Of a DNA stretch of 64,000 nucleotides, positions 1 to 64,000 are shown piece by piece. Location of the stretch: assembly GCF_029392675.1 (NCBI RefSeq), contig NZ_CP113941.1:794001-858000 (forward strand), written 5' to 3'. The translations under genes and the position numbers were made by a program. The stretch is from Lactobacillus sp. ESL0684 (GTDB lineage: Bacteria; Bacillota; Bacilli; Lactobacillales; Lactobacillaceae). The notes under the pieces were generated by a model. That model saw nothing but the letters and a program-made list of their open reading frames with translations. It was not told where the DNA came from and did no database searches. Numbering within the stretch: position 1 is the first letter of the stretch; each line of letters starts with the position of its first letter.

Positions 1-1
1 T

Positions 2-109
2 AACTTTGAAGACTTTTATGGTCATGAATATACTGAGCTATTACGTAAAGTTAAGAATCTGTTTGATCCAAACCATATTTTGAATCCTGGTAAGATTTTT
101 AAAATGTAA
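2..109 (+). CDS. FAD-linked oxidase, C-terminal fragment (partial)
   Basis: Only the last 35 codons are in the window, ending at TAA 107-109. The tail reads FYGHEYTELLRKVKNLFDPN followed by HILNPGKIF. A ...LFDP..ILNPGK.. ending is the usual C-terminus of the FAD_oxidase_C / glycolate oxidase GlcD and D-lactate dehydrogenase group of flavoproteins, which oxidise 2-hydroxy acids. The FAD-binding part lies outside the window, so substrate and cofactor cannot be judged. A hairpin terminator follows directly. Confidence 0.6.
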   Translation, partial: NFEDFYGHEYTELLRKVKNLFDPNHILNPGKIFKM

Positions 110-110
110 A

Positions 111-164
111 GCTAAATAAAAAGATGAGTACTATGATAAGTGGTACCCATCTTTTTTATTTAGC
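111..164. terminator. Bidirectional intrinsic terminator
   Basis: A long stem pairs 111-131 (GCTAAATAAAAAGATGAGTAC) with 143-164, around a short loop, and has A- and T-rich flanks on both sides. It serves the upstream oxidase on + and plsC on -; the plsC stop codon lies inside the right arm. Confidence 0.8.
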
Positions 165-785
165 TTCGTAATGAAAATTTGGATTTTGCTCGTGGTCAAT
201 TTGGTCCCAAGCGGCTTGTAACTGTTGACCAAATTTGGCTTCATTATCATGATTTAGTTTCATTTTGTGGTCAACATGGATTGGTTTACCAAAACAAACA
301 TTAAGTGATTGTCTTTTAAGCAGACCACTAAATGTGAGAGGACCTTGATAAACGACTGGTACGATTGGCTTACCAGATAATTTGGCAATGGCTAAAGTAC
401 CACCTTTTAGATCATTTGAATGCCGAGTTCCAGAGGGAAAAATGATCAAGGAGTAATTACCTTGCTTTAGGCCCTTAATTGGAATTTTGAGCGTTGAAGG
501 ACCAGGATGTTTGCGATCAACAGCAAAAGCATGAGCATGATTTAGAATAAAACGCAAAATTGGATTTTTGAATAATTCAATTTTAGCCATAAACATAAAT
601 TCCTTAGGACTAGCTGCAAGTGCAAATAAGATTGGCTCCCACCAGGTTCGATGTGGTGCAGCTAAGATATAATTTCCATCAGGAATTCTATCCTGATGGA
701 AAACGTGTAAGTGGCCATTTAGAATCCAGACAACAAATCGAGCGACTGGACGAATAAAACGATAAAACAAAATATTTCCCTCCAT
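156..785 (-). CDS. plsC: 1-acyl-sn-glycerol-3-phosphate acyltransferase (PlsC family)
   Basis: This 209-aa membrane-associated acyltransferase should convert lysophosphatidic acid to phosphatidic acid in phospholipid synthesis. An N-terminal hydrophobic stretch lies at about residues 8-22. The catalytic block is APHRTWWE at 43-50, the second signature FPSGTR is at 116-121, and VPVVYQGP is at 142-149. The family consensus is HX4D and FPEGTR; here both acidic positions differ (HX4E with H45/E50, and FPSGTR). Length is normal. It is divergent from the methyltransferase fusion gene at 833 and shares a terminator with the gene on its 3' side. The family is sure; the exact substrate is inferred. 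Confidence 0.85.
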
Positions 786-832
786 TTGTTGTAAAATATT
801 ATAGCAAAGCAGGTGGGAAGGACAAAATTTTT

Positions 833-1858
833 ATGGCAATTTTAAAAGAAAATGAACGGATCGATTATATGTACAGCGATAACCTGAAAATAATTCAAGA
901 CAAAACTGCGTTTAGTTTTTCATTAGATACACTATTATTGGCTGCAAGTGCCAAAGTAGCAATTCGCGATCGTTTTAAAGTGGTAGATTTATGTGCAGGT
1001 AATTGTGCAGCTAGTCTATACATGTCTCAGTTTAATCGGGCAAACTACGATGCAATTGAGATTCAACCAGCAGCTGCTTCTCAAGCCAAACGTTCAGTAG
1101 AACTTAATCATTTAGAAAACCGAATTACTGTTTACGAAGCTGATGTTAAAGATGCCACTAACTTTTTGCGTAAGGACTCCTATGATGTTGTGGTCGTTAA
1201 TCCTCCTTATTTTAAGGTTCCTACTGGGCATGAAGTTAATCCTGATCCCAAAAAGGCAATTGCTCGCCACGAAATCTTGATTAATCTAGAAGAAATTATC
1301 AGTGTTGCTAGTGGTTTACTTAAGATGAAAGGTAAGTTATTCATGGTACATCGACCTGAGCGACTTAATGAGATTACCTATTTTTGTCTTAAGCATGACT
1401 TAAGCATCAAAATGGTTCAGCCCTATGTTGCTCATCGCGGTGAAGATAGTAATTTAATTATTGTTGAAGCGGTGAAACATACGGCAAGTGACGGCTTAGT
1501 ATTAAAAGATGCTGTTGAGGTCCATGATCAAGCAGGCAATTATTTACCGGCAATTGAGCAAATTATTCATGAGCAGCCTACTAGCAAACTTAATTCAACT
1601 AAAGATTATTACTTTTATGTACTTTTGTGTCATGATGGTAGCTTTTATGGCGGCTTTACCGATAATTTGCAAAAAAGGCTTAATGCTCATAATGCAGGCA
1701 AGGGAGCAAAGTATACTAGGGCTCGTAGACCGGTTAAAATGATTTATCATGAAAAATTTGCTGATAAAAGTTTAGCTTTAAAAAGGGAATATTGGTTTAA
1801 ACACCATTCAAGAGCTTGGAAGGAGCAGTTTTTACGTGATCATCATGTTGAATTTTAA
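833..1858 (+). CDS. Fused tRNA1(Val) A37 N6-methyltransferase (TrmN6-like) and GIY-YIG domain
   Basis: The 341-aa protein joins two domains. Residues about 1-245 form a class I SAM methyltransferase with the SAM loop [10 protein letters not shown] (about 50-59) and the N6-adenine motif NPPY (122-125), matching TrmN6/YabB. Residues about 255-341 form a small GIY-YIG nuclease domain of the YhbQ/YazA (UPF0213) type, with YVLLC and FYGGFTDN, then KRLNAHN and the catalytic-type glutamate in YHEKF. In Bacillus the equivalent yabB and yazA are separate neighbouring genes. The start at 833 is preceded by GGGAAGGA about 10 nt away. Methylation of tRNA adenine is a family-level inference; the role of the nuclease half is unknown. 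Confidence 0.85.
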
Positions 1859-1860
1859 TC

Positions 1861-1889
1861 TTGCATCGTAAGCAAAAGTTTAGTATCAT
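1861..1889 (+). promoter_or_regulatory. Probable rpsB-tsf promoter
   Basis: TTGCAT at 1861-1866 and TATCAT at 1884-1889 are separated by 17 bp, just upstream of the structured rpsB leader. Confidence 0.55.
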
Positions 1890-1923
1890 TTTATAGTATG
1901 CTGCAAAAGTAGCATAGCTTAGA

Positions 1924-1986
1924 AGACATCAGTCGTAATCAATATTTTGGTGCCAATATTTTGGCGAAGTATTGAAATGATCGTCT
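1924..1986 (+). promoter_or_regulatory. Structured rpsB leader (candidate S2 autoregulatory RNA)
   Basis: Three nested helices can be drawn. AGAC 1924-1927 pairs with GTCT 1983-1986; TCAATATT 1939-1946 pairs with AGTATTGA 1968-1975; GCCAA 1952-1956 pairs with TTGGC 1961-1965. The structure sits between promoter and ribosome-binding site. Ribosomal protein S2 operons are autoregulated through their leaders in several bacteria, so this is a plausible S2-binding leader, but binding is inferred only. Confidence 0.45.
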
Positions 1987-2017
1987 GAGAAGATTAAAAC
2001 CATAGGAGGAAGTTATT

Positions 2018-2800
2018 ATGTCAGTAGTTTCAATGAAACAATTACTTGAAGCCGGTGTTCATTTTGGTCACCAAACTAGAAGATGGGATCCTAAGATGGC
2101 TCCTTACATTTTCACTCAAAGAAACGGCATTTACATTATTGATTTGCAAAAGACCATCAAGATGCTCGATGACGCATATTCATTCATGAGAGCAATCGCT
2201 CAAGATGGTGGCGTTATTCTCTTTGTTGGTACTAAAAAACAGGCCCAAGATTCTATTGCTGAAGAAGCAACTCGTGCAGGTCAATACTACATTAATCAAC
2301 GTTGGTTAGGTGGTACTTTGACTAACTGGAAGACAATCCAAAGCAGAGTGCAAAGATTAAAAGATTTAAAGAAGATGGCAGAAGATGGTACTTTTGATGT
2401 GCTACCAAAGAAGGAAGCTTCACTGCTAACTAAAGAAAAGGATAAACTTGAAAGATTTTTAGGTGGTATCGAAGATATGCCTAGAATTCCAGATGTTTTG
2501 TTCGTAGTTGACCCTAAGAAAGAAAAGATTGCAGTTCACGAAGCTAACATTCTCGGTATTCCAGTCGTTGCTATGGTTGATACTAATACTGATCCAGATC
2601 CAGTTGATGTTGTGATTCCATCTAATGATGACGCAATCCGGGCTATTCGCTTGATTTCTGGTGCGATGGCTGATGCTGTTATTGAAGGCAAGCAGGGTCA
2701 AGATGATACCGAAAGCGTAGAAGCAGAAATGACTAACGCTGAAGGCGAAACCGAGGATGTAGAAGTTACTGAAACTGTTACAGAATCAAACGAAGATTAG
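2018..2800 (+). CDS. rpsB: 30S ribosomal protein S2
   Basis: This 260-aa S2 protein of the small ribosomal subunit opens with the family's [18 protein letters not shown] and carries the internal [11 protein letters not shown] and [13 protein letters not shown] blocks. About 35 C-terminal residues (from roughly 226) are an acidic tail rich in Glu, Asp and Thr, longer than in minimal S2 proteins. The start has a strong AGGAGG site 8 nt upstream. It is co-transcribed with tsf, the classic rpsB-tsf pair, and is preceded by a structured leader. Confidence 0.97.
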
Positions 2801-2835
2801 TTTTTACAGATAGTTTTTGATTAGGAGGACACGTT

Positions 2836-3711
2836 ATGGCACAGATTACTGCTAAACAAGTTAAGGAGTTACGTGATCGTACCGGTGCAGGTATGATGGA
2901 CTCCAAGAAGGCTTTAGTTGAATCAGATGGTGACATTGAGAAGGCAATTGACATCTTAAAAGAAAAAGGTGTTGCTAAAGCCGCTAAGAAGAGTGGTCGA
3001 ATTGCTGCTGAAGGTTTAGCTGAGTTTGCTTTTGCAGGCAATGATGCAGTCTTAGTTGAGATTAATTCAGAAACTGACTTTGTTTCATCTAATGATAAGT
3101 TTGTAAAATTAGTTGATGATGTTACTAAGGCAATTTTAGCTGCAAAGCCAGCTAATGTTGAAGAAGCCTTGGAAGCTCCAATGGGTGAATCAACGATTGG
3201 TAAGGAAATTACTAATTTGACTGCTGTTATTGGTGAAAAGATCACTTTAAGACGTTTTGATCTTATTACTAAGAATGATGATGAAGTTTTTGGTGCTTAT
3301 AAGCATAATGGTGGTGCTATTGCTGCTGTTGCAACTTTAAAGGGCGATAGTGAAGAAGCTGCTAAGAATGTAGCAATGCACGTAGCCGCAATTAATCCAG
3401 AATACTTGAATAGAGAATCTGTTCCAGAAGCAGATTTGGAACGTCAAAAAGAAATCTTTACTAAAGAGACTGAAAATGAGGGTAAACCTGCAAAGATTGT
3501 ACCTAAGATTGTTCAGGGTCGAGTAAACAAATACTTAAGTGAAATTTGTTTAGTTGATCAACCTTACGTTAAAGATTCTGATCAAACAGTTGCTGAATAT
3601 GCAAAATCAACTGGTAGTGAAGTCGTTGGTTTTACTCGTTACGAAGTTGGAGAAGGTATCGAGAAGAAACAAGAAGATTTTGCTGCTGAAGTACAGGAAC
3701 AAATGAAGTAA
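2836..3711 (+). CDS. tsf: Elongation factor Ts
   Basis: The 291-aa EF-Ts is the nucleotide exchange factor for EF-Tu. It begins with the UBA-like N-terminal domain (VKELRDRTGAGMMDSKKAL) and carries the TDFV motif (INSETDFVSSND, about 75-86) that inserts into the EF-Tu nucleotide pocket. It follows rpsB by 35 bp with its own AGGAGG, and the pair ends at a clear terminator. Confidence 0.97.
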   Translation: MAQITAKQVKELRDRTGAGMMDSKKALVESDGDIEKAIDILKEKGVAKAAKKSGRIAAEGLAEFAFAGNDAVLVEINSETDFVSSNDKFVKLVDDVTKAILAAKPANVEEALEAPMGESTIGKEITNLTAVIGEKITLRRFDLITKNDDEVFGAYKHNGGAIAAVATLKGDSEEAAKNVAMHVAAINPEYLNRESVPEADLERQKEIFTKETENEGKPAKIVPKIVQGRVNKYLSEICLVDQPYVKDSDQTVAEYAKSTGSEVVGFTRYEVGEGIEKKQEDFAAEVQEQMK

Positions 3712-3728
3712 TTTGTTGATCGCTTAGA

Positions 3729-3755
3729 AGAGAGGGTTATACCTCTCTTTTTTTC
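3729..3755 (+). terminator. rpsB-tsf terminator
   Basis: AGAGAGG 3729-3735 pairs with CCTCTCT 3742-3748, followed by a run of T. Confidence 0.9.
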
Positions 3756-3842
3756 TAGATAAAATTGCACTGTTTTATTTAGTTGGGCACACAATCAATT
3801 AATTTATATGGTAAAATGGTTAAAGCTAATAGGGAGGTCGTC

Positions 3843-4568
3843 ATGACTAAAGTTAAATATAAGCGAATTGTTTTAAAAATTTCCGGTGAAGCACTTGCTG
3901 GTGATGAAGGTAGTGGAATTAATCCGACCGTTATTAGTCATTTAGCTCAAGAAATTAAATCCGTGCATGACTTAGGTGTTGATATTGGCATCGTTTGTGG
4001 TGGTGGCAATATGTGGCGTGGCGAAACTGGTGCTAAGCTAGGAATGGAACGTTCACAAGCTGACTATATGGGAATGCTGGCAACTATTATGAATGGTCTT
4101 GCATTACAAGATGGTTTGGAGCATATTGGCGTTCCTACTAGATTACAAACTTCAATTGAAATGAGACAAGTTGCTGAACCTTATATCAGGCGAAAGGCAA
4201 TTCGCCATTTAGAAAAAGGTCGTGTAGTTATCATGGGTGGAGGTACTGGTAATCCTTACTTTTCAACCGATACAACTGCAGCTTTGAGAGCTGCTGAGAT
4301 TAATGCAGATGTTATTTTAATGGCTAAAAATGGCGTTGATGGTGTCTATTCTGCTGATCCAAAAGTTGATCCCAAAGCAACTAAGTATAATGAATTGACT
4401 CAACTTGATCTAATCTCACAAAACTTGCAAGTAATGGATCGCACTGCTAGTTCACTGTCAATGGATACTAACATTCCATTGATTGTCTTTAACGTAAATA
4501 CTGAAGGCAATATTAAACGCGTAGTCCAAGGTGAAAAAATTGGTACTGTTATCGAGGGTGGTAAATAA
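3843..4568 (+). CDS. pyrH: UMP kinase
   Basis: This 241-aa hexameric bacterial UMP kinase makes UDP from UMP and ATP in the cytoplasm. The amino-acid-kinase core shows KISGEALAG at about 12-20, GGGNMWRG, and [20 protein letters not shown] start it at ATG 3843 because GGGAGG precedes it and the family begins just before the [11 protein letters not shown] strand; the frame is open further upstream, but that part lies in a promoter-like stretch (TTGGGC 3783, TATATG 3805). Its stop overlaps the frr start by one base (TAATG), giving tight coupling. Confidence 0.96.
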
Positions 4569-5125
4569 TGAATAACGAAATCGTCAAAAAAGCACAAGAC
4601 AATATGGACAAATCGATTACTGTTTTTCAAAAAAATTTGTCTGCAATTCGAGCTGGTGTAGCTAACGCTGCTTTACTTAATGGTGTTCAAGTTGATTATT
4701 ATGGTGCACCAACTCCGCTGACACAATTATCAAGTGTTACGATTCCGGAACCTCGAGTGTTAATGATTACTCCTTATGATCAAAACAGTCTTGACAATAT
4801 CGAGCACGCATTGTTAGCCTCGAACTTAGGCTTAACTCCAGCTAATGATGGTAAAGTTATTAGATTAGTTATCCCACAGCTAACCGGGGAGCGCCGTCAA
4901 GAAATCGCCAAGCAAGTTAATAAGACTGCTGAAGAGGCTAAGATAGCTGTGCGTAATGTTCGCCGCGATGCCATGAATGGGCTTAAAAAACAGGCTAAAG
5001 ATGATGAAATTACTGAAGATGAGCAACGAAGTTTAGAAAAGCAAGTTCAAAAAATTACTGATAATGCCACTAAAAAGATTGATGAACTTGCTGATCAAAA
5101 GCGTTCTGAAATTACTAAAGGTTAG
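4568..5125 (+). CDS. frr: Ribosome recycling factor
   Basis: The 185-aa RRF works with EF-G to split post-termination ribosomes. The family signature is present throughout, including FQKNLSAIRAG, the central VTIPEPRVLMITPYDQ stretch, and the C-terminal VRNVRRDAM helix. Length is exactly normal. It is translationally coupled to pyrH and lies 3 bp from uppS, all on one transcript. Confidence 0.97.
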   Translation: MNNEIVKKAQDNMDKSITVFQKNLSAIRAGVANAALLNGVQVDYYGAPTPLTQLSSVTIPEPRVLMITPYDQNSLDNIEHALLASNLGLTPANDGKVIRLVIPQLTGERRQEIAKQVNKTAEEAKIAVRNVRRDAMNGLKKQAKDDEITEDEQRSLEKQVQKITDNATKKIDELADQKRSEITKG

Positions 5126-5128
5126 ACA

Positions 5129-5860
5129 ATGCCTAAAAATAATGAATTAAATCACCTTGCAATTATTATGGATGGTAACGGTCGATGGGCGACAAAACAG
5201 GGTAAGCCGCGGATTGCTGGACACTACGAAGGCATGAACAATGTTGAACGGATCACCTTAGCAGCTGATAAGTTAGGGATCAAAGTCTTATCACTATATG
5301 CTTTTTCAACAGAAAATTGGGCTCGTCCAAAAGAAGAAGTTGCCTATTTGATGAACTTGCCGGTTCGCTTTTTTAGTAAGTTTATGCCCACTCTGCAAAA
5401 GAATAATGTCAAAGTTAATATCATGGGTTATCTAGATGAGTTACCACGGAAAACGCATGATGTTGTTGAAAGGGCAATGACTGAAACCGCTAATAATACC
5501 GGCTTAGTCTTAAATTTTGCCTTTAATTATGGTTCCAGAAGTGAAATTATTACGGCGGTTAAGGAAATTGGGACTCAGATTGAAGCTGGTCAATTAACTA
5601 GTGAACAAATTGATGAGGAAATGCTCTCCAAACATTTAATGACAGCTAAATTTGGTGAATATCGTGATCCAGACTTACTAATTAGAACTTCTGGAGAACA
5701 GCGAATTTCTAATTTTTTATTGTGGCAGCTAGCTTATTCTGAGTTAGCTTTTAGCCCTAAAAATTGGCCAGATTTTAATGAAGATGATTTAAAAGCATTT
5801 GTAACTGATTTTGCTGGGCGAAATCGCCGTTATGGCAAAGTGGATGAATCGGATAGTTAG
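5129..5860 (+). CDS. uppS: Undecaprenyl diphosphate synthase (isoprenyl transferase)
   Basis: This cis-prenyltransferase (243 aa) builds the C55 lipid carrier for peptidoglycan and other wall polymers. The catalytic MDGNGRWA motif (Asp15) is near the N-terminus, YAFSTENW follows, and the C-terminal substrate-binding block [20 protein letters not shown] is intact. There are only 3 bp between the frr stop and this ATG. The family is soluble and membrane-associated. Confidence 0.96.
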
Positions 5861-5869
5861 GTTAATTAT

Positions 5870-6667
5870 ATGAAACAACGAGTTACTACGGCAATTATTG
5901 CCTTAATTTTATTTATTCCCATAGTTTTAATGGGTGGTTTGTGGATTGATTGGTTGGTCATTGCTCTGGCGGCGGTCGGAATCAGCGAAGTCTTTTTAAT
6001 GAAGAAGCAAATCTTGATTTCGATTAACTTTGTGTTAGCGTTGCTGGCAACAATGACATTGGCTGCACCTGATAATTTCTTTAGTGGCTTGCCTGCTAAC
6101 TGGTCGAGATATGGTATTTACTTTGCATTAGTATTGCTAATGCTTACTTGGACAGTTTTATCAAAAAATAAAACTAATTTTGATGATGTTGGGGTGTATA
6201 CACTAGCGTCACTTTATATTGGCATCGGTTTTCATTGTATGGCAGCAATTAGAAACAGTAGCAACGGTTTAGCGTTGCTGGGCTATGTATTCGTGGTTGT
6301 TTGGTTGACCGATACCGGTGCATACATGATAGGCCGCGTGATTGGTAAACATAAACTTTGGCCAGTAATTAGTCCTAATAAAACTTGGGAAGGCTCAATC
6401 GGTGGTACTGTTTGCGCAGTTGCTTGTGCTGCGGTATATGTTTATTGTGTGGCGACAGGCTACTCACAAACTGAGCTAATTATGTTGGCGATTGTATTGT
6501 CAATTGTAGGTCAATTAGGAGATCTAGTTGAATCAGCCTATAAGCGATACTATGGAGTTAAGGATTCAGGTAAGATTTTACCTGGACATGGCGGAATATT
6601 GGATCGTTTTGATAGTATGCTGTTTGTATTGCCTGTTGTTACGGCTTTATTAGGCGTGATCCATTAG
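5870..6667 (+). CDS. cdsA: Phosphatidate cytidylyltransferase (CDP-diglyceride synthase)
   Basis: A 265-aa polytopic membrane enzyme making CDP-diacylglycerol from phosphatidic acid and CTP. It shows about seven to eight hydrophobic segments and the C-terminal CdsA signature from about residue 222, ESAYKRYYGVKDSGKILPGH, followed by GGILDRFDS. It follows uppS by 9 bp and precedes rseP by 11 bp, the normal uppS-cdsA-rseP-proS order of Lactobacillales. Confidence 0.95.
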   Translation: MKQRVTTAIIALILFIPIVLMGGLWIDWLVIALAAVGISEVFLMKKQILISINFVLALLATMTLAAPDNFFSGLPANWSRYGIYFALVLLMLTWTVLSKNKTNFDDVGVYTLASLYIGIGFHCMAAIRNSSNGLALLGYVFVVVWLTDTGAYMIGRVIGKHKLWPVISPNKTWEGSIGGTVCAVACAAVYVYCVATGYSQTELIMLAIVLSIVGQLGDLVESAYKRYYGVKDSGKILPGHGGILDRFDSMLFVLPVVTALLGVIH

Positions 6668-6678
6668 GAGGAGCTCGA

Positions 6679-7935
6679 TTGAAAGGTATACTAATCTTTT
6701 TAGTAGTCTTTGGTATTTTAGTCTTTGTGCATGAATTTGGTCATTTCGTTGTAGCTAAAAAATGTGGTATTTTAGTACGCGAATTTTCAATTGGTATGGG
6801 TCCAAAACTTTTTCAAGTTAGGCGTAACCCAACTACATATACAATTCGCTGGTTGCCACTTGGTGGCTACGTTCGCTTAGCCAGCAAAGATGAAATTGCA
6901 GAGTTACCAGCTGGAATGACAGTAATTTTACAGTTGAATGAGCAAAATGAAGTAACTAGAATTGATGCTTCAGGCTCTGATATTCCAATTGAAGGAATTC
7001 CAGTTCAAGTCACTAAGGCTGATTTAGTTGATAAACTAACAATTACTGGTTATGAAAATGCTGATGAGGACCAATTAGTTACTTTTCGCGTAAATCATGA
7101 TGCAACTGTCATCGATGATTCAAAGACCGAATTAGTTATTGCACCGCGCGATACTCAGTTTCAAAATGCTAATGTCTGGCAAAAGCTAGCTACTAATATT
7201 GCAGGACCACTGATGAATATTATTTTAGGTTTTGTGGTTTTTTTAATTTGGACTTTTACGGTTGCTGGTCCTGCTACTACTACGGTTGGTCATGTTGCAA
7301 ACAATTCACCAGCAGCTGCTGCACAGATTAAGACTGGCGAAAGGTTTGTGTCAATTGCTGATCACCAGATAAAAAACTTTGATGATGTAGCACAGCAAAT
7401 TGATGCTAGCAAAGGAAAGTCTTTAGATGTTGTTCTAGCAGAACATGGTCAACAAAGAAAAGTTAAATTACAGCCTAAGGCTAAAAAGGTTCAAGGCAAA
7501 ACAGTTTATCAAATTGGTATACAAGCTAAAAGTGATAACAGTTACGGCGCAAAATTAAAGCGTGGATGGGATACTGCAGTTTCAACTACAGGAATGATTT
7601 TCACTGCTGTTGGCGGTTTGTTTAAGAATTTTAGTTTAAATAAGTTATCTGGGCCAGTTGGAATCTATTCGGAGACGTCTCAAGTTTCACAAATGGGTTT
7701 TTCTTATATTTTATCGTTTTTAGCAATGATCTCGATTAATTTGGGAATTGTCAATTTAATTCCGGTACCAGGTTTAGATGGTGGGAAGTTTTTCTTAAAT
7801 ATAATTGAAATTTTCCGTGGTAAGCCAATTGCTGAGAATCATGAAGAAATGATAGAACTAATTGGCTTTGGGTTATTATTAGTTTTAATCATTGCAGTTA
7901 CTGGTAATGACATTTATCGTTACTTTATTAAGTAA
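6679..7935 (+). CDS. rseP: Site-2 (RseP family) membrane metalloprotease
   Basis: The 418-aa zinc metalloprotease cleaves transmembrane segments of anti-sigma factors and signal-peptide remnants. It has HEFGH near residue 18 (zinc ligands), a PDZ domain at about 200-275, and the third zinc ligand in VPGLDGGK near 365, with at least four membrane segments. The start is a TTG at 6679 just after GGAGGAG; no better start exists. A segment at about 75-155 between the first helices is longer than in compact homologues. It lies within the uppS-polC run. Confidence 0.93.
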   Translation: MKGILIFLVVFGILVFVHEFGHFVVAKKCGILVREFSIGMGPKLFQVRRNPTTYTIRWLPLGGYVRLASKDEIAELPAGMTVILQLNEQNEVTRIDASGSDIPIEGIPVQVTKADLVDKLTITGYENADEDQLVTFRVNHDATVIDDSKTELVIAPRDTQFQNANVWQKLATNIAGPLMNIILGFVVFLIWTFTVAGPATTTVGHVANNSPAAAAQIKTGERFVSIADHQIKNFDDVAQQIDASKGKSLDVVLAEHGQQRKVKLQPKAKKVQGKTVYQIGIQAKSDNSYGAKLKRGWDTAVSTTGMIFTAVGGLFKNFSLNKLSGPVGIYSETSQVSQMGFSYILSFLAMISINLGIVNLIPVPGLDGGKFFLNIIEIFRGKPIAENHEEMIELIGFGLLLVLIIAVTGNDIYRYFIK

Positions 7936-7964
7936 GAATTAGAAAAAATTCTAGGGAGAAGTTT

Positions 7965-9665
7965 ATGCGTCAATCAAAATTTTTCATGCCAACGCTAAAG
8001 GAAGCGCCAGCTGATGCGGTTGCACAGAGTCATAAGTTAATGTTGCGTGGAGGTTATATCCGCCAAGTAACAGCTGGTGTTTACGCATACCTGCCTTTGG
8101 GTTATCGTGTGTTGCGCAAGGCGGAAAAAATTATGGAAGAAGAAATGGACAAAATAAATGTGCCAGAAGTAACTATGCCACATTTATTGCCTGCTTCATT
8201 GTGGGAAGATTCTGGTCGTTTGCATAAATATGGTCCTGAAATGTTCAGTTTAAAGGATCGCCATGGCCGAGATAGCTTACTAGGGCCAACTCATGAAGAA
8301 ACTTTTACCGAAATTGTCGCTAAAAACTTAAAAAGCTACAAGCAAATGCCGATCGCACTATATCAAATTCAGACTAAATTTCGTGATGAAAATCGTCCTC
8401 GGTTTGGTTTGTTACGTGGTCGTGAATTTGTGATGCTTGATGCATATAGTTTTGCTGCTACTAAGCAGCAATTGGATGAGCAATTTGAAGATGAAAAGCG
8501 GGCTTTTGAAGCAATTTATCAACGCTGTGGTGTGCAAGTTAGTCCAGTAATTGCCGATTCGGGAACTATGGGTGGTAAAAATTCAACTGAATTTCAAGCT
8601 CCAGCCGCAATTGGTGAAGATGTAATTGCTACCAATGAGACTGGAACTTATTCTGCCAATTTAGAAATGGCCGTTAGTGTCGACACTTTTAAGCAGGATG
8701 AGGAGCCAGCTGATGAATTGACTGAAGTTGCTACTCCCAATCAAGAAACAATTGCTGATCTAGTTGACTTTTTACAAGTACCAGCAACACGAATAGTTAA
8801 AAGCGTTCTTTACCTAGTCGATGAAAAAGATTATGTTTTAGTTTTAATTCGCGGCGATAAGGAAATTAATGAAGTTAAACTTACCCATTTGTTGAATGCT
8901 GATTCACTGCGTCTTTTAACAGATGCTGAACTAGAAACTCTGACAGGTTCGCAAAAAGGTGGGATTGGCCCAATTAATGCTATTTGGGCAGATAAAATCG
9001 TTGCCGATGACACCGTTAAAGACCTGTTCAATGTTATTGTTGGTGCTAACAAAACTGGTTTTCAATTTAAAAATGCCAATCTTGGTCGTGATTTTAAAGT
9101 TGACCAGTTTGGTGATTTGCGTGTTGCTAACGAGGGTGAGCCAGATCCAATTGATCATTTGCCCCTTAAATTTACCAAATCAATTGAAGTTGGACACATT
9201 TTTAAATTAGGAACCTATTACACAGAAAATATGGGAGCGAGCTTTTTAGATCAAAATGGTAAGGCCCAGCCAGTAATCATGGGTTCTTACGGTATTGGGG
9301 TTACTAGAATGTTATCAGCGGTTGTCGAACAGCATTATACTGATAATGGTATCGCTTGGCCTAAAGAAATTGCGCCTTTTGCTGTGCATATTGTACAAAT
9401 GAAGATGAAAGATGCGGCACAAACTGCATTAGCTGAACAGCTTGAACAGAAATACAGTGGTAAGTATGATGTTCTCTATGATGATCGAAACGAACGTGCA
9501 GGAGTTAAATTTGCAGATGCAGATTTAGTTGGTGCGCCTATAAGGATTACGATTGGTAAAAAAGCTGATGCTGGAATTGTTGAGGTTAAACGGTCAACTG
9601 ATGATCGTGCTGTTGAAATGTCAATCGCAGATTTGGATAGTTTAGTAACTAAAGAGTTAGGATAA
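7965..9665 (+). CDS. proS: Prolyl-tRNA synthetase
   Basis: A 566-aa class II bacterial-type ProRS charging tRNA(Pro). Motif 2 lies in the FRDENRPRFGLLRGREF stretch, TGPTHEE-type GPTHEET is at about 105, motif 3 is YGIGVTRML near 443, and the anticodon-binding domain is C-terminal. An editing (INS) domain between motifs 2 and 3 (about 225-405) is present, so Ala-tRNA(Pro) clearance is expected. RBS GGGAGAAG precedes ATG 7965. Confidence 0.97.
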   Translation: MRQSKFFMPTLKEAPADAVAQSHKLMLRGGYIRQVTAGVYAYLPLGYRVLRKAEKIMEEEMDKINVPEVTMPHLLPASLWEDSGRLHKYGPEMFSLKDRHGRDSLLGPTHEETFTEIVAKNLKSYKQMPIALYQIQTKFRDENRPRFGLLRGREFVMLDAYSFAATKQQLDEQFEDEKRAFEAIYQRCGVQVSPVIADSGTMGGKNSTEFQAPAAIGEDVIATNETGTYSANLEMAVSVDTFKQDEEPADELTEVATPNQETIADLVDFLQVPATRIVKSVLYLVDEKDYVLVLIRGDKEINEVKLTHLLNADSLRLLTDAELETLTGSQKGGIGPINAIWADKIVADDTVKDLFNVIVGANKTGFQFKNANLGRDFKVDQFGDLRVANEGEPDPIDHLPLKFTKSIEVGHIFKLGTYYTENMGASFLDQNGKAQPVIMGSYGIGVTRMLSAVVEQHYTDNGIAWPKEIAPFAVHIVQMKMKDAAQTALAEQLEQKYSGKYDVLYDDRNERAGVKFADADLVGAPIRITIGKKADAGIVEVKRSTDDRAVEMSIADLDSLVTKELG

Positions 9666-9671
9666 TTTTTT

Positions 9672-12600
9672 GTGACTAATAAAAATAAGCTTTTTTTACG
9701 TCTTTTAGAACAGATTCATTTTCCTAAGCAGTTTGCCGATAATGAAATCTTGCAACAAGGCGAAATCGAGAACGTGGATGTATATGCTAAAGAACATAGG
9801 TGGGATATCCATGTTCTTTTTGCTACACCCTTAAAATTTGAAACCTATCAAGCTTTAAATGAAGCAATTACGACTAGTTTTGCTTCATTTGTTGATACTC
9901 AGCTTTTTGTCCGGTCTCAAGATGGTGCGGATGATTATTTAACTTCTTACTGGCATTATGCTGTGCAAAATGCTGAATTTTTACAAACCGTTGCTCGGGA
10001 ATTTATTGCTTCACATCAACCTAAAAAAGAGCAGGAACGTTGGATTATTCCGGTAGATAATTTAGTAGTTGACGGTCTGATTGAGCAGAAGATGCTTGAT
10101 CAGCTAGCTGAGAAAATGCGTGATTTTGGCTTTTTTAACCTGAAGTTTGTTACTCAGATGGATGAAAATAATTCTCAAAGTAATTTGGAGAGTTTGCAGC
10201 AGTTGCAAGAAGCACATGAGCAAACCATGCAGGAGGCTTATAATGCTACCCCTCCAAAAAAACCACAGGCACAGTCTTATCCAACCAAAAAGACGCGTTA
10301 TGGCAGTCGAAAATTAGATCAAAGTTTGCCGATTACCCAAATTGATGATATCGCAGATGGCGCTAGAAACGTGGTTATTGAAGGAAATATCTTTAATACA
10401 GATATGCGTGAATTGAAGTCTGGAGCGATTATTTTCACAGGAGAAATCACTGACTATACCAATTCTGTTGCATTTAAGAAGTTTGTTGCTAATAAAGATC
10501 AGATTGCTAGTATCAGTGACTTAAAGTCAGGAACTTGGGCAAAGATGCAAGGCTCAGTAGCTGATGATCAGTGGAGCCATGATTTGGTTTTTAATATCAG
10601 TAGTTTTGAAATCGTTGAGCATGTTGGACGTAAGGAAGAATACACTGGCGAAAAAAAACGTGCGGAGCTACATTTGCATACTAATATGAGTCAGTTAGAC
10701 GCAACTAATAACGCAACTGATTTTATTCTGACGGCTAAAAAATTTGGTCAAAAAGCAATTGCAATTACGGATCATGCCGATGTTCAAGCCTTCCCGGAAG
10801 CCTATGAAGCCGGTAAAAAGAACGATATTAAAATCGTTTATGGTGTTGAGGCAAATATGATTGATGATCACGCATTATTAGTGCTCAATCCTGCTTCAAT
10901 GACATATCGTGATCAAGAATTTGTAATTTTTGATGTGGAAACAACAGGACTATCCTCTGTGTACGATACTATGATCGAAATTGGTGCAGTTAAAATGAAG
11001 AACGGTGAAGTGCTTGAGCGCTTTGACAAGTTTATTAATCCGCACCATCCCTTGAGTGAACAGACTATTAATCTGACTTCTATTACTGATGAAATGGTCA
11101 CAGCTGCTGACGATGAGGCTGTAGTAATTAAACAATTTCAAGATTTTTATGGCGATCGTCCTTTATGCGGTCATAATGTTCAATTTGATGTTGGCTTTGT
11201 TAATGCTGCGCTTAGGCGGGCAAGTTTATCTGAAATTACCCAACCAGTGGTCGATACGCTGGAAGTTTCACGTTTATTACATCCGGAGCAAACGAGGCAT
11301 ACTTTGGATTCCTTAGCTAAAAAATACAATGTTGTGCTGGAACATCATCACCGTGCTAACCAAGATGCTGAGGCAACGGGTTATTTAATGTTTAAGTTGC
11401 TAGAAGCCTTTACCAAAAGATTCAATGAAGATGATTTGGGCAAAATGAATGATTACGCTGTTCAAGGACAAGTCTATAAGCGTGCAAGACCAACGCATAT
11501 GACAATTTTAGCTAAAACGCAGGCTGGACTTAAAAATATGTATCGTTTGGTATCAATTGCGAACACGACTAACTTTTATCGGATTCCTCGTACGCCTAAA
11601 TCTGAGCTAGCTAAGTATCATGAAGGATTATTGTATGGTTCAGGTTGCAGCGAGGGCGACGTTTTTGTAGCTATGATGCAAAAGGGATACGACGAAGCTC
11701 GCAAGAAAGCTCGTTTTTATGATTATTTGGAAGTCCAACCTCCTAAGAGCTATGCTCAACTAATTGAAGATCACTTAATTACTGATGAGGCTGAGCTACA
11801 AGAGATTTTGACTAATATTTATAAATTAGGTCAAGAGTTGCATAAGCCAGTAGTGGCAACTGGGGATGCTCATTATGTTGAAGAGCATGACGCAATTTAT
11901 CGGAAAATCTTAATTTCAGCTCAAAGAAGTAATCCAGCCCGTAATGATCCGCAACCTGATCAACATTTTTATAGTACACAAGAGATGCTGGACGAATTTA
12001 GCTTTTTAGGAGAAGAAATTGCTAAAGAAATTGTCATTACTAATCCAAATAAAATTGCTGCTAGTGTAGAGGAACTTGCGCCGATTAAGGATGGCCTTTA
12101 TCCACCGCATATTGACAATGCCGATGAAGAAATGAAACAGCTGACTTATGATGAGGCTTACGCGCTATATGGCAATCCGCTACCTAAAATTGTGCAAGAT
12201 CGACTGGAAATGGAATTGAATTCGATTATTTCCAATGGCTATGCTGTCATTTATCTGATTTCACAAAGATTAGTTGCTAAGTCGAATAAAGATGGTTATT
12301 TAGTCGGTTCGCGTGGTTCAGTTGGTTCAAGTTTAGTGGCTACAATGTCAGGGATTACTGAGGTAAATCCACTGGCTCCACATTATCGCTGTCCAAAATG
12401 TAAGTATTCTAAGTTCTTTGAAAATGGTGAGTATGGTTCTGGATATGATTTACCTGATCAAAAGTGTCCTGAATGTGGTACTGAGCTAGTTAAAGATGGT
12501 CAAGATATTCCTTTTGCAACTTTTTTAGGGTTTCATGGGGATAAAGTTCCAGATATTGATTTGAACTTTTCAGGGGACTATCAACCTGTTGCTCATAACT

Positions 12601-13976
12601 TTATCCGTGTAATGTTTGGTCCAGACAATTCCTATCGAGCAGGAACAATTGCGACTGTTGCCGACAAGACTGCATATGGTTACGCTAAGCATTATGATGA
12701 GGAAAAAGAATTAAATTTGCGTGGTGCTGAGCTTGACCGGTTAGCAGCTGGAGTTAGTGGGGTAAAACGCACCACGGGACAGCATCCTGCTGGAATTGTG
12801 GTGGTTCCTGATGATATGGATATTTACGACTTTACGCCTGTCCAATATCCAGCTGATGATGTGAATGCAGCTTGGCAAACGACCCACTTTGATTTCCATT
12901 CGATTCATGATAATATTCTTAAGTTTGATATTTTGGGGCATGATGATCCGACCATGATTCGTATGCTGCAAGACCTATCTGGAGTTGATCCTTTAACGAT
13001 CCCGCCAGATGATCCAGGAGTAATGTCCTTATTTTCTAGTCCTAAAATTTTAGGAGTCACTCCTGAACAGATTCAATCTAAGACTGGTACACTTGGTGTG
13101 CCGGAATTTGGAACTAGGTTTGTTAGGGGGATGCTTGAGGAAACTAAGCCAACTACTTTTTCTGAATTGTTACAGATTTCTGGACTATCACATGGAACCG
13201 ACGTTTGGCTAGGAAATGCGGAAGAATTAATTGATAATGGAACTTGCAAATTAAAAGATGTAATTGGTTGTCGTGATAATATTATGATGGACTTAATTCA
13301 CTGGGGTGTTAAGCCAGAGGTGGCTTTTTCAACAATGGAATCTGTGCGTCATGGCCGCGGAATTAGTGATGATGACATGGCTGTTTTAGCTAAAAATGAT
13401 CAAATTCCTGATTGGTATATTGATTCATGTTTGAAGATTAAATATATGTTTCCTAAGGCTCACGCGACAGCCTATATTTTGATGGCACTAAGAATTGCTT
13501 GGTTTAAAGTTTACTATCCAGAAATTTATTACACTGCCTATTTTTCTGTGCGGGCAAGCTTATTTGACTTAGTAGCAATGAGTCATGGTAAAAATACCGT
13601 CAAAAAGGCAATGGCTGATTTGCAAAAGTTAGGCAATGATGCTTCTGCTAAGGATAAGGGCTTATTGACAGTTTTGGAAATTGCTAATGAATGTTTGGAA
13701 CGAGGCATCAAAATAAAAATGGTTGATCTTAATCAATCGGAAGCTACTAATTTCAAGATTATTGATCAGCATACTATTTTAGCGCCATTCAATGCGGTTC
13801 CTGGATTAGGGAATAACGCAGCCAAGCAAATTGTTGCGGCCAGAGCCGAGCAAGCTTTCTTATCTAAAGAGGATTTAGCAACTCGGGGCAAGGTTTCACA
13901 GACAATTATGGATTACTTGGATGAAAATGGTGTTTTGGAAGGGATGCCTGACCAAAACCAACTTTCCTTATTTTAA
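9672..13976 (+). CDS. polC: DNA polymerase III alpha subunit, Gram-positive PolC type
   Basis: The 1434-aa replicative polymerase has an OB-fold near 230-320, a PHP domain starting at RAELHLHTNMSQLD (about 330), an inserted DEDD 3'-5' exonuclease starting at VIFDVETTGLS (about 416), a CXXC...CXXC zinc-binding patch (CPKCKYSK and CPECGTE, about 905-940), and the polymerase active-site aspartates in PDIDLNFSGDYQ (about 957-968). The start is GTG at 9672, six bases after the proS stop. Length is typical of PolC. It ends the uppS-polC run. Confidence 0.97.
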   Translation: MTNKNKLFLRLLEQIHFPKQFADNEILQQGEIENVDVYAKEHRWDIHVLFATPLKFETYQALNEAITTSFASFVDTQLFVRSQDGADDYLTSYWHYAVQNAEFLQTVAREFIASHQPKKEQERWIIPVDNLVVDGLIEQKMLDQLAEKMRDFGFFNLKFVTQMDENNSQSNLESLQQLQEAHEQTMQEAYNATPPKKPQAQSYPTKKTRYGSRKLDQSLPITQIDDIADGARNVVIEGNIFNTDMRELKSGAIIFTGEITDYTNSVAFKKFVANKDQIASISDLKSGTWAKMQGSVADDQWSHDLVFNISSFEIVEHVGRKEEYTGEKKRAELHLHTNMSQLDATNNATDFILTAKKFGQKAIAITDHADVQAFPEAYEAGKKNDIKIVYGVEANMIDDHALLVLNPASMTYRDQEFVIFDVETTGLSSVYDTMIEIGAVKMKNGEVLERFDKFINPHHPLSEQTINLTSITDEMVTAADDEAVVIKQFQDFYGDRPLCGHNVQFDVGFVNAALRRASLSEITQPVVDTLEVSRLLHPEQTRHTLDSLAKKYNVVLEHHHRANQDAEATGYLMFKLLEAFTKRFNEDDLGKMNDYAVQGQVYKRARPTHMTILAKTQAGLKNMYRLVSIANTTNFYRIPRTPKSELAKYHEGLLYGSGCSEGDVFVAMMQKGYDEARKKARFYDYLEVQPPKSYAQLIEDHLITDEAELQEILTNIYKLGQELHKPVVATGDAHYVEEHDAIYRKILISAQRSNPARNDPQPDQHFYSTQEMLDEFSFLGEEIAKEIVITNPNKIAASVEELAPIKDGLYPPHIDNADEEMKQLTYDEAYALYGNPLPKIVQDRLEMELNSIISNGYAVIYLISQRLVAKSNKDGYLVGSRGSVGSSLVATMSGITEVNPLAPHYRCPKCKYSKFFENGEYGSGYDLPDQKCPECGTELVKDGQDIPFATFLGFHGDKVPDIDLNFSGDYQPVAHNFIRVMFGPDNSYRAGTIATVADKTAYGYAKHYDEEKELNLRGAELDRLAAGVSGVKRTTGQHPAGIVVVPDDMDIYDFTPVQYPADDVNAAWQTTHFDFHSIHDNILKFDILGHDDPTMIRMLQDLSGVDPLTIPPDDPGVMSLFSSPKILGVTPEQIQSKTGTLGVPEFGTRFVRGMLEETKPTTFSELLQISGLSHGTDVWLGNAEELIDNGTCKLKDVIGCRDNIMMDLIHWGVKPEVAFSTMESVRHGRGISDDDMAVLAKNDQIPDWYIDSCLKIKYMFPKAHATAYILMALRIAWFKVYYPEIYYTAYFSVRASLFDLVAMSHGKNTVKKAMADLQKLGNDASAKDKGLLTVLEIANECLERGIKIKMVDLNQSEATNFKIIDQHTILAPFNAVPGLGNNAAKQIVAARAEQAFLSKEDLATRGKVSQTIMDYLDENGVLEGMPDQNQLSLF

Positions 13977-13978
13977 AT

Positions 13979-14008
13979 TTGGCAGTATTCATATAATTGT
14001 GGTATAAT
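13979..14008 (+). promoter_or_regulatory. Promoter of the rimP-nusA-infB operon
   Basis: TTGGCA 13979-13984 and TATAAT 14003-14008 are spaced by 18 bp, directly downstream of polC. Confidence 0.75.
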
Positions 14009-14019
14009 TATTAAGAAGT

Positions 14020-14061
14020 TCGAATATGTAATTCGAGTGAGCTATCATGCTCACTCTTTTT
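14020..14061 (+). promoter_or_regulatory. Leader hairpins with an intrinsic terminator upstream of rimP
   Basis: Downstream of the promoter, GAGTGAGC 14035-14042 pairs perfectly with GCTCACTC 14049-14056 and is followed by TTTTTATT, a textbook terminator inside the 5' UTR. An upstream helix, TCGAAT 14020-14025 with ATTCGA 14031-14036, overlaps its left arm by two bases. The arrangement suggests attenuation of the nusA operon. In Bacillus subtilis, NusA is reported to autoregulate by stimulating termination in its own leader; that role is inferred here. Confidence 0.6.
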
Positions 14062-14078
14062 ATTACGGAGGAAAATAT

Positions 14079-14552
14079 TTGGCAAAAGTTACAGATCTTG
14101 TTCTGATTGAAATCAAACCGATCATTGAAGCTCGCAATGATGAATTTGTTGAGATTGAATATGTAGAAGAAAAAGGTCAGCATTATTTAAGAATATATGT
14201 TGACCATGACAAAGGTATTGATATGGATGAAATTGTGGCACTTAGTGAGTTAATATCTGCTAAGCTTGATCAACTTGATCCAGACCCTTTACCTGATCCT
14301 TATGTTTTAGAGGTTTCCTCACCAGGAGTTGAGCGGCCAATAAAGAACGCGCAAGACTGGCATAAAGCACTTGACGATTATATTCACGTTGGTCTTTACC
14401 AAAAAATTGCTGGCGAAAAAAATTATGAAGGCACTTTAAAATCTTATAATGATGATGAAATAGAGTTGGAAATTAAGATTAAAACAAGAAAAAAACTGTT
14501 GACTATTCCTCGCAAGTTGATTGCAAATATTCGTTTTGCAATCGAATTTTAG
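14079..14552 (+). CDS. rimP: Ribosome maturation factor RimP
   Basis: A 157-aa RimP (YlxS), needed for 30S subunit assembly. It starts at TTG 14079 seven bases after GGAGGA; an in-frame upstream extension would run through the leader terminator and is rejected. Family features are the N-terminal alpha/beta domain ([20 protein letters not shown]) and [13 protein letters not shown] at about 86-98, with an Sm-like C-terminal domain. It is the first gene of the rimP-nusA-ylxR-ylxQ-infB-rbfA operon. Confidence 0.93.
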
Positions 14553-14569
14553 AAAGGCTGATGAAACTA

Positions 14570-15805
14570 ATGTCTAAAGAAATGCTAGAAGCGTTTGCTA
14601 CTTTAGAAAAAACCAAGGGCATCAAACAAGACGTTATTGTTGAAGCTATTGAAGCAGCACTAGTTGCTGCATATAAAAAGAATTATAATCAAGCACAAAA
14701 TGTGGATGTTGAATTTGATGAACGTCGAGGCAATTTTAAACTGTTGGCAGTTAAAACTGTTGTTGAAGAGGTTCATGATGATCGCCTTGAATACAGTCTC
14801 AAAGATGCATTAGAGATTAATAAAGCTTACGAAATTGGCGATGAAATCAAATTCGAGGTTGCACCAAAAAACTTTGGTCGAATTGCTGCCCAAACCGCCA
14901 AGCAAGTAATTATGCAACATTTGCGTGAGGCTGAACGTAATCATATTATTGATGAATATTCCCAATATGAGGATGAATTGATCACTGGAACAGTTGAACG
15001 CAGCGATAATCGCTTTGTTTATGTTAAAATTGGTAATGTTGAAGCTGTCATGCCGCACAATGATCAAATGCCAAATGAAACTTATAATCCCCAGGATCAA
15101 ATTCGCGTGTTGGTAACTCATGTTGGCTCAGACGCTAAAGGTGCACAAATAACTGTTTCTCGTAGTGCTCCCAATATGGTAAGGCGTCTATTTGAACAAG
15201 AAGTGCCTGAAATTTTTGATGGTACAGTTGAAATTGTTTCGATTGCTCGTGAAGCAGGTGATCGGACTAAGATTGCGGTTAAATCCAATGATCCTAACAT
15301 TGATCCAGTTGGAACTTGTGTCGGTCAACGCGGTGCTCGAGTACAAAATGTGGTTAATGAACTTGATGGTGAAAATATCGATGTAGTTAAGTATGAAGAA
15401 GATCCTTCTGATTTTATTGCTAATGCGTTAAATCCTGCTGAAGTCATTGCCGTTCAATTTAGTGATGACGAAGATGAGAAGAATGCCTTGGTAATTGTGC
15501 CAGATTATCAATTATCACTAGCAATCGGTAAAAAAGGTCAAAATGTTCGTTTAGCTGCTCGATTGACAAATTATAAAATTGATATTAGACCTGAGTCAGA
15601 GGTTGAATTTGTTGATGAAGGTACTAAGCCGGATGATGCAGACAGTGATACTGAAGTAGAATCTGAAGCAACTGAACTGACAGAAGTTATTGAACCTGAA
15701 GAGCAGGATGTTGAAGCAACTGACGATGAAGCAGTTCAGAGAGATTCAGAAGCAGAAACGGCTGAGTCTGCTAATGATGAAGGTGAAGATATCAACGAAG
15801 AATAA
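14570..15805 (+). CDS. nusA: Transcription termination/antitermination factor NusA
   Basis: A 411-aa NusA modulating RNA polymerase pausing and termination. Order: N-terminal RNAP-binding domain (MSKEMLEAFATLEKTKGIKQ), S1 domain around 130-200, KH1 and KH2 with GTCVGQRGARVQ (about 245) and SLAIGKKGQNVRLAARLT (about 310), then an acidic tail of about 65 residues. Two in-frame ATGs, 14561 and 14570, compete; AGAAAGG is too close to the first and rather far from the second. I prefer 14570 because families begin MSKE. No C-terminal AR repeats are seen. Confidence 0.95.
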   Translation: MSKEMLEAFATLEKTKGIKQDVIVEAIEAALVAAYKKNYNQAQNVDVEFDERRGNFKLLAVKTVVEEVHDDRLEYSLKDALEINKAYEIGDEIKFEVAPKNFGRIAAQTAKQVIMQHLREAERNHIIDEYSQYEDELITGTVERSDNRFVYVKIGNVEAVMPHNDQMPNETYNPQDQIRVLVTHVGSDAKGAQITVSRSAPNMVRRLFEQEVPEIFDGTVEIVSIAREAGDRTKIAVKSNDPNIDPVGTCVGQRGARVQNVVNELDGENIDVVKYEEDPSDFIANALNPAEVIAVQFSDDEDEKNALVIVPDYQLSLAIGKKGQNVRLAARLTNYKIDIRPESEVEFVDEGTKPDDADSDTEVESEATELTEVIEPEEQDVEATDDEAVQRDSEAETAESANDEGEDINEE

Positions 15806-15822
15806 GTTGGGGGTGAATTCTT

Positions 15823-16119
15823 TTGAAAAAAAGAAAAATTCCGATGCGTAAAGATCTGTTGACTGACACTATGCAACCAAAAAAATCGTTAGTGCGTGTC
15901 GTCATTGACAAAGAACAGAATATTTCTGTTGATCCAACGGGCAAAAAACCAGGACGTGGTGCATATGTATCGCTTGATCCAGAAAAAATCAAGTTTGCCC
16001 AAGAAAAAGACATCTTGCAGCGAAGTTTAGGTAGTAAGGTACCTGATGCTTTTTATGAAGAGCTTTATGCCTATGTTGATCATCAAAAAGCTAGAAAAGA
16101 ATTGTTTGGTGATCAATAA
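15823..16119 (+). CDS. ylxR: YlxR family RNA-binding protein (DUF448)
   Basis: A 98-aa basic protein between nusA and ylxQ, the conserved YlxR position. It holds the GRGAYVSLDPE signature at about 43-53. Many family members carry cysteines near the N-terminus (RKCVxC); here that stretch is replaced by IPMRKDLLTDTMQPKK and has none. Start TTG 15823 follows GGGGGTG. A role as an RNA-binding or nucleoid-type regulator is reported for some homologues; it is not evident from this sequence. Confidence 0.85.
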   Translation: MKKRKIPMRKDLLTDTMQPKKSLVRVVIDKEQNISVDPTGKKPGRGAYVSLDPEKIKFAQEKDILQRSLGSKVPDAFYEELYAYVDHQKARKELFGDQ

Positions 16120-16121
16120 AT

Positions 16122-16433
16122 TTGCAAAATAAACAACAAGCATTAAACTTGCTAGGACTTGCTCAAAAGGCTGGGAAAATTATTTCTGGATTTGACTTGG
16201 TCAGTGCAGGTTTAACAGCAAAGCAGGTAAAGATAGTTATTTTGGCTAATGATAGTCATGATGATACTCGAGAAAAGATTACGCGGAATGCTGTCCAAAA
16301 TCAGGTGGATGTTATTTCAAGTTTTACTAGCATGGAGCTATCACAGGCAATTGGCAAAAACCGTAAGGTATTAGGTCTTACTGATCGCGGTTTTAGTCGG
16401 GCATTAGTACAAAAGATTAATGAAGGAGTGTGA
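16122..16433 (+). CDS. ylxQ: YlxQ, L7Ae-family ribosomal protein
   Basis: A 103-aa L7Ae/L30e/S12e-fold protein with the family pattern [27 protein letters not shown] and the C-terminal [13 protein letters not shown]. It probably binds K-turn RNA. The start is TTG 16122, two bases after the ylxR stop, with the site inside ylxR. It sits in the nusA-infB operon as in Bacillus. Confidence 0.88.
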
Positions 16434-16437
16434 TTGG

Positions 16438-19077
16438 ATGGCTAAAAAAAGAATTTATGAAATCGCAAAAGAATTAGGCATCGATAATAAAGTTGTGGTC
16501 AATAAAGCAAAGGACCTCGGCTTTGATGTCAAGAATCATATGTCATCACTAGAAAATTCACAAGTGAATCAATTAAAGGGCAGTTTCCATAACTCCGCTC
16601 CCGCTAAAAAGCAAGAGAAGCCTGAGCAGAAAGGCAGTAAAATTAAAGTTTCAGTTAAATCAATCCGTAAAAATGAAAAAAAGGCGGATGAAGGCAATAA
16701 TAGCAATCGTAATAATAAAAAACGGCGCAATAATCGACGTGGCAACAATAATGATCGCAATCAAGATCGCAGAAGTCAGCGGAACAATTCAAATTCAGCT
16801 ACTAAACCAACTAAGCCTGCAGCACAGGACCTGCTTAAACAGCTAAAAGAGAAGCAACGTGTAGAACAATCTTCACTTAATAAGCAGGCTGATCAAGCTA
16901 GGGCAGCTTATAATGAGCACCTGAAAAATCCTAATGCGGCTGATGAAAAGCAGACTAGTGAAAAAAAGGCTGATTCAGTAAAGAAAGTTGCTACAACCAA
17001 GGTTAGCGGACCTAAAATTATTAAACCTTCGCCAGCTAGAATGAAGCAAAATCAATCAGCGGCTACGGTTAAAATAGTTAAGGCCAGTTCAAGTCAGCCT
17101 ACAGCAAATACAGCAGAGCCTGACAAGGATGAAAAACGCCGAGGTAATGGTCACAGTCGTAATACTGGTAAGCCAGGACGTAAGGGGCGTAATCAGGTAT
17201 TTGGTAGTCACACTGATCGTCCAGGTAAACGTAAACGTAAGGGTAAGAAGCGTCAATTTGAACAAATCCCTAAAAAGCAGCCAACTCAAAGAAAAGAACG
17301 GCCATTGCCAGAAACTTTAACTTATGAAGTTGGGATGAATGCGCAAGATTTAGGTAAAATTTTGCACCGTGAGCCTGCAGAAATCGTGAAAAAGTTATTC
17401 ATGCTTGGCGTTATGACGAATCAAAATCAGTCACTTGACAAGGATGCAATTGAATTAATTGCTGCAGAATACGGGATTAATGCTGAAGAAAAAATTCATG
17501 AAGATATTTCTGACATTGATACTTTGTATACTAAGCGAATGGACGCAGCTAAGGAATCAGGTAATTTAGTTAAGCGCCCACCTGTAGTAACTATTATGGG
17601 GCACGTTGATCATGGTAAAACGACTTTGCTTGATCGGCTGCGTCATACTCATGTTTCTGATCATGAAGCAGGAGGAATTACGCAAAAGATTGGTGCTTAT
17701 CAAGTATCAATTAATAAGAAGCCAATCACCTTTTTAGATACTCCAGGACATGCTGCCTTCTCCAATATGCGTGAACGAGGAGCAGAAATAACTGATATTG
17801 TTGTGTTAGTTGTAGCAGCAGATGATGGTGTTATGCCGCAAACGATCGAGGCAATTGATCATGCTAAAAGTGCCAATGTTCCAATAATTGTGGCAATTAA
17901 CAAGATGGATGCACCAGGAGCAAATCCGGAACATGTTACTGAGCAATTGATGAAGTACAATTTGATTCCTGAAGATTATGGTGGCGATACAATTTTCGTT
18001 AAGATATCTGCTAAAACTGGTGAAAATGTTGATGACTTATTGCAAATGATCCTATTACAGGCTGATATGATGGAATTAAAAGCTAATTCTGATCAAAAAG
18101 CTATTGGTACTGTAATTGAAGCTCGTTTATCAAGAGGTCGTGGCCCGGTAGCCGACTTGTTAGTACAACAAGGAACATTGCATACTGGTGATCCAATTGT
18201 AGTTGGTAATCGCTTTGGTCGAGTTCGGGTAATGACCAATGATCGCGGTCGACAGGTTAAAACTGCTACCCCTTCAATGCCGGTAGAAATTACGGGTCTA
18301 AATGACGTACCTGAATCTGCTGATAAGTTAGTTGTCTTTGATGATGAAAAGACTGCTAGAGCAGTCGGTGAGCAACGTGCTCAACAAGCTTTACAACAAT
18401 CACGAGAAAATACACAACATGTCACTTTAGATAATCTCTTTGACACTATGAAGAAAGAGAATATGAAGGAAGTAGATGTTGTTTTAAAGGCAGATGTGCA
18501 AGGATCTGTTGAAGCTTTGCAACAATCACTTGAAAAGATTGAAGTTGAAGGCGTACGGGTTAATATCGTTCACGCAGGTGTTGGTGCTGTAAATGACTCT
18601 GATGTTACTTTAGCAGGTGCATCTAATGGCTTTATTATTGGCTTTAATGTTCGTCCAACTGCTACTGCTAAGTCACAGGCTGAAGCAGATGGCGTTGATA
18701 TTAGGCTATACAGTATTATTTATAAAGCAATTGATGATGTTGAAGCTGCTATGCAAGGGATGCTTGAACCAACTTATGAAGATAAGGTAATTGGTAGTTT
18801 GACAGTTCGCGAAACTTGGAAAGTTTCCAAAGTTGGTACAATTGCTGGTGCATTCGTTGATTCGGGTTACGTCACTCGTGATTCTGATATTAACTTAATT
18901 CGTGATGGTGTGGTAATCTACTCAGGTAAGGTAGCTTCACTTAAGCGATTTAAGGATGATGCTAAGGTAGTTAAACAAGGTTTTGATTGTGGTTTGACTA
19001 TTGAGGGTTATAATGATATTAAGATAGGTGATCAACTTGAGGCTGTTGAGCAGCAAGAGGTTAAGCCTAATAAGTAA
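16438..19077 (+). CDS. infB: Translation initiation factor IF-2
   Basis: An 879-aa IF-2 that places initiator tRNA on the ribosome. It has a short IF2_N domain ([20 protein letters not shown]), a long low-complexity basic linker rich in Asn, Arg, Lys and Gln (about 50-290), a second IF2_N near 295-345, a GTPase domain with GHVDHGKT (about 386-393), DTPGH and NKMD, and C-terminal domains II-IV. The start is ATG 16438; the frame is open 6 codons further but GGAGTG favours this one. Confidence 0.97.
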
Positions 19078-19095
19078 TTTTACTAGAGGTAAAAG

Positions 19096-19458
19096 ATGAA
19101 GCATAGAATCGGTCGAGTTGAAGGCGAAATCCTACGCGAATTAACCAAAATTCTGCGGAAGAATATTCGTGATCCACGCGTTAGTGATGTTACCATTACT
19201 GCGGTTGAATGTACTAATGATTTGTCATATGCGACTGTTTACTACAGTATTCTTTCTGATGATCAAACAAAAGAAGCTGAAGTTATGGCGGGCCTTGATA
19301 AAGCTAAGGGAATGATGCGGCATCTGTTAGGCCAAGTACTGACTGTCTACAAGGTACCTGAACTTATCTTTAAGCGGGATAATTCTGTTAAATATGGCAG
19401 TAAGATCGATCGCTTAATTGCAGAGGTAAAAAAACAAGACACGGATCGTAATGATTAA
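19096..19458 (+). CDS. rbfA: Ribosome-binding factor A
   Basis: A 120-aa KH-like 30S maturation factor with RIGRVEGEILRELTKIL at the N-terminus and RDPRVSDVTITAVE following. Length is typical. It is the last gene of the rimP-infB operon, 18 bp after infB, and is followed by a compact terminator before truB. Confidence 0.95.
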   Translation: MKHRIGRVEGEILRELTKILRKNIRDPRVSDVTITAVECTNDLSYATVYYSILSDDQTKEAEVMAGLDKAKGMMRHLLGQVLTVYKVPELIFKRDNSVKYGSKIDRLIAEVKKQDTDRND

Positions 19459-19460
19459 CA

Positions 19461-19483
19461 AAGGCGCCGGTTGGCGCTTTTTT
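19461..19483 (+). terminator. Terminator after rbfA
   Basis: GGCGCC 19463-19468 with flanking A pairs to GGCGC 19473-19477, with six T following. It separates the infB operon from truB, though truB lies only 17 bp on and may depend on read-through. Confidence 0.8.
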
Positions 19484-19500
19484 AATGGAAAAGGTAAAAA

Positions 19501-20394
19501 ATGCTTAACGGAATATTGGTAATTGACAAGCCTAAAGGAATGACTAGTGCCGATGTAGTCTATCAATTGCGCAAGGTATTACATATTAAAAAAATCGGTC
19601 ATGCAGGTACACTAGACCCTGATGTTACAGGTGTATTGCCAATTGCGATCGGCCAAGCAACCAAGTTAATTGAGTTGATGCATCAACGAAATAAACAGTA
19701 CGTAGGAACTGGGATCTTCGGCTTTGCGACTGACAGTTATGATATTAGTGGTAAAACATTGACTACTAAGCAATTAGCTGAACCGATTTCAGCAGCAAAA
19801 ATTCAGCAGCAAATGCAAACATTTGTGGGTGAAATTGAGCAAGTACCGCCAATTTATTCTGCGGTTCGAGTCAATGGCAAACATCTTTATGAATATGCTC
19901 GAGCAGGAATTGAAGTTGAGCGGCCTAAACGAGTCGTTAAGGTTGTCTCATATGATTTGCTGGGACAGCCAAAGTTTGAAGATAATTGCGGCCAGGAAAG
20001 ATTCGAATTTGCAATCGAATGTAGTAAGGGCACTTATGTGCGGTCACTAGTTAATGATTTAGGAACTAAATTAGGGGTACCAGCAGTCATGAGTAGTTTG
20101 CGGCGCAGTGCTAGTTCAGGCTTTGAGCTTAGTCAGGCTGTCAAGTTAGCCGATATTATTGCTGATCCCAGTTTGGCTAATGACTTGATCCAACCAATTG
20201 AGCACTTTTTCCAAGATTACCAACAAGTTGATTTAACGCAATCTCAGTGGCTTAAAGTCCAAAATGGTGCAGCGATTAGTTTGGAAATTGATGCAAATCA
20301 AGTTGCATTACGATACAATAATAGGGTTAAGGCGATTTATCAAAGAAAGTCCAATGAGTATCGTCCATATTTGATGCTCTTACAGAATAAATAA
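19501..20394 (+). CDS. truB: tRNA pseudouridine-55 synthase
   Basis: A 297-aa TruB making pseudouridine 55 in tRNA. The N-terminal [20 protein letters not shown] and the catalytic-Asp block [16 protein letters not shown] are intact, as is [15 protein letters not shown]. It has a C-terminal PUA-like extension. AAAAGG precedes ATG 19501. ribF follows immediately, the usual pair. Confidence 0.96.
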
Positions 20395-20412
20395 GTGAAT
20401 GAAGGTCTTATT

Positions 20413-21345
20413 TTGCAAATTATCCATTTAACTTATCCGCTCGCAGAAAATTTAATTCCTGGTAAAATAGTTTTGGCTCTAGGATTTTTTGATGGTGTTC
20501 ATCGCGGTCACCAACAATTGATTAAAACTGCTAAGCAAGCTGCAGCAGCACAAGACTTGCCATTAGCCGTAATGACATTTGACCGTCATCCTAAAGAAGT
20601 TTATCAACATGCAAGTGTCACATATATTGATAATTTGGCGGAAAAAGCTTATAAAATGGCTCATTTAGGTGTCGATTACTTACTAGTAATTCATTTTAAT
20701 GCTGGCTTTAGCAACTTGTCTGCGCAAGAATTTGTTGATCAAATAATTGTTAAGCTGCAGGCAACAACCGTAGTAGCAGGTTTTGATTATACTTATGGCC
20801 CCAAAAAGATTGCCAATATGGCAAATTTTCCCAAGTATGCTAAAGGACGGTTTAAGATTATTGAAATTCCCAAACAGTCATATGATGGTGAAAAGATTGG
20901 CTCCACGGAAATCAAAAAAGCTATTACAAGTGGGCAAATGGAGCTAGTCACTAAATTGCTTGGTTGGCATTATATTATGAGCGGAGTTGTTGGGCATGGC
21001 TTGCGCAATGGTCATAAATTAGGTTATCCCACGGTTAATTTGGTATGGCAGGATTCCAAGGTAATACCTAAAGTTGGTGTGTATGCTACCAAAACTAAAG
21101 TTGCTGGTAAATGGTATGATTCAATGACTAGTGTCGGTTATAATGTAACCATCAATGATTCAAAGCAAATTTTTATCGAGTCAAATCTCTTTAATTTCGA
21201 CCAAGAAATTTATGGACAAGAAATTGTCATTAAATGGTATAAATATACTCGAGGAGAAATTAAATTTGCTGATTTAGCTGGCTTAAAAAAGCAAATGGCA
21301 CAGGATGAGGTTCAGATTAAGACCTATTTTGCTCAAAGAAAGTAA
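20413..21345 (+). CDS. ribF: Bifunctional riboflavin kinase / FAD synthetase
   Basis: A 310-aa enzyme making FMN and then FAD. The N-terminal nucleotidyltransferase domain shows LGFFDGVHRGHQQLI and the GSTEIKKAI motif; the C-terminal riboflavin kinase domain shows GHGLRNGHKLGYPTVNL. I choose TTG 20413 (MQIIHLTYPL) because GAAGG lies 7 nt upstream and family members begin this way; a GTG at 20395 would overlap the ribosome-binding site. It is followed by a strong terminator. Confidence 0.94.
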   Translation: MQIIHLTYPLAENLIPGKIVLALGFFDGVHRGHQQLIKTAKQAAAAQDLPLAVMTFDRHPKEVYQHASVTYIDNLAEKAYKMAHLGVDYLLVIHFNAGFSNLSAQEFVDQIIVKLQATTVVAGFDYTYGPKKIANMANFPKYAKGRFKIIEIPKQSYDGEKIGSTEIKKAITSGQMELVTKLLGWHYIMSGVVGHGLRNGHKLGYPTVNLVWQDSKVIPKVGVYATKTKVAGKWYDSMTSVGYNVTINDSKQIFIESNLFNFDQEIYGQEIVIKWYKYTRGEIKFADLAGLKKQMAQDEVQIKTYFAQRK

Positions 21346-21355
21346 ATACATTAAT

Positions 21356-21397
21356 AAAAATTCTCAGATTTAGAGTTACTAAATTTGAGAATTTTTT
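21356..21397 (+). terminator. truB-ribF terminator
   Basis: A long stem pairs AAATTCTCA..TTTAG (21357-21373) with CTAAAT.TGAGAATTT (21379-21394), ending in T6. Confidence 0.88.
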
Positions 21398-21498
21398 GTT
21401 TGCATCGGGTTTATTATTGATATGCAAATATATGTTATTTAATTACCTAAATTACTTATTTATCAAGGCAAATATTGTCAATGCTGTTATCTTTCAAG

Positions 21499-21512
21499 CG
21501 TAACCGTTTACA
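21499..21512 (-). promoter_or_regulatory. Candidate cre (CcpA) site upstream of the giant adhesin
   Basis: On the minus strand the site reads TGTAAACGGTTACG, which fits TGWAANCGNTNWCA at 13 of 14 positions. It lies 80-93 bp before the adhesin start, in its control region. Confidence 0.45.
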
Positions 21513-21535
21513 TGAAACCTGATTGGCACTACCAT

Positions 21536-21569
21536 AAACTTAAATATGGCATAAATGCTATTTAAGTTT
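21536..21569 (+). promoter_or_regulatory. Perfect hairpin just before the adhesin RBS
   Basis: AAACTTAAATA 21536-21546 pairs with TATTTAAGTTT 21559-21569; GCAT 21549-21552 with ATGC 21555-21558 can extend it inward. It is followed by only a short T run, then the RBS GAAAGGA. It could be a weak leader terminator, an mRNA 5' stabiliser or an operator; the sequence does not say which. Confidence 0.4.
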
Positions 21570-21591
21570 TTGGATATGAAAGGATAAAATT

Positions 21592-24500
21592 ATGCTTGGA
21601 AAAAACAACTTTGACGAAAAGCTAAGGAAGATGACCTTACAGTCGAAAAGAGACCGTTTTTCAATTCGTAAATTAACAATTGGAGCGGCTTCTGTTTTGT
21701 TGGGCTTTACCTTTATGGGTGTAAATAGTCATGAAGTGCAAGCTGCAACTAGTGAATCTGATCAAACAACGGCAAAAACTACTACCACTGAATCTTCAAC
21801 CACTAATGAGTCAAAGCCAAAAGTTAACTTGGAAACTTATGCTGGCTTATCTGACTTTTTACGCGGTAGTACTACGGAAAAAGCTCAATCGGCTAAACCT
21901 CAACCGCAGCAGCCAGCTAAGGATAAGACTCCAAATCAGGCAACTCAAACTAACCAAGCGGCACCAACTTCATCTCCAAATACGGCAAAGCCAAGTACTG
22001 CAACCACCAATAATAACGATCAGCCAACTAGTGCTGACCAGCTAGGTACTACTGGTGCTCAAGCGAATGCTAAGGTTGATAATGAAACAGTAGAGGTTAG
22101 CGATTGGCAGGGCTTTACTGATGCAATTACCACTGATAGCAACCAAGAACCTAAAACTATTAATTTAGCAACCGACATTACAGCGGACACTGATAATCAG
22201 GTCTACACCACATCGACTGATATAACGATTAATACTAATGGACATACTTTAGATATTGGGTCTAATACCATTCAGGATGATTATTATCAATGGTCGCTAA
22301 CTGTCATTGGGGGTACCCTCAAGGGCAGTAAGCCTAATGATGACCCAAATAGTTTTAATTTCTTCGGTTTTAATAACGACCCGTCAGTTACTTTGCAGGA
22401 TGTTCACGTTGAAAATGTTAGTTTTGACACTATTATTACTTTTGCAGGGAACACTACTGTTAGCTATGATACCAAAGGTAATATTTTTAGCGATTATAGC
22501 GAAGCATTTGTTCAAGATAATGCTAACGTCAAGATTGATTTTAATCCGTCAAGTGATTCGACTAATTTTATCTGTGATGTCTTTTCTATTGGTCAAGATG
22601 CTGAGGTTGAAGCTAACATCTCGAATACTAGAACGGCGCTAAGAGGAACTTATGGCGATAATGGTTATGTTGAAGTTGGTGAAAATTCTAAATTTACGTT
22701 AAATATTGCTGACACGGTTAACTTCTTATATCGGGTTGATCCTGATATTCCACCAATTGACTTTATTGTTGATCCGGGTTCAGAGACTCATATCAATAAT
22801 AGTGCTAATGATCAAGGAGTTATTGAAGGTAAGGATAATCAGTTACATCTAATTGCTGACACGCCAAAGCTATTTGAAATAAATGTTACTAATCATGAAG
22901 ACAGTGCCAACTTCAATTTTCCAACTACCGATATTTCTGGGGATAAAATGGGGCTGTATAGTGACCATTACAAGTGGATTATCGAAACTTCTGATGGTGC
23001 CAATATTATGGACAAGGTCTTTAATCCAGATGCGATGACTTTGCTGAAAAATCCATCCCTGCCGGAAGATATACCAACTAAAGGTAAGGCCAATCAGAAC
23101 TTTAAAGACTTAAGTGATGAAGCCGACTTTCTCGATGTAATTGAAAATAAGGGTGGTTTTAATAGTTCAGCCAGCTTCAAATTAGGAACTACTTTGTACG
23201 ATAGCTGGGAAAAAACTAATGCTGGTCGCTATAATGCCAGCAGTAAGCCAATAGCTGTTCATGAAGGGCAAACTAGTAAACTAGGTTCACCAAGTCAGTT
23301 ACTAGCTGCAAATGGTACGACTTCAGCGATAATTGATAGTAGCAACCAGCAAGTGCTGACTATTACAGATTTGCAGGCAAATGGTACCATTAAAAGCATT
23401 GAATGGCTACCAAATAAAGCGATGGATGCTAGTGGTCAATTGGTGGATAATGGTGTTGTTAGCGATAGTGATGGTACGATTGCTACTGGCGCTGATACTA
23501 AAGCGGATCTGCTAGGTAATGCTGTCATGAGGGTAACCTATGGTGATGGCACCTATGATGATGTGCCAGTCGAGGTTAAACAAGTTTCTGCAATTCCTTC
23601 AGATGATATTCAGCATGTTAATCCTGGGCAATTACCAACGACAGCGCAAGCGCAAGCCGCAGTTGCCTTTGCTGGTTCACCTGACCAGGGTGATTGGCAG
23701 GTTACTTATGAATGGTATGATCAAGATAGGCAACCACTAACGGCTGCTGAGCTTGATCAGGCGAATACAGTAAAGAACTTTTATGTTAAAGTTTCGTATC
23801 ATAACGCAGATGGTTCTAGTGATGGTGAACAGTTTGTTCCAGTAAAATTGGCAATTGATCCGGATGAGGCACATCAAGCAGGCTTAACTGCTGGTACTGG
23901 GAAGATAACAGTTCCTGTTAATAATGTAGGTGACCCAGTGACTAAGCCAGTAGCTTTTTCTGATCAAAAGCAATGGGAAAGTTTTTTAAAGGGAGATTTA
24001 TCTAATGTAACCCAAATTGATTGGGCTGATCAAACAGCTGGCAACGAAGTAGTTGACAGTATCGGTCAGGATAAAACCGCTACTCTAAGAGTTACTTTCA
24101 AAGATGGTTCAACAGCGCAGGTACCTGGCGTCAAGTTTGATGTAGTTGGTGCGCAAAAGGCAGCTGGGGATGCGACTAAGACGCCAGTTGGCACAGTGCC
24201 AACGACAGCGCAAGCTGAAGAAGCCGTTGAGTTTACGTCGCCTCTCGCTGATGCTGGTTACGAAGCCGATTATGCTTGGGCAAAGGATGCGCAAGGAACC
24301 CCGATGACCAGTGATTATACGAGGTTTTCTGGAACAGGTAATGCGGGTCAACAAACCAAAGACGCTTGGGTATTGGTAACCTATTATGCTAAAGGCAAGG
24401 AGCATACGCCAGAAAATGTCGTTGCCAAGCAAGCGGTTCCGGTTGATTTAACCTTAACCAAAAAGCAGAGCAACCTTTATCATGATGACTTAGCTGGGTC

Positions 24501-27500
24501 TGGTGCTAATGGTCAGGGAACCAGTGTGGCTAAAGGCACTGAGTTAACTGATGAGCAGGCAAAAGCGGCAATCTTTTCAGCAGAAGAATTACCAGAAGGC
24601 ACTACTTATACTTGGGGAACAACGGCAGATACAACTACAACTGGTAACAAGGAAGCTACGGTTAAAGTTACTTATCCCGATGGTACTTCTGAATTAGTTC
24701 CAGTCTTAATTAATGTGTATGATACTGCTGAAAAAGCAACTCCAGTTGGGCAACTGACTACTGCTGAACAAAATGGTGCTGCACCAGATGCCAAAACCGC
24801 AATTGCTAATGCTGAAAAATCAATTGCTGATGATAATAAGCAGATTGATCAATTACCAGCGGATGCCCAATATGAGTGGCTTTATGAACCTGATCTGTCT
24901 CAATCTGGTATTACGGTTGATGCCGTAAAAATAACTTATGCGGATGGCTCTGTCGATACAGTAGTAGTACCGATTCAGGTTGGTGATGGCAAGATTACAG
25001 GTGAACATGATCCGAAAGGAAAATTGCTAAACTTAAACTACTCGTCAATGGGAGCAGCTACTGCTGATGATGCAGAAGCTGCAATTGCCAATGCTGATAC
25101 AATGCCTAAGGGTAGCAGCTATGCTTGGAAGCAAGCACCGGTGGTTAATGATTTAAATCAATTAGGTGAGCAACCTGCGATTGTGACCGTAACTTATCCT
25201 GATAATTCAACTCAGGATGTTCCAGTTATTGTTAATGTCACGAGCAATGCTAAAGAAAACGTGCGGCCGCGTGCACAGAATATCTGTCTGGAACAGGGCA
25301 GCACTGTGCCAGAAGATGTAGCCCAAGCAGCGATTACTAATGTTGCTGATTTGCATGATGTAAAAAGTTATGAGGTTGAACAACAGATTTCGACTGATAA
25401 AAGTGGCGTATCTGTTAATGTTATTAAAGTTACTTATAACGATGGTTCTTATGAAGAGGTTCCAGTACAAGTAATTATTGATGCCAAGAATAGTGCGGAT
25501 GATTCCAAGGCTGACAAGAGTCGGCCACATGTGAAGACTTTACGTGTTGGATTAGGCAGTAAGCCAGCTGCAAGAAAGATTATCGATAACTTTAACGATT
25601 TACGGGGTAATCCGAAAGCTGAGTGGGTCGATCCTAATTTCCCTACGCAAGCAACCAAGACTCCGGGGCTAAAACAATCACAAGTAAAATTGACTTATGA
25701 CGATGGTTCCACTAAGATTGTGACCGGATATTTGCGGGTTATGCCTGATGGTGAAAAGCGAGTTAATACGGCTACTGGTAAGACCACGAACAAAAAGATT
25801 GGTGAGATAGTTACTGCAGCTGATATGGTCGATAATTTGCCAAAGGATGCAACTGCTAGTTTTGTGTCACCGATTAATATTGAAAATGGTAAGACGGTTG
25901 CTGCAGGAACATATCCAGAAATTATTAAGGTTAACTTCCATGATGGCTCAACTAAGCTCTTGACGGGTGTACTAACTGTTGACCGTAATGAAGCGGATCA
26001 AGATATTACGCAAACTACGCCAATTGTGCTGCATGTTGAATCAGGAACGTCAACGCAACCAGTTACTGAATTTACTGATCCAAGTACTTTTTTGGCAGAT
26101 CCAGGTGCTGGCGATGTAGCAACGGTAGAATGGGCTGAAGGTGGTCAACCAGAGGTTAGTCAGGCAAATGATCAGGCTACTGGTACCATTAAGCTTACCT
26201 TTAATGATGGTACTAGCAAGCAAGTGCCAGTTGAGGTGAAAGTTTTAGGTGCTAAAAAAGCAAGCACGTCAGTTACAATTACGCAAAATGCGAAATTAGA
26301 TCAAGCTCATGCTAAAGCTGCGCTAAATGCCGATGACGTTCATACTCTAGATGCCCAATATCCAGGAATCAAGTATAGTTGGGCTGCTAATGCCGATGGC
26401 ACTGGCGCAGTTTCTACCAGCGAAGCTGGCGAGCAAAGTCCGTATGTAGTCATTACTTATCCAGATGGTACCAAACAAGTCGTGCAAGTTGATTTGAAAG
26501 TAAATGAAGCTAAAACTGATGCTGGTAAATATCATCCAGAAACTGGCACTGAGTCAATTACCATTCACAAAGCTGATAAGGGCAAAGTGGCAGTACCGGA
26601 ATTTACTGATAGTAGTAAATTCAGTGGTCTTATTGAGATACCAGATTTGCCAGCAGGAACAATAGTTGCTGATTTGGTAACTGGTCTTGATTGGGTTGAT
26701 GGTGCACCTGATGCGATTGGTGATAATAAAACAGCTAAAGTAATGGCGCACTTTGAAGATGGTTCAGCTAGTTATCCGTTTGACATTAAGGTCAATGTCA
26801 TTGGAGCGCAAAGTGCTAACAAGTCGACGAAAATTGCCGTTAGCTCAAAGTTGACGACTGAGCAGGCTAAGGCTGCTTTATTACCAGAAAGCGTCGCAGA
26901 AATTGAAGCCAAGTATCCAGGAGTTACTTACGATTGGGCAAGCCAGCCTAATGGCACAGGGCGAATTAAGACTGGGCAAGAGGGTAGTCCGGATGCTTAT
27001 GTCGTAGTCAATTATCCAGATGGCACTCTTCAAACGGTTAAGGTAGATTTGCAGGTTGTTAGTCAGGCTGCTAGCTATGATAATGAGCTTAGCCTAGCAG
27101 ATGGTGCGGCAATTACGATGCATGTTGTTAGTGATGAGGATGCAACAGTCCCAGTTAAGGAATTTACTGATTTAAACTGGATTAAGGATAATATCAAGCT
27201 TGGTAACGAAGCAGATTCCAGCAAGAAAATTAAGAAAGTAATTTGGAAAACTGAAGCACCAGACATTTCGGCTAGTGATATCGGACAGCAAGTTCATGGT
27301 AGAATTAAGATTGTCTATAAAGATGGCAGTACCTCGACTAAGTCCTTATCGTTGCCAGTAAATGTTATAGGCGGTCAAGCACAAGCAGATCCGACAACGG
27401 TTGTAGTAGGCACTGATTTGACACCTGAGCAGGCACAGAATGCCTTAACAACAGAGAGTATAACAGCGATTAAGGCTAAATATCCAAAAGCTGAGTTTAG

Positions 27501-28665
27501 TTGGGCAGCACAGGCTGATGGTAGCGGTCAAGTTGATACTAGTAAGACAGGTGCTAAGACAGCCTATGTTGTAGTTGACTATGGGGATGGCACTAATCAG
27601 ATAGTTGCGGTGCCGTTGACAGTAAATTCGAAGGATTCTGGTAGTTCAGTAGCTGGAACAACCGAAGTTACTCCAATTGGTGGAGTAATTGCAGTTGACA
27701 AGGATACCAATTTAAGCAACGACACGGATTATGCCCAACAGGCAATCAGCAATCATGCGCAATTGCCTACTGGTACGACTTATAAGTGGGCGAAAGTTCC
27801 TGATACTTCAGAAGTTGGGACAATTACTGGTACAGTAATTGTTACTAATCCAAATGGCGATGCAATTGCGGTTACGGTAACTCTTAATATTACGGCTAAG
27901 CAAAGCGAACAGGTGACGCTAAGGCATAACGCCTATCTTTATAATGCAAATGGGCAACGGATTAATGAATTGATCCTAAAAACTGGCTCAATTGTTAATA
28001 CTTATGGCGTGAAGCAAATTGCTGACCGTGATTTCTATATCTTAAATAATAATTATTATCTGGCTACTGGCAATGTTCAAAGCGTGAAACGTAAATTAAT
28101 TCACAATGCTTACACTTATAATGAGTTTGGTAAGAGACTAGGTAAGACTACCACCAAAAAAGGTAAGGTTCTAGCTACTTATGGTGAGCCAGTCAAAATT
28201 CGTGGTCAAAAATATTATATTGTCGGTGCTAATCGCTATGTTAAAGCAGCTAACTTTAAGAAAGCTAAGCATAATATTAAGCCAGCACAGCAGATAAAGG
28301 CTGATCCACAAAAAGATCAAATAATGCATAGTTCCTATTTATATGATGAAAAAGGACAGCGAGTAAATGAAGTAACATTAAAAGCAGGTTCACGGGTAAA
28401 GGTCGATAAGACTATCCATCGCGTCGGTGCGCGGAAGTTTTACCAGTTAGATAATGGTTATTACATTGCTAAACGTAATATTACTGGTGATGAGGTTGTT
28501 TTGAACCATAATGCTTATGTTTATAACAAGTATGGTAGGCGTGCTAATCAAAAGGTACTAAAACGCGGTTCAACCATTACGGTTTATGGTGATTGGGTTT
28601 CTCTTCAAGGTACGAGATATTGGATCATTGGTAAAGGCAGATATGTAAAGGCTGCTAATCTTTAG
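21592..28665 (+). CDS. Giant surface adhesin: YSIRK signal, beta-helix head, Rib-like repeats, SLAP anchor
   Basis: A 2357-aa secreted protein. Residues about 22-38 (RFSIRKLTIGAASVLLG) are a YSIRK-type signal, with cleavage likely after VQA near 52. A Thr/Ser/Gln-rich linker (about 52-160) leads to a domain at about 165-480 with short strands typical of a pectate-lyase-like adhesive beta-helix. From about 640 to 2100 run about 15 diverged Rib/alpha-like modules, each ending in a strand such as VKVTYPDGTSELVPVLINV. Four C-terminal SLAP repeats (about 2105-2357; HNAYLYN, HNAYTYN, HSSYLYD, HNAYVYN) imply non-covalent wall binding; there is no LPXTG. It stands alone between ribF and hrcA, with its own control region and terminator. 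Binding partner unknown; host mucus or matrix is plausible. Confidence 0.9.
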   Translation: MLGKNNFDEKLRKMTLQSKRDRFSIRKLTIGAASVLLGFTFMGVNSHEVQAATSESDQTTAKTTTTESSTTNESKPKVNLETYAGLSDFLRGSTTEKAQSAKPQPQQPAKDKTPNQATQTNQAAPTSSPNTAKPSTATTNNNDQPTSADQLGTTGAQANAKVDNETVEVSDWQGFTDAITTDSNQEPKTINLATDITADTDNQVYTTSTDITINTNGHTLDIGSNTIQDDYYQWSLTVIGGTLKGSKPNDDPNSFNFFGFNNDPSVTLQDVHVENVSFDTIITFAGNTTVSYDTKGNIFSDYSEAFVQDNANVKIDFNPSSDSTNFICDVFSIGQDAEVEANISNTRTALRGTYGDNGYVEVGENSKFTLNIADTVNFLYRVDPDIPPIDFIVDPGSETHINNSANDQGVIEGKDNQLHLIADTPKLFEINVTNHEDSANFNFPTTDISGDKMGLYSDHYKWIIETSDGANIMDKVFNPDAMTLLKNPSLPEDIPTKGKANQNFKDLSDEADFLDVIENKGGFNSSASFKLGTTLYDSWEKTNAGRYNASSKPIAVHEGQTSKLGSPSQLLAANGTTSAIIDSSNQQVLTITDLQANGTIKSIEWLPNKAMDASGQLVDNGVVSDSDGTIATGADTKADLLGNAVMRVTYGDGTYDDVPVEVKQVSAIPSDDIQHVNPGQLPTTAQAQAAVAFAGSPDQGDWQVTYEWYDQDRQPLTAAELDQANTVKNFYVKVSYHNADGSSDGEQFVPVKLAIDPDEAHQAGLTAGTGKITVPVNNVGDPVTKPVAFSDQKQWESFLKGDLSNVTQIDWADQTAGNEVVDSIGQDKTATLRVTFKDGSTAQVPGVKFDVVGAQKAAGDATKTPVGTVPTTAQAEEAVEFTSPLADAGYEADYAWAKDAQGTPMTSDYTRFSGTGNAGQQTKDAWVLVTYYAKGKEHTPENVVAKQAVPVDLTLTKKQSNLYHDDLAGSGANGQGTSVAKGTELTDEQAKAAIFSAEELPEGTTYTWGTTADTTTTGNKEATVKVTYPDGTSELVPVLINVYDTAEKATPVGQLTTAEQNGAAPDAKTAIANAEKSIADDNKQIDQLPADAQYEWLYEPDLSQSGITVDAVKITYADGSVDTVVVPIQVGDGKITGEHDPKGKLLNLNYSSMGAATADDAEAAIANADTMPKGSSYAWKQAPVVNDLNQLGEQPAIVTVTYPDNSTQDVPVIVNVTSNAKENVRPRAQNICLEQGSTVPEDVAQAAITNVADLHDVKSYEVEQQISTDKSGVSVNVIKVTYNDGSYEEVPVQVIIDAKNSADDSKADKSRPHVKTLRVGLGSKPAARKIIDNFNDLRGNPKAEWVDPNFPTQATKTPGLKQSQVKLTYDDGSTKIVTGYLRVMPDGEKRVNTATGKTTNKKIGEIVTAADMVDNLPKDATASFVSPINIENGKTVAAGTYPEIIKVNFHDGSTKLLTGVLTVDRNEADQDITQTTPIVLHVESGTSTQPVTEFTDPSTFLADPGAGDVATVEWAEGGQPEVSQANDQATGTIKLTFNDGTSKQVPVEVKVLGAKKASTSVTITQNAKLDQAHAKAALNADDVHTLDAQYPGIKYSWAANADGTGAVSTSEAGEQSPYVVITYPDGTKQVVQVDLKVNEAKTDAGKYHPETGTESITIHKADKGKVAVPEFTDSSKFSGLIEIPDLPAGTIVADLVTGLDWVDGAPDAIGDNKTAKVMAHFEDGSASYPFDIKVNVIGAQSANKSTKIAVSSKLTTEQAKAALLPESVAEIEAKYPGVTYDWASQPNGTGRIKTGQEGSPDAYVVVNYPDGTLQTVKVDLQVVSQAASYDNELSLADGAAITMHVVSDEDATVPVKEFTDLNWIKDNIKLGNEADSSKKIKKVIWKTEAPDISASDIGQQVHGRIKIVYKDGSTSTKSLSLPVNVIGGQAQADPTTVVVGTDLTPEQAQNALTTESITAIKAKYPKAEFSWAAQADGSGQVDTSKTGAKTAYVVVDYGDGTNQIVAVPLTVNSKDSGSSVAGTTEVTPIGGVIAVDKDTNLSNDTDYAQQAISNHAQLPTGTTYKWAKVPDTSEVGTITGTVIVTNPNGDAIAVTVTLNITAKQSEQVTLRHNAYLYNANGQRINELILKTGSIVNTYGVKQIADRDFYILNNNYYLATGNVQSVKRKLIHNAYTYNEFGKRLGKTTTKKGKVLATYGEPVKIRGQKYYIVGANRYVKAANFKKAKHNIKPAQQIKADPQKDQIMHSSYLYDEKGQRVNEVTLKAGSRVKVDKTIHRVGARKFYQLDNGYYIAKRNITGDEVVLNHNAYVYNKYGRRANQKVLKRGSTITVYGDWVSLQGTRYWIIGKGRYVKAANL

Positions 28666-28683
28666 TTAGTTTGACTAATGCTA

Positions 28684-28717
28684 AAAATAGTTTGAGATTG
28701 CACTCAAACTATTTTTT
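28684..28717 (+). terminator. Terminator of the adhesin gene
   Basis: AAATAGTTTGAG 28685-28696 pairs with CTCAAACTATTT 28703-28714 and continues into T7. Confidence 0.9.
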
Positions 28718-28759
28718 TGCTTGCTAATTAAAAAAATTGGATTATTTTTAGCACTCGGC

Positions 28760-28787
28760 TTGACATTCTGCTAAAAGCTAGTATCAT
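28760..28787 (+). promoter_or_regulatory. hrcA operon promoter
   Basis: A consensus TTGACA at 28760-28765 and TATCAT at 28782-28787 with 16 bp between them. It lies between the upstream CIRCE-like half-site and the CIRCE element. Confidence 0.7.
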
Positions 28788-28795
28788 AATAATTG

Positions 28796-28822
28796 TTAGC
28801 ACCAAAGATGTAAGAGTGCTAA
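28796..28822 (+). promoter_or_regulatory. CIRCE operator (HrcA binding site)
   Basis: TTAGCACCA 28796-28804, nine bases, then GAGTGCTAA 28814-28822: the CIRCE consensus TTAGCACTC-N9-GAGTGCTAA with two mismatches in the left arm. A perfect extra half-site TTAGCACTC lies at 28748-28756, upstream of the -35. Confidence 0.85.
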
Positions 28823-28839
28823 AAGTGAGGGCGATATTT

Positions 28840-29889
28840 ATGTTGACCGAACGTCAAGAATTAATTTTAAAAACAATCATCAATGATTTTACACAAACTC
28901 ATGATCCAGTGGGTTCAAAAACCGTAATGAGTCAGTTGCCGATTAAGGTGTCAAGTGCTACTATTCGTAATGAAATGGCTGCGCTTGAAGAAAAGGGCTT
29001 AATCGAAAAGACTCATTCATCTAGTGGACGAATTCCGTCAACTGCAGGTTATCGTTATTATCTAGATAATTTGGTTGAACCATTGCAGTTGCCTGAGAAT
29101 GTTTACCAGCATATTATGCAGCAGCTTGATCAACCATTTCATCAGGTTAATGAAATTGTGCAGGAAGCAGCTAAGATTTTGTCAGATTTGACCAATTATA
29201 CAGCTTTTGCGGAAGGTCCTGAGAGTCGCAACGTAACTATTACGGGTTTCAGAATCGTACCACTATTTAATAGACAAATTATGGCAATTCTAGTTACCAG
29301 CGATGGTAATGTCCAAAATCAGGTCTATAACTTGCCACGTCACATTAGTGGCGATGAGATTGAGCGAGCTGTACGCTTGCTCAATGACAAATTGGTAGGT
29401 AAGAGTTTAGATGAAGTGACACCTAGTTTACTTGCTAAGTCTTTAGGAAAGCATACCAGTAGTCAGCAAGCAAATGAACTGATTGCATTGGTTGAGGACG
29501 TTCTTAAGGATGCTGCAAGTGATCAGATGTATGTTGATGGGCAGATTAACTTATTGAGTAATAGCTCAATTGGTGATTCATCGCATATCAGGTCGTTATA
29601 TGACTTAGTTGATCGTAACGACTTACTTTCTAGATTGTTAGACACTACTGATGATCAGCAGCTTGGTGGTCGTTCAGTTCGTGTCAGGCTTGGATCTGAA
29701 TTACCCGGTGATTTGCTAAAGGATTATAGTTTGTTAACTGCAGAATATAGTGTTGGTTCGCATGGTAAAGGAATGATTGCTTTACTAGGTCCAACTAATA
29801 TGCCATATTCTCAGGTGTTGGGATTGTTAGAATATTTTAGAAATGAATTAGCCAAGAAACTACTTGACTATTATGGTAGATTTCAATAA
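28840..29889 (+). CDS. hrcA: Heat-inducible transcription repressor HrcA
   Basis: A 349-aa repressor of class I heat-shock genes. It has an N-terminal winged helix ([35 protein letters not shown]) and the GAF-like HrcA domain behind it. The start is ATG 28840 after GTGAGG; the frame stays open back into the CIRCE element, but that would translate the operator. It heads hrcA-grpE-dnaK-dnaJ and should repress its own operon through CIRCE, with GroEL normally controlling HrcA activity. Confidence 0.95.
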
Positions 29890-29901
29890 AGGAGGTTAGC
29901 T

Positions 29902-30501
29902 GTGAGCAAGGAAAAGTTTCCTAGTGAAGAGGATTTAAAACAAAAAGAAGCGACTACTGCTAAAAGTAAGTCGAAAGCTAAATCTGCAGCTAAAGCCGAT
30001 TCTGAGGGTAAAAACTCAGATAAAAAAACCAATGCTACTGCTAAGGTAGAAAAACAGATTACAGATTTACAGGCGCAAAATAAAGAACTTGAAGATAAGT
30101 TTTTGCGTAGTCAAGCAGAAATGCAAAATATGCAGACGCGCTATAATAATGAACGGACGCAACTAATTAAGTATGAATCGCAATCGTTGGCTAAGGATGT
30201 TTTGCCAGCGGTTGATAATTTAGAGCGTGCTCTGGCTACGAAGGTAGATGATGACGCTTCTCAGCAGCTTAAAAGGGGAGTACAAATGACTTTGGATTCC
30301 CTAGTTAAAGCCTTAAAAGATCATGGTATTAGTGAAATTGAAGCTGAGAATAGCCCATTTGATCCGACGTTGCATCAAGCTGTTCAAACAGTTACAGCTG
30401 AAAACGATGATCAAAAAGATCATGTCGTGCAGGTTTTGCAAAAAGGATATCAATATAAAGACCGTACACTTAGACCAGCAATGGTTGTTGTTGCACAGTA
30501 A
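29902..30501 (+). CDS. grpE: Nucleotide exchange factor GrpE
   Basis: A 199-aa GrpE, co-chaperone of DnaK. It has a lysine/alanine-rich charged N-terminus, a long coiled coil from about 50 to 100 ([20 protein letters not shown]) and the C-terminal beta domain with [12 protein letters not shown] and [21 protein letters not shown]. The start is GTG 29902, seven bases after AGGAGG. Second gene of the heat-shock operon. Confidence 0.95.
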
Positions 30502-30519
30502 TTGAAAGGAAGAATATAA

Positions 30520-32382
30520 ATGTCAAAAGTTATTGGGATTGATTTAGGAACTACTAACTCTGCAGTTGCTGTTTTAGAAGGTAAAGAACCAAAGATTATA
30601 ACTAATCCGGAAGGTAATCGGACTACACCATCAGTTGTTGCCTTTAAAGATGGTGAAACACAAGTCGGTGAAGTTGCCAAGCGTCAAGCGATTACTAATC
30701 CAAATACCATTTCCTCAATTAAGCGTCACATGGGTGAAGATGGCTACAAGGTTAAAATTGGTGATAAGGCTTATACTCCACAAGAAATTTCTGCAATGAT
30801 TTTGCAATACATCAAGAAATTCTCTGAAGACTATTTAGGAGAAGAAGTTACTGAAGCAGTTGTTACTGTTCCTGCATACTTTAACGATGCACAACGTCAA
30901 GCTACTAAAGATGCTGGTAAAATTGCTGGTCTAGATGTTAAACGGATCATTAATGAACCAACTGCTTCATCACTTGCTTATGGTCTTGATAAAGACTCAG
31001 AAGATGAAAAAGTATTAGTTTACGACCTTGGTGGTGGTACCTTTGATGTTTCTGTTTTGCAATTAGGTGATGGCGTCTTCCAAGTACTGTCCACTAACGG
31101 TGATACTAATCTTGGTGGGGATGACTTTGATAATGCCATTATTGATTGGTTAGTTGCTAACTTCAAATCAGAAAACAATGTTGATCTTTCTAAGGATAAG
31201 ATGGCATTGCAACGGTTAAAGGATGCAGCAGAAAAGGCTAAGAAAGATTTGTCTGGTGTATCTTCAACCCACATTTCATTACCATTCATTTCTGCTGGTG
31301 ACGCAGGTCCATTGCACCTTGAAGCTGATTTGACTCGTGCCAAGTTTGATGAGTTAACTTCTGATTTAGTTGATCGGACTAAGGTTCCGTTTGATAATGC
31401 TTTAAAGGATGCTGATTTAACTGTTAACGATATTGACAAGGTTATCTTAAATGGTGGTTCAACTAGAATTCCTGCTGTTCAAGATGCAGTTAAGAAGTGG
31501 TCTGGAAAAGAACCTGATCACTCAATTAACCCTGATGAAGCCGTAGCTTTAGGTGCTGCTGTTCAAGGTGGGGTTATCTCAGGTGACGTTAAGGATGTTG
31601 TTTTGCTTGATGTTACGCCACTTTCACTTGGTATCGAAACCATGGGTGGTGTCTTCACTAAGTTGATTGATAAGAATACGACAATCCCAACTTCTAAGAG
31701 TCAAATTTTCTCAACTGCAGCTGATAATCAACCAGCCGTTGATGTTCATGTTTTGCAAGGAGAACGTCCAATGGCAGCTGATGACAAGACTTTAGGTCGA
31801 TTTGAATTAACTGATATTCCAGCAGCTCCTCGTGGTGTACCTCAAATCCAAGTTACTTTTGATATCGATAAGAACGGTATCGTTAATGTTTCTGCTAAGG
31901 ATACTGGTACTGGTAAAGAACAAAAGATTACCATCAAGAGTTCGTCTGGTTTATCCGATGAAGAAATTCAAAAGATGCAAAAAGAAGCCGAAGAACATGC
32001 TGAAGAAGATAAAAAGAAGAAGGAAGAAGTCGACCTTCGCAATGAAGTTGATCAATTAATCTTCTCAACTGAAAAGACTTTGAAAGATGTTAAGGACAAT
32101 GACAAGATCACCGAAGATGATACTAAGAAAGTCCAAACTGCTTTAGATGATTTGAAGAAAGCCCAAAAAGATAACGACTTAGATGCAATGAAGTCTAAGA
32201 AGGATGACTTATCTAAGGCTGCTCAAGATTTAGCTGTAAAACTATATCAGGCTAATGGCGGCGATCAAGCCGCTCAAGGCCAAGCTGATCCAAACCAAGG
32301 GCCACAAGATCCCAATGGTGGTAATTCAGATAATGGTTCTGCTGGTGATGGCGACTTTCACAAAGTAGACTCAGATAAGTAA
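30520..32382 (+). CDS. dnaK: Chaperone DnaK (Hsp70)
   Basis: A 620-aa Hsp70. ATPase signatures are [17 protein letters not shown] at the N-terminus, [14 protein letters not shown] and [14 protein letters not shown]; the substrate-binding domain includes [16 protein letters not shown]; the C-terminus is the usual Gln/Asp/Gly-rich lid tail ending in FHKVDSDK. It works with GrpE and DnaJ encoded on either side. A hairpin separates it from dnaJ. Confidence 0.98.
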
Positions 32383-32405
32383 AGAGTTTATAATTGAATA
32401 AATTA

Positions 32406-32440
32406 GAAAAGAACTGCCGCAATAGTAGTTCTTTTCTTTT
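32406..32440 (+). terminator. Hairpin with T-run between dnaK and dnaJ
   Basis: GAAAAGAACT 32406-32415 pairs with AGTTCTTTTC 32427-32436, then TTTT. As an internal terminator it would lower dnaJ relative to dnaK. Confidence 0.65.
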
Positions 32441-32460
32441 GGAAAGTAAGGAGTTTTTAA

Positions 32461-33600
32461 ATGGCACAAGAAGATTATTATGGTGTGCTAGGTGTTGATC
32501 GCAATGCCAGCGACAAAGAAATTGATGCTGCTTACCGGAAATTAGCAAAGAAGTATCATCCAGATCTTAATCATGAGGCTGGGGCAGAAGAAAAGTATAA
32601 AGAAGTTAATGAAGCGTACGAAGTTCTGCATGATAAGGATAAGCGTGCGCAATATGATCAGTTTGGTTCTGCTGGTGTTAACGGTCAAGGCGGCTTTGGT
32701 GGAGCAGGAGCGGGAGCTGGTCAAGGTTTTGGCGGTTTCGGAGACTTTGGCGACATCTTTAATGATTTCTTCGGAGGTGGCGGCAGCCAGCGGCGCGCTG
32801 ATCCAACTGCTCCAACTCGTGGTCAAGACCTTGATTATACCTTGACTATTGATTTTATGGATGCAATTAATGGTAAAAAGACGCAGGTTTCCTACACTCG
32901 TAGTGAAGTTTGTCCAACTTGCAAGGGTAACGGCGCAGAAAAAGGTACTCACCCAATTACCTGTGATAAATGTAATGGCTCTGGTTATATGACCGTTACT
33001 CAAAACTCAATGTTAGGTGTAGTGCGGCGTCAGACAGTCTGTGATAAATGTAGCGGTCGTGGTGTGATTATTGAACATCCATGTCAAACTTGTAAGGGTC
33101 AAGGAACGATTGATGGCAAAAATACCATTGAAGTTAACATCCCAGCTGGCATCGACAATGGTCAACAGTTACGCTATGAAGGCCAAGGAGAAGCCGGTAC
33201 TAATGGTGGACCTTATGGTGATTTGTATATTAGTTACCGTATTAAACCGTCTAAAGATTTTGAACGAAAAGGTAATACAATTTATACTACTGTTCCAATC
33301 TCTTTTGCTCAAGCAACGTTAGGTGATGAAATTACGGTCAAGACTGTGCATGGTGATAGTAAACTTAAAATTCCGGCTGGAACTCAGCCAAATAAGAAGT
33401 TCACGTTGAAGGGTGATGGAGTGCCATATTTGCGTGGTAATGGCAAGGGCGATCAAATCACCACTATTCAAGTGCAGATTCCAACTTCAATTAATGATGA
33501 TCAAAAACAGGCATTGGTTGATTTTGTTAAAGCTGGTGGCGGTTCGATTACTCCCCAAGAAAAAGGGTTCTTTGAAAGACTAAAAGACAAAATTAAATAA
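32461..33600 (+). CDS. dnaJ: Chaperone DnaJ (Hsp40)
   Basis: A 379-aa type I Hsp40. The J domain ([20 protein letters not shown]) contains HPD in KKYHPDLN. A Gly/Phe-rich linker lies at about 75-115, and four zinc CXXCXGXG-type repeats lie at about 145-210 ([32 protein letters not shown]), followed by substrate-binding domains. Last gene of the operon, ending at a terminator. Confidence 0.98.
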
Positions 33601-33603
33601 TCT

Positions 33604-33635
33604 AAAAGCATTAGGGTAAATCCTTAATGCTTTTT
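33604..33635 (+). terminator. Heat-shock operon terminator
   Basis: AAAAGCATTAGG 33604-33615 pairs with CCTTAATGCTTTT 33622-33634 (one bulge). Confidence 0.85.
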
Positions 33636-33678
33636 GTATGATTAAATTCTTAATAGGTTTTCTCTGCTTCAATGAATT

Positions 33679-33687
33679 TGCTATAAT
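33679..33687 (+). promoter_or_regulatory. Extended -10 promoter for lepA
   Basis: TGCTATAAT, a perfect -10 with the TGn extension, at 33679-33687, 33 bp before lepA. No clear -35 is seen. Confidence 0.5.
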
Positions 33688-33719
33688 AAAGGTAATAGAA
33701 TAAAGGGTGCAAATAATTT

Positions 33720-35558
33720 ATGGATATTAAAGAATTACAAGATTATCAAAGACACATTCGTAATTTTTCGATTGTGGCGCATATTGATCATGGTAAGTCA
33801 ACGATTGCTGATCGTATTTTGGAATTAACGGATACAGTATCGCAGCGGCAATTAAAAAATCAAATGCTAGATGATATGCCACTTGAGCGGCAACGCGGAA
33901 TTACGATTAAGATGAACTCGGTACAAATTAAGTACCATGCCCAAGATGGTGAAGATTATATTTTCCACTTAATTGATACACCAGGACATGTGGATTTTTC
34001 TTATGAAGTGTCACGGTCGCTGGCTGCTTGTGAGGGAGCATTACTAGTAGTTGATGCTTCTCAAGGGGTACAGGCACAAACGTTGGCCAACACCTATCTA
34101 GCGATTGATGACGATTTAGAAATCTTGCCGGTGATTAACAAGATTGATTTGCCTTCTGCGGATCCAGAACGTGCTAAGGAAGAGATTGAGGAAATGCTTG
34201 GTCTTGATGCTAGCGATGCAGTTGAGGTCTCAGGTAAAACGGGGCAGGGGATTGCTGAAATGCTAGAGCAAATTGTCCAGAAAGTTCCCGCTCCCGCTGG
34301 GGATTTAACGGCACCACTCAAGAGTTTAATTTTTGATTCCAAATATGATGATTATCGCGGAGTTGTCTTGTCTGTTCGCATTGAAGATGGAACAGTTAAG
34401 GCTGGTGATGAAATCGAAATTATGAATACTGGTAAAAAATATGAGGTAACTGAGGTTGGCGTTTTAAGCCCTGCTCCAGTTCAAAAAGATATTTTAATTG
34501 CCGGTGATGTTGGCTATTTAACGGCTAATATTAAATCTGTCCGAGAAACGCGTGTTGGTGACACGATAACTTCAGCAGCTAATCCCACTTCTGAGCCGCT
34601 ACCAGGTTATCGACAAATTCCACCAATGGTTTATTCAGGAATGTATCCAGTCGATAATTCCAAATATGATGATTTAAAAGAAGCTTTGCAAAAGTTGCAG
34701 TTAAATGATGCTGCCTTAGAATTCGAGCCAGAAACTTCGACTGCTTTGGGCTTCGGGTTTCGTTGTGGTTTTTTGGGATTATTACATATGGATGTGGTTC
34801 AGGAACGGATCGAGCAAGAATTTGATCTGGATCTAATTATGACAGCGCCGTCCGTTGATTATCATGCAATTATGAACGATGGTTCAACTAAGGTAATTGA
34901 TAATCCAGCTGATTTGCCAACTGCTGGTGAATATAAGGAGGTTCAAGAGCCTTATGTTAAGGCAGAAGTAATGGTACCTAACGATTTTGTGGGTCCTGTG
35001 ATGGAGCTTTGTCAGAAAAAGCGGGGAGAATTTGTCACTATGGACTACCTCGATAAGTACAGAGTCAATGTTATTTACAATATGCCATTAGCAGAAATTA
35101 TCTATGATTTCTTTGATGAATTGAAGTCATCAACTAAAGGTTATGCTTCATTAGACTATGAGATTACTGGTTACAGGGCAACTGATTTAGTTAAAATTGA
35201 TATTCTATTAAATAAAGAAGCAGTTGATGCTTTAAGTTTTATTGCACATCGTGATGAAGCACAAAAGCGGGCGCGCCAGATGACTTCTATGCTTAAGAAG
35301 CTAATTCCAAGGCAAAACTTCGAAGTTGATATTCAAGGAGCAATTGGTGCTAAAATTATCTCGCGGGCAACAGTCAAACCTTATCGCAAAGATGTTACTT
35401 GGAAGATTCATACTGGTGATCCAGATAGACGTGCCAAACTGTTGGCTAAGCAAAAGCGGGGTAAAAAACGGATGAAAGCCGTTGGTCGAGTAGAAGTGCC
35501 CCAAGATGCATTTATGGCAGTCTTGAAAATGAATGATGACGACTTAAATACTAAGTAA
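33720..35558 (+). CDS. lepA: Elongation factor 4 (LepA), back-translocating GTPase
   Basis: A 612-aa translational GTPase. G-domain motifs are AHIDHGKST (about 20-28), DTPGHVDF and [14 protein letters not shown]-like domains III and V follow, and the LepA-specific C-terminal domain ends [16 protein letters not shown]. It associates with the ribosome and affects initiation or translocation under stress. It is 27 bp before recJ. Confidence 0.97.
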
Positions 35559-35585
35559 GAGTTGATGGAAGGTTAATTTAACCGA

Positions 35586-37859
35586 ATGATAGAATGGAAA
35601 AAACGTAGTGGTGCAGAATTACCTGCAGATTTAGTTGAAAAGTATCAACTTAGCCCTCTAACGGCTAAGTTGTTTTCTTTGCGTGGAATTAATACTGATG
35701 AGCAGCTGGAATTTTGGTTTAATGCTACGGAAGATGATTTGGCGGATCCAAAGTTGATGCATGATATGACTAAAGCGGTCGAACGTATCACTCAAGCAGT
35801 AGACAGCGGCGAAAAAATCATGATCTATGGTGATTATGATGCTGATGGAATTACTGCTACGACGATTATGATGGAAACTCTGCAAATTTTAGGTGCAGAT
35901 GTACATTACTTTATCCCCGATCGATTTCGTGACGGCTATGGTCCTAATTTAGCAGCTTATCAAAAAATTGTTGCTGATGGAACTAAGCTAATTATTACAG
36001 TTGATAACGGAATAACTGGGGTTGAAGAAGTGGCTTATGCCAACAGCCAAGGTGTTGATACGATTATTACTGATCACCATACCATTCAAGAAGTTGTTCC
36101 AAATAGTTATGCAATTGTGCATTGTAATTATCCTGGACAAGCATATCCCTTTGATGACTATTGCGGAGCTGGCGTTGCCTATACTATTTGTCGTGAATTA
36201 ATGCAAGATTCGATGTCTGAGCTACTTGATTTAGCAATGATCGGTACAATTGGTGATATGGTCAAAGTTTCAGGTGAAGGTCATATTCTGGTTAAGCAGG
36301 GCTTAGCTATCCTTAATCAGACCCAAAGACCGGGTTTGCGGGCTTTAATTAAGCAAGCAGGTTTGACAATGAGACAAATTGATGAGACCGATGTTGGCTT
36401 TAATCTGGCACCACGATTAAATGCGGTAGGGCGTTTGGCAAATGCTAGCTTGGCAGTGGAATTGTTGCTATGTGATGATGAGACTGAGGCAGAAGAATTG
36501 GCAATTCAAGTCGAAGAGCTAAATGATGAGCGCAAAGCTTTAACTGATGGTGTGTTTGCAGCATGTATTAATCAAGTCGAGCGGCATAATTGGCAAACTA
36601 AGAACACTTTGGTTATTTATGATTCCAATTTTCATGAAGGCGTTTTGGGCTTGGTTGCTAATAAAATAGTTGAAAAATATCATAAACCGACAATTGTTTT
36701 GACTAAAAATGATGCTGGTATCATTAAAGGTTCAGGACGTTCAATTACTGGTTTTAACCTATTTAACGCACTTAATCCCTTAAAAGAAGATTTACTGCAA
36801 AAATTTGGTGGGCACGACTTTGCTTGCGGCTTATCGATGAGTGTAGATAAGATTGCCGACTTGAGAGCAGCTTTTGAGGACAGTTTTCAAGTAGAAAGAA
36901 GCTTGGCAGTAGAATATTATGATTGTGAGTTGCCATTCACAGATTTAACTCCAGCTTTAATGACCGATATCGCACAGGTAGGTCCATTTGGCACAGATAA
37001 TGTACAGCCAGTATTTAGTATTACTCAGGCAAAAATCACTAACTATACTGTTATGGGCAATCAAAAGCAGCACGTCCGCTTTCAGGCTAATCAATCAGAT
37101 GGTAAGTTAGCAGTTGTTGGCTTTAACAAGGAATTTTTAACGAAATCACTGTTGCCTTATATTAAGCAGGTTTTTGTTAAGTTAGGGTTAAATACTTATC
37201 GCGGACGGACTACGCTGCAGGGAATTATGGCTGGCATCACTTTTGATACACCTCAGTTGACGGTTCCCGCACCAGTAGTGGATTTACGCCAAGAAGAATA
37301 TATTATGGGTTTTGCCGACAGATATTTATTGTTTGATGAAAAAAATCTGACTGTGGCAGCCAATACTTTTGCTATTGCTTCGGATAAGATTACATTAGTC
37401 AATGATTATCATGCAAGTGGCGAAGTGGCAGTTTTACTTGATGTACCCCACAATCAAGCTGAATTTGATCAGGCACTAACTAATAGTTACCAGCAATTGT
37501 ATTTACGATTTTTGCTTGACCAATTACCAGTTAAAAAAATTCCGAATAAAGCTAGTTTTGGACAGGTTTTAAAGTACGTTTATGCGCATCCTAATTTGAC
37601 TACCAATGACTATGAACAGGTGGCGTCATTTTTGGGGTTAGATTATGCTAGTATTTTATTTATTTTACGGGTCTTTTTTGAACTTAAGTTTGTTAAATTT
37701 GATCAGGGGAAAATTACTGGTATTAAAAATCCACCGCAAAAACCGTTAAGTTCGTCAAAATATCTGGCTGCTACGCAATCACAAATTGAATTTGTTCAAA
37801 CTTTACGCCAAATGCCAAGTTCCGAACTATTAATGTACGTAAATCAACGTCTAAAATAA
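35586..37859 (+). CDS. recJ: Single-stranded-DNA-specific exonuclease RecJ
   Basis: A 757-aa 5'-3' ssDNA exonuclease used in recombination and repair. DHH-family metal motifs are YGDYDADGITAT (about 79-90), TVDNGITG, TDHHT and IGTIGDMV; the DHHA1 domain shows GSGRSI and FGGHDFACG, then an OB-like domain. A C-terminal extension of roughly 190 residues is shared with Firmicute RecJ proteins. apt follows, the common recJ-apt order. Confidence 0.94.
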   Translation: MIEWKKRSGAELPADLVEKYQLSPLTAKLFSLRGINTDEQLEFWFNATEDDLADPKLMHDMTKAVERITQAVDSGEKIMIYGDYDADGITATTIMMETLQILGADVHYFIPDRFRDGYGPNLAAYQKIVADGTKLIITVDNGITGVEEVAYANSQGVDTIITDHHTIQEVVPNSYAIVHCNYPGQAYPFDDYCGAGVAYTICRELMQDSMSELLDLAMIGTIGDMVKVSGEGHILVKQGLAILNQTQRPGLRALIKQAGLTMRQIDETDVGFNLAPRLNAVGRLANASLAVELLLCDDETEAEELAIQVEELNDERKALTDGVFAACINQVERHNWQTKNTLVIYDSNFHEGVLGLVANKIVEKYHKPTIVLTKNDAGIIKGSGRSITGFNLFNALNPLKEDLLQKFGGHDFACGLSMSVDKIADLRAAFEDSFQVERSLAVEYYDCELPFTDLTPALMTDIAQVGPFGTDNVQPVFSITQAKITNYTVMGNQKQHVRFQANQSDGKLAVVGFNKEFLTKSLLPYIKQVFVKLGLNTYRGRTTLQGIMAGITFDTPQLTVPAPVVDLRQEEYIMGFADRYLLFDEKNLTVAANTFAIASDKITLVNDYHASGEVAVLLDVPHNQAEFDQALTNSYQQLYLRFLLDQLPVKKIPNKASFGQVLKYVYAHPNLTTNDYEQVASFLGLDYASILFILRVFFELKFVKFDQGKITGIKNPPQKPLSSSKYLAATQSQIEFVQTLRQMPSSELLMYVNQRLK

Positions 37860-37898
37860 CATTAATTAGCTAGATAGACTGGTTTTTCGCTAAAAATC

Positions 37899-37907
37899 TG
37901 TTAGAAT
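37899..37907 (+). promoter_or_regulatory. Probable extended -10 promoter for apt
   Basis: TGTTAGAAT (TGn plus TAGAAT) lies about 55 bp before the apt start. Confidence 0.4.
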
Positions 37908-37962
37908 AGATTGGTTAGATTATATATAGATAACCAATTAAGTTTTGGAGGTTTTGCTATTT

Positions 37963-38490
37963 ATGGCAAACATTTTTGAAGAACACATCGCAAATGTGAA
38001 AGACTTTCCCAATAAAGGAATCACTTTTCGGGATATTACTCCTATTTTGCAAGATGGTAAACTATTTAAGTTAGCAACCCATGAACTTGCTGAGTATGCT
38101 AAGAGTAGAAAGGCAGATGTAATCGTTGGGCCAGAAGCACGAGGATTTATTGTTGGTTGTCCAGTGGCAACTGAATTAAATTTAGGTTTTGTACCTGCTA
38201 GAAAGCCCCATAAGTTGCCACGGGCTGTTGAACGTGCTTCTTATGATTTGGAATATGGTTCAAACAGCTTAGAAATGCATCAAGATGCGATTAAGCCCGG
38301 ACAGCGAGTTGTTGTTTGTGATGATTTGTTAGCCACTGCTGGAACGCTAAGAGCATGTAAAGAATTGATTGAAAATTTAGGCGGCGAATTAGTTGGTGCT
38401 GGTTTTTATATCGAATTACCTGATTTAAAGGGTAAAGAAAAGTTACCAGGACTAGATGTCTTTTCATTAGTTCAATATCACGGTGCTTAA
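37963..38490 (+). CDS. apt: Adenine phosphoribosyltransferase
   Basis: A 175-aa purine-salvage enzyme making AMP from adenine and PRPP. Key blocks are [18 protein letters not shown] at the N-terminus, GPEARGFI, and the PRPP-binding loop [13 protein letters not shown] (about 125-137). The start is ATG 37963, 10 bases after GGAGG; an upstream in-frame start would cover that site. A terminator follows. Confidence 0.96.
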
Positions 38491-38501
38491 ATAAGATTAA
38501 T

Positions 38502-38543
38502 AAAAAAACGATTTTTCTTTGTTAAAGGAAAAACCGTCTTTTT
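38502..38543 (+). terminator. apt terminator
   Basis: ACGATTTTTC near 38508-38517 pairs with GGAAAAACCGT at 38527-38537, then C and T5. Confidence 0.7.
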
Positions 38544-38567
38544 AGTTATAAAGATAAGTGTTATCTT

Positions 38568-38596
38568 TTTACATTGATATGACAGATCGTTATAAT
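38568..38596 (+). promoter_or_regulatory. Promoter for the downstream GNAT gene
   Basis: TTTACA 38568-38573 and TATAAT 38591-38596 with a 17-bp spacer. Confidence 0.65.
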
Positions 38597-38632
38597 ATTC
38601 GATGTGTTTTTATAAAAGGAAAGGTGAGTAGT

Positions 38633-39151
38633 TTGGAATTAAGAAAAGCAACTATGGCTGACTTTGACCAGATTATGACGATTTTGCGAGATGGTGCTAA
38701 TCAATTAGCTGAAAGTGGTGTTAACCAATGGCAGGGAGAATATCCATCACCAGATCAAATTAAGGAAGATATCAAGCAAGGTTGGGCTTTTTTAGCAATG
38801 TCAGATGACCAAGAAACTGTTGGCGCAATTTCAATTGTTAGTGCTCCGGATCATGATTATGATAACTTAGACGGTCACTGGCTAAATCCAAGTGATCGCT
38901 ATGTAGTTATTCATCGTGTTGCAATTCATTCAAATCACGCTGGTAAAGGCTATGCAACTAAGCTATTAAGTGCTGTGATTGATGGTATCAAACGCAATCG
39001 TCCCGATATTGATTCAATTAGAATTGATACTCATGAGGATAATTTAGCGATGCAACATTTAATTGATAAGATGGGCTTTAAGCGAGTTGGCAGTCTGCAT
39101 GGTGTCTACCGTCAAGATGAAACTTCTTATGTTTATGAATTAGTCAAATAA
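38633..39151 (+). CDS. GNAT family N-acetyltransferase
   Basis: A 172-aa acetyltransferase of the GNAT fold with the acetyl-CoA loop HSNHAGKGYATKLL in place of the usual R/Q-X-X-G-X-G/A. I start at TTG 38633 (MELRKATMADFDQIM), six bases after GGAAAGGTGAG; the open frame upstream contains the promoter. Substrate unknown. The gene stands alone with its own promoter, and an IS1182 element begins 20 bp after its stop. Confidence 0.82.
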   Translation: MELRKATMADFDQIMTILRDGANQLAESGVNQWQGEYPSPDQIKEDIKQGWAFLAMSDDQETVGAISIVSAPDHDYDNLDGHWLNPSDRYVVIHRVAIHSNHAGKGYATKLLSAVIDGIKRNRPDIDSIRIDTHEDNLAMQHLIDKMGFKRVGSLHGVYRQDETSYVYELVK

Positions 39152-39170
39152 AGATTTTAATAATAGTAAA

Positions 39171-40988
39171 AGTGTCTGGGAAAAATTAACTCTTCAGACT
39201 TAAAAACAGACCAAGTTTTCGTAATAAGAAAATCTTGATCTGTTTTTTATTGCTTATTTCCTGTAAAAGAAGTTTTCCGCCACCTCTTCTACTCCAATAT
39301 TTGCTCAAATTCATCATCATGAACATCAAGCCTACATCGGTTTCGACCTTTTTCTTCCCTCGCAAGTGTGTTCTGCGCACACCAAAAACGTTCTTCATAT
39401 GTCCAAAGACTGGCTCTACGTCCGTTTTTCTATAGCTATAGATCAGTTTGCCTTCGCTACTTTGAAGAGTTTGTTTAGCTTTTGCCTTTAAATATTGCCA
39501 ATTGGGGTTGTATTGCACCTGCCTTTGGCGTCCGCTTTTAGTTTTGGCTAGCTCAGTTAATTCAGCTGTTAACTGAAACTCATCTGCTTCATATATTTTT
39601 AGATCAGAGATTAACCCCGTACTCTTATTCCTCCGCTTACCATACCGTTTGAAATTAAAACGCACACCTTGCCAGTCAAGGTAATAATCTTCTTGCTCAT
39701 TATAAGTCCAATTCGCCAGCTTGGTGGGATCATTTTGATACTTTCTAGTCTGCTCCTTATCGTAAAGGCTGTAAGGAATAAAATATTGTTTATCTTCATA
39801 CTCATTTTCAAGCATAGAATAATTATATTCGCTGCCATAGCCGGCATCGGCAACGATGTTCTGGAACTTGTCTAAATTTGTCATTTGCTTTAAGAAAGGT
39901 TCTAAAGTCTTGAAGTCTGTTGGATTAGGGTAAAGTGCATAATCTACTACATATTGGTTGGTAGTTGCCACTTGAATATTATATCCGGGTTTAAGCTGAC
40001 CATTCCTCATATGATCTTCTTTCATATGCATAAAAGTGGCATCATGATCGGTCTTTGAGTAGCTATTACGCTCACCAAAAGTTGCTTGCGCCTGTTCATA
40101 CTTTTCTGCTCTGGGGATAAAATCCTGACGCAACTTATGCAAGACTCTTTTAAGGCCTCGCCTTTGGCGTTTTTTAGTTGAACCTCCAGGAATTACTTTC
40201 GGCTCAGCCGCGATTGCTTCATCTAGTTGCTTGATGACAGTTTCTGTTTGTTCTGCCATGATTGCCAGACCCTGACTAGTTTGTGCTTCTTCTTCAGTAA
40301 TCGCTTGGATTACTTCTTTTTGAATTAATTCATCATAAAGCTCAACTGCATTAGCCTTTAACTTAGTATGAAACTTTTCGACAGCTCTTTTCCAAACGAA
40401 AGTATACTTGTTAGCATCAGCTTCAATTTTAGTCCCATCAATAAAGATAGCATCTTCTCTAAGCAACCCTTCTGCTTGCAAAAGATTAGTAAAATAGACA
40501 AAAGCTTGTTTAATCAGCTGATTGGTATGGCTACTAGCTCTAAAGTTATTGATCGTATGATATGAAATATGTTTACCACCAGCTATGACCATCATCGGGA
40601 GGTTTTCTGTGAGCATCCGCTCAATTTTTCTACCAGAGAAAACGCGTCTAGAATAGGCAAAGAGTAGTATTTTGAGCATCATTGCTGGGTGATAGGCAGG
40701 CCGACCAGTATTTGAATTGTCTTCCAGCAACACATCGGCAGGAATCGAGTCGACAAAATCACTGATAACCTGAGCAAGATGATTTTTAGGAATAGAAAAG
40801 TCAAAGTTGAGTGTTAAAGCAGTTTGACCTGTGATATAATTTTGATACATGAAAAGCCCACCTTTTTTGTTTTTTGTAGTAATTTAATAATAACAAGGTT
40901 AGGCTAGAATGTATATGAAAAATCCGCTAGAACGCAAAGATTCTAACGGATTTTTTGCTTTTAAGGGTCTAGTTTTTTCCCAGACACT
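39171..40988 (-). mobile_element. IS1182-family insertion sequence, copy 1
   Basis: A 1818-bp element with terminal inverted repeats beginning AGTGTCTGGGAAAAA at both ends (39171-39185 and the complement at 40974-40988), flanked by A/T runs that hide the exact border. A single transposase gene occupies the minus strand. Terminator-like hairpins lie at both ends (about 39207-39246, and ATCCGcTAGAA/TTCTAaCGGAT around 40921-40953), which would insulate it from outside transcription. No clear target duplication is visible. A near-identical copy of the same length and orientation lies at 48138-49955. It sits between a GNAT stop and the P-ATPase stop, without breaking either. Confidence 0.9.
39186..40850 (-). 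CDS. IS1182-family transposase (copy 1)
   Basis: A 554-aa DDE transposase. The N-terminal DUF772-type region begins MYQNYITGQTALTLNFDFSI and includes NTGRPAYHPAMMLKILLFAY; the catalytic domain shows FIDGTKIEADANKYTF, NIVADAGYGSEYNY and the C-terminal GHMKNVFGVRRTHLRG block. It looks intact. Compared with copy 2 it ends LLRKLGLFLSLKS because of a one-base difference near the 3' end. RBS AAAGGTGG precedes its ATG on the minus strand. Confidence 0.93.
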   Translation of the reverse strand: MYQNYITGQTALTLNFDFSIPKNHLAQVISDFVDSIPADVLLEDNSNTGRPAYHPAMMLKILLFAYSRRVFSGRKIERMLTENLPMMVIAGGKHISYHTINNFRASSHTNQLIKQAFVYFTNLLQAEGLLREDAIFIDGTKIEADANKYTFVWKRAVEKFHTKLKANAVELYDELIQKEVIQAITEEEAQTSQGLAIMAEQTETVIKQLDEAIAAEPKVIPGGSTKKRQRRGLKRVLHKLRQDFIPRAEKYEQAQATFGERNSYSKTDHDATFMHMKEDHMRNGQLKPGYNIQVATTNQYVVDYALYPNPTDFKTLEPFLKQMTNLDKFQNIVADAGYGSEYNYSMLENEYEDKQYFIPYSLYDKEQTRKYQNDPTKLANWTYNEQEDYYLDWQGVRFNFKRYGKRRNKSTGLISDLKIYEADEFQLTAELTELAKTKSGRQRQVQYNPNWQYLKAKAKQTLQSSEGKLIYSYRKTDVEPVFGHMKNVFGVRRTHLRGKKKVETDVGLMFMMMNLSKYWSRRGGGKLLLQEISNKKQIKIFLLRKLGLFLSLKS

Positions 40989-41001
40989 TTTTTGATGATA
41001 A

Positions 41002-43275
41002 TTATCTGTTTTTCATGATTGGTTGGTAGACTAAATCGATTACTATTGCGGCAAATAAAGCAGCAACAAAAGTAATTAATAGGTTAAGCCAACTAATTTT
41101 AGTCATAGCAATTCCGAAGATTGCCAAAATAATGGTTATCAATACATCCGCTAGCTGAGTTAAACCAACAGACTTAGAAGGATAATCTTGCCAGAAATAA
41201 CGCTTAGTTCTGGTAATTAAAATAATGAACATTGCACTTAATACTAAGAACACATATACCATGGTTGAAATTGTTCCATGACTAAAGCCATGAGTATTAA
41301 GATAACTAATACCTAAAATACCAATTAATGTCCAACCAAAGGCTAGTGAAAAAGCAATTTTAGCTAATTTAGCCATATTCCAATTTTCTGGTTGGTAAGT
41401 AATATGAGTGCGATCTGTTCCAATCATCATCGTAACCATGTTATTCATAATTGTATAGATTACCATCGCATTGAGCGCCATCGGAATGTAATTAAAGAAT
41501 AAGTAACCAAAGGTTAGTAGCATGGTCAATTCAGCAGTTCTTGCTAATTTAGTTAATGACCAAGTTGTCATTCTTTGATAAACGCGATGCCCTGCATCCA
41601 AAATTTTAACAATTGAAGTCAAGCCATCATTCAGAAGAACCATCTTACCTGAACGCTTGGCCACGTCAGCGGCATTAGCAACGGCAATTCCGACTTCTGC
41701 TTGTTTTAAAGCAGGTGAATCATTAACGCCATCACCAGTCATACCAACAATAAATCCCTTTTCTTGGAAAAATTTTACCATTTTTAATTTATCTTCAGGT
41801 AGAACATCAGCAATACCGGCCAATTCATTGATATTAATATTTTCGTTAAAGTCATGGATAGAGATTACTCTGCCATCTAGCTTAACTTGTTTAGCCACTG
41901 CAAGAGCTGTTTTTTGGTTATCACCAGTTAACATGATTGGTTTAACACCACGTTTTTTAAGTTCAGCTAGAGCAGCTTGAGAGTCAGAGCGGACTTGGTC
42001 TTGCAAAATGAAGACACCAGCAAGTTTGTCGTCAATCAATAAGGCACAGGAGCGACCAGCACCGAAGTCAATATTCTTGACTTGATCATTGGCTGCTTGA
42101 TCAATCTTAGCTAATTGTTTAAATGAACCCAACTTAATGTTATGATTTGCATAATTAGCCATTGAATAGCCAGTAGCAGAAGTAAAGGGAGTAAAGTCCG
42201 AACTACTTTGGATTTTGATATTTTGTTTAGTTAAATAGTCAATAATGGCGCTATCAATGATTTTAGTATTGCGTTGATCGGTTGCAGCACTAGCTAGTTG
42301 TAAGACTGTTTTATCATCTAATTGGCTAAAGTTAGTCCAGCTGACCACCGCAGTTTTGTTTTCAGTGATGGTACCAGTTTTGTCTAATAAAATCAAATTT
42401 AAATTGGCTGCATCCTGAATCCCAGTCAAATCAGATGTTAAGACGCCTTCCTTGCTCAATCTGGTTGCTTCAAATGAATTAGATAGGGCAAAAGTGGAGG
42501 GCATGGCAACTGGAATTGAAGCAATAAACATCATCGCTAAAAACGGCAGCATATTGATTAGGTTTTGAAAGTCGCCACCTTTAAAAAATGAAGCGATGAT
42601 AATTACTAAGGTTAAAATTCCATCAAGCAAACATAAATAGTAAATAATCTTAGTTAACAATTGTTGCAGATGTCCTGGTGCAGCGGAATTGTTAATTAAG
42701 TTAATAGTTTTACCAGAACGAGAATTTGCCCCAGTCGCTGTAACTTTTGCTAATCCATTGCCTTCGACTACTGTAGTGCCGGCATAAGCATAATCTTTGA
42801 TCCTTTTTTTGACAGCGTTAGCTTCTCCGGTAATCGAACTTTCGTCAAGAGCGAGCTGTCCTTGAACTAGTTCAGCATCGGCAGCTAAAACATCACCAGG
42901 TTGCAGGCTGATTAAGTCGCCTGGAACTAAGTATTTGGAATCAATATTTTGCCAAGATCCATCACGTTCAACAGAAACAGTTGGGGTCAGCTTATGAGAA
43001 ATATTATTTAAGACGCGGCGCGATTGCTTTTTCTTAGAAGCACCATTCCATGCTGCAAATAATAGCATTAATAATACAAATAATGATTGGACCCACTTGC
43101 CTAATAGACATTCTAAAACTAGGGCAGCTTCTAAAATCCACGCTGATAAGTTCCATAATTTAGATAAAAATTCTTTAAAAAAGTTAAATTCAGGTTCGGG
43201 GACCTCATTTAACCCTGTTTGTTTAAGCAGCTTATCAGCTTCTGCTTGCGAAAGTCCACTTAATTTTTCAGACAT
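41002..43275 (-). CDS. P-type ATPase, plasma-membrane proton-efflux (P3A-like)
   Basis: A 757-aa cation-pumping ATPase. It has an N-terminal cation-ATPase domain, an actuator loop with SSITGEAN (about 146-153), the phosphorylation motif DKTGTIT with Asp near 300, MTGDGVNDSPALKQAEVGIA near 515, and roughly ten membrane helices. The overall pattern matches P3A proton pumps of plants, fungi and some bacteria, so H+ export and pH homeostasis is the best guess; other ions cannot be excluded. The family's TGES is TGEA here. RBS AAGGAAGG precedes ATG 43275. Its 3' end is 14 bp from IS1182 copy 1, so any original terminator may have been displaced. Confidence 0.85.
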   Translation of the reverse strand: MSEKLSGLSQAEADKLLKQTGLNEVPEPEFNFFKEFLSKLWNLSAWILEAALVLECLLGKWVQSLFVLLMLLFAAWNGASKKKQSRRVLNNISHKLTPTVSVERDGSWQNIDSKYLVPGDLISLQPGDVLAADAELVQGQLALDESSITGEANAVKKRIKDYAYAGTTVVEGNGLAKVTATGANSRSGKTINLINNSAAPGHLQQLLTKIIYYLCLLDGILTLVIIIASFFKGGDFQNLINMLPFLAMMFIASIPVAMPSTFALSNSFEATRLSKEGVLTSDLTGIQDAANLNLILLDKTGTITENKTAVVSWTNFSQLDDKTVLQLASAATDQRNTKIIDSAIIDYLTKQNIKIQSSSDFTPFTSATGYSMANYANHNIKLGSFKQLAKIDQAANDQVKNIDFGAGRSCALLIDDKLAGVFILQDQVRSDSQAALAELKKRGVKPIMLTGDNQKTALAVAKQVKLDGRVISIHDFNENININELAGIADVLPEDKLKMVKFFQEKGFIVGMTGDGVNDSPALKQAEVGIAVANAADVAKRSGKMVLLNDGLTSIVKILDAGHRVYQRMTTWSLTKLARTAELTMLLTFGYLFFNYIPMALNAMVIYTIMNNMVTMMIGTDRTHITYQPENWNMAKLAKIAFSLAFGWTLIGILGISYLNTHGFSHGTISTMVYVFLVLSAMFIILITRTKRYFWQDYPSKSVGLTQLADVLITIILAIFGIAMTKISWLNLLITFVAALFAAIVIDLVYQPIMKNR

Positions 43276-43348
43276 ATTTTTCCTTCCTTTGACTAATTGC
43301 TATCATAAATAAACTAGCATAACTAGCGATTTTTTTCTAGCAAATAAA

Positions 43349-43376
43349 ATAAGCTTGCACAATAATGCAAGCTTAT
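43349..43376 (-). terminator. Enolase terminator
   Basis: On the minus strand ATAAGCTTGCA pairs perfectly with TGCAAGCTTAT (arms 43366-43376 and 43349-43359), then a T-rich stretch, separating eno from the P-ATPase. Confidence 0.88.
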
Positions 43377-43400
43377 CTATTAGTTAACATTTCCTAAAAA

Positions 43401-44687
43401 TTAGTCCTTGTCAACATCGTCTGGGAAGAAGGCAAGACGTTCACCGTCACCAAGGTCTTCTTCGATTTCAAGCAAGCGGTTGTACTTTTCAACACGCTCT
43501 GAACGGGCAGGAGCACCAGTCTTAAGTTGACCACCGTTGATTGCTACAGCAAAGTCAGCAATAAAGGTGTCACCAGTTTCACCTGAACGGTGAGAAATCA
43601 TAGTGTTGTAACCATTCTTACGTGAAAGACGAATAGTTTCCAAAGTTTCAGTTACAGTACCGATTTGGTTCAATTTGATTAATGAAGCATTACCAGCACC
43701 TTCCTTAATAGCCTTAGTTAAAAGCTTAGGATTAGTACAAATAAAGTCATCTAATACGATTTGGATTCTATCCTTGTGGGTTTCAGTAAACTTAATCATA
43801 CCGTCAACGTCATTTTCATCATATGGGTCTTCGATTGAAATTAATTCAGGGAATTCGGCAAGTAACTTATCGTAGTAATCTGATAATTCATCATCATTGA
43901 AGACTTTACCCTCGAAGTGGTATTTGTGGTCTTCCTTGTTGTAGAAGTATGAAGCTGCACAGTCACAAGCGATAGCAATATCTTCACCTGGCTTGTAACC
44001 AGCCTTGATAATTGCTTCATGCAAAGCCTTCAAGGCTTCTTCTGAACTCTTCATGTTAGGTGCAAAACCACCTTCATCGCCAAGACCAGTTTCGTAACCC
44101 ATGTCTTCCAAAACTTTCTTCAAAGTATGGTAAGTGTTAACGATCTTTTCAAAGCCATCACGGAATGAAGTCTTCTTAACAGGGGTAATCATGAATTCTT
44201 GTACATCGATTCCGTTATCAGCGTGTTCACCACCATTGATAACATTGTGGAATGTTTGTGGCATTTCAAGATCAGTACCACCAAGATATCTGTACAAAGG
44301 TTGGTGACTATCTTTAGCAGCTGCGTCAGCAGTAGCCATTGATACGCCCAAGATTGCGTTAGCACCAAGCTTGGCTTTGTTAGGGGTACCATCTAAGTCG
44401 ATCATTACTTGGTCGATATTAGCTTGGTTGTGTGGATCTAAGCCCTTTAAGGCTTTAGCGATTTGATCGTTAACGTTGTTAACGGCTTTAGCAACACCTT
44501 TACCACCAACACGGTTGCCACCATCACGTAATTCAACAGCTTCGTTTTCACCAGTTGAAGCACCTGATGGAACTTCAGCTTTTCCTACGACACCATTTGA
44601 AAGAGTAACGAATGCTTCAACGGTTGGATTACCACGTGAATCATAGATTTCCAGTGCATGAACATTTTCAATGACTGATTTTAACAT
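43401..44687 (-). CDS. eno: Enolase (phosphopyruvate hydratase)
   Basis: A 428-aa glycolytic enzyme converting 2-phosphoglycerate to phosphoenolpyruvate, essential in a fermentative lactobacillus. Blocks include IYDSRGNPTVEAFV, PSGASTGENEAVELRDG, GLGDEGGFAPNM, and the signature LIKLNQIGTVTETLE. AGGAGG lies just before the ATG on the minus strand. A promoter, a palindrome and a cre-like site lie upstream. Confidence 0.98.
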   Translation of the reverse strand: MLKSVIENVHALEIYDSRGNPTVEAFVTLSNGVVGKAEVPSGASTGENEAVELRDGGNRVGGKGVAKAVNNVNDQIAKALKGLDPHNQANIDQVMIDLDGTPNKAKLGANAILGVSMATADAAAKDSHQPLYRYLGGTDLEMPQTFHNVINGGEHADNGIDVQEFMITPVKKTSFRDGFEKIVNTYHTLKKVLEDMGYETGLGDEGGFAPNMKSSEEALKALHEAIIKAGYKPGEDIAIACDCAASYFYNKEDHKYHFEGKVFNDDELSDYYDKLLAEFPELISIEDPYDENDVDGMIKFTETHKDRIQIVLDDFICTNPKLLTKAIKEGAGNASLIKLNQIGTVTETLETIRLSRKNGYNTMISHRSGETGDTFIADFAVAINGGQLKTGAPARSERVEKYNRLLEIEEDLGDGERLAFFPDDVDKD

Positions 44688-44711
44688 CTAAAAACCTCCT
44701 AAATAATAAAT

Positions 44712-44731
44712 GTTGTACAAAAACGTTTGTA
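44712..44731. promoter_or_regulatory. Palindrome in the enolase 5' UTR
   Basis: TGTACAAA 44712-44719 and TTTGTACA 44724-44731 form a perfect inverted repeat around AACG, between promoter and RBS. It may be an operator or an mRNA hairpin. A second small hairpin (GGGG 44743-44746 with CCCC 44755-44758) lies next to it. Confidence 0.4.
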
Positions 44732-44772
44732 CATACATTAGCGGGGATTACTGCCCCCAGCTCTACAAGATA

Positions 44773-44801
44773 ATTTTAGCTGAAGTTTGTGATTCTGTAA
44801 A
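44773..44801 (-). promoter_or_regulatory. Enolase promoter
   Basis: On the minus strand TTTACA (44796-44801) and TAAAAT (44773-44778) are separated by 17 bp. Confidence 0.7.
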
Positions 44802-44804
44802 CAT

Positions 44805-44818
44805 TTGAAAACGATTTC
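44805..44818 (+). promoter_or_regulatory. cre-like site upstream of the eno promoter
   Basis: TGAAAACGATTTCT matches TGWAANCGNTNWCA at 13 of 14 positions and lies just upstream of the -35. That is the position from which CcpA tends to activate glycolytic genes rather than repress them. Confidence 0.45.
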
Positions 44819-44926
44819 TAATATTAAAAAATATTTAATCGCTTTTTTGTTGATTTTGGATTATCATTAACTATACAATTTAAAGTGTGAATAGATTTAT
44901 GATTTAAATAAGGATGTATTTAACCA

Positions 44927-45757
44927 ATGGAAAAAGTAAAGTTAATTGTAGACTCCAGTGCCAATCTAAGCTCTACAACTAATATCGAAGTTGTACCATT
45001 AAAAATTACGATTGCTGGTCATGATTTTATTGATGATGATCAACTTAACATCAGTGAATTAATTACTAGCATGGCACAAAATTCTGAAGCAGGCAAGACG
45101 TCGTGTCCAAGTATCAATGAATGGCTTGAAGCACTTGAAGGCAGTGAGCGTGCAATTATCTTAACGATTACTAGCGGACTAAGTGGTAGCTTTTCTTCGG
45201 CTTTTCAGGCTAAGGAAATTTATGAAAAAGACCATCCACAAAGTCAAGTGATTGTGATTGATTCGCTTTCTGCTGGTCCTGAAATGACGCTGATTTTGCA
45301 AGAAATTCAGCGACTAGTCGCTAGTCCAACACGCTTTGTTGATTTAGAACAAAAAATTGTGCAGTATAGGACTCACACACATTTATTGTTTGTATTACAA
45401 TCACTACATAATTTATCTTTAAATGGTCGAGTAAGCCCGGCAGTTGCTAAAATTGCGGGAATGCTCAAGATTGATTTAGTTGGAACTGTAAGTCAAGAAG
45501 GGACTCTTGAGCCAATCACTAAAATGCGCGGCATGAAGCGAGCTTTAAAAGAAATTTTAAAGCAGATGGCACAAAGAAATTACCATGGTGGTCAAGTTAT
45601 TATTGATCATTGTGAAAATGAGGCAGATGCAAATGCTTTAAAGGAGCAAATTTTGACACTATATCCTCAAGCAGATATTAAAATTCGGACAACTTGTGGT
45701 TTGTGCACTTTTTATGCAGAAAAGGGTGGCATCATGATTGGTTTTGCAGATAATTAA
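44927..45757 (+). CDS. DegV family fatty-acid-binding protein
   Basis: A 276-aa DegV/EDD-fold protein. The N-terminal VDSSANLS stretch and the PSINEWLEAL, TITSGLSGSFSSAFQA and SLSAGPEMTLIL blocks match the family, in which members such as FakB hold a fatty acid for phosphorylation by the FakA kinase. No fakA is in the window, so participation in fatty-acid uptake is inferred. It overlaps the convergent PAP2 gene by 4 bp. Confidence 0.85.
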   Translation: MEKVKLIVDSSANLSSTTNIEVVPLKITIAGHDFIDDDQLNISELITSMAQNSEAGKTSCPSINEWLEALEGSERAIILTITSGLSGSFSSAFQAKEIYEKDHPQSQVIVIDSLSAGPEMTLILQEIQRLVASPTRFVDLEQKIVQYRTHTHLLFVLQSLHNLSLNGRVSPAVAKIAGMLKIDLVGTVSQEGTLEPITKMRGMKRALKEILKQMAQRNYHGGQVIIDHCENEADANALKEQILTLYPQADIKIRTTCGLCTFYAEKGGIMIGFADN

Positions 45758-46341
45758 ACAATTGCCAAAAAGATTTGTTGCGAAATAGTAAAACAAAAGA
45801 TTGCTAAACTAGTTGCTCCGATGATGTCGGACGGATAATGTGCTTTCAATCTAAGGCGTGAGATAACTACCATTAGCCACATTATGGCTAGCATGATCGC
45901 AAACCCACTACCGAATTTGTGACCAAACAAACGCCAAGTAATTAGGCTTAGGCTAGTAGTACCTAAGACATGGCCGCTGGGGAAACTGTAGCCATTTTCC
46001 AAATGAGAATGACTAATTGGACGTTTACGATGCATCCATTTTTTAAGGAAGATGCCAATAAAGTCGGTGATTCCTAGGGTAAAAATGACCCATAGGGCAG
46101 CAAGGTTTCTTTCTTCATTAATTAAGAAGCTGGCTAGTAAGATATCCCAGATGACAATTAGTTTTGGATCATTGATAAAGGCGACTATCTTCCAATTAAA
46201 ACTATCCAAACTTCCGATAAGTTTGTGGTGTAGCCAATGGTCTAGTAGATTAAAGCGCCGGGAATTTCTAATATTAACAATCAAGACAAATAAAATAGTG
46301 GCCGATATTATGGTTAGCCAAATATTTTCATACAAAATCAA
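45754..46341 (-). CDS. PAP2 superfamily membrane phosphatase
   Basis: A 195-aa integral membrane protein with the three-part PAP2 signature: KKWMHRKRP, then FPSGHVLG, then SRLRLKAHYPSDIIGA. About five hydrophobic helices surround these. Such enzymes dephosphorylate undecaprenyl diphosphate or phosphatidyl phosphates at the outer membrane face. It is convergent with the DegV gene, overlapping by 4 bp. Confidence 0.86.
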   Translation of the reverse strand: MILYENIWLTIISATILFVLIVNIRNSRRFNLLDHWLHHKLIGSLDSFNWKIVAFINDPKLIVIWDILLASFLINEERNLAALWVIFTLGITDFIGIFLKKWMHRKRPISHSHLENGYSFPSGHVLGTTSLSLITWRLFGHKFGSGFAIMLAIMWLMVVISRLRLKAHYPSDIIGATSLAIFCFTISQQIFLAIV

Positions 46342-46477
46342 ATCACTACCTAGAAATAAATATTTAAGTTAATTTTACCAGCATGTAGGCAAATACGGTT
46401 ATCGCTTAAAGCTGGTCTTGAGCAAAATTTAAGAAATTACTGGGATCAATTAAATGATGGATTGGAAGAAAATAGCA

Positions 46478-46888
46478 ATGAAATTTCAATTTAAGCAAGA
46501 AAACCAGTTGACACAGGCTGATTTATTTATGTTATATAACTCAGTTGGGTGGACCTCTTATACTAAGGATTTGGCAAAACTGCAACGAGCTGTTGCAAAT
46601 TCACAGGCAGTGATCACGGTTTGGCTGCGAGCCGAATTGGTAGGGTTAATTCGAACAATTGGCGATCAAGAAACTATCCTGTATATTGAAAATTTGCTAG
46701 TGAAGCCTGAATACCAACATCAAGGTTTGGGGACAGAGCTAATTCAGCAAGTTCTAAAAAGGAATAGTGGAATTAGACAGGTTGTTTTACTAACTGATAA
46801 TACGGTTAAGACACGCGCGTTTTATGAAAAGCAGGGACTAACAAATATTGATAAACTTGGAATAGTGGCGTTTTATCAGGAATATTAG
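46478..46888 (+). CDS. GNAT family N-acetyltransferase
   Basis: A 136-aa GNAT with the acetyl-CoA loop LLVKPEYQHQGLGTELIQQ and a C-terminal AFYEKQGL strand, common in small GNATs. I start at ATG 46478, nine bases after GGAAG, rather than the in-frame ATG at 46454. Substrate unknown. It is the last ordinary chromosomal gene before the accessory island. Confidence 0.8.
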   Translation: MKFQFKQENQLTQADLFMLYNSVGWTSYTKDLAKLQRAVANSQAVITVWLRAELVGLIRTIGDQETILYIENLLVKPEYQHQGLGTELIQQVLKRNSGIRQVVLLTDNTVKTRAFYEKQGLTNIDKLGIVAFYQEY

Positions 46889-47120
46889 CTGTATAGTACT
46901 TAACCAATAAAAAGAAAGGCAGGAGTTTAGCTAGTTTTTGGAAAATATATTTTAGGATAGACCTGCAAGTAGAAACAGTGAATTTTTTAAGGCGCTGAGG
47001 TAGAAAAAGAAGCTTGATTTTTCGTTGATTATACGGAATAATGTAGTCGTTGAAATATGAACTCATAAAAAATTAGTGTTTTTCTTTTTAAGAATCTTGT
47101 TATAACAAGGATTTTTTACT
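46889..47120 (+). other. Gene-poor stretch and leader of the CRISPR remnant
   Basis: No convincing gene is seen. The last 25 bases before the first repeat form a hairpin (AATCTTG 47093-47099 with CAAGGATT 47106-47113) and end TTTTTTACT. This resembles the TCTTTTACT that precedes the large array at 51356, so it is read as a leader. Confidence 0.4.
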
Positions 47121-47270
47121 GTATTCCCACGCAAGTGGGGGTGATCCCCTGAAAGACAGTATATCAGTATACCTTGATATGTATTCCCCACGCAAGTGGG
47201 GGTGATCCTTTCGATTGATACTTGAATCAAAATTTTCTCTCGTATTTCCCACGGATGTGGAGAATTTATT
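47121..47270 (+). CRISPR. CRISPR remnant, three repeats and two spacers
   Basis: Repeats at 47121-47147 (27 nt, one C missing), 47181-47208 (28 nt, full) and a degenerate one at about 47242-47270. Both spacers are 33 nt (47148-47180, 47209-47241). The repeat is of the GTATTCCCCACG / GTGGGGGTGATCC type, as in lactobacillus type I-E systems, with CGCAAG in the loop rather than the CGTATG of the large array. The degenerate last repeat marks the trailer end, so the leader is on the left. No cas gene is in the window. Confidence 0.85.
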
Positions 47271-47416
47271 ACGAGTAGAACAGACACTATTGATAAAACA
47301 TGAATGATTTGTTTTCTGTATGTTGGGATTAGACTAAAATAATTTATATAGCAATAATTTTATATAGATAGTTAGATTTTTTATAAAGTTAGCTGGAAAA
47401 AAAGATTAAGTTATAG

Positions 47417-47422
47417 TATAAT
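47417..47422 (+). promoter_or_regulatory. -10 element of tRNA-Ser
   Basis: TATAAT 12 bp before the tRNA; no good -35 is seen. Confidence 0.4.
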
Positions 47423-47434
47423 TTCTTATGTTCT

Positions 47435-47523
47435 GGAGAGTTGGCAGAGTGGTAATGCACCGGACTCGAAATCCGGCGAACCAAGTTTTCCTTGGCGCGC
47501 AGGTTCAAATCCTGTACTCTCCT
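47435..47523 (+). tRNA. tRNA-Ser(CGA)
   Basis: The acceptor arms GGAGAGT and ACTCTCC (47516-47522) pair. The anticodon stem CCGGA/TCCGG encloses the loop CTCGAAA, with anticodon CGA at 47467-47469 reading UCG. A long variable arm (CCAAG..CTTGG), as expected for serine tRNAs, and the GGTTCAAAT T-loop are present. CCA is not encoded. Confidence 0.95.
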
Positions 47524-47660
47524 TAAATATATCCTGATAAATGCTTATGTAGCAGCATTTTATGACTAGACCGCACGCCAAGCTATCAACGTTTTTGATG
47601 ATATATGGACTAAATTTTGACTAAACAACCCAGCTAAATTAACAGCTGGGTTGATTTTGA
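47524..47660 (+). other. Possible decayed integrase 3' end and terminator next to the tRNA
   Basis: In one frame, after a stop, TARQAINVFDDIWTKF ends at TGA (47619-47621). This resembles the C-terminal tail of phage-type tyrosine recombinases, which often sit beside tRNA genes. A hairpin CAACCCAGCT 47626-47635 with AGCTGGGTTG 47644-47653 follows. The integrase reading is tentative. Confidence 0.3.
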
Positions 47661-47776
47661 AGTAAGTATAAACCTTTCACAATGTGATTATCTAAATTGT
47701 GCTTTAATTCGTTTGATAGATGTAAATTTAGACAATACTCAATGTTCTATATGTAATTTTTGATTAAAGGTGGATT

Positions 47777-48130
47777 ATGTTGAAAGATAAAAATGTTTTA
47801 GCATATCCAATTATTTTGTATCCAGAAGAGCAAGTCGGTTATAGCGTAGAAATTCCAGATATTGGCGGAGGAACCTAGGCTCTTGGTGCCATGCTAGTTA
47901 GTGAAACTAGTTATCCTACTCCAGCGCCTATCAAAGAAGTTGATGTATCGGAAAATGAAGTTAAAACAATTGCTTCAGTTGATATGAATAAGTATCGCAA
48001 GCTAAACGAAAAAACTATTCGTAAGACTATTTCGATACCAGAGTATCTGGTTGAACTAGGTAAAGAACAACAGATTAACTTTTCAAAGACTTTGACAGAA
48101 GCATTAGAAAAGCAGTTATTAGCAAAGTAA
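47777..48130 (+). pseudogene. Broken hicB-type antitoxin gene
   Basis: RBS AAAGGTGG precedes ATG 47777, and 33 codons read MLKDKNVLAYPIILYPEEQV and GYSVEIPDIGGGT, the beta-rich N-terminus of a HicB antitoxin. The frame hits TAG at 47876-47878 and then continues unshifted with LGAMLVSETSYPTPAPIKEV to a RHH-like C-terminus (KTISIPEYLVELGKEQ). Compared with the family, about 15-20 residues between the GGG and LGAML segments are also missing, so both a deletion and a nonsense change are likely. A C-terminal piece could still be translated from ATG 47891. No hicA is next to it. IS1182 copy 2 starts 7 bp after its stop. Confidence 0.75.
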
Positions 48131-48137
48131 AAGAATA

Positions 48138-49955
48138 AGTGTCTGGGAAAAAACTAACTCTTCAGACTTAAAAACAGACCAAGTTTTCGTAATAGAAAAT
48201 CTTGATCTGTTTTTTGTTGCTTATTTCCTGTAAAAGAAGTTTTCCGCCACCTCTTCTACTCCAATATTTGCTCAAATTCATCATCATGAACATCAAGCCT
48301 ACATCGGTTTCGACCTTTTTCTTCCCTCGCAAATGTGTTCTGCGCACACCAAAAACGTTCTTCATATGTCCAAAGACTGGCTCTACGTCCGTTTTTCTAT
48401 AACCATAAATCCGTTTGCCTTTGTCACTTTGAAGAGTTTGTTTAGCTTTTTCCTTTAAATATTGCCAATTGGGGTTGTATTGCACCTGCCTTTGGCGTCC
48501 GCTCTTAGTTTTGGCTAGCTCAGTCAATTCAGCGGTTAATTGAAACTCATCTGCTTCATATATTTTTAGATCAGAGACTAACCCCGTACTCTTATTCCTC
48601 CGCTTACCATAACGTTTGAAATTAAAACGCACACCTTGCCAGTCAAGGTAATAATCTGCTTGCTCATTATAGGTCCAATTCGCCAGCTTGGTCGGATCAT
48701 TTTGATACTTTCTAGTCTGCTCCTTATCGTAAAGACTGTATGGAATAAAATATTGTTTATCCTCATACTCATTTTCAAGCATAGAATAATTATATTCGCT
48801 GCCATAGCCGGCATCGGCAACGATGTTCTGGAACTTGTCTAAAATTGTCATTTGCTTTAAGAAAGGTTCTAAAGTCTTGAAGTCTGTTGGATTAGGATAA
48901 AGTGCATAATCTACTACATATTGGTTGGTAGTTGCCACTTGAATATTATATCCGGGTTTGAGCTGACCATTCCTCATATGATCTTCTTTCATATGCATAA
49001 AAGTGGCATCATGATCAGTCTTGGAGTAGCTATTACGCTCACCAAAAGTTGCTTGCGCCTGTTCATACTTTTCTGCTCTGGGGATAAAATCCTGACGCAA
49101 CTTATGCAAGACTTTTTTAAGGCCTCGCCTTTGGCGTTTTTTAGTTGAACCTCCAGGAATTACTTTCGGCTCAGCCGCGATTGCTTCATCTAGTTGCTTG
49201 ATGGCAGTTTCTGTTTGTTCTGCCATGATTGCCAGACCCTGACTAGTTTGTGCTTCTTCTTCAGTAATCGCTTGGATTACTTCTTTTTGAATCAATTCGT
49301 CATAAAGCTCAACTGCATTAGCCTTTAACTTAGTATGAAACTTTTCGACAGCTCTTTTCCAAACGAAAGTATACTTGTTAGCATCAGCTTCAATTTTGGT
49401 CCCATCAATAAAGATGGCATCTTCTCTAAGCAACCCTTCTGCTTGCAAAAGATTAGTAAAATAGACAAAAGCTTGTTTAATCAGCTGATTGGTATGGCTA
49501 CTAGCTCTAAAGTTATTGATCGTATGATATGAAATATGTTTACCACTAGCTATGACCATCATCGGGAGGTTTTCTGTGAGCATCCGCTCAATTTTTCTAC
49601 CAGAGAAAACGCGTCTAGAGTAGGCAAAGAGTAGTATTTTGAGCATCATTGCTGGGTGATAGGCAGGTCGACCAGTATTTGAATTGTCTTCCAGCAGCAC
49701 ATCGGCAGGAATCGAGTCGACAAAATCACTGATAACCTGAGCAAGATGATTTTTAGGAATAGAAAAGTCAAAGTTGAGTGTTAAAGCAGTTTGACCTGTG
49801 ATATAATTTTGATACATGAAAAGCCCACCTTTTTTGTTTTTTGTAGTAATTTAATAATAACAAGGTTAGGCTAGAATGTATATGAAAAATCCGCTAGAAC
49901 GCAAAGGTTCTAACGGATTTTTTGCTTTTAAGGGTCTAGTTTTTTCCCAGACACT
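48138..49955 (-). mobile_element. IS1182-family insertion sequence, copy 2
   Basis: The same 1818-bp length, inverted repeats (AGTGTCTGGG at 48138-48147 and its complement at 49946-49955) and orientation as the element at 39171-40988, differing only by scattered substitutions and small indels. It has landed just after the hicB pseudogene. Flanking A/T runs obscure any target duplication. The two copies enclose 7.1 kb containing the P-ATPase, eno and tRNA-Ser. Confidence 0.9.
48168..49817 (-). CDS. IS1182-family transposase (copy 2)
   Basis: A 549-aa protein, almost identical to the copy at 39186. It differs by a handful of residues (for example VIASGKH instead of VIAGGKH) and by its last residues (FYYENLVCF), caused by one base less near 48190. 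All the DDE-family blocks (FIDGTKIEADA, VADAGYGSEYNY, GHMKNVFGVRRTHL) are present, so it may still be active. Confidence 0.92.
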   Translation of the reverse strand: MYQNYITGQTALTLNFDFSIPKNHLAQVISDFVDSIPADVLLEDNSNTGRPAYHPAMMLKILLFAYSRRVFSGRKIERMLTENLPMMVIASGKHISYHTINNFRASSHTNQLIKQAFVYFTNLLQAEGLLREDAIFIDGTKIEADANKYTFVWKRAVEKFHTKLKANAVELYDELIQKEVIQAITEEEAQTSQGLAIMAEQTETAIKQLDEAIAAEPKVIPGGSTKKRQRRGLKKVLHKLRQDFIPRAEKYEQAQATFGERNSYSKTDHDATFMHMKEDHMRNGQLKPGYNIQVATTNQYVVDYALYPNPTDFKTLEPFLKQMTILDKFQNIVADAGYGSEYNYSMLENEYEDKQYFIPYSLYDKEQTRKYQNDPTKLANWTYNEQADYYLDWQGVRFNFKRYGKRRNKSTGLVSDLKIYEADEFQLTAELTELAKTKSGRQRQVQYNPNWQYLKEKAKQTLQSDKGKRIYGYRKTDVEPVFGHMKNVFGVRRTHLRGKKKVETDVGLMFMMMNLSKYWSRRGGGKLLLQEISNKKQIKIFYYENLVCF

Positions 49956-50312
49956 TTTTAATTTAGGTAGATTTTTGGTTGAGAAAAGCTAGAGATTTAG
50001 TAGAGAACAGGTGGAGGTATATTATGGTATTGTCGAAAGATTGGGAAACTCTCAATTAATCGACACATCGTTCAACAGATCAATTTTGCCGCCACTATTA
50101 GTATATTTGCTTCCTGGGTAGTGGCTAAGATTTGGCCTAATATTTTTGCAATATAAGAATAGTATTTTTACACCAAATCTGGGATATTATTGCTTATTAA
50201 TCACAAAAATCAAATTATTTTTCATTTAAATTTCGAATATACATGATTAAACATGTATGATATATTTATTGATTGAGAGACCAGCAATCTACAAACGGGG
50301 AGGAGAAACCTC
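49956..50312 (+). other. Intergenic accessory stretch with an IS end fragment
   Basis: No convincing gene is seen; a short open stretch (NFAATISIFASWVVAKIWPN) lacks a start and may be debris. At about 50176-50204, TGGGATATTATTGCTTATTA then ATCACAA closely matches the right end of the IS1202-type element at 55490-55541, so this is a solo end. An inverted repeat ATACATG 50239-50245 / CATGTAT 50252-50258 lies in the promoter region of the next peptide. Confidence 0.5.
50238..50266 (+). promoter_or_regulatory. Possible promoter with embedded palindrome for the 50313 peptide
   Basis: TATACA 50238-50243, a 17-bp spacer and TATATT 50261-50266. The spacer is occupied by ATACATG-N6-CATGTAT, which could be an operator. 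The -35 is weak (4 of 6). Confidence 0.35.
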
Positions 50313-50396
50313 ATGACTCGCCGAGAGTACCGCAAGGCAAAAAAGCTCACCCTTGCGGGAATCGCAAGTCTATTGCTTCATTTGTTCGGTTTGTAG
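50313..50396 (+). CDS. 27-aa basic-hydrophobic peptide, candidate type I toxin
   Basis: ATG 50313 lies seven bases after a strong GGAGGAG. The peptide is MTRREYRKAKKLTLAG then IASLLLHLFGL: a basic head and a hydrophobic helix. The RNA is unusually foldable. GAGG 50300-50303 pairs with CCTC 50309-50312, hiding the RBS; CTACAAAC 50289-50296 pairs with GTTTGTAG 50389-50396, closing the message end to end; CCTTGCGG 50351-50358 can pair either with CCGCAAGG 50330-50337 or, in part, with CGCAAG 50363-50368. These are habits of type I toxin mRNAs. I do not recognise the family, and it could instead be a structured RNA with a chance ORF. Confidence 0.5.
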   Translation: MTRREYRKAKKLTLAGIASLLLHLFGL

Positions 50397-50402
50397 TAAT
50401 AG

Positions 50403-50435
50403 ACAAAGGGATAAGCTGAGTCTTGTCCTTTTGTC
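50403..50435 (+). terminator. Hairpin after the 27-aa peptide
   Basis: ACAAAGGGATAAG 50403-50415 pairs with CTTGTCCTTTTGT 50422-50434, with small mismatches and only a short T tract. It could terminate transcription in either direction, including an antisense RNA. Confidence 0.5.
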
Positions 50436-50467
50436 ATAAGTATAGCAGATTTATGAGAGGTTTCAAA

Positions 50468-50575
50468 ATGAAAAAATTGAATAATATTTTGACTATCGTA
50501 AATTTTATTCTAAATTTGATAATAATTGTTTTAGCTGTTTTAGTTATAGGGAAGGATTTTTGGGGGTGGTTTTAA
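50468..50575 (+). CDS. 35-aa single-span membrane peptide
   Basis: The frame reads MKKLNNILTIVNFILNLIII then VLAVLVIGKDFWGWF, with GAGAGG eight bases upstream. One hydrophobic segment fills most of the peptide and it ends in an aromatic patch. Family not recognised. It lies directly after the structured 27-aa locus and overlaps the broken gene that follows, so it belongs to the same small-gene cluster. Toxin, holin-like or regulatory roles are possible. Confidence 0.45.
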   Translation: MKKLNNILTIVNFILNLIIIVLAVLVIGKDFWGWF

Positions 50576-50747
50576 GCAAGGCACGTCAAAAAGCAGATGC
50601 AAAATATAAGAAAACACATCCTAAAGTAGCAAAAACAGTATCGTATAGGTCAACAACTAAAAGCTTTATTAAAATTATTCCAATGTTGCTGACTTAGATA
50701 ATTTAGAAGAATTAATTGCTACAAGACGAAAAGAATTAGAAAAATAG
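50566..50747 (+). pseudogene. Small phage-like gene disrupted by a frameshift
   Basis: From GTG 50566 the frame reads MVLSKARQKADAKYKKTHPK then VAKTVSYRSTTKSFIKI and then stops at TAG. One base out of frame, NYSNVADLDNLEELIATRRK then ELEK continues to TAG 50745-50747. The join needs one extra A in the AAA run near 50675. The KSFI-nnn-DL-ELI...RKKEL pattern is seen in small phage and mobile-element proteins. Function unknown. Confidence 0.5.
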
Positions 50748-50890
50748 TATTATAAAAATGCACATATCAAAAGAGCGCAAATTATTTTAAACACATCAAA
50801 GTAATAGTTTCATGCACTTGTGAGAATTCCTGAGGGGCTTTGAAAAAGCAGCTTTGTTTGATATATTCTTAAAACAGGAGAGGTATTAAA

Positions 50891-51172
50891 ATGTCGTATA
50901 AATATTTTGGCACACTATTACATAACGTTGAAGATAAAGTTTGGGAAGTAAAATTTGATGACTTTCCTGAAGCAATGACTTTTGGTGAAACTCCTGTTGA
51001 GGCATACAAATATGGCAAAGATGTACTAATATTGGCTTTAGATGGTAGAAAAAACTTTCCTAAGCCAACTGAATTCAAAAAGCATATTGATTTTAACAGT
51101 TCAGAATACGATGAAGCTTTTCAGTTGCCATTTGAAGTAACCAAGGCTGAAATTGAAAGTATAGTCAAGTAA
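50891..51172 (+). CDS. HicB-family antitoxin-like protein (orphan)
   Basis: A 93-aa protein MSYKYFGTLLHNVEDKVWEV followed by KFDDFPEAMTFGETPVEAYK, which matches the HicB_like antitoxin fold (partial RNase H-like, with the FPEAMTFGETPVEA signature). AGGAGAGG precedes the ATG. HicB normally pairs with a small HicA mRNA interferase; none is found on either side, so this is solitary. It lies just upstream of the large CRISPR array. Confidence 0.75.
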   Translation: MSYKYFGTLLHNVEDKVWEVKFDDFPEAMTFGETPVEAYKYGKDVLILALDGRKNFPKPTEFKKHIDFNSSEYDEAFQLPFEVTKAEIESIVK

Positions 51173-51356
51173 AAATGAAATTTGTTAAAGGATGTTAAAG
51201 TAGCTAAAAAGAATTGTATATTATATTTAAAAATAAAAGCTTGTTTAACTTGCTTAAATAGATAATATCTTGCAAAATATAAGCAGTGAAGTATAAACTA
51301 ATGAATTTTGTGTATCTCTTTGATTAGCAATGTTGATATGACGGTAATCTTTTACT
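51173..51356 (+). other. AT-rich leader of the CRISPR array
   Basis: This 184-bp AT-rich stretch without a gene ends TTGATATGACGG..TCTTTTACT at the first repeat. The end is similar to that in front of the small array (TTGTTATAACAAGG..TTTTTTACT), supporting a leader on this side. Confidence 0.55.
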
Positions 51357-52056
51357 GTATTCCCCACGTATGTGGGGGTGATCCCTTTAAAATAGCCAGT
51401 TAATCCAATTCCAATAGGTATTCCCCACGTATGTGGGGGTGATCCTACAAGCGATGATAAGGACTTAGCAAACCTTAAGTATTCCCCACGTATGTGGGGG
51501 TGATCCTTGTAAACACTATTTATAATGGTGCGCCTTATTGTATTCCCCACGTATGTGGGGGTGATCCACTTATCAATATAACGAAAAAGATGGTTATAAT
51601 GTATTCCCCACGTATGTGGGGGTGATCCTATCAGTAAGATATGGGAACAGAAAGACGAAGCGTATTCCCCACGTATGTGGGGGTGATCCCGTGATCCCTT
51701 GGGCGTTTGAAAGCACGCCGTTGTTATTCCCCACGTATGTGGGGGTGATCCTACAAGCGATGATAAGGACTTAGCAAACCTTAAGTATTCCCCACGTATG
51801 TGGGGGTGATCCTTGTAAACACTATTTATAATGGTGCGCCTTATTGTATTCCCCACGTATGTGGGGGTGATCCCGTGATCCCTTGGGCGTTTGAAAGCAC
51901 GCCGTTGTTATTCCCCACGTATGTGGGGGTGATCCTGTAATATCAGTATCTGTCTTTTGGTATCTGGTGTATTCCCCACGTATGTGGGGTGATCCAATAA
52001 GGGTAAAAAAGCGGTTGGCGAGGATTCTGTATTCCCCACGGATATGAGGCTAATTT
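51357..52056 (+). CRISPR. CRISPR array, 12 repeats and 11 spacers, type I-E-like repeat, no cas genes nearby
   Basis: The repeat is 28 nt, GTATTCCCCACGTATG then TGGGGGTGATCC, with a CCCCAC/GTGGGG palindrome. Repeats start at 51357, 51418, 51479, 51540, 51601, 51662, 51723 (29 nt, extra T), 51785, 51846, 51907 (29 nt, same extra T), 51969 (27 nt, one G lost) and 52029 (degenerate trailer). All spacers are 33 nt. Numbering S1-S11 from the left, S2=S7, S3=S8 and S6=S9, so only eight are unique. The degenerate last repeat puts the leader on the left. No cas gene is in the window. Confidence 0.97.
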
Positions 52057-52159
52057 ATTCTTTCCAAAAATAATTTATTAGAAGCAATTTAAAATAACTA
52101 AAACAAATGGTATCATAGTGAATGGTTTTTAAATCGTTAACATAGATAGGGGAGAATAA

Positions 52160-52873
52160 ATGAAAATACAACCAAATACTGATGTTTTCAAGCCTGCATG
52201 GTATGTTCACCAAATGCGAGGCTGGAGCTTCAAAACGTATATATTGCTGATGTTTGGCATTGGCGTGATTGTGGGGACAACAATTTCCGCACCGATTACG
52301 TTAATGACTTTTGTAACAATGCTTGCTGCAGTGCTGGGTTTCACTTGTACTCTGGCTATTACCAATGCTAAGCCATTAAACGGAGTGCTTGGATTATTAT
52401 CGGCATTGATATATATTGTGGTTGCTATTAATGCGCGAAATTATGCGGATGTAGTTTTGCAAACATCATATATCTTTTTATTAGATTTACCAGTATTACT
52501 GATGCCAGCTTGGTCAAAGGATGCAGAAAGTCATATTCATGGTTTAACTGCTCCTAAGTGGTTGTTGACTTTGACGTTTTTTGTTATAGTTACCGGCATG
52601 CTTTACTTAATGGATACAAAAGTATTTATTAGTCCGCGTCCGTGGATCGATGCAATTTCTGGTTCTATTGGTATTACGGGTTCATTACTATGTACTTTAC
52701 GGTTCCGTGAACAATATTATTTCTGGACAATTCAAGGAGTTATGTCAATTATTTTATGGGGCATAACTGCAATGCAGGGCGATGCTAACTTAACTTTATT
52801 CTTTACTTATATCTTATATTTAAGTAATGATTTATTAGCGTTTACTGATAAGCATACTCATTGGTTCCATTAA
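52160..52873 (+). CDS. pnuC: PnuC-family nicotinamide riboside transporter
   Basis: A 237-aa integral membrane protein with about seven hydrophobic helices and the PnuC hallmarks FREQYYFWTIQGVMSIILW in the C-terminal half and a charged end (FTDKHTHWFH). It imports NAD precursors, probably nicotinamide riboside, as lactobacilli depend on such salvage. GGGGAG precedes ATG 52160. It stands alone, ending at a bidirectional terminator. No nadR kinase or riboswitch is visible. Confidence 0.82.
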   Translation: MKIQPNTDVFKPAWYVHQMRGWSFKTYILLMFGIGVIVGTTISAPITLMTFVTMLAAVLGFTCTLAITNAKPLNGVLGLLSALIYIVVAINARNYADVVLQTSYIFLLDLPVLLMPAWSKDAESHIHGLTAPKWLLTLTFFVIVTGMLYLMDTKVFISPRPWIDAISGSIGITGSLLCTLRFREQYYFWTIQGVMSIILWGITAMQGDANLTLFFTYILYLSNDLLAFTDKHTHWFH

Positions 52874-52889
52874 TAATTTAGCTGTAAAC

Positions 52890-52938
52890 AAAAAAGATGA
52901 GGTTCCTCAATAATTAAGAGAAGTACCCCATCTTTTTT
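52890..52938. terminator. Bidirectional terminator between pnuC and the TipAS gene
   Basis: AAAAAAGATGAGG 52890-52902 pairs with CCCCATCTTTTTT 52926-52938 around a 23-base loop. Confidence 0.75.
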
Positions 52939-53248
52939 ATTTTGCTAAATGGTCTTTAACTACTTTAATTAGTATTTTAGTTGCGCCTTTACCAGCTTTA
53001 TCATCATAATATGATTGGTATCGTTCATCAGTTTCATAACCATTAATGATCCCTAAATGAATCTTTTCTGAATAATTGGGCATGATCACTTTTAACCAAT
53101 CCTGATGATTTTGGAAAATTGCATGACTTAGTTCAGAAATCTTACTTGGATCTTTAACTGCAGCTTGTAAATTTCGAACTAGATTAGCTTCGGTTTGTTT
53201 GAGTTTATTATAATTTTGTTCTTCTGCATCGGTTTGTGCTTGCGTCAT
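52937..53248 (-). CDS. Stand-alone TipAS-domain protein
   Basis: A 103-aa helical protein resembling the antibiotic-binding TipAS domain of MerR-type TipA regulators: IFQNHQDWLKVIMPNYSEKIH then LGIINGYETDERYQSYYDDK. In TipA this domain traps thiopeptide antibiotics; here the MerR DNA-binding half is absent and the gene is short but complete, so it may sequester a ligand or work with another partner. The start has AAGGAG upstream on the minus strand. Function inferred. Confidence 0.65.
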   Translation of the reverse strand: MTQAQTDAEEQNYNKLKQTEANLVRNLQAAVKDPSKISELSHAIFQNHQDWLKVIMPNYSEKIHLGIINGYETDERYQSYYDDKAGKGATKILIKVVKDHLAK

Positions 53249-53361
53249 TACTATTTACTCCTTAATATTTAATTGAATTAACTATAGCACATTTAGGGCA
53301 ATTGCTCATAATGTATAACAGTAAAATTTATTTGTAATAACTAATTTGGAGGGAAAACACA

Positions 53362-53868
53362 ATGCTTACTTTTATTTGGGCTGAAGACGAACGTCACCAA
53401 ATTGGCTTAAATGGTCATTTGCCTTGGAATTTACCTGGAGATCTCCATCATTTTAAGGAATTGACTATTGGACATCCAATTATTATGGGGAGGAAAACCT
53501 TTAATGGGTTGCCACAAATTTTATCTGGACGACCATATCTGGTTTTAACAAGAAATCATGACTTAGCCAGGCAATATGCTGACTATCCACAAGCTGAGTT
53601 TGTTTTCTCCATTTCCGATTTGCAAAATTGGGTATCTGCTCATAGACATGAAAATATTTATGTTATTGGTGGCAATTCAGTTTTTCAAGCGTTAAAGAGC
53701 CAGGTTGATTGTCTTGAAGAAACCAAGATAAAGGCAACCTTTGAAGCCGATACAATGATGACTTCTATCGATTATCGAAATTTTACTTTAGTGAAGAAAA
53801 TATCAAATCAAGCAGATGACTATAATCATTTTTCGTATGATTTTTTAACTTTTTTACGAAAAAAGTAA
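53362..53868 (+). CDS. folA: Dihydrofolate reductase
   Basis: A 168-aa DHFR regenerating tetrahydrofolate with NADPH. It shows the N-terminal FIWAEDERHQIGLNGHLPWN, the catalytic acid Asp27 in LPGDLHHFKELT, IMGRKTFNGLP and VIGGNSVF. GGAGGG precedes the ATG. thyA, a frequent neighbour in Lactobacillales, is not adjacent. A terminator follows; an IS1202-type element has inserted at its T tract. Confidence 0.93.
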   Translation: MLTFIWAEDERHQIGLNGHLPWNLPGDLHHFKELTIGHPIIMGRKTFNGLPQILSGRPYLVLTRNHDLARQYADYPQAEFVFSISDLQNWVSAHRHENIYVIGGNSVFQALKSQVDCLEETKIKATFEADTMMTSIDYRNFTLVKKISNQADDYNHFSYDFLTFLRKK

Positions 53869-53936
53869 TTATAACGTTTAAATGATAATAGAAATGTTAG
53901 CGGTATTTTTGACTATTACTTTGATATAATTATTTG

Positions 53937-53970
53937 AATCACTTTAGCAGGTTGGCTAGAGTGATTTTTT
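53937..53970 (+). terminator. folA terminator
   Basis: AATCACTTTAGC 53937-53948 pairs with GGCTAGAGTGATT 53954-53966 with one bulge, then T. The T tract is the left end of the IS target duplication. Confidence 0.7.
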
Positions 53971-53990
53971 GTTATTTGCAAAATTAACTG
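53964..53990 (+). repeat. Target site duplication, left copy (27 bp)
   Basis: It begins ATTTTTTGTTATTTG and ends AAAATTAACTG; the same 27 bases recur at 55542-55568, bracketing the IS. Confidence 0.88.
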
Positions 53991-55541
53991 TGTCAATAAT
54001 AAGGGAAAACGTCCCAAAAATGGTTAAACATTAGCGGGAAATTTTCCCGCTATTTTTATACGTATTTATGCTTTTCATGTGCTCGTTTTTGTTGAGCCAG
54101 AAATGAAGCTTGTTTCCATGGATGACTCATTGGTGGAATGTACTTCTTTTTAGGTTTTTCAGGTTTAGCTGCCAAGTCAATCTCCGTCGATACTATGACA
54201 TTCTTAATTACCTGTGTTAAAGCATAAACTTGCTCATCAACTGCGATAAATAGCTGTCCATCTAAAGCCTGGATGACTAATCCTTTGGTTCCTTTTACAA
54301 AGCAGATCAATTTACCAGCAGTATCAAAGGCCTGATAGTGCTTATTTTTAAAAGCAATTGTGGCACCACTATCAAATATCCGTGAAGCTAATACTGCCAA
54401 GGTAGTGTTAATTTTTTCAGGTGTAGGGGCTGTTTCAAAGACAGTTGGAAACTGGTGATAATCTTGACCAAAGAGCTGGTTAAAAGCAGGTACGAAGGTT
54501 TCTGTGAGGTATTGATTAGCACCAGCCAGTGAGTTAATACCTGCTAAGCGCAGTTCCATCTTTAGACGACTTTGAACAGTTTGGTTAGCACGTTCAACCA
54601 TACCTTTGGCCTGCGAAACACTAGTGGTTACCAGATTAGTGCCCAAGGTTTTACAAGCATAACCGAATTGCGTTAAGACGTCTTTATGTTCAAGCTTGGT
54701 TTTGGCAGTTTCATAGTTAAAGACGGTGCGGTTATCTGTTTTGAAGCAGTAAGGAATACCATAATTCCTCAAAATTTGTTCAAAAACATGATAATAACCG
54801 TTTAAAGTCTCTTGCCAATCAAAATAAGCGCCCACGAGGTTGCCAGTGGCATTATCGATTGCTAGATGCAAGGAAGCCCTTTTTAGTACCGAACCAAACA
54901 ATGTCAGAAGCATCCATTTGGATTTCTTCGCCAAAGTATTTACAACGTGCTTGGCGTGGGTGAGCATCTTCTAAGGCAACGAGATGCTTAACAGCATCAT
55001 CAAGTTGTTGTGATTGAGCATGAGGGTGTTTAGCCCGATATCGCTGCTTAGCTAACCGTTTACGAGTTCTACGCCAAGTTTTAGGCGGGTAGATATCAGC
55101 AGCAGTAAGCAAATTATAAACCAAAGTGTAAGAGACCTTAATTTGTTCACGAGCGGCTAATAGTTCGGTGTAGTGCTTAAAGTTACAGCCTTGATATTTC
55201 TGTTGATAAAGAGTTACAATTTGCTTGTTAATCTTTGTAGAGAGAGAGTTAACAGGATGGCGGTCTTTGTTCCCATGAACGAAGGCCGCTTTTCCTTGTT
55301 CCTGATATTTTTTAAGTAGTCGGTTAACCTGTCTGATAGTAATGCCTAAGGTAAGTGCAGCGCGATGCTTATTGCCGTGATGATCAAGTAACTCTTTAAT
55401 TACAAGATATTTTCTTTCAGCGTTCATATTTAATCCAATCCTTTTCAATTTGACCATAACCTCCAATAAGGAGATTATGACATAAAAATTTGGGACATTA
55501 TTGCTTAATAACACTTAAGACATTATCGCTTATTAATCACA
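53991..55541 (-). mobile_element. IS1202-type (ISNCY) insertion sequence with 27-bp target duplication
   Basis: A 1551-bp element. The ends read TGTCAATAATAAGGG on the left and, complemented, TGTGATTAATAAGCG on the right, an imperfect inverted repeat continuing for about 25 bp. A 27-bp direct repeat flanks it; 27 bp is the duplication length known for IS1202. The right end holds two tandem ACATTAT-YGCTTA motifs (55494-55506, 55520-55532), possibly transposase sites. The transposase is frameshifted. Confidence 0.88.
54056..55427 (-). pseudogene. Frameshifted IS1202-type transposase
   Basis: The N-terminal part from ATG 55427 reads MNAERKYLVIKELLDHHGNK with helix-turn-helix IRQVNRLLKKYQEQGKAAF, and its catalytic aspartate region IQMDASDIVWFGTKK. 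It then shifts by one base at a run of five A (complement of T 54880-54884) and continues as RASLHLAIDNATGNLVGAYF to the C-terminus at 54056. Removing one A restores a single frame of about 457 residues, as expected for this family. Either a single-base insertion killed it or it depends on slippage; the former is more likely because relatives use one ORF. Confidence 0.8.
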
Positions 55542-55568
55542 ATTTTTTGTTATTTGCAAAATTAACTG
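55542..55568 (+). repeat. Target site duplication, right copy (27 bp)
   Basis: Identical to 53964-53990. It ends one base before the TTGACA of the methionine operon promoter. Confidence 0.88.
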
Positions 55569-55597
55569 TTGACATACGGTATTGAGCATGATAAATT
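55569..55597 (+). promoter_or_regulatory. Promoter of the metQQNP operon
   Basis: TTGACA 55569-55574, 17 bp, TAAATT 55592-55597, directly after the IS target duplication. Confidence 0.7.
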
Positions 55598-55625
55598 AGT
55601 TTACAATTAAATAATTAATATATCT

Positions 55626-55877
55626 TGAAAAGCAGAGTAACCATTATTTTTTTCGATAAAGAGAGCTAACGTTTAGGTGAGAGTTAGCAGAAAGGAACTG
55701 GTGAACATGGGCTTGAAATGATAACTGCTAGTGATATTCAGCTAGCGGCGGAGTTGTATCCGTTATAATTACAAGCTATTGATTGATAGCTAGTGAGGCT
55801 TATTACGTGAGTAATAAGCAAATTTAAAGGTGGTAACGCGAGCACTCGTCCTTGTATTAGGATGAGTGCTTTTTTTG
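55626..55877 (+). promoter_or_regulatory. T-box riboswitch, methionine specifier
   Basis: The T-box sequence AAAGGTGGTAACGCG lies at 55826-55840. It is followed by a terminator in which AGCACTCGTCC 55841-55851 pairs with AGGATGAGTGCT 55859-55870, then T7. In the Stem I region, the loop GAACATGGG places ATG (55707-55709) as specifier codon, read by tRNA(Met). Uncharged tRNA(Met) should stabilise the antiterminator and turn on the downstream Met transporter. Limits of Stem I are approximate. Confidence 0.88.
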
Positions 55878-55901
55878 TTGGAAATTTTTGGAGGTAGAGT
55901 T

Positions 55902-56756
55902 ATGAGTAAGAAAAAACAAAAGAAGTTTTTAATTTGGGGAATCATTGCAATTGTTGTAGTTGCAGCTGCTTGGTTTGGACTGGGCCCAGGCATTAACAAG
56001 ACTAAGCCCCAAACTAGAACAGTAACGGTTGGAGTAGTTAGTCAAACCAAGCACAAGCAGGCGATTTGGGATGAAGCCGCAAAAGTGGCTAAGAAAAAAT
56101 ACGGTTTAACCATCAAGATTAAGAATTTTACTGATTATAATCAACCAAATAAAGCGTTAAAAAATGGTGACCTAGATTTAAATGCTTTTCAACATTATGC
56201 ATTTTTAAAAGCCTGGAATAAGGCTAATAAGGGCGGAGTAGTTGCGATTGGTCGGACTATGATTGCTCCAATTAGGCTATATTCAAAGAAATATCACAAA
56301 TTAAGTGAGTTGCCTAAGGGGGCGACGATTGCGGTTCCCAATGATGCTTCTAATGAGTCGCGAGCTTTGCTGGTATTAAAGAACGCTGGTTTGATTACCT
56401 TACGCAAGGGCAAGACTTTAGTGACAGCTGCCGATGTTGTTAAAAATCCACGCAACATTAAGATTAAAGAGATTAGTGGTGACCAATGCGGACGTGTAAT
56501 TGATTCAGTCGATGCGGCAGTGGTTAATAATGATTTTGCCACACCTGCCGGTTTGGGAGATAAAGAAACTATTTATGTTGAACCGATGAACAAAGAATCA
56601 TTGCAGTGGGTTAATATCATTTGTGCTCGCAAAGCTGATGCCAAGAACAAAGACTATCAACATGTAGTCGATGCTTATCAAACTGCTACGACTAAAAAAC
56701 TGATCAAGAAATATTATGGTAATAAGGAATTGGCTGCATGGGATATTAAATTTTAA
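55902..56756 (+). CDS. metQ: Methionine ABC transporter substrate-binding protein, first copy
   Basis: A 284-aa NlpA/MetQ-family binding protein. It has one N-terminal hydrophobic segment (FLIWGIIAIVVVAAAW, about 9-24) but no lipobox cysteine, so it may be anchored by an uncleaved helix rather than as a lipoprotein. The binding fold carries [14 protein letters not shown]-like [30 protein letters not shown] and [13 protein letters not shown]. The start is ATG 55902 after TGGAGG. It is controlled by the Met T-box, with metQ2, metN and metP following. Confidence 0.9.
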   Translation: MSKKKQKKFLIWGIIAIVVVAAAWFGLGPGINKTKPQTRTVTVGVVSQTKHKQAIWDEAAKVAKKKYGLTIKIKNFTDYNQPNKALKNGDLDLNAFQHYAFLKAWNKANKGGVVAIGRTMIAPIRLYSKKYHKLSELPKGATIAVPNDASNESRALLVLKNAGLITLRKGKTLVTAADVVKNPRNIKIKEISGDQCGRVIDSVDAAVVNNDFATPAGLGDKETIYVEPMNKESLQWVNIICARKADAKNKDYQHVVDAYQTATTKKLIKKYYGNKELAAWDIKF

Positions 56757-56772
56757 AATGAGGTAACAAACG

Positions 56773-57627
56773 ATGACTAAAAAACTGCGTAGAAACATTA
56801 TTATCATTATTGCTTTACTTGTTGTAATTGTTGCAGCTTGGTTTAGCTTAGGTCCGGGACTTAACAAGTCTAAACCTGAAACTCATACAGTGACAGTTGG
56901 TTTAGTTTCTGAAGATAAAGGTAGTGAGGCAATTTGGAAAGAAGTTGCCAGTAAAGCTAAGCGAGATAATAACATTATCGTTAAGGTGAAAAATTTTACC
57001 GACTATAATCAGCCTAATAAAGCCTTAAAAAGTGGCGATATTGATCTTAACTCCTTTCAGCATTTAGCATTTTTAAAGTCATGGAATAAGGCTAATCACG
57101 GTGGAATTGTTCCAATTGGCCGCACCGAGGTCAAGCCGATTAGCCTCTATTCTAAGAAGTATAAAAAGTTAAGTCAGCTGCCCAAAGGTGCTACAATTGC
57201 CATTCCCAATGATGCGACTAATGGATCGCGTTCATTAATTGTTCTGAAAAATGCTGGTCTAATTAGGTTAGGCAAAGATAAGGATTTGGTAACAGTAGCA
57301 GATATCACTGAGAATCCGCATAATTTTAAAATTAAAGAAGTTAGCGCAGAGCAGTGTGGTCGGATGATTGATTCAGTTGATGCGGCAGTAGTTAACAGTA
57401 ATTTTGCTAGACCTGCCGGATTAGGTGATAAAGAGAAAATATTTACTGAGCCATTTAATAAGGATACTCGGCAATGGATCAATGTAATCTGTGCTCGTAA
57501 AGCTGATGCTAAGAACAAAGATTATCAGGCAGTGGTTAAGGCTTACCAAACTGCAAAAACTAAACAGCTAGATAAAAAATATTACGGTAACGATCAAATT
57601 CCGGTTTGGGATGTCAAATTTAAGTAG
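56773..57627 (+). CDS. metQ: Methionine ABC transporter substrate-binding protein, second copy
   Basis: A 284-aa tandem paralogue of the preceding gene, sharing [40 protein letters not shown] and [13 protein letters not shown]. It too has an N-terminal helix ([19 protein letters not shown]) and no lipobox Cys. The two copies diverge enough to bind different ligands, for example L- and D-methionine or an S-containing analogue; this is inference. AATGAGG serves as the RBS; 16 bp separate the copies. Confidence 0.9.
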
Positions 57628-57643
57628 AAAGAACATGATAATA

Positions 57644-58705
57644 ATGAGTATTATTGAGTTAAACCAGGTTAATGTTAATTTTCCTGACAAAAAAGGTCGA
57701 CTAGTGCAAGCTGTACGCAATGTTAGTCTAAATGTTGAAAAAGGCGATATTTATGGAGTAGTTGGCTTCTCTGGTGCAGGTAAATCAACACTGGTGCGTA
57801 CTATTAATTTATTGCAAAAACCAACTGCTGGTGATATTTCAGTTAATGGAACTGAGTTTGTTAAAGCAGGTAAGCAGGTGATTTCTAATAAAAAGCTGCA
57901 ACTAGCGCGGCGTAAAATTGGCATGATCTTTCAGAACTTTAATCTATTAAATGAAATTTCAGTAGTCGAAAATGTGGCCTTTGCCCTTAAGCATTCTGGC
58001 TTAAAGGATCACGAAATTGAAGACAAGTCTCTCAAGTTGCTTGAATTAGTAGACTTAAAGGACAAAGCTGATTTTTATCCAGTGCAATTATCCGGAGGGC
58101 AGCAGCAACGAGTTGCAATTGCGCGGGCACTTGCCAATGATCCCGATATTCTAATTTCAGATGAAGCTACTAGTGCACTGGATCCACAAAATACCCAGCA
58201 AATCTTAGCTTTACTGAAAAAATTGCAGCGAGAGCTAAATTTAACGATTGTCTTAATTACACACGAAATGGAAGCCGTTAAAAAGATTTGCAATAAGGTA
58301 GCTGTCATGGAGCAGGGTCAAATCATTGAACAGGGTAGCTTACGCGAAATTGTTCTGCATCCGAAAAAAGAACTGACCAAGAGTTTCGTTGGTGGGTCGC
58401 TTGATGTGATTAATACACTTAATTCATTGCATTTAGAGAAGTTAAATGCAGACGAAGCAATTTATCAACTTGTATATAGTGTGGCAAATGTAACCAAGTC
58501 AATTATTATCGATCTATATCGTGAAATTGGGGTTGAAGTCAGTATGCTTTACGGCAACGTAGAATCATTAGCTGATGAGCCTATTGGTACTTTGTTAGTA
58601 TTAGTCAAAGGAAATGCGACCCAACAAAAACAGACACAGGATTTTTTACATAAAGAACAGGTAGCAGTTACACGTTTAGATGAAAAGGGGAATTCATATG
58701 ATTAG
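57644..58705 (+). CDS. metN: Methionine ABC transporter ATP-binding protein
   Basis: A 353-aa ABC ATPase for methionine import. Walker A is GFSGAGKST, the signature [15 protein letters not shown], Walker [14 protein letters not shown], and the H-loop ITHEM. The C-terminal NIL domain (about 265-350) senses methionine in MetN proteins. ATGs at 57635 and 57644 compete; [14 protein letters not shown] fits the family and lies about 12 nt after AGAAAG. It overlaps metP by 8 bp. Confidence 0.94.
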
Positions 58706-59399
58706 TTGGTTTAGTAAAGTTTTTCCAAATGTAGTGCAATTAGGCTGGGGTGGTGATGCCGGTTGGGGTACCAGTATAATGCAGACATTATTTATGACTT
58801 TTTGGGCTGCAATTTTTGGTGGAATTTTGGGGATTATTTTTGGTCTAATTTTGGTTTTAACTAAAGATGATGGTATTAGACCTAATAAATTTTGGTTTAA
58901 TCTTTGTGATAAGTTAGTTTCAATCTTTCGCGCCATTCCATTTATTATCTTATTGGCTTTTATTGCCCCGGTTACTCAAAAAATTGTTGGTACTCAAATT
59001 GGGATGAAAGCTGCACTAGTACCGCTAACTTTGGGAACCTTTCCATTTTATGCTAGGCAAGTTCAGGTCGCACTTGAAAGTGTCGATCAAGGAAAAATTG
59101 AGGCGGCGCAAAGTATAGGTGCTACTATTTGGGATTTAATTTTTAGTGTTTATCTTAATGAAGCACGTTCTGAACTATGCAGAGTGTCAACCGTGACAAT
59201 TATTAGTCTAATTGGCCTAACGGCCATGGCAGGCGCTATCGGTGCAGGTGGTCTGGGTAACAGTGCTATTTCATATGGCTATAATCGTTTTAACAATGAT
59301 GTTACGTTAGTCGCCACTGTCTTGGTAATTATTTTGATTTTTATTGTTCAGATTATTGGTGATTTCTTTGCTAAAAAATTAAATCATCAAAGTCGTTAA
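58698..59399 (+). CDS. metP: Methionine ABC transporter permease
   Basis: A 233-aa permease with five membrane helices and the EAA loop ([20 protein letters not shown]), matching MetI/MetP. The start is ATG 58698 after AAAGGGG, overlapping the end of metN; an upstream in-frame start is rejected because it precedes the RBS. A bidirectional terminator shared with hup follows. Confidence 0.94.
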
Positions 59400-59411
59400 T
59401 CATATTTTGAA

Positions 59412-59457
59412 CTAAAAAAGAACCAACAAGTAAATTGCTTGTTGGTCCTTTTTTAGA
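59412..59457. terminator. Bidirectional terminator between metP and hup
   Basis: TAAAAAAGAACCAACAAG 59413-59430 pairs with CTTGTTGGTCCTTTTTTA 59438-59455; T or A runs on each side. Confidence 0.9.
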
Positions 59458-59468
59458 TGATTGAAAAG

Positions 59469-59750
59469 CTATTTAATAGCATCTTTCAAAACTTTACCAG
59501 GTTTAAAGGCAGGTACATGAGTTGCAGGAATTGTCAAAGTTTCACCAGTCTGAGGATTGCGACCCTTTCTTTGCGCACGTTGACGAACCTCAAAAGAACC
59601 GAAACCAATAACTTGAACTTTTTCACCTTTAGCTAGATCAGCTTGAATTGAACTAGTTACAATATCAATAACCTCTTCTGCTTCGCTAGCTTTGAGGTCA
59701 CTCTTTGCCGCAACTTCCTTGGCAAGTTCAGATTTATTAATTGAAGCCAT
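59469..59750 (-). CDS. hup: DNA-binding protein HU
   Basis: A 93-aa HU nucleoid protein that bends DNA. It shows the N-terminal helices MASINKSELAKEVAAKSDLK, GFGSFEVRQRAQRKGRNPQTG with the Pro-containing arm, and PAFKPGKVLKDAIK. Length is normal. GAGAAG on the minus strand precedes the ATG. It is a monocistronic gene. Confidence 0.97.
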   Translation of the reverse strand: MASINKSELAKEVAAKSDLKASEAEEVIDIVTSSIQADLAKGEKVQVIGFGSFEVRQRAQRKGRNPQTGETLTIPATHVPAFKPGKVLKDAIK

Positions 59751-59915
59751 ATATATCTTCTCTCTTCTTTAAAAACTTAAAGTAATTGGCATAATTTGTA
59801 AACTAAACTACTCATGTTTAATCTAACTCGTTGTGCCGCTTACCATTACCGACTTTAATTATTTTAGCACAGAACAGCTGAGCTTCAATAGAAAAAGTCA
59901 TAATGCAGCAATAAT

Positions 59916-60761
59916 TTATTCTATTAGCTTACTTGCCATTTGTTGATAATTTAGATACAGGGTCTTAAATTTCGAATGGTTTTCCTTTTGCCAGGGTTTA
60001 GGCTTACCGCAAAAATGCAAGATGGCGGTATTTTTCATAATCCATTCAAGATTAATCTCTCCAGTACTTCTAGTGAAGTACATGTGATAAGCACGAGCAT
60101 CATAGTTCCAGTGGGTTTCTGGAATTTTCATAATATGATCACCGTAAAGATAATTAAGAATATCTTGATCCGGTAAAATCAAAGTTTCGTGGTGTTCATT
60201 AATTGCATCAGTGATGTCTTTAAGGTTAACTTTTTGACGCATCTGGTCTAAATCCATCAACATAATCCCAGAATTAAAATATCCGTTGTTGGTTCCAAGG
60301 CGAAGATTGTTGATTGAACTCATGATATCGGTTAAGCCCTCATGCACTGCTGCTGCAAACATTTTATTTTGTAGATCCAATTGCCAAAGTGGCTCGATTG
60401 AGTTAATTACTAAGATATCTGGATCGAGGTAAATTATTCGGTGCAAACTTTTGGGTAAAATCTTACCAGATAGCAACCTAAAGTACATTTCCTGAGGATA
60501 GTCGTGTAAGTTAAGTAAGGAATCTGGAAAGTCAAAATCGGCGTTCATGGCTAGAGCCTCAATTTTGATTTCAATTTTAGTAGCAAAGTTTTCCAGTGAC
60601 TTAAGCATAGTTGTTTCGATTTTGTCGTAAATTACCCAGACCCGTAATTTTGCTTGTAAATTGTTGAGTCTTAGAGAATACAGCATCACTTCTAATGGCT
60701 TAATATAATTTTGGTCAATGGTAACTAATATGTCAATTGGACGATTGCATTGCTCTTCCAT
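59916..60761 (-). CDS. Family 8 glycosyltransferase
   Basis: A 281-aa GT8-fold enzyme. The N-terminus is IDILVTIDQNYIKPLEVMLY, the metal-binding DXD is in IIYLDPDILVINS (about 108-120), FNSGIMLMDLDQMR follows, and the C-terminal HFCGKPKPW is the family's H-x-x-G motif. GT8 enzymes transfer galactose or glucose to wall glycans or LPS-like acceptors. No export or polymer genes adjoin it, so its acceptor is unknown. Confidence 0.85.
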   Translation of the reverse strand: MEEQCNRPIDILVTIDQNYIKPLEVMLYSLRLNNLQAKLRVWVIYDKIETTMLKSLENFATKIEIKIEALAMNADFDFPDSLLNLHDYPQEMYFRLLSGKILPKSLHRIIYLDPDILVINSIEPLWQLDLQNKMFAAAVHEGLTDIMSSINNLRLGTNNGYFNSGIMLMDLDQMRQKVNLKDITDAINEHHETLILPDQDILNYLYGDHIMKIPETHWNYDARAYHMYFTRSTGEINLEWIMKNTAILHFCGKPKPWQKENHSKFKTLYLNYQQMASKLIE

Positions 60762-60920
60762 GTTAATCTTTCTATCTTTAAACAGCGTAATTATTATTTC
60801 TTCACTTAATTATCGCATAATAATTTCACATATTGGTATAAAAACGATTGCAAATAGTGCAATAAAATTTAAAATAGGTTACAATTCTGTTAACTAACGA
60901 AATTATTAAGTCAAAGTAGT

Positions 60921-60926
60921 ATAATA
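60921..60926 (+). promoter_or_regulatory. -10 element for the SLAP-protein gene
   Basis: TATAAT 42 bp before the start; no matching -35 at 17 bp. Confidence 0.4.
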
Positions 60927-60967
60927 TAACATACATTATATTTAAATCTTATTAAGAGGTGTCATTA

Positions 60968-61591
60968 ATGAACAAAAAATTTTTGCTTGGATTAATTGGT
61001 GTATTCTCGCTTTCTGCAAGTTTAAATTTACCATTACAAGTAAGCGCAGCTGATGAATCAGCTGATACGACCAGTCAGACAACAGCTGATAATAATGCGG
61101 CAGTAACTTCACCAATTACTGATGAAAATAAACCTGCAAGTAGTGATAATACTAACGCTAATTCATCGTCAAATAGTGCGATTGAATATCTTAATCGAAA
61201 TGTAAAGTTAAAGCAAAATTCTTATATTTATAATAAAAAGGGTAAGAAGACTAATAAAAAAGCCTTAAAGAAAAATACCATTGTAACAGTTACTGGTTAC
61301 ACTAATGTTAAGGGTAAAGAATTTCTACAAATAAATAATAAGAAGAATCAATTTATTAAGGCTAATAATGTAAAGACATTTAAAGCAGCTGGATACAAGG
61401 TTAAGAAGAAATCTTATGTCTACAACAGCAAGGGTGTACAACAAAAGGGACTCTATGTTGCCAAAGGTAAATTTGTACCAGTAATCAAAGTAAAAACAAT
61501 TAAAGGCAAAAAGTATGTTGGAATTACTGAAACTCAATATATTAAGTGGGCAAATTTGAATCACAAGAGTGGTAAAGTTATCAGTCAGTAG
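60968..61591 (+). CDS. Secreted SLAP-domain surface protein
   Basis: A 207-aa secreted protein. Residues 1-27 are a signal peptide (KKFLLGLIGVFSLSASLNLP, cleavage likely at VSA/AD). A Ser/Thr/Asn/Asp-rich linker (about 28-75) leads to two C-terminal SLAP repeats (KLKQNSYIYNKKGKKTNKKA and KVKKKSYVYNSKGVQQKG). It is wall-associated through these, as in the S-layer-bound proteins of this cluster. The start is ATG 60968, nine bases after AGAGG. It has no enzymatic domain. Confidence 0.86.
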   Translation: MNKKFLLGLIGVFSLSASLNLPLQVSAADESADTTSQTTADNNAAVTSPITDENKPASSDNTNANSSSNSAIEYLNRNVKLKQNSYIYNKKGKKTNKKALKKNTIVTVTGYTNVKGKEFLQINNKKNQFIKANNVKTFKAAGYKVKKKSYVYNSKGVQQKGLYVAKGKFVPVIKVKTIKGKKYVGITETQYIKWANLNHKSGKVISQ

Positions 61592-61608
61592 TAAAGGAGC
61601 GTCGCTAA

Positions 61609-62088
61609 ATGACCAATCCAATTTTGAAAAGAGTCGCAGTCAGAAAATATACTTCTGAAAAAGTTGATTCAGAGGCAGTAGATCACATGATTGCTGCTTT
61701 TCAGGCTGCACCTTGTGGGATGCACGAAACTGATGTTATGCAATTGACCGTGGTTGAGGATGACCAATTATTGCAGCAGATAGAGCGGGCAACAGATAAT
61801 GCTTGCTATGATGCACCATTGTTGTTTGTTATTAATGTTAAAAAAGATCGCCGCTTCGGACAACGTGATGCTTCGTGTGCAGCTGAAAACATTATGATTG
61901 AAGCTACTAGTTTAGATTTAGGGTCCATATATACTATGAGTGGTGCCACAGGTCTTAATGCTGTTCCTGAATTACAAGAACAGATAAGTTCTCCTGGCTA
62001 TGAAACTTGTGTGATTGTGGCAGTCGGACATTCTGCTGAATTTCCAACTGAAGATCGCAGTCATCGCTATCATGTAATTCGTAAATAG
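61609..62088 (+). CDS. Nitroreductase-family flavoprotein
   Basis: A 159-aa short nitroreductase-type protein. N-terminal RVAVRKYTSEKV and the FQAAPCGMHETD segment are the FMN-binding start, and SCAAENIMIEATSLDLGSIY is the conserved dimer/flavin helix. Family members reduce quinones or nitro compounds with NAD(P)H. AAAGGAG precedes ATG 61609, 17 bp after the SLAP gene. Substrate unknown. Confidence 0.82.
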   Translation: MTNPILKRVAVRKYTSEKVDSEAVDHMIAAFQAAPCGMHETDVMQLTVVEDDQLLQQIERATDNACYDAPLLFVINVKKDRRFGQRDASCAAENIMIEATSLDLGSIYTMSGATGLNAVPELQEQISSPGYETCVIVAVGHSAEFPTEDRSHRYHVIRK

Positions 62089-62101
62089 ACTAAAACAGAT
62101 T

Positions 62102-62136
62102 AAAAGTCGTAGAGAAAATCTGCGGCTTTTCTTTTT
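62102..62136 (+). terminator. Terminator after the nitroreductase gene
   Basis: AAAAGTCGTAGA 62102-62113 pairs with TCTGCGGCTTTT 62119-62130, with wobble, then CTTTTT. Confidence 0.75.
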
Positions 62137-62145
62137 GATAGCTTA

Positions 62146-62167
62146 TGAAAACGCTTTTTGGTATAAT
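62146..62167 (+). promoter_or_regulatory. dhaKLM promoter with overlapping cre-like site
   Basis: TGAAAACGCTTTTT 62146-62159 fits the cre consensus at 12 of 14 positions and overlaps the region just upstream of an extended -10 TGGTATAAT (62159-62167). Repression by CcpA would suit a carbon-source operon. Confidence 0.5.
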
Positions 62168-62215
62168 GACTTTAGAATAAACAGTTAGTTTTAATGATTG
62201 GAAGAGAAATAAGCA

Positions 62216-63211
62216 ATGAAAAAAATTATTAATGATCCGGTTAATGTTGTTAGAGAAATGGTTGCTGGAATGGTGCGATCATATCCGCAATATTTGACTA
62301 AAATTCCAGAAACTAATGCTGTGATGCGAGCAGATCGGAATTCCTTGGCGGGTAAAGTAGGAATTGTTAGCGGCGGTGGTTCTGGTCATGAACCGACACA
62401 TGCGGGTTTTGTCGGGCAAGGTATGCTAAGTGCAGCGGTGTGCGGTGAAGTATTTACTTCACCAACTCCAGATCAGATTTATGCTGCCATCAAAGCAGTT
62501 GATCAAGGGCAAGGCGTTTTTTTAGTAGTTAAAAACTATTCTGGCGATGTGATGAACTTTGATATGGCTAAGGATTTAGCGCAAATGGATGGCATCAAGG
62601 TTAAGTCAATTGTAGTTGACGATGATATTGCAGTTGAAAACAGTACTTTTACTCAAGGAAGACGCGGGGTTGCTGGCACAGTCTTTATGCATAAAGTTTT
62701 GGGTGCTGCTGCGCAATCTGGTGCTAGTCTTGATGAAGTTGCCACTTTAGCTCAGAAAGTTTTGCCTTGCATTAAGACAATTGCGGTAGCATTGTCTGCA
62801 GCAACTAATCCAGAAACTGGCAAGCCAGGATTTGTTTTATCAGATGATGAGATTGAATTTGGCGTTGGTATTCATTCTGAACCTGGTTATCGCAGGGAAA
62901 CTATCAAACCTGCTAAAGAACTGGTTGCGGAATTAGTTAAGCAATTGGATAAGCAAATGCAATTGTCGGCACAGAAAAAATATGCAGTTTTAGTTAACGG
63001 TATGGGAGCAACACCATTAATGGAGCAATATATTTTTAGTAACGATTTACTGGATAAGCTACAAGAATATCAGATTGAACCTGTATTTATGAAAATTGGT
63101 AACTATATGACCTCTCTTGATATGGCAGGAATTTCGTTAACCTTGTTTGAATTGCAAGATACGCAATGGTTGGATTATTTACAGGCACCTACAAAAACTA
63201 TTGCCTGGTAA
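62216..63211 (+). CDS. dhaK: PTS-dependent dihydroxyacetone kinase, DhaK subunit
   Basis: A 331-aa subunit that binds dihydroxyacetone covalently through histidine. It shows KIGIVSGGGSGHEPTHAGF-like VGIVSGGGSGHEPTHAGF (about 48-65) with the catalytic His in the GIHSEPG segment near 220, and NYSGDVMNFDMA. It works with DhaL (ADP-binding) and DhaM (phosphoryl carrier from the PTS), both next in line. GGAAGAG precedes the ATG. It allows use of dihydroxyacetone or glycerol. Confidence 0.95.
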   Translation: MKKIINDPVNVVREMVAGMVRSYPQYLTKIPETNAVMRADRNSLAGKVGIVSGGGSGHEPTHAGFVGQGMLSAAVCGEVFTSPTPDQIYAAIKAVDQGQGVFLVVKNYSGDVMNFDMAKDLAQMDGIKVKSIVVDDDIAVENSTFTQGRRGVAGTVFMHKVLGAAAQSGASLDEVATLAQKVLPCIKTIAVALSAATNPETGKPGFVLSDDEIEFGVGIHSEPGYRRETIKPAKELVAELVKQLDKQMQLSAQKKYAVLVNGMGATPLMEQYIFSNDLLDKLQEYQIEPVFMKIGNYMTSLDMAGISLTLFELQDTQWLDYLQAPTKTIAW

Positions 63212-63228
63212 TTAAGAAAGGAACAGAG

Positions 63229-63813
63229 ATGACACTGACAGTTGATACTTTAACGGAATGGATGAATAATTTTACGGCCAAAATTGAGCTTAATCAACAA
63301 TTCTTGAGTGATCTAGATACGCCAATCGGCGATGGTGATCATGGCTTCAATATGAATCGTGGTATGCAGGCAGTTACCCAAAAGTTAACTGAAAAACCAG
63401 CTAGCTTGATGGCTGCCTTGAAACAAATTGCAATGACTTTAATCTCTACCGTTGGTGGTGCTTCTGGACCATTATACGGTACAGCTTTTTTGGAAATGGC
63501 TAAAAAGAGCGACACAATTGATGATCTGGGTGAATTATTGGAGGCTGGATTAGCTGGCCTTGAAAAACGTGGTGGTGCTAAGCCAGGAGACAAGACAATG
63601 GTTGATGTCTGGGCGGCTCTAGTTCCTGCAGTAAAGTCTCATGATCTTACTGAAAGTAAAATTACAGCTGCTGTTGAGGCAACTAAGGACTTAGTTGCTA
63701 AGAAAGGTCGCGCATCCTACTTAGGAGAACGTTCTAAGGGGCATGTTGATCCAGGGTCACAATCAAGTGGATATTTATTTGAAGCATTATTAGAAACGAA
63801 AGGGTTGTTATGA
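63229..63813 (+). CDS. dhaL: Dihydroxyacetone kinase, DhaL subunit
   Basis: A 194-aa nucleotide-binding subunit with the metal/ADP motif LDTPIGDGDHGFNMNRG (about 27-43) and GGASGPLYGTAF, GAKPGDKTMVD and SKGHVDPGSQS. The start is ATG 63229, after AAGGAACAG; the upstream in-frame start is inside dhaK. Stop TGA overlaps the dhaM start (ATGA). Confidence 0.95.
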   Translation: MTLTVDTLTEWMNNFTAKIELNQQFLSDLDTPIGDGDHGFNMNRGMQAVTQKLTEKPASLMAALKQIAMTLISTVGGASGPLYGTAFLEMAKKSDTIDDLGELLEAGLAGLEKRGGAKPGDKTMVDVWAALVPAVKSHDLTESKITAAVEATKDLVAKKGRASYLGERSKGHVDPGSQSSGYLFEALLETKGLL

Positions 63814-64000
63814 GTTTAGGAATTACGTTAGTATCCCATGTTCCTGAAATTGCAACTGGGCTAAATCAATTATTAGCGCAGGTGGCTAGTGATGTGCCAA
63901 TTACCATTGCTGCAGGTACACAAGAAAATGATATTGGCACTAACATGGAAAAAATTTTGACAGCTTTTAAAGAAAATCAGGCTGATGAAATTTTAGCTTT
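63810..64000 (+). CDS. dhaM: Dihydroxyacetone kinase phosphotransfer subunit DhaM (partial)
   Basis: Cut by the window end after 63 codons. It reads MSLGITLVSHVPEIATGLNQ, IAAGTQENDIGT and MEKILTAF, matching the EIIA-Man-like domain of DhaM, with the phosphorylatable His10 in LVSH. ATG 63810 overlaps the dhaL stop. It carries phosphate from HPr to DhaL. Confidence 0.85.
   Translation, partial: MSLGITLVSHVPEIATGLNQLLAQVASDVPITIAAGTQENDIGTNMEKILTAFKENQADEILA

Follow-up and report, generated by a model that had tools for sequence, protein, structure and literature searches.

Duplication of a spacer block, and probable later loss of part of one copy, in a type I-E CRISPR array

The array and its surroundings

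The window analyzed here, a stretch of 64,000 nucleotides, comprises bases 794001–858000 of an assembly made up of a single contig of 1.889 Mb. Direct reading of window positions 51357–52049 gave a type I-E CRISPR array in which 12 repeats alternate with 11 spacers (Table 1). As in other members of this class, partly palindromic repeats of 28–29 nt are evenly spaced by spacers of 32–33 nt; here the repeat, GTATTCCCCACGTATGTGGGGGTGATCC, is 28 nt and the spacers are 33 nt. Exact matches to a 27-mer of the repeat numbered 10 at 51358–51935, as compared with 0 expected from shuffled sequence. The array has a leader on one side and a degenerate repeat on the other. The leader was placed on the left because the sequence preceding R1 is found again ahead of the cas-linked array of the genome (where the leader end, AATGTTGATATGACTGGGATCTTTTACT, is nearly the same), because the repeat at the right end is degenerate, and because the protospacer matched by S5 is flanked by AA on its 5' side. 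The sequence before a third array of the genome resembles the leader end at R1 more loosely. Two other features were considered and set aside: the boundary between R6 and S6 carries an 8-nt tandem, GTGATCCC, which we attribute to chance, S6 being of normal length (33 nt), and a 200-aa open frame on the minus strand (51254–51856) is no gene but the reverse reading of the array and leader.

Table 1. Features of the type I-E array, in window coordinates
Feature	Position	Strand	Basis or remark
Leader end, ...AATGTTGATATGACGGTAATCTTTTACT adjoining R1	51290–51356 (left limit approximate)	+	Similar sequence before other arrays
R1-S1-R2, leader-proximal unit, S1 unique	51357–51445	+	Direct reading
S2-R3-S3, first copy	51446–51539	+	S2, S3 identical to copies in 51752–51845
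S4-R5-S5, in first copy only	51568–51661	+	S5 = 51629–51661
S6 and R7 (29 nt, extra T), duplication junction: S6 side joined to S2 side	51690–51751	+	
S2-R8-S3, second copy	51752–51845	+	Identity of spacer copies
R9-S6-R10 (R10 29 nt, extra T), second copy, no S4-S5 before it	51846–51935	+	100% identical to 51662–51751
S10-R11-S11, oldest spacers; R11 27 nt, one G short	51936–52028	+	
Degenerate terminal repeat (GTATTCCCCACGGATATGAGG...)	52029–52049	+	Direct reading

To the right of the array lies pnuC (52160–52873), whose protein is closest to those of Lactobacillus sp. ESL0679 and ESL0701 (83–84%), followed by L. bombicola and L. apis; given these nearest relatives, a bee-associated Lactobacillus is the most likely host. 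The two nearest species have no arrays and carry a tRNA-Ser gene, pointing the opposite way, about 0.2 kb or less from pnuC. Here, the same flanks are separated by about 5.7 kb (46437–52154) that contains two arrays, small genes, and an IS transposase. Because tRNA-Ser adjoins pnuC without arrays in those two species, the array is not ancestral at the site in them, and none of 42 loci of related species carried an array around pnuC.

Several neighboring features were recorded in passing. A second array in the window, with two spacers (47121–47260), has a related repeat with a CGCAAG loop and lies 4 kb left of the large array. A small HicB-like protein (50891–51172; a weak match, below the cut-off, at E = 0.0018) adjoins the large array, and a small HicB-like protein (L010 7428–7718) also adjoins the cas-linked array. 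Two DDE transposases on the minus strand (39186–40850 and 48168–49817) have the same pattern of Pfam matches and are probably copies of one IS.

The cas genes

The genome contains cognate cas genes: a type I-E operon, with its own small array, is located at about 1.762–1.772 Mb, about 0.9 Mb away from the array described here. The repeat of the cas-linked array is the same as that in the window except for GTG in place of GTA. Pfam matches were obtained for Cas6e, Cas5, Cas7 (CT1975), Cse2, Cse1, and Cas2 (CT1978). The first five of these frames are open, as is that of Cas2, which is fused to a DEDDh exonuclease domain. The gene cas3 was assigned by place and length only, as a 926-residue open frame at the expected position.

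The only type I-E cas1 of the genome (C1:1763115–1763918) has an in-frame TAG at codon 83, a codon for Trp in 22 relatives. Cas1 is uninterrupted in all 23 other genus genomes scoring above the family cut-off. An acquisition-competent I-E system carries an uninterrupted cas1, and the gene as assembled is interrupted; a sequencing error is possible. If the stop is real, spacer uptake has probably been lost and interference may still work. Rearrangement of the array is not lost with cas1.

Spacer targets

One spacer, S5, matched foreign DNA beside a putative PAM. The match, at 32/33 positions, was to the plasmid NZ_CP113944.1 (53.6 kb), carried by the stingless-bee isolate Lactobacillus sp. ESL0681, and the 5' flank of the protospacer reads GAAA. 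Every sixth position is tolerated by I-E interference. The single mismatch falls at base 19 of 33, which becomes position 18, one of these positions, when the first base is regarded as PAM-derived. Given the 32/33 match beside AA, the array probably holds real plasmid memory.

The other spacers of the array had no match in the sequence sets searched. For the duplicated spacers S2, S3, and S6, no target was found in phages or plasmids, in IMG/VR (exact 22–24-mers), or in 75 genus genomes (≤3 mismatches). At ≤3 mismatches, these spacers match only their array copies in their own genome, with no self-targeting, and are absent from the other 74 genus genomes, which matched the array at repeat-level identity only. 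A Leuconostoc phage match that ran across two spacers (E = 1) was discarded as chance, as were weak phage matches for a second array.

The duplicated block and its history

Direct reading bears out the spacer order given in the first-pass annotation, S1 S2 S3 S4 S5 S6 S2 S3 S6 S10 S11, and its span for the rearranged region, 51418–51935, begins with the first base of R2 and ends with the last base of R10. The two copies of S2 are identical to the letter, as are the two copies of S3. The 91-nt stretch R6-S6-R7 (51662–51752) equals 51846–51936 at 100%. An extra T (GTTATTCC...), already remarked upon after both copies of S6, is found in R7 and R10 only among the repeats of the array. The chance that any two among 11 unrelated random 33-mers would be identical is about 1e-18. 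Within a single array, identical spacers thus recur in unchanged order, the mark of a spacer block duplication.

The history of the block was reconstructed in reverse through tandem duplications and deletions of blocks, with missing blocks of ≤4 units, containing unknown spacers, allowed. By this enumeration of duplications and deletions, no single event yields the observed order. Histories of two events lead back to exactly one ancestor in which all spacers are unique, S1 S2 S3 S4 S5 S6 S10 S11; the two events are a tandem duplication of S2–S6 and then a deletion of S4–S5 in the second copy. The annotation had offered two readings: that one block was copied and then lost S4–S5, or that the longer version gained them. 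The former is favored, as it starts from the sole two-event ancestor, and the latter is set aside, as it requires two consecutive insertions in mid-array.

We therefore favor, with a probability of roughly 80%, a tandem duplication of S2–S6 through misalignment of repeats, followed by deletion of S4–S5 between repeats in the second copy. Against it stands the fact that none of the other 74 genus genomes showed the ancestral array. The reconstructed order of events would be as follows. An extra T arose beside S6 before the duplication, since it marks S6 in both copies, and was copied along with that spacer. The five-unit block S2–S6 was then duplicated in tandem when identical 28-nt repeats misaligned, whether by replication slippage or by unequal exchange; the exchange that formed the S6/S2 junction would have lain to the right of the T in R7. 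The second copy would later have lost two units, S4–S5, between its internal repeats. The copies are without any substitution; therefore, either the duplication is recent or the copies have been kept alike, two possibilities that are indistinguishable here. The likely consequence is a doubling of the crRNA templates for S2, S3, and S6. The crRNA 5' handle should be unaltered by the T, which follows S6 on its 3' side and is not part of the repeat hairpin. Recombination between repeats, proposed at the outset as the origin of the duplication, is supported as the best account.

The same final order would result if an array that had already lost S4–S5 took part in a single unequal exchange with a sister array; these are the same two events in the opposite order, and the sequence alone fits either order. 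Arrays with and without the deletion would, however, have to share a cell or be exchanged, and recombination between CRISPR arrays is reported as rare where PMC11472070 cites Kupczok et al.; we consider this course unlikely. An assembly artefact, with tandem units mis-joined, is very unlikely. Units of 61 bp are difficult for short reads, but the loss of precisely S4–S5 from one copy is not what simple collapse or expansion would produce, and the single-contig genome suggests that long reads were used. Some systems show ectopic integration at internal repeats, which would allow an ancestral S2 S3 S6 to have been duplicated and S4–S5 to have been acquired later inside the first copy. That reading is highly improbable: besides the two mid-array insertions in succession, it runs against uptake at the leader end, which is the rule (PMC8047081), and against the present interruption of cas1. 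A second, independent acquisition of S2, S3, and S6 in the same order was rejected, since letters, order, and extra T are all identical, and re-acquisition is unlikely now given the interrupted cas1.

Conceivably, the duplication postdates the loss of cas1 in a lineage whose interference module is still open, repeat exchange is now the sole source of change in the memory, and the extra S2, S3, and S6 were kept for crRNA dose, a scenario we regard as quite doubtful. The order of duplication and stop, once fixed in this sense, would show remodelling of memory without acquisition.

Repeated spacers and repeat drift in other arrays

Arrays of the genus were selected by resemblance of their repeats to that of the array in the window and were read with an automatic parser (edit distance ≤4). 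Repeated spacers were present in 10 of the 43 arrays read (722 spacers). The repeats in these 10 arrays were mostly of single spacers, with blocks as well (e.g., 13 14 13 14 13 14). A second array of the genome reads ...A B A B A C at its trailer end (L009 reverse strand 13586–13951), a history similar in kind to that of the array in the window and a point in favor of the preferred account. In the SpacerPlacer study, 805 of 24,090 spacers (3.3%) were duplication candidates, 86% of them simple duplications, and 171 of 333 array groups were without a candidate, leaving about half with one (PMC11472070). The view in the first-pass annotation that duplications are rarer than acquisition agrees with the per-spacer count. 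Per array, repeated spacers are common, as both our survey and about half of the published groups attest.

The longest array of the genome (C1:1161083–1162270; L009 reverse strand 12731–13952) was observed to have a drifting repeat. Its G run lengthens toward the leader, from G5 in the 12 oldest units through G6 in three to G7 in the five newest, one G7 unit having a further T deletion. The repeat nevertheless remains 28 nt, its 3' end being cut back from TGATCC through TGATC to TGAT. At 62 nt (a 29-nt repeat plus 33), the oldest G6 unit agrees with a repeat that first gained a G and was afterwards copied by a ruler of fixed length; the oldest G7 unit is without an extra base. Such a ruler for type I repeats was demonstrated using engineered repeats (Goren 2016, as cited in PMC6895254), and the array looks like a natural record of it. 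The G-run drift was absent from all other arrays read, and the drifting repeat is more unusual than the duplicated spacer block.

Comparison with known systems

The system resembles type I-E CRISPR-Cas of Lactobacillus in its open frames for cas3 (by place and length), cse1, cse2, cas7, cas5, cas6e, and cas2-DEDDh, in its 28-nt repeat and 33-nt spacer, and in having a cas-linked array whose leader end and repeat are almost identical. It differs in the TAG at codon 83 of cas1 and in the remoteness of the array from the cas genes.

Repeated blocks have been put down to misalignment or recombination between repeats (PMC8047081; PMC11472070); a review presumes that they are duplications, proposes these routes, and notes that direct data on mechanism are still needed (PMC8047081). 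The duplication described here is an ordinary, well-documented rearrangement between CRISPR repeats. Existing knowledge is unchanged by it, and the duplicated array should be useful as a strain marker. Its marker base and unique two-event history make it a clear example of array remodelling by repeat exchange. Like the known block duplications (PMC8047081, PMC11472070), it repeats contiguous spacers in order at an internal site, with a conserved trailer end and whole repeats at the junctions. Nothing essential differs; what is particular to this array is that the second copy is without S4–S5 and that the marker T orders the events.
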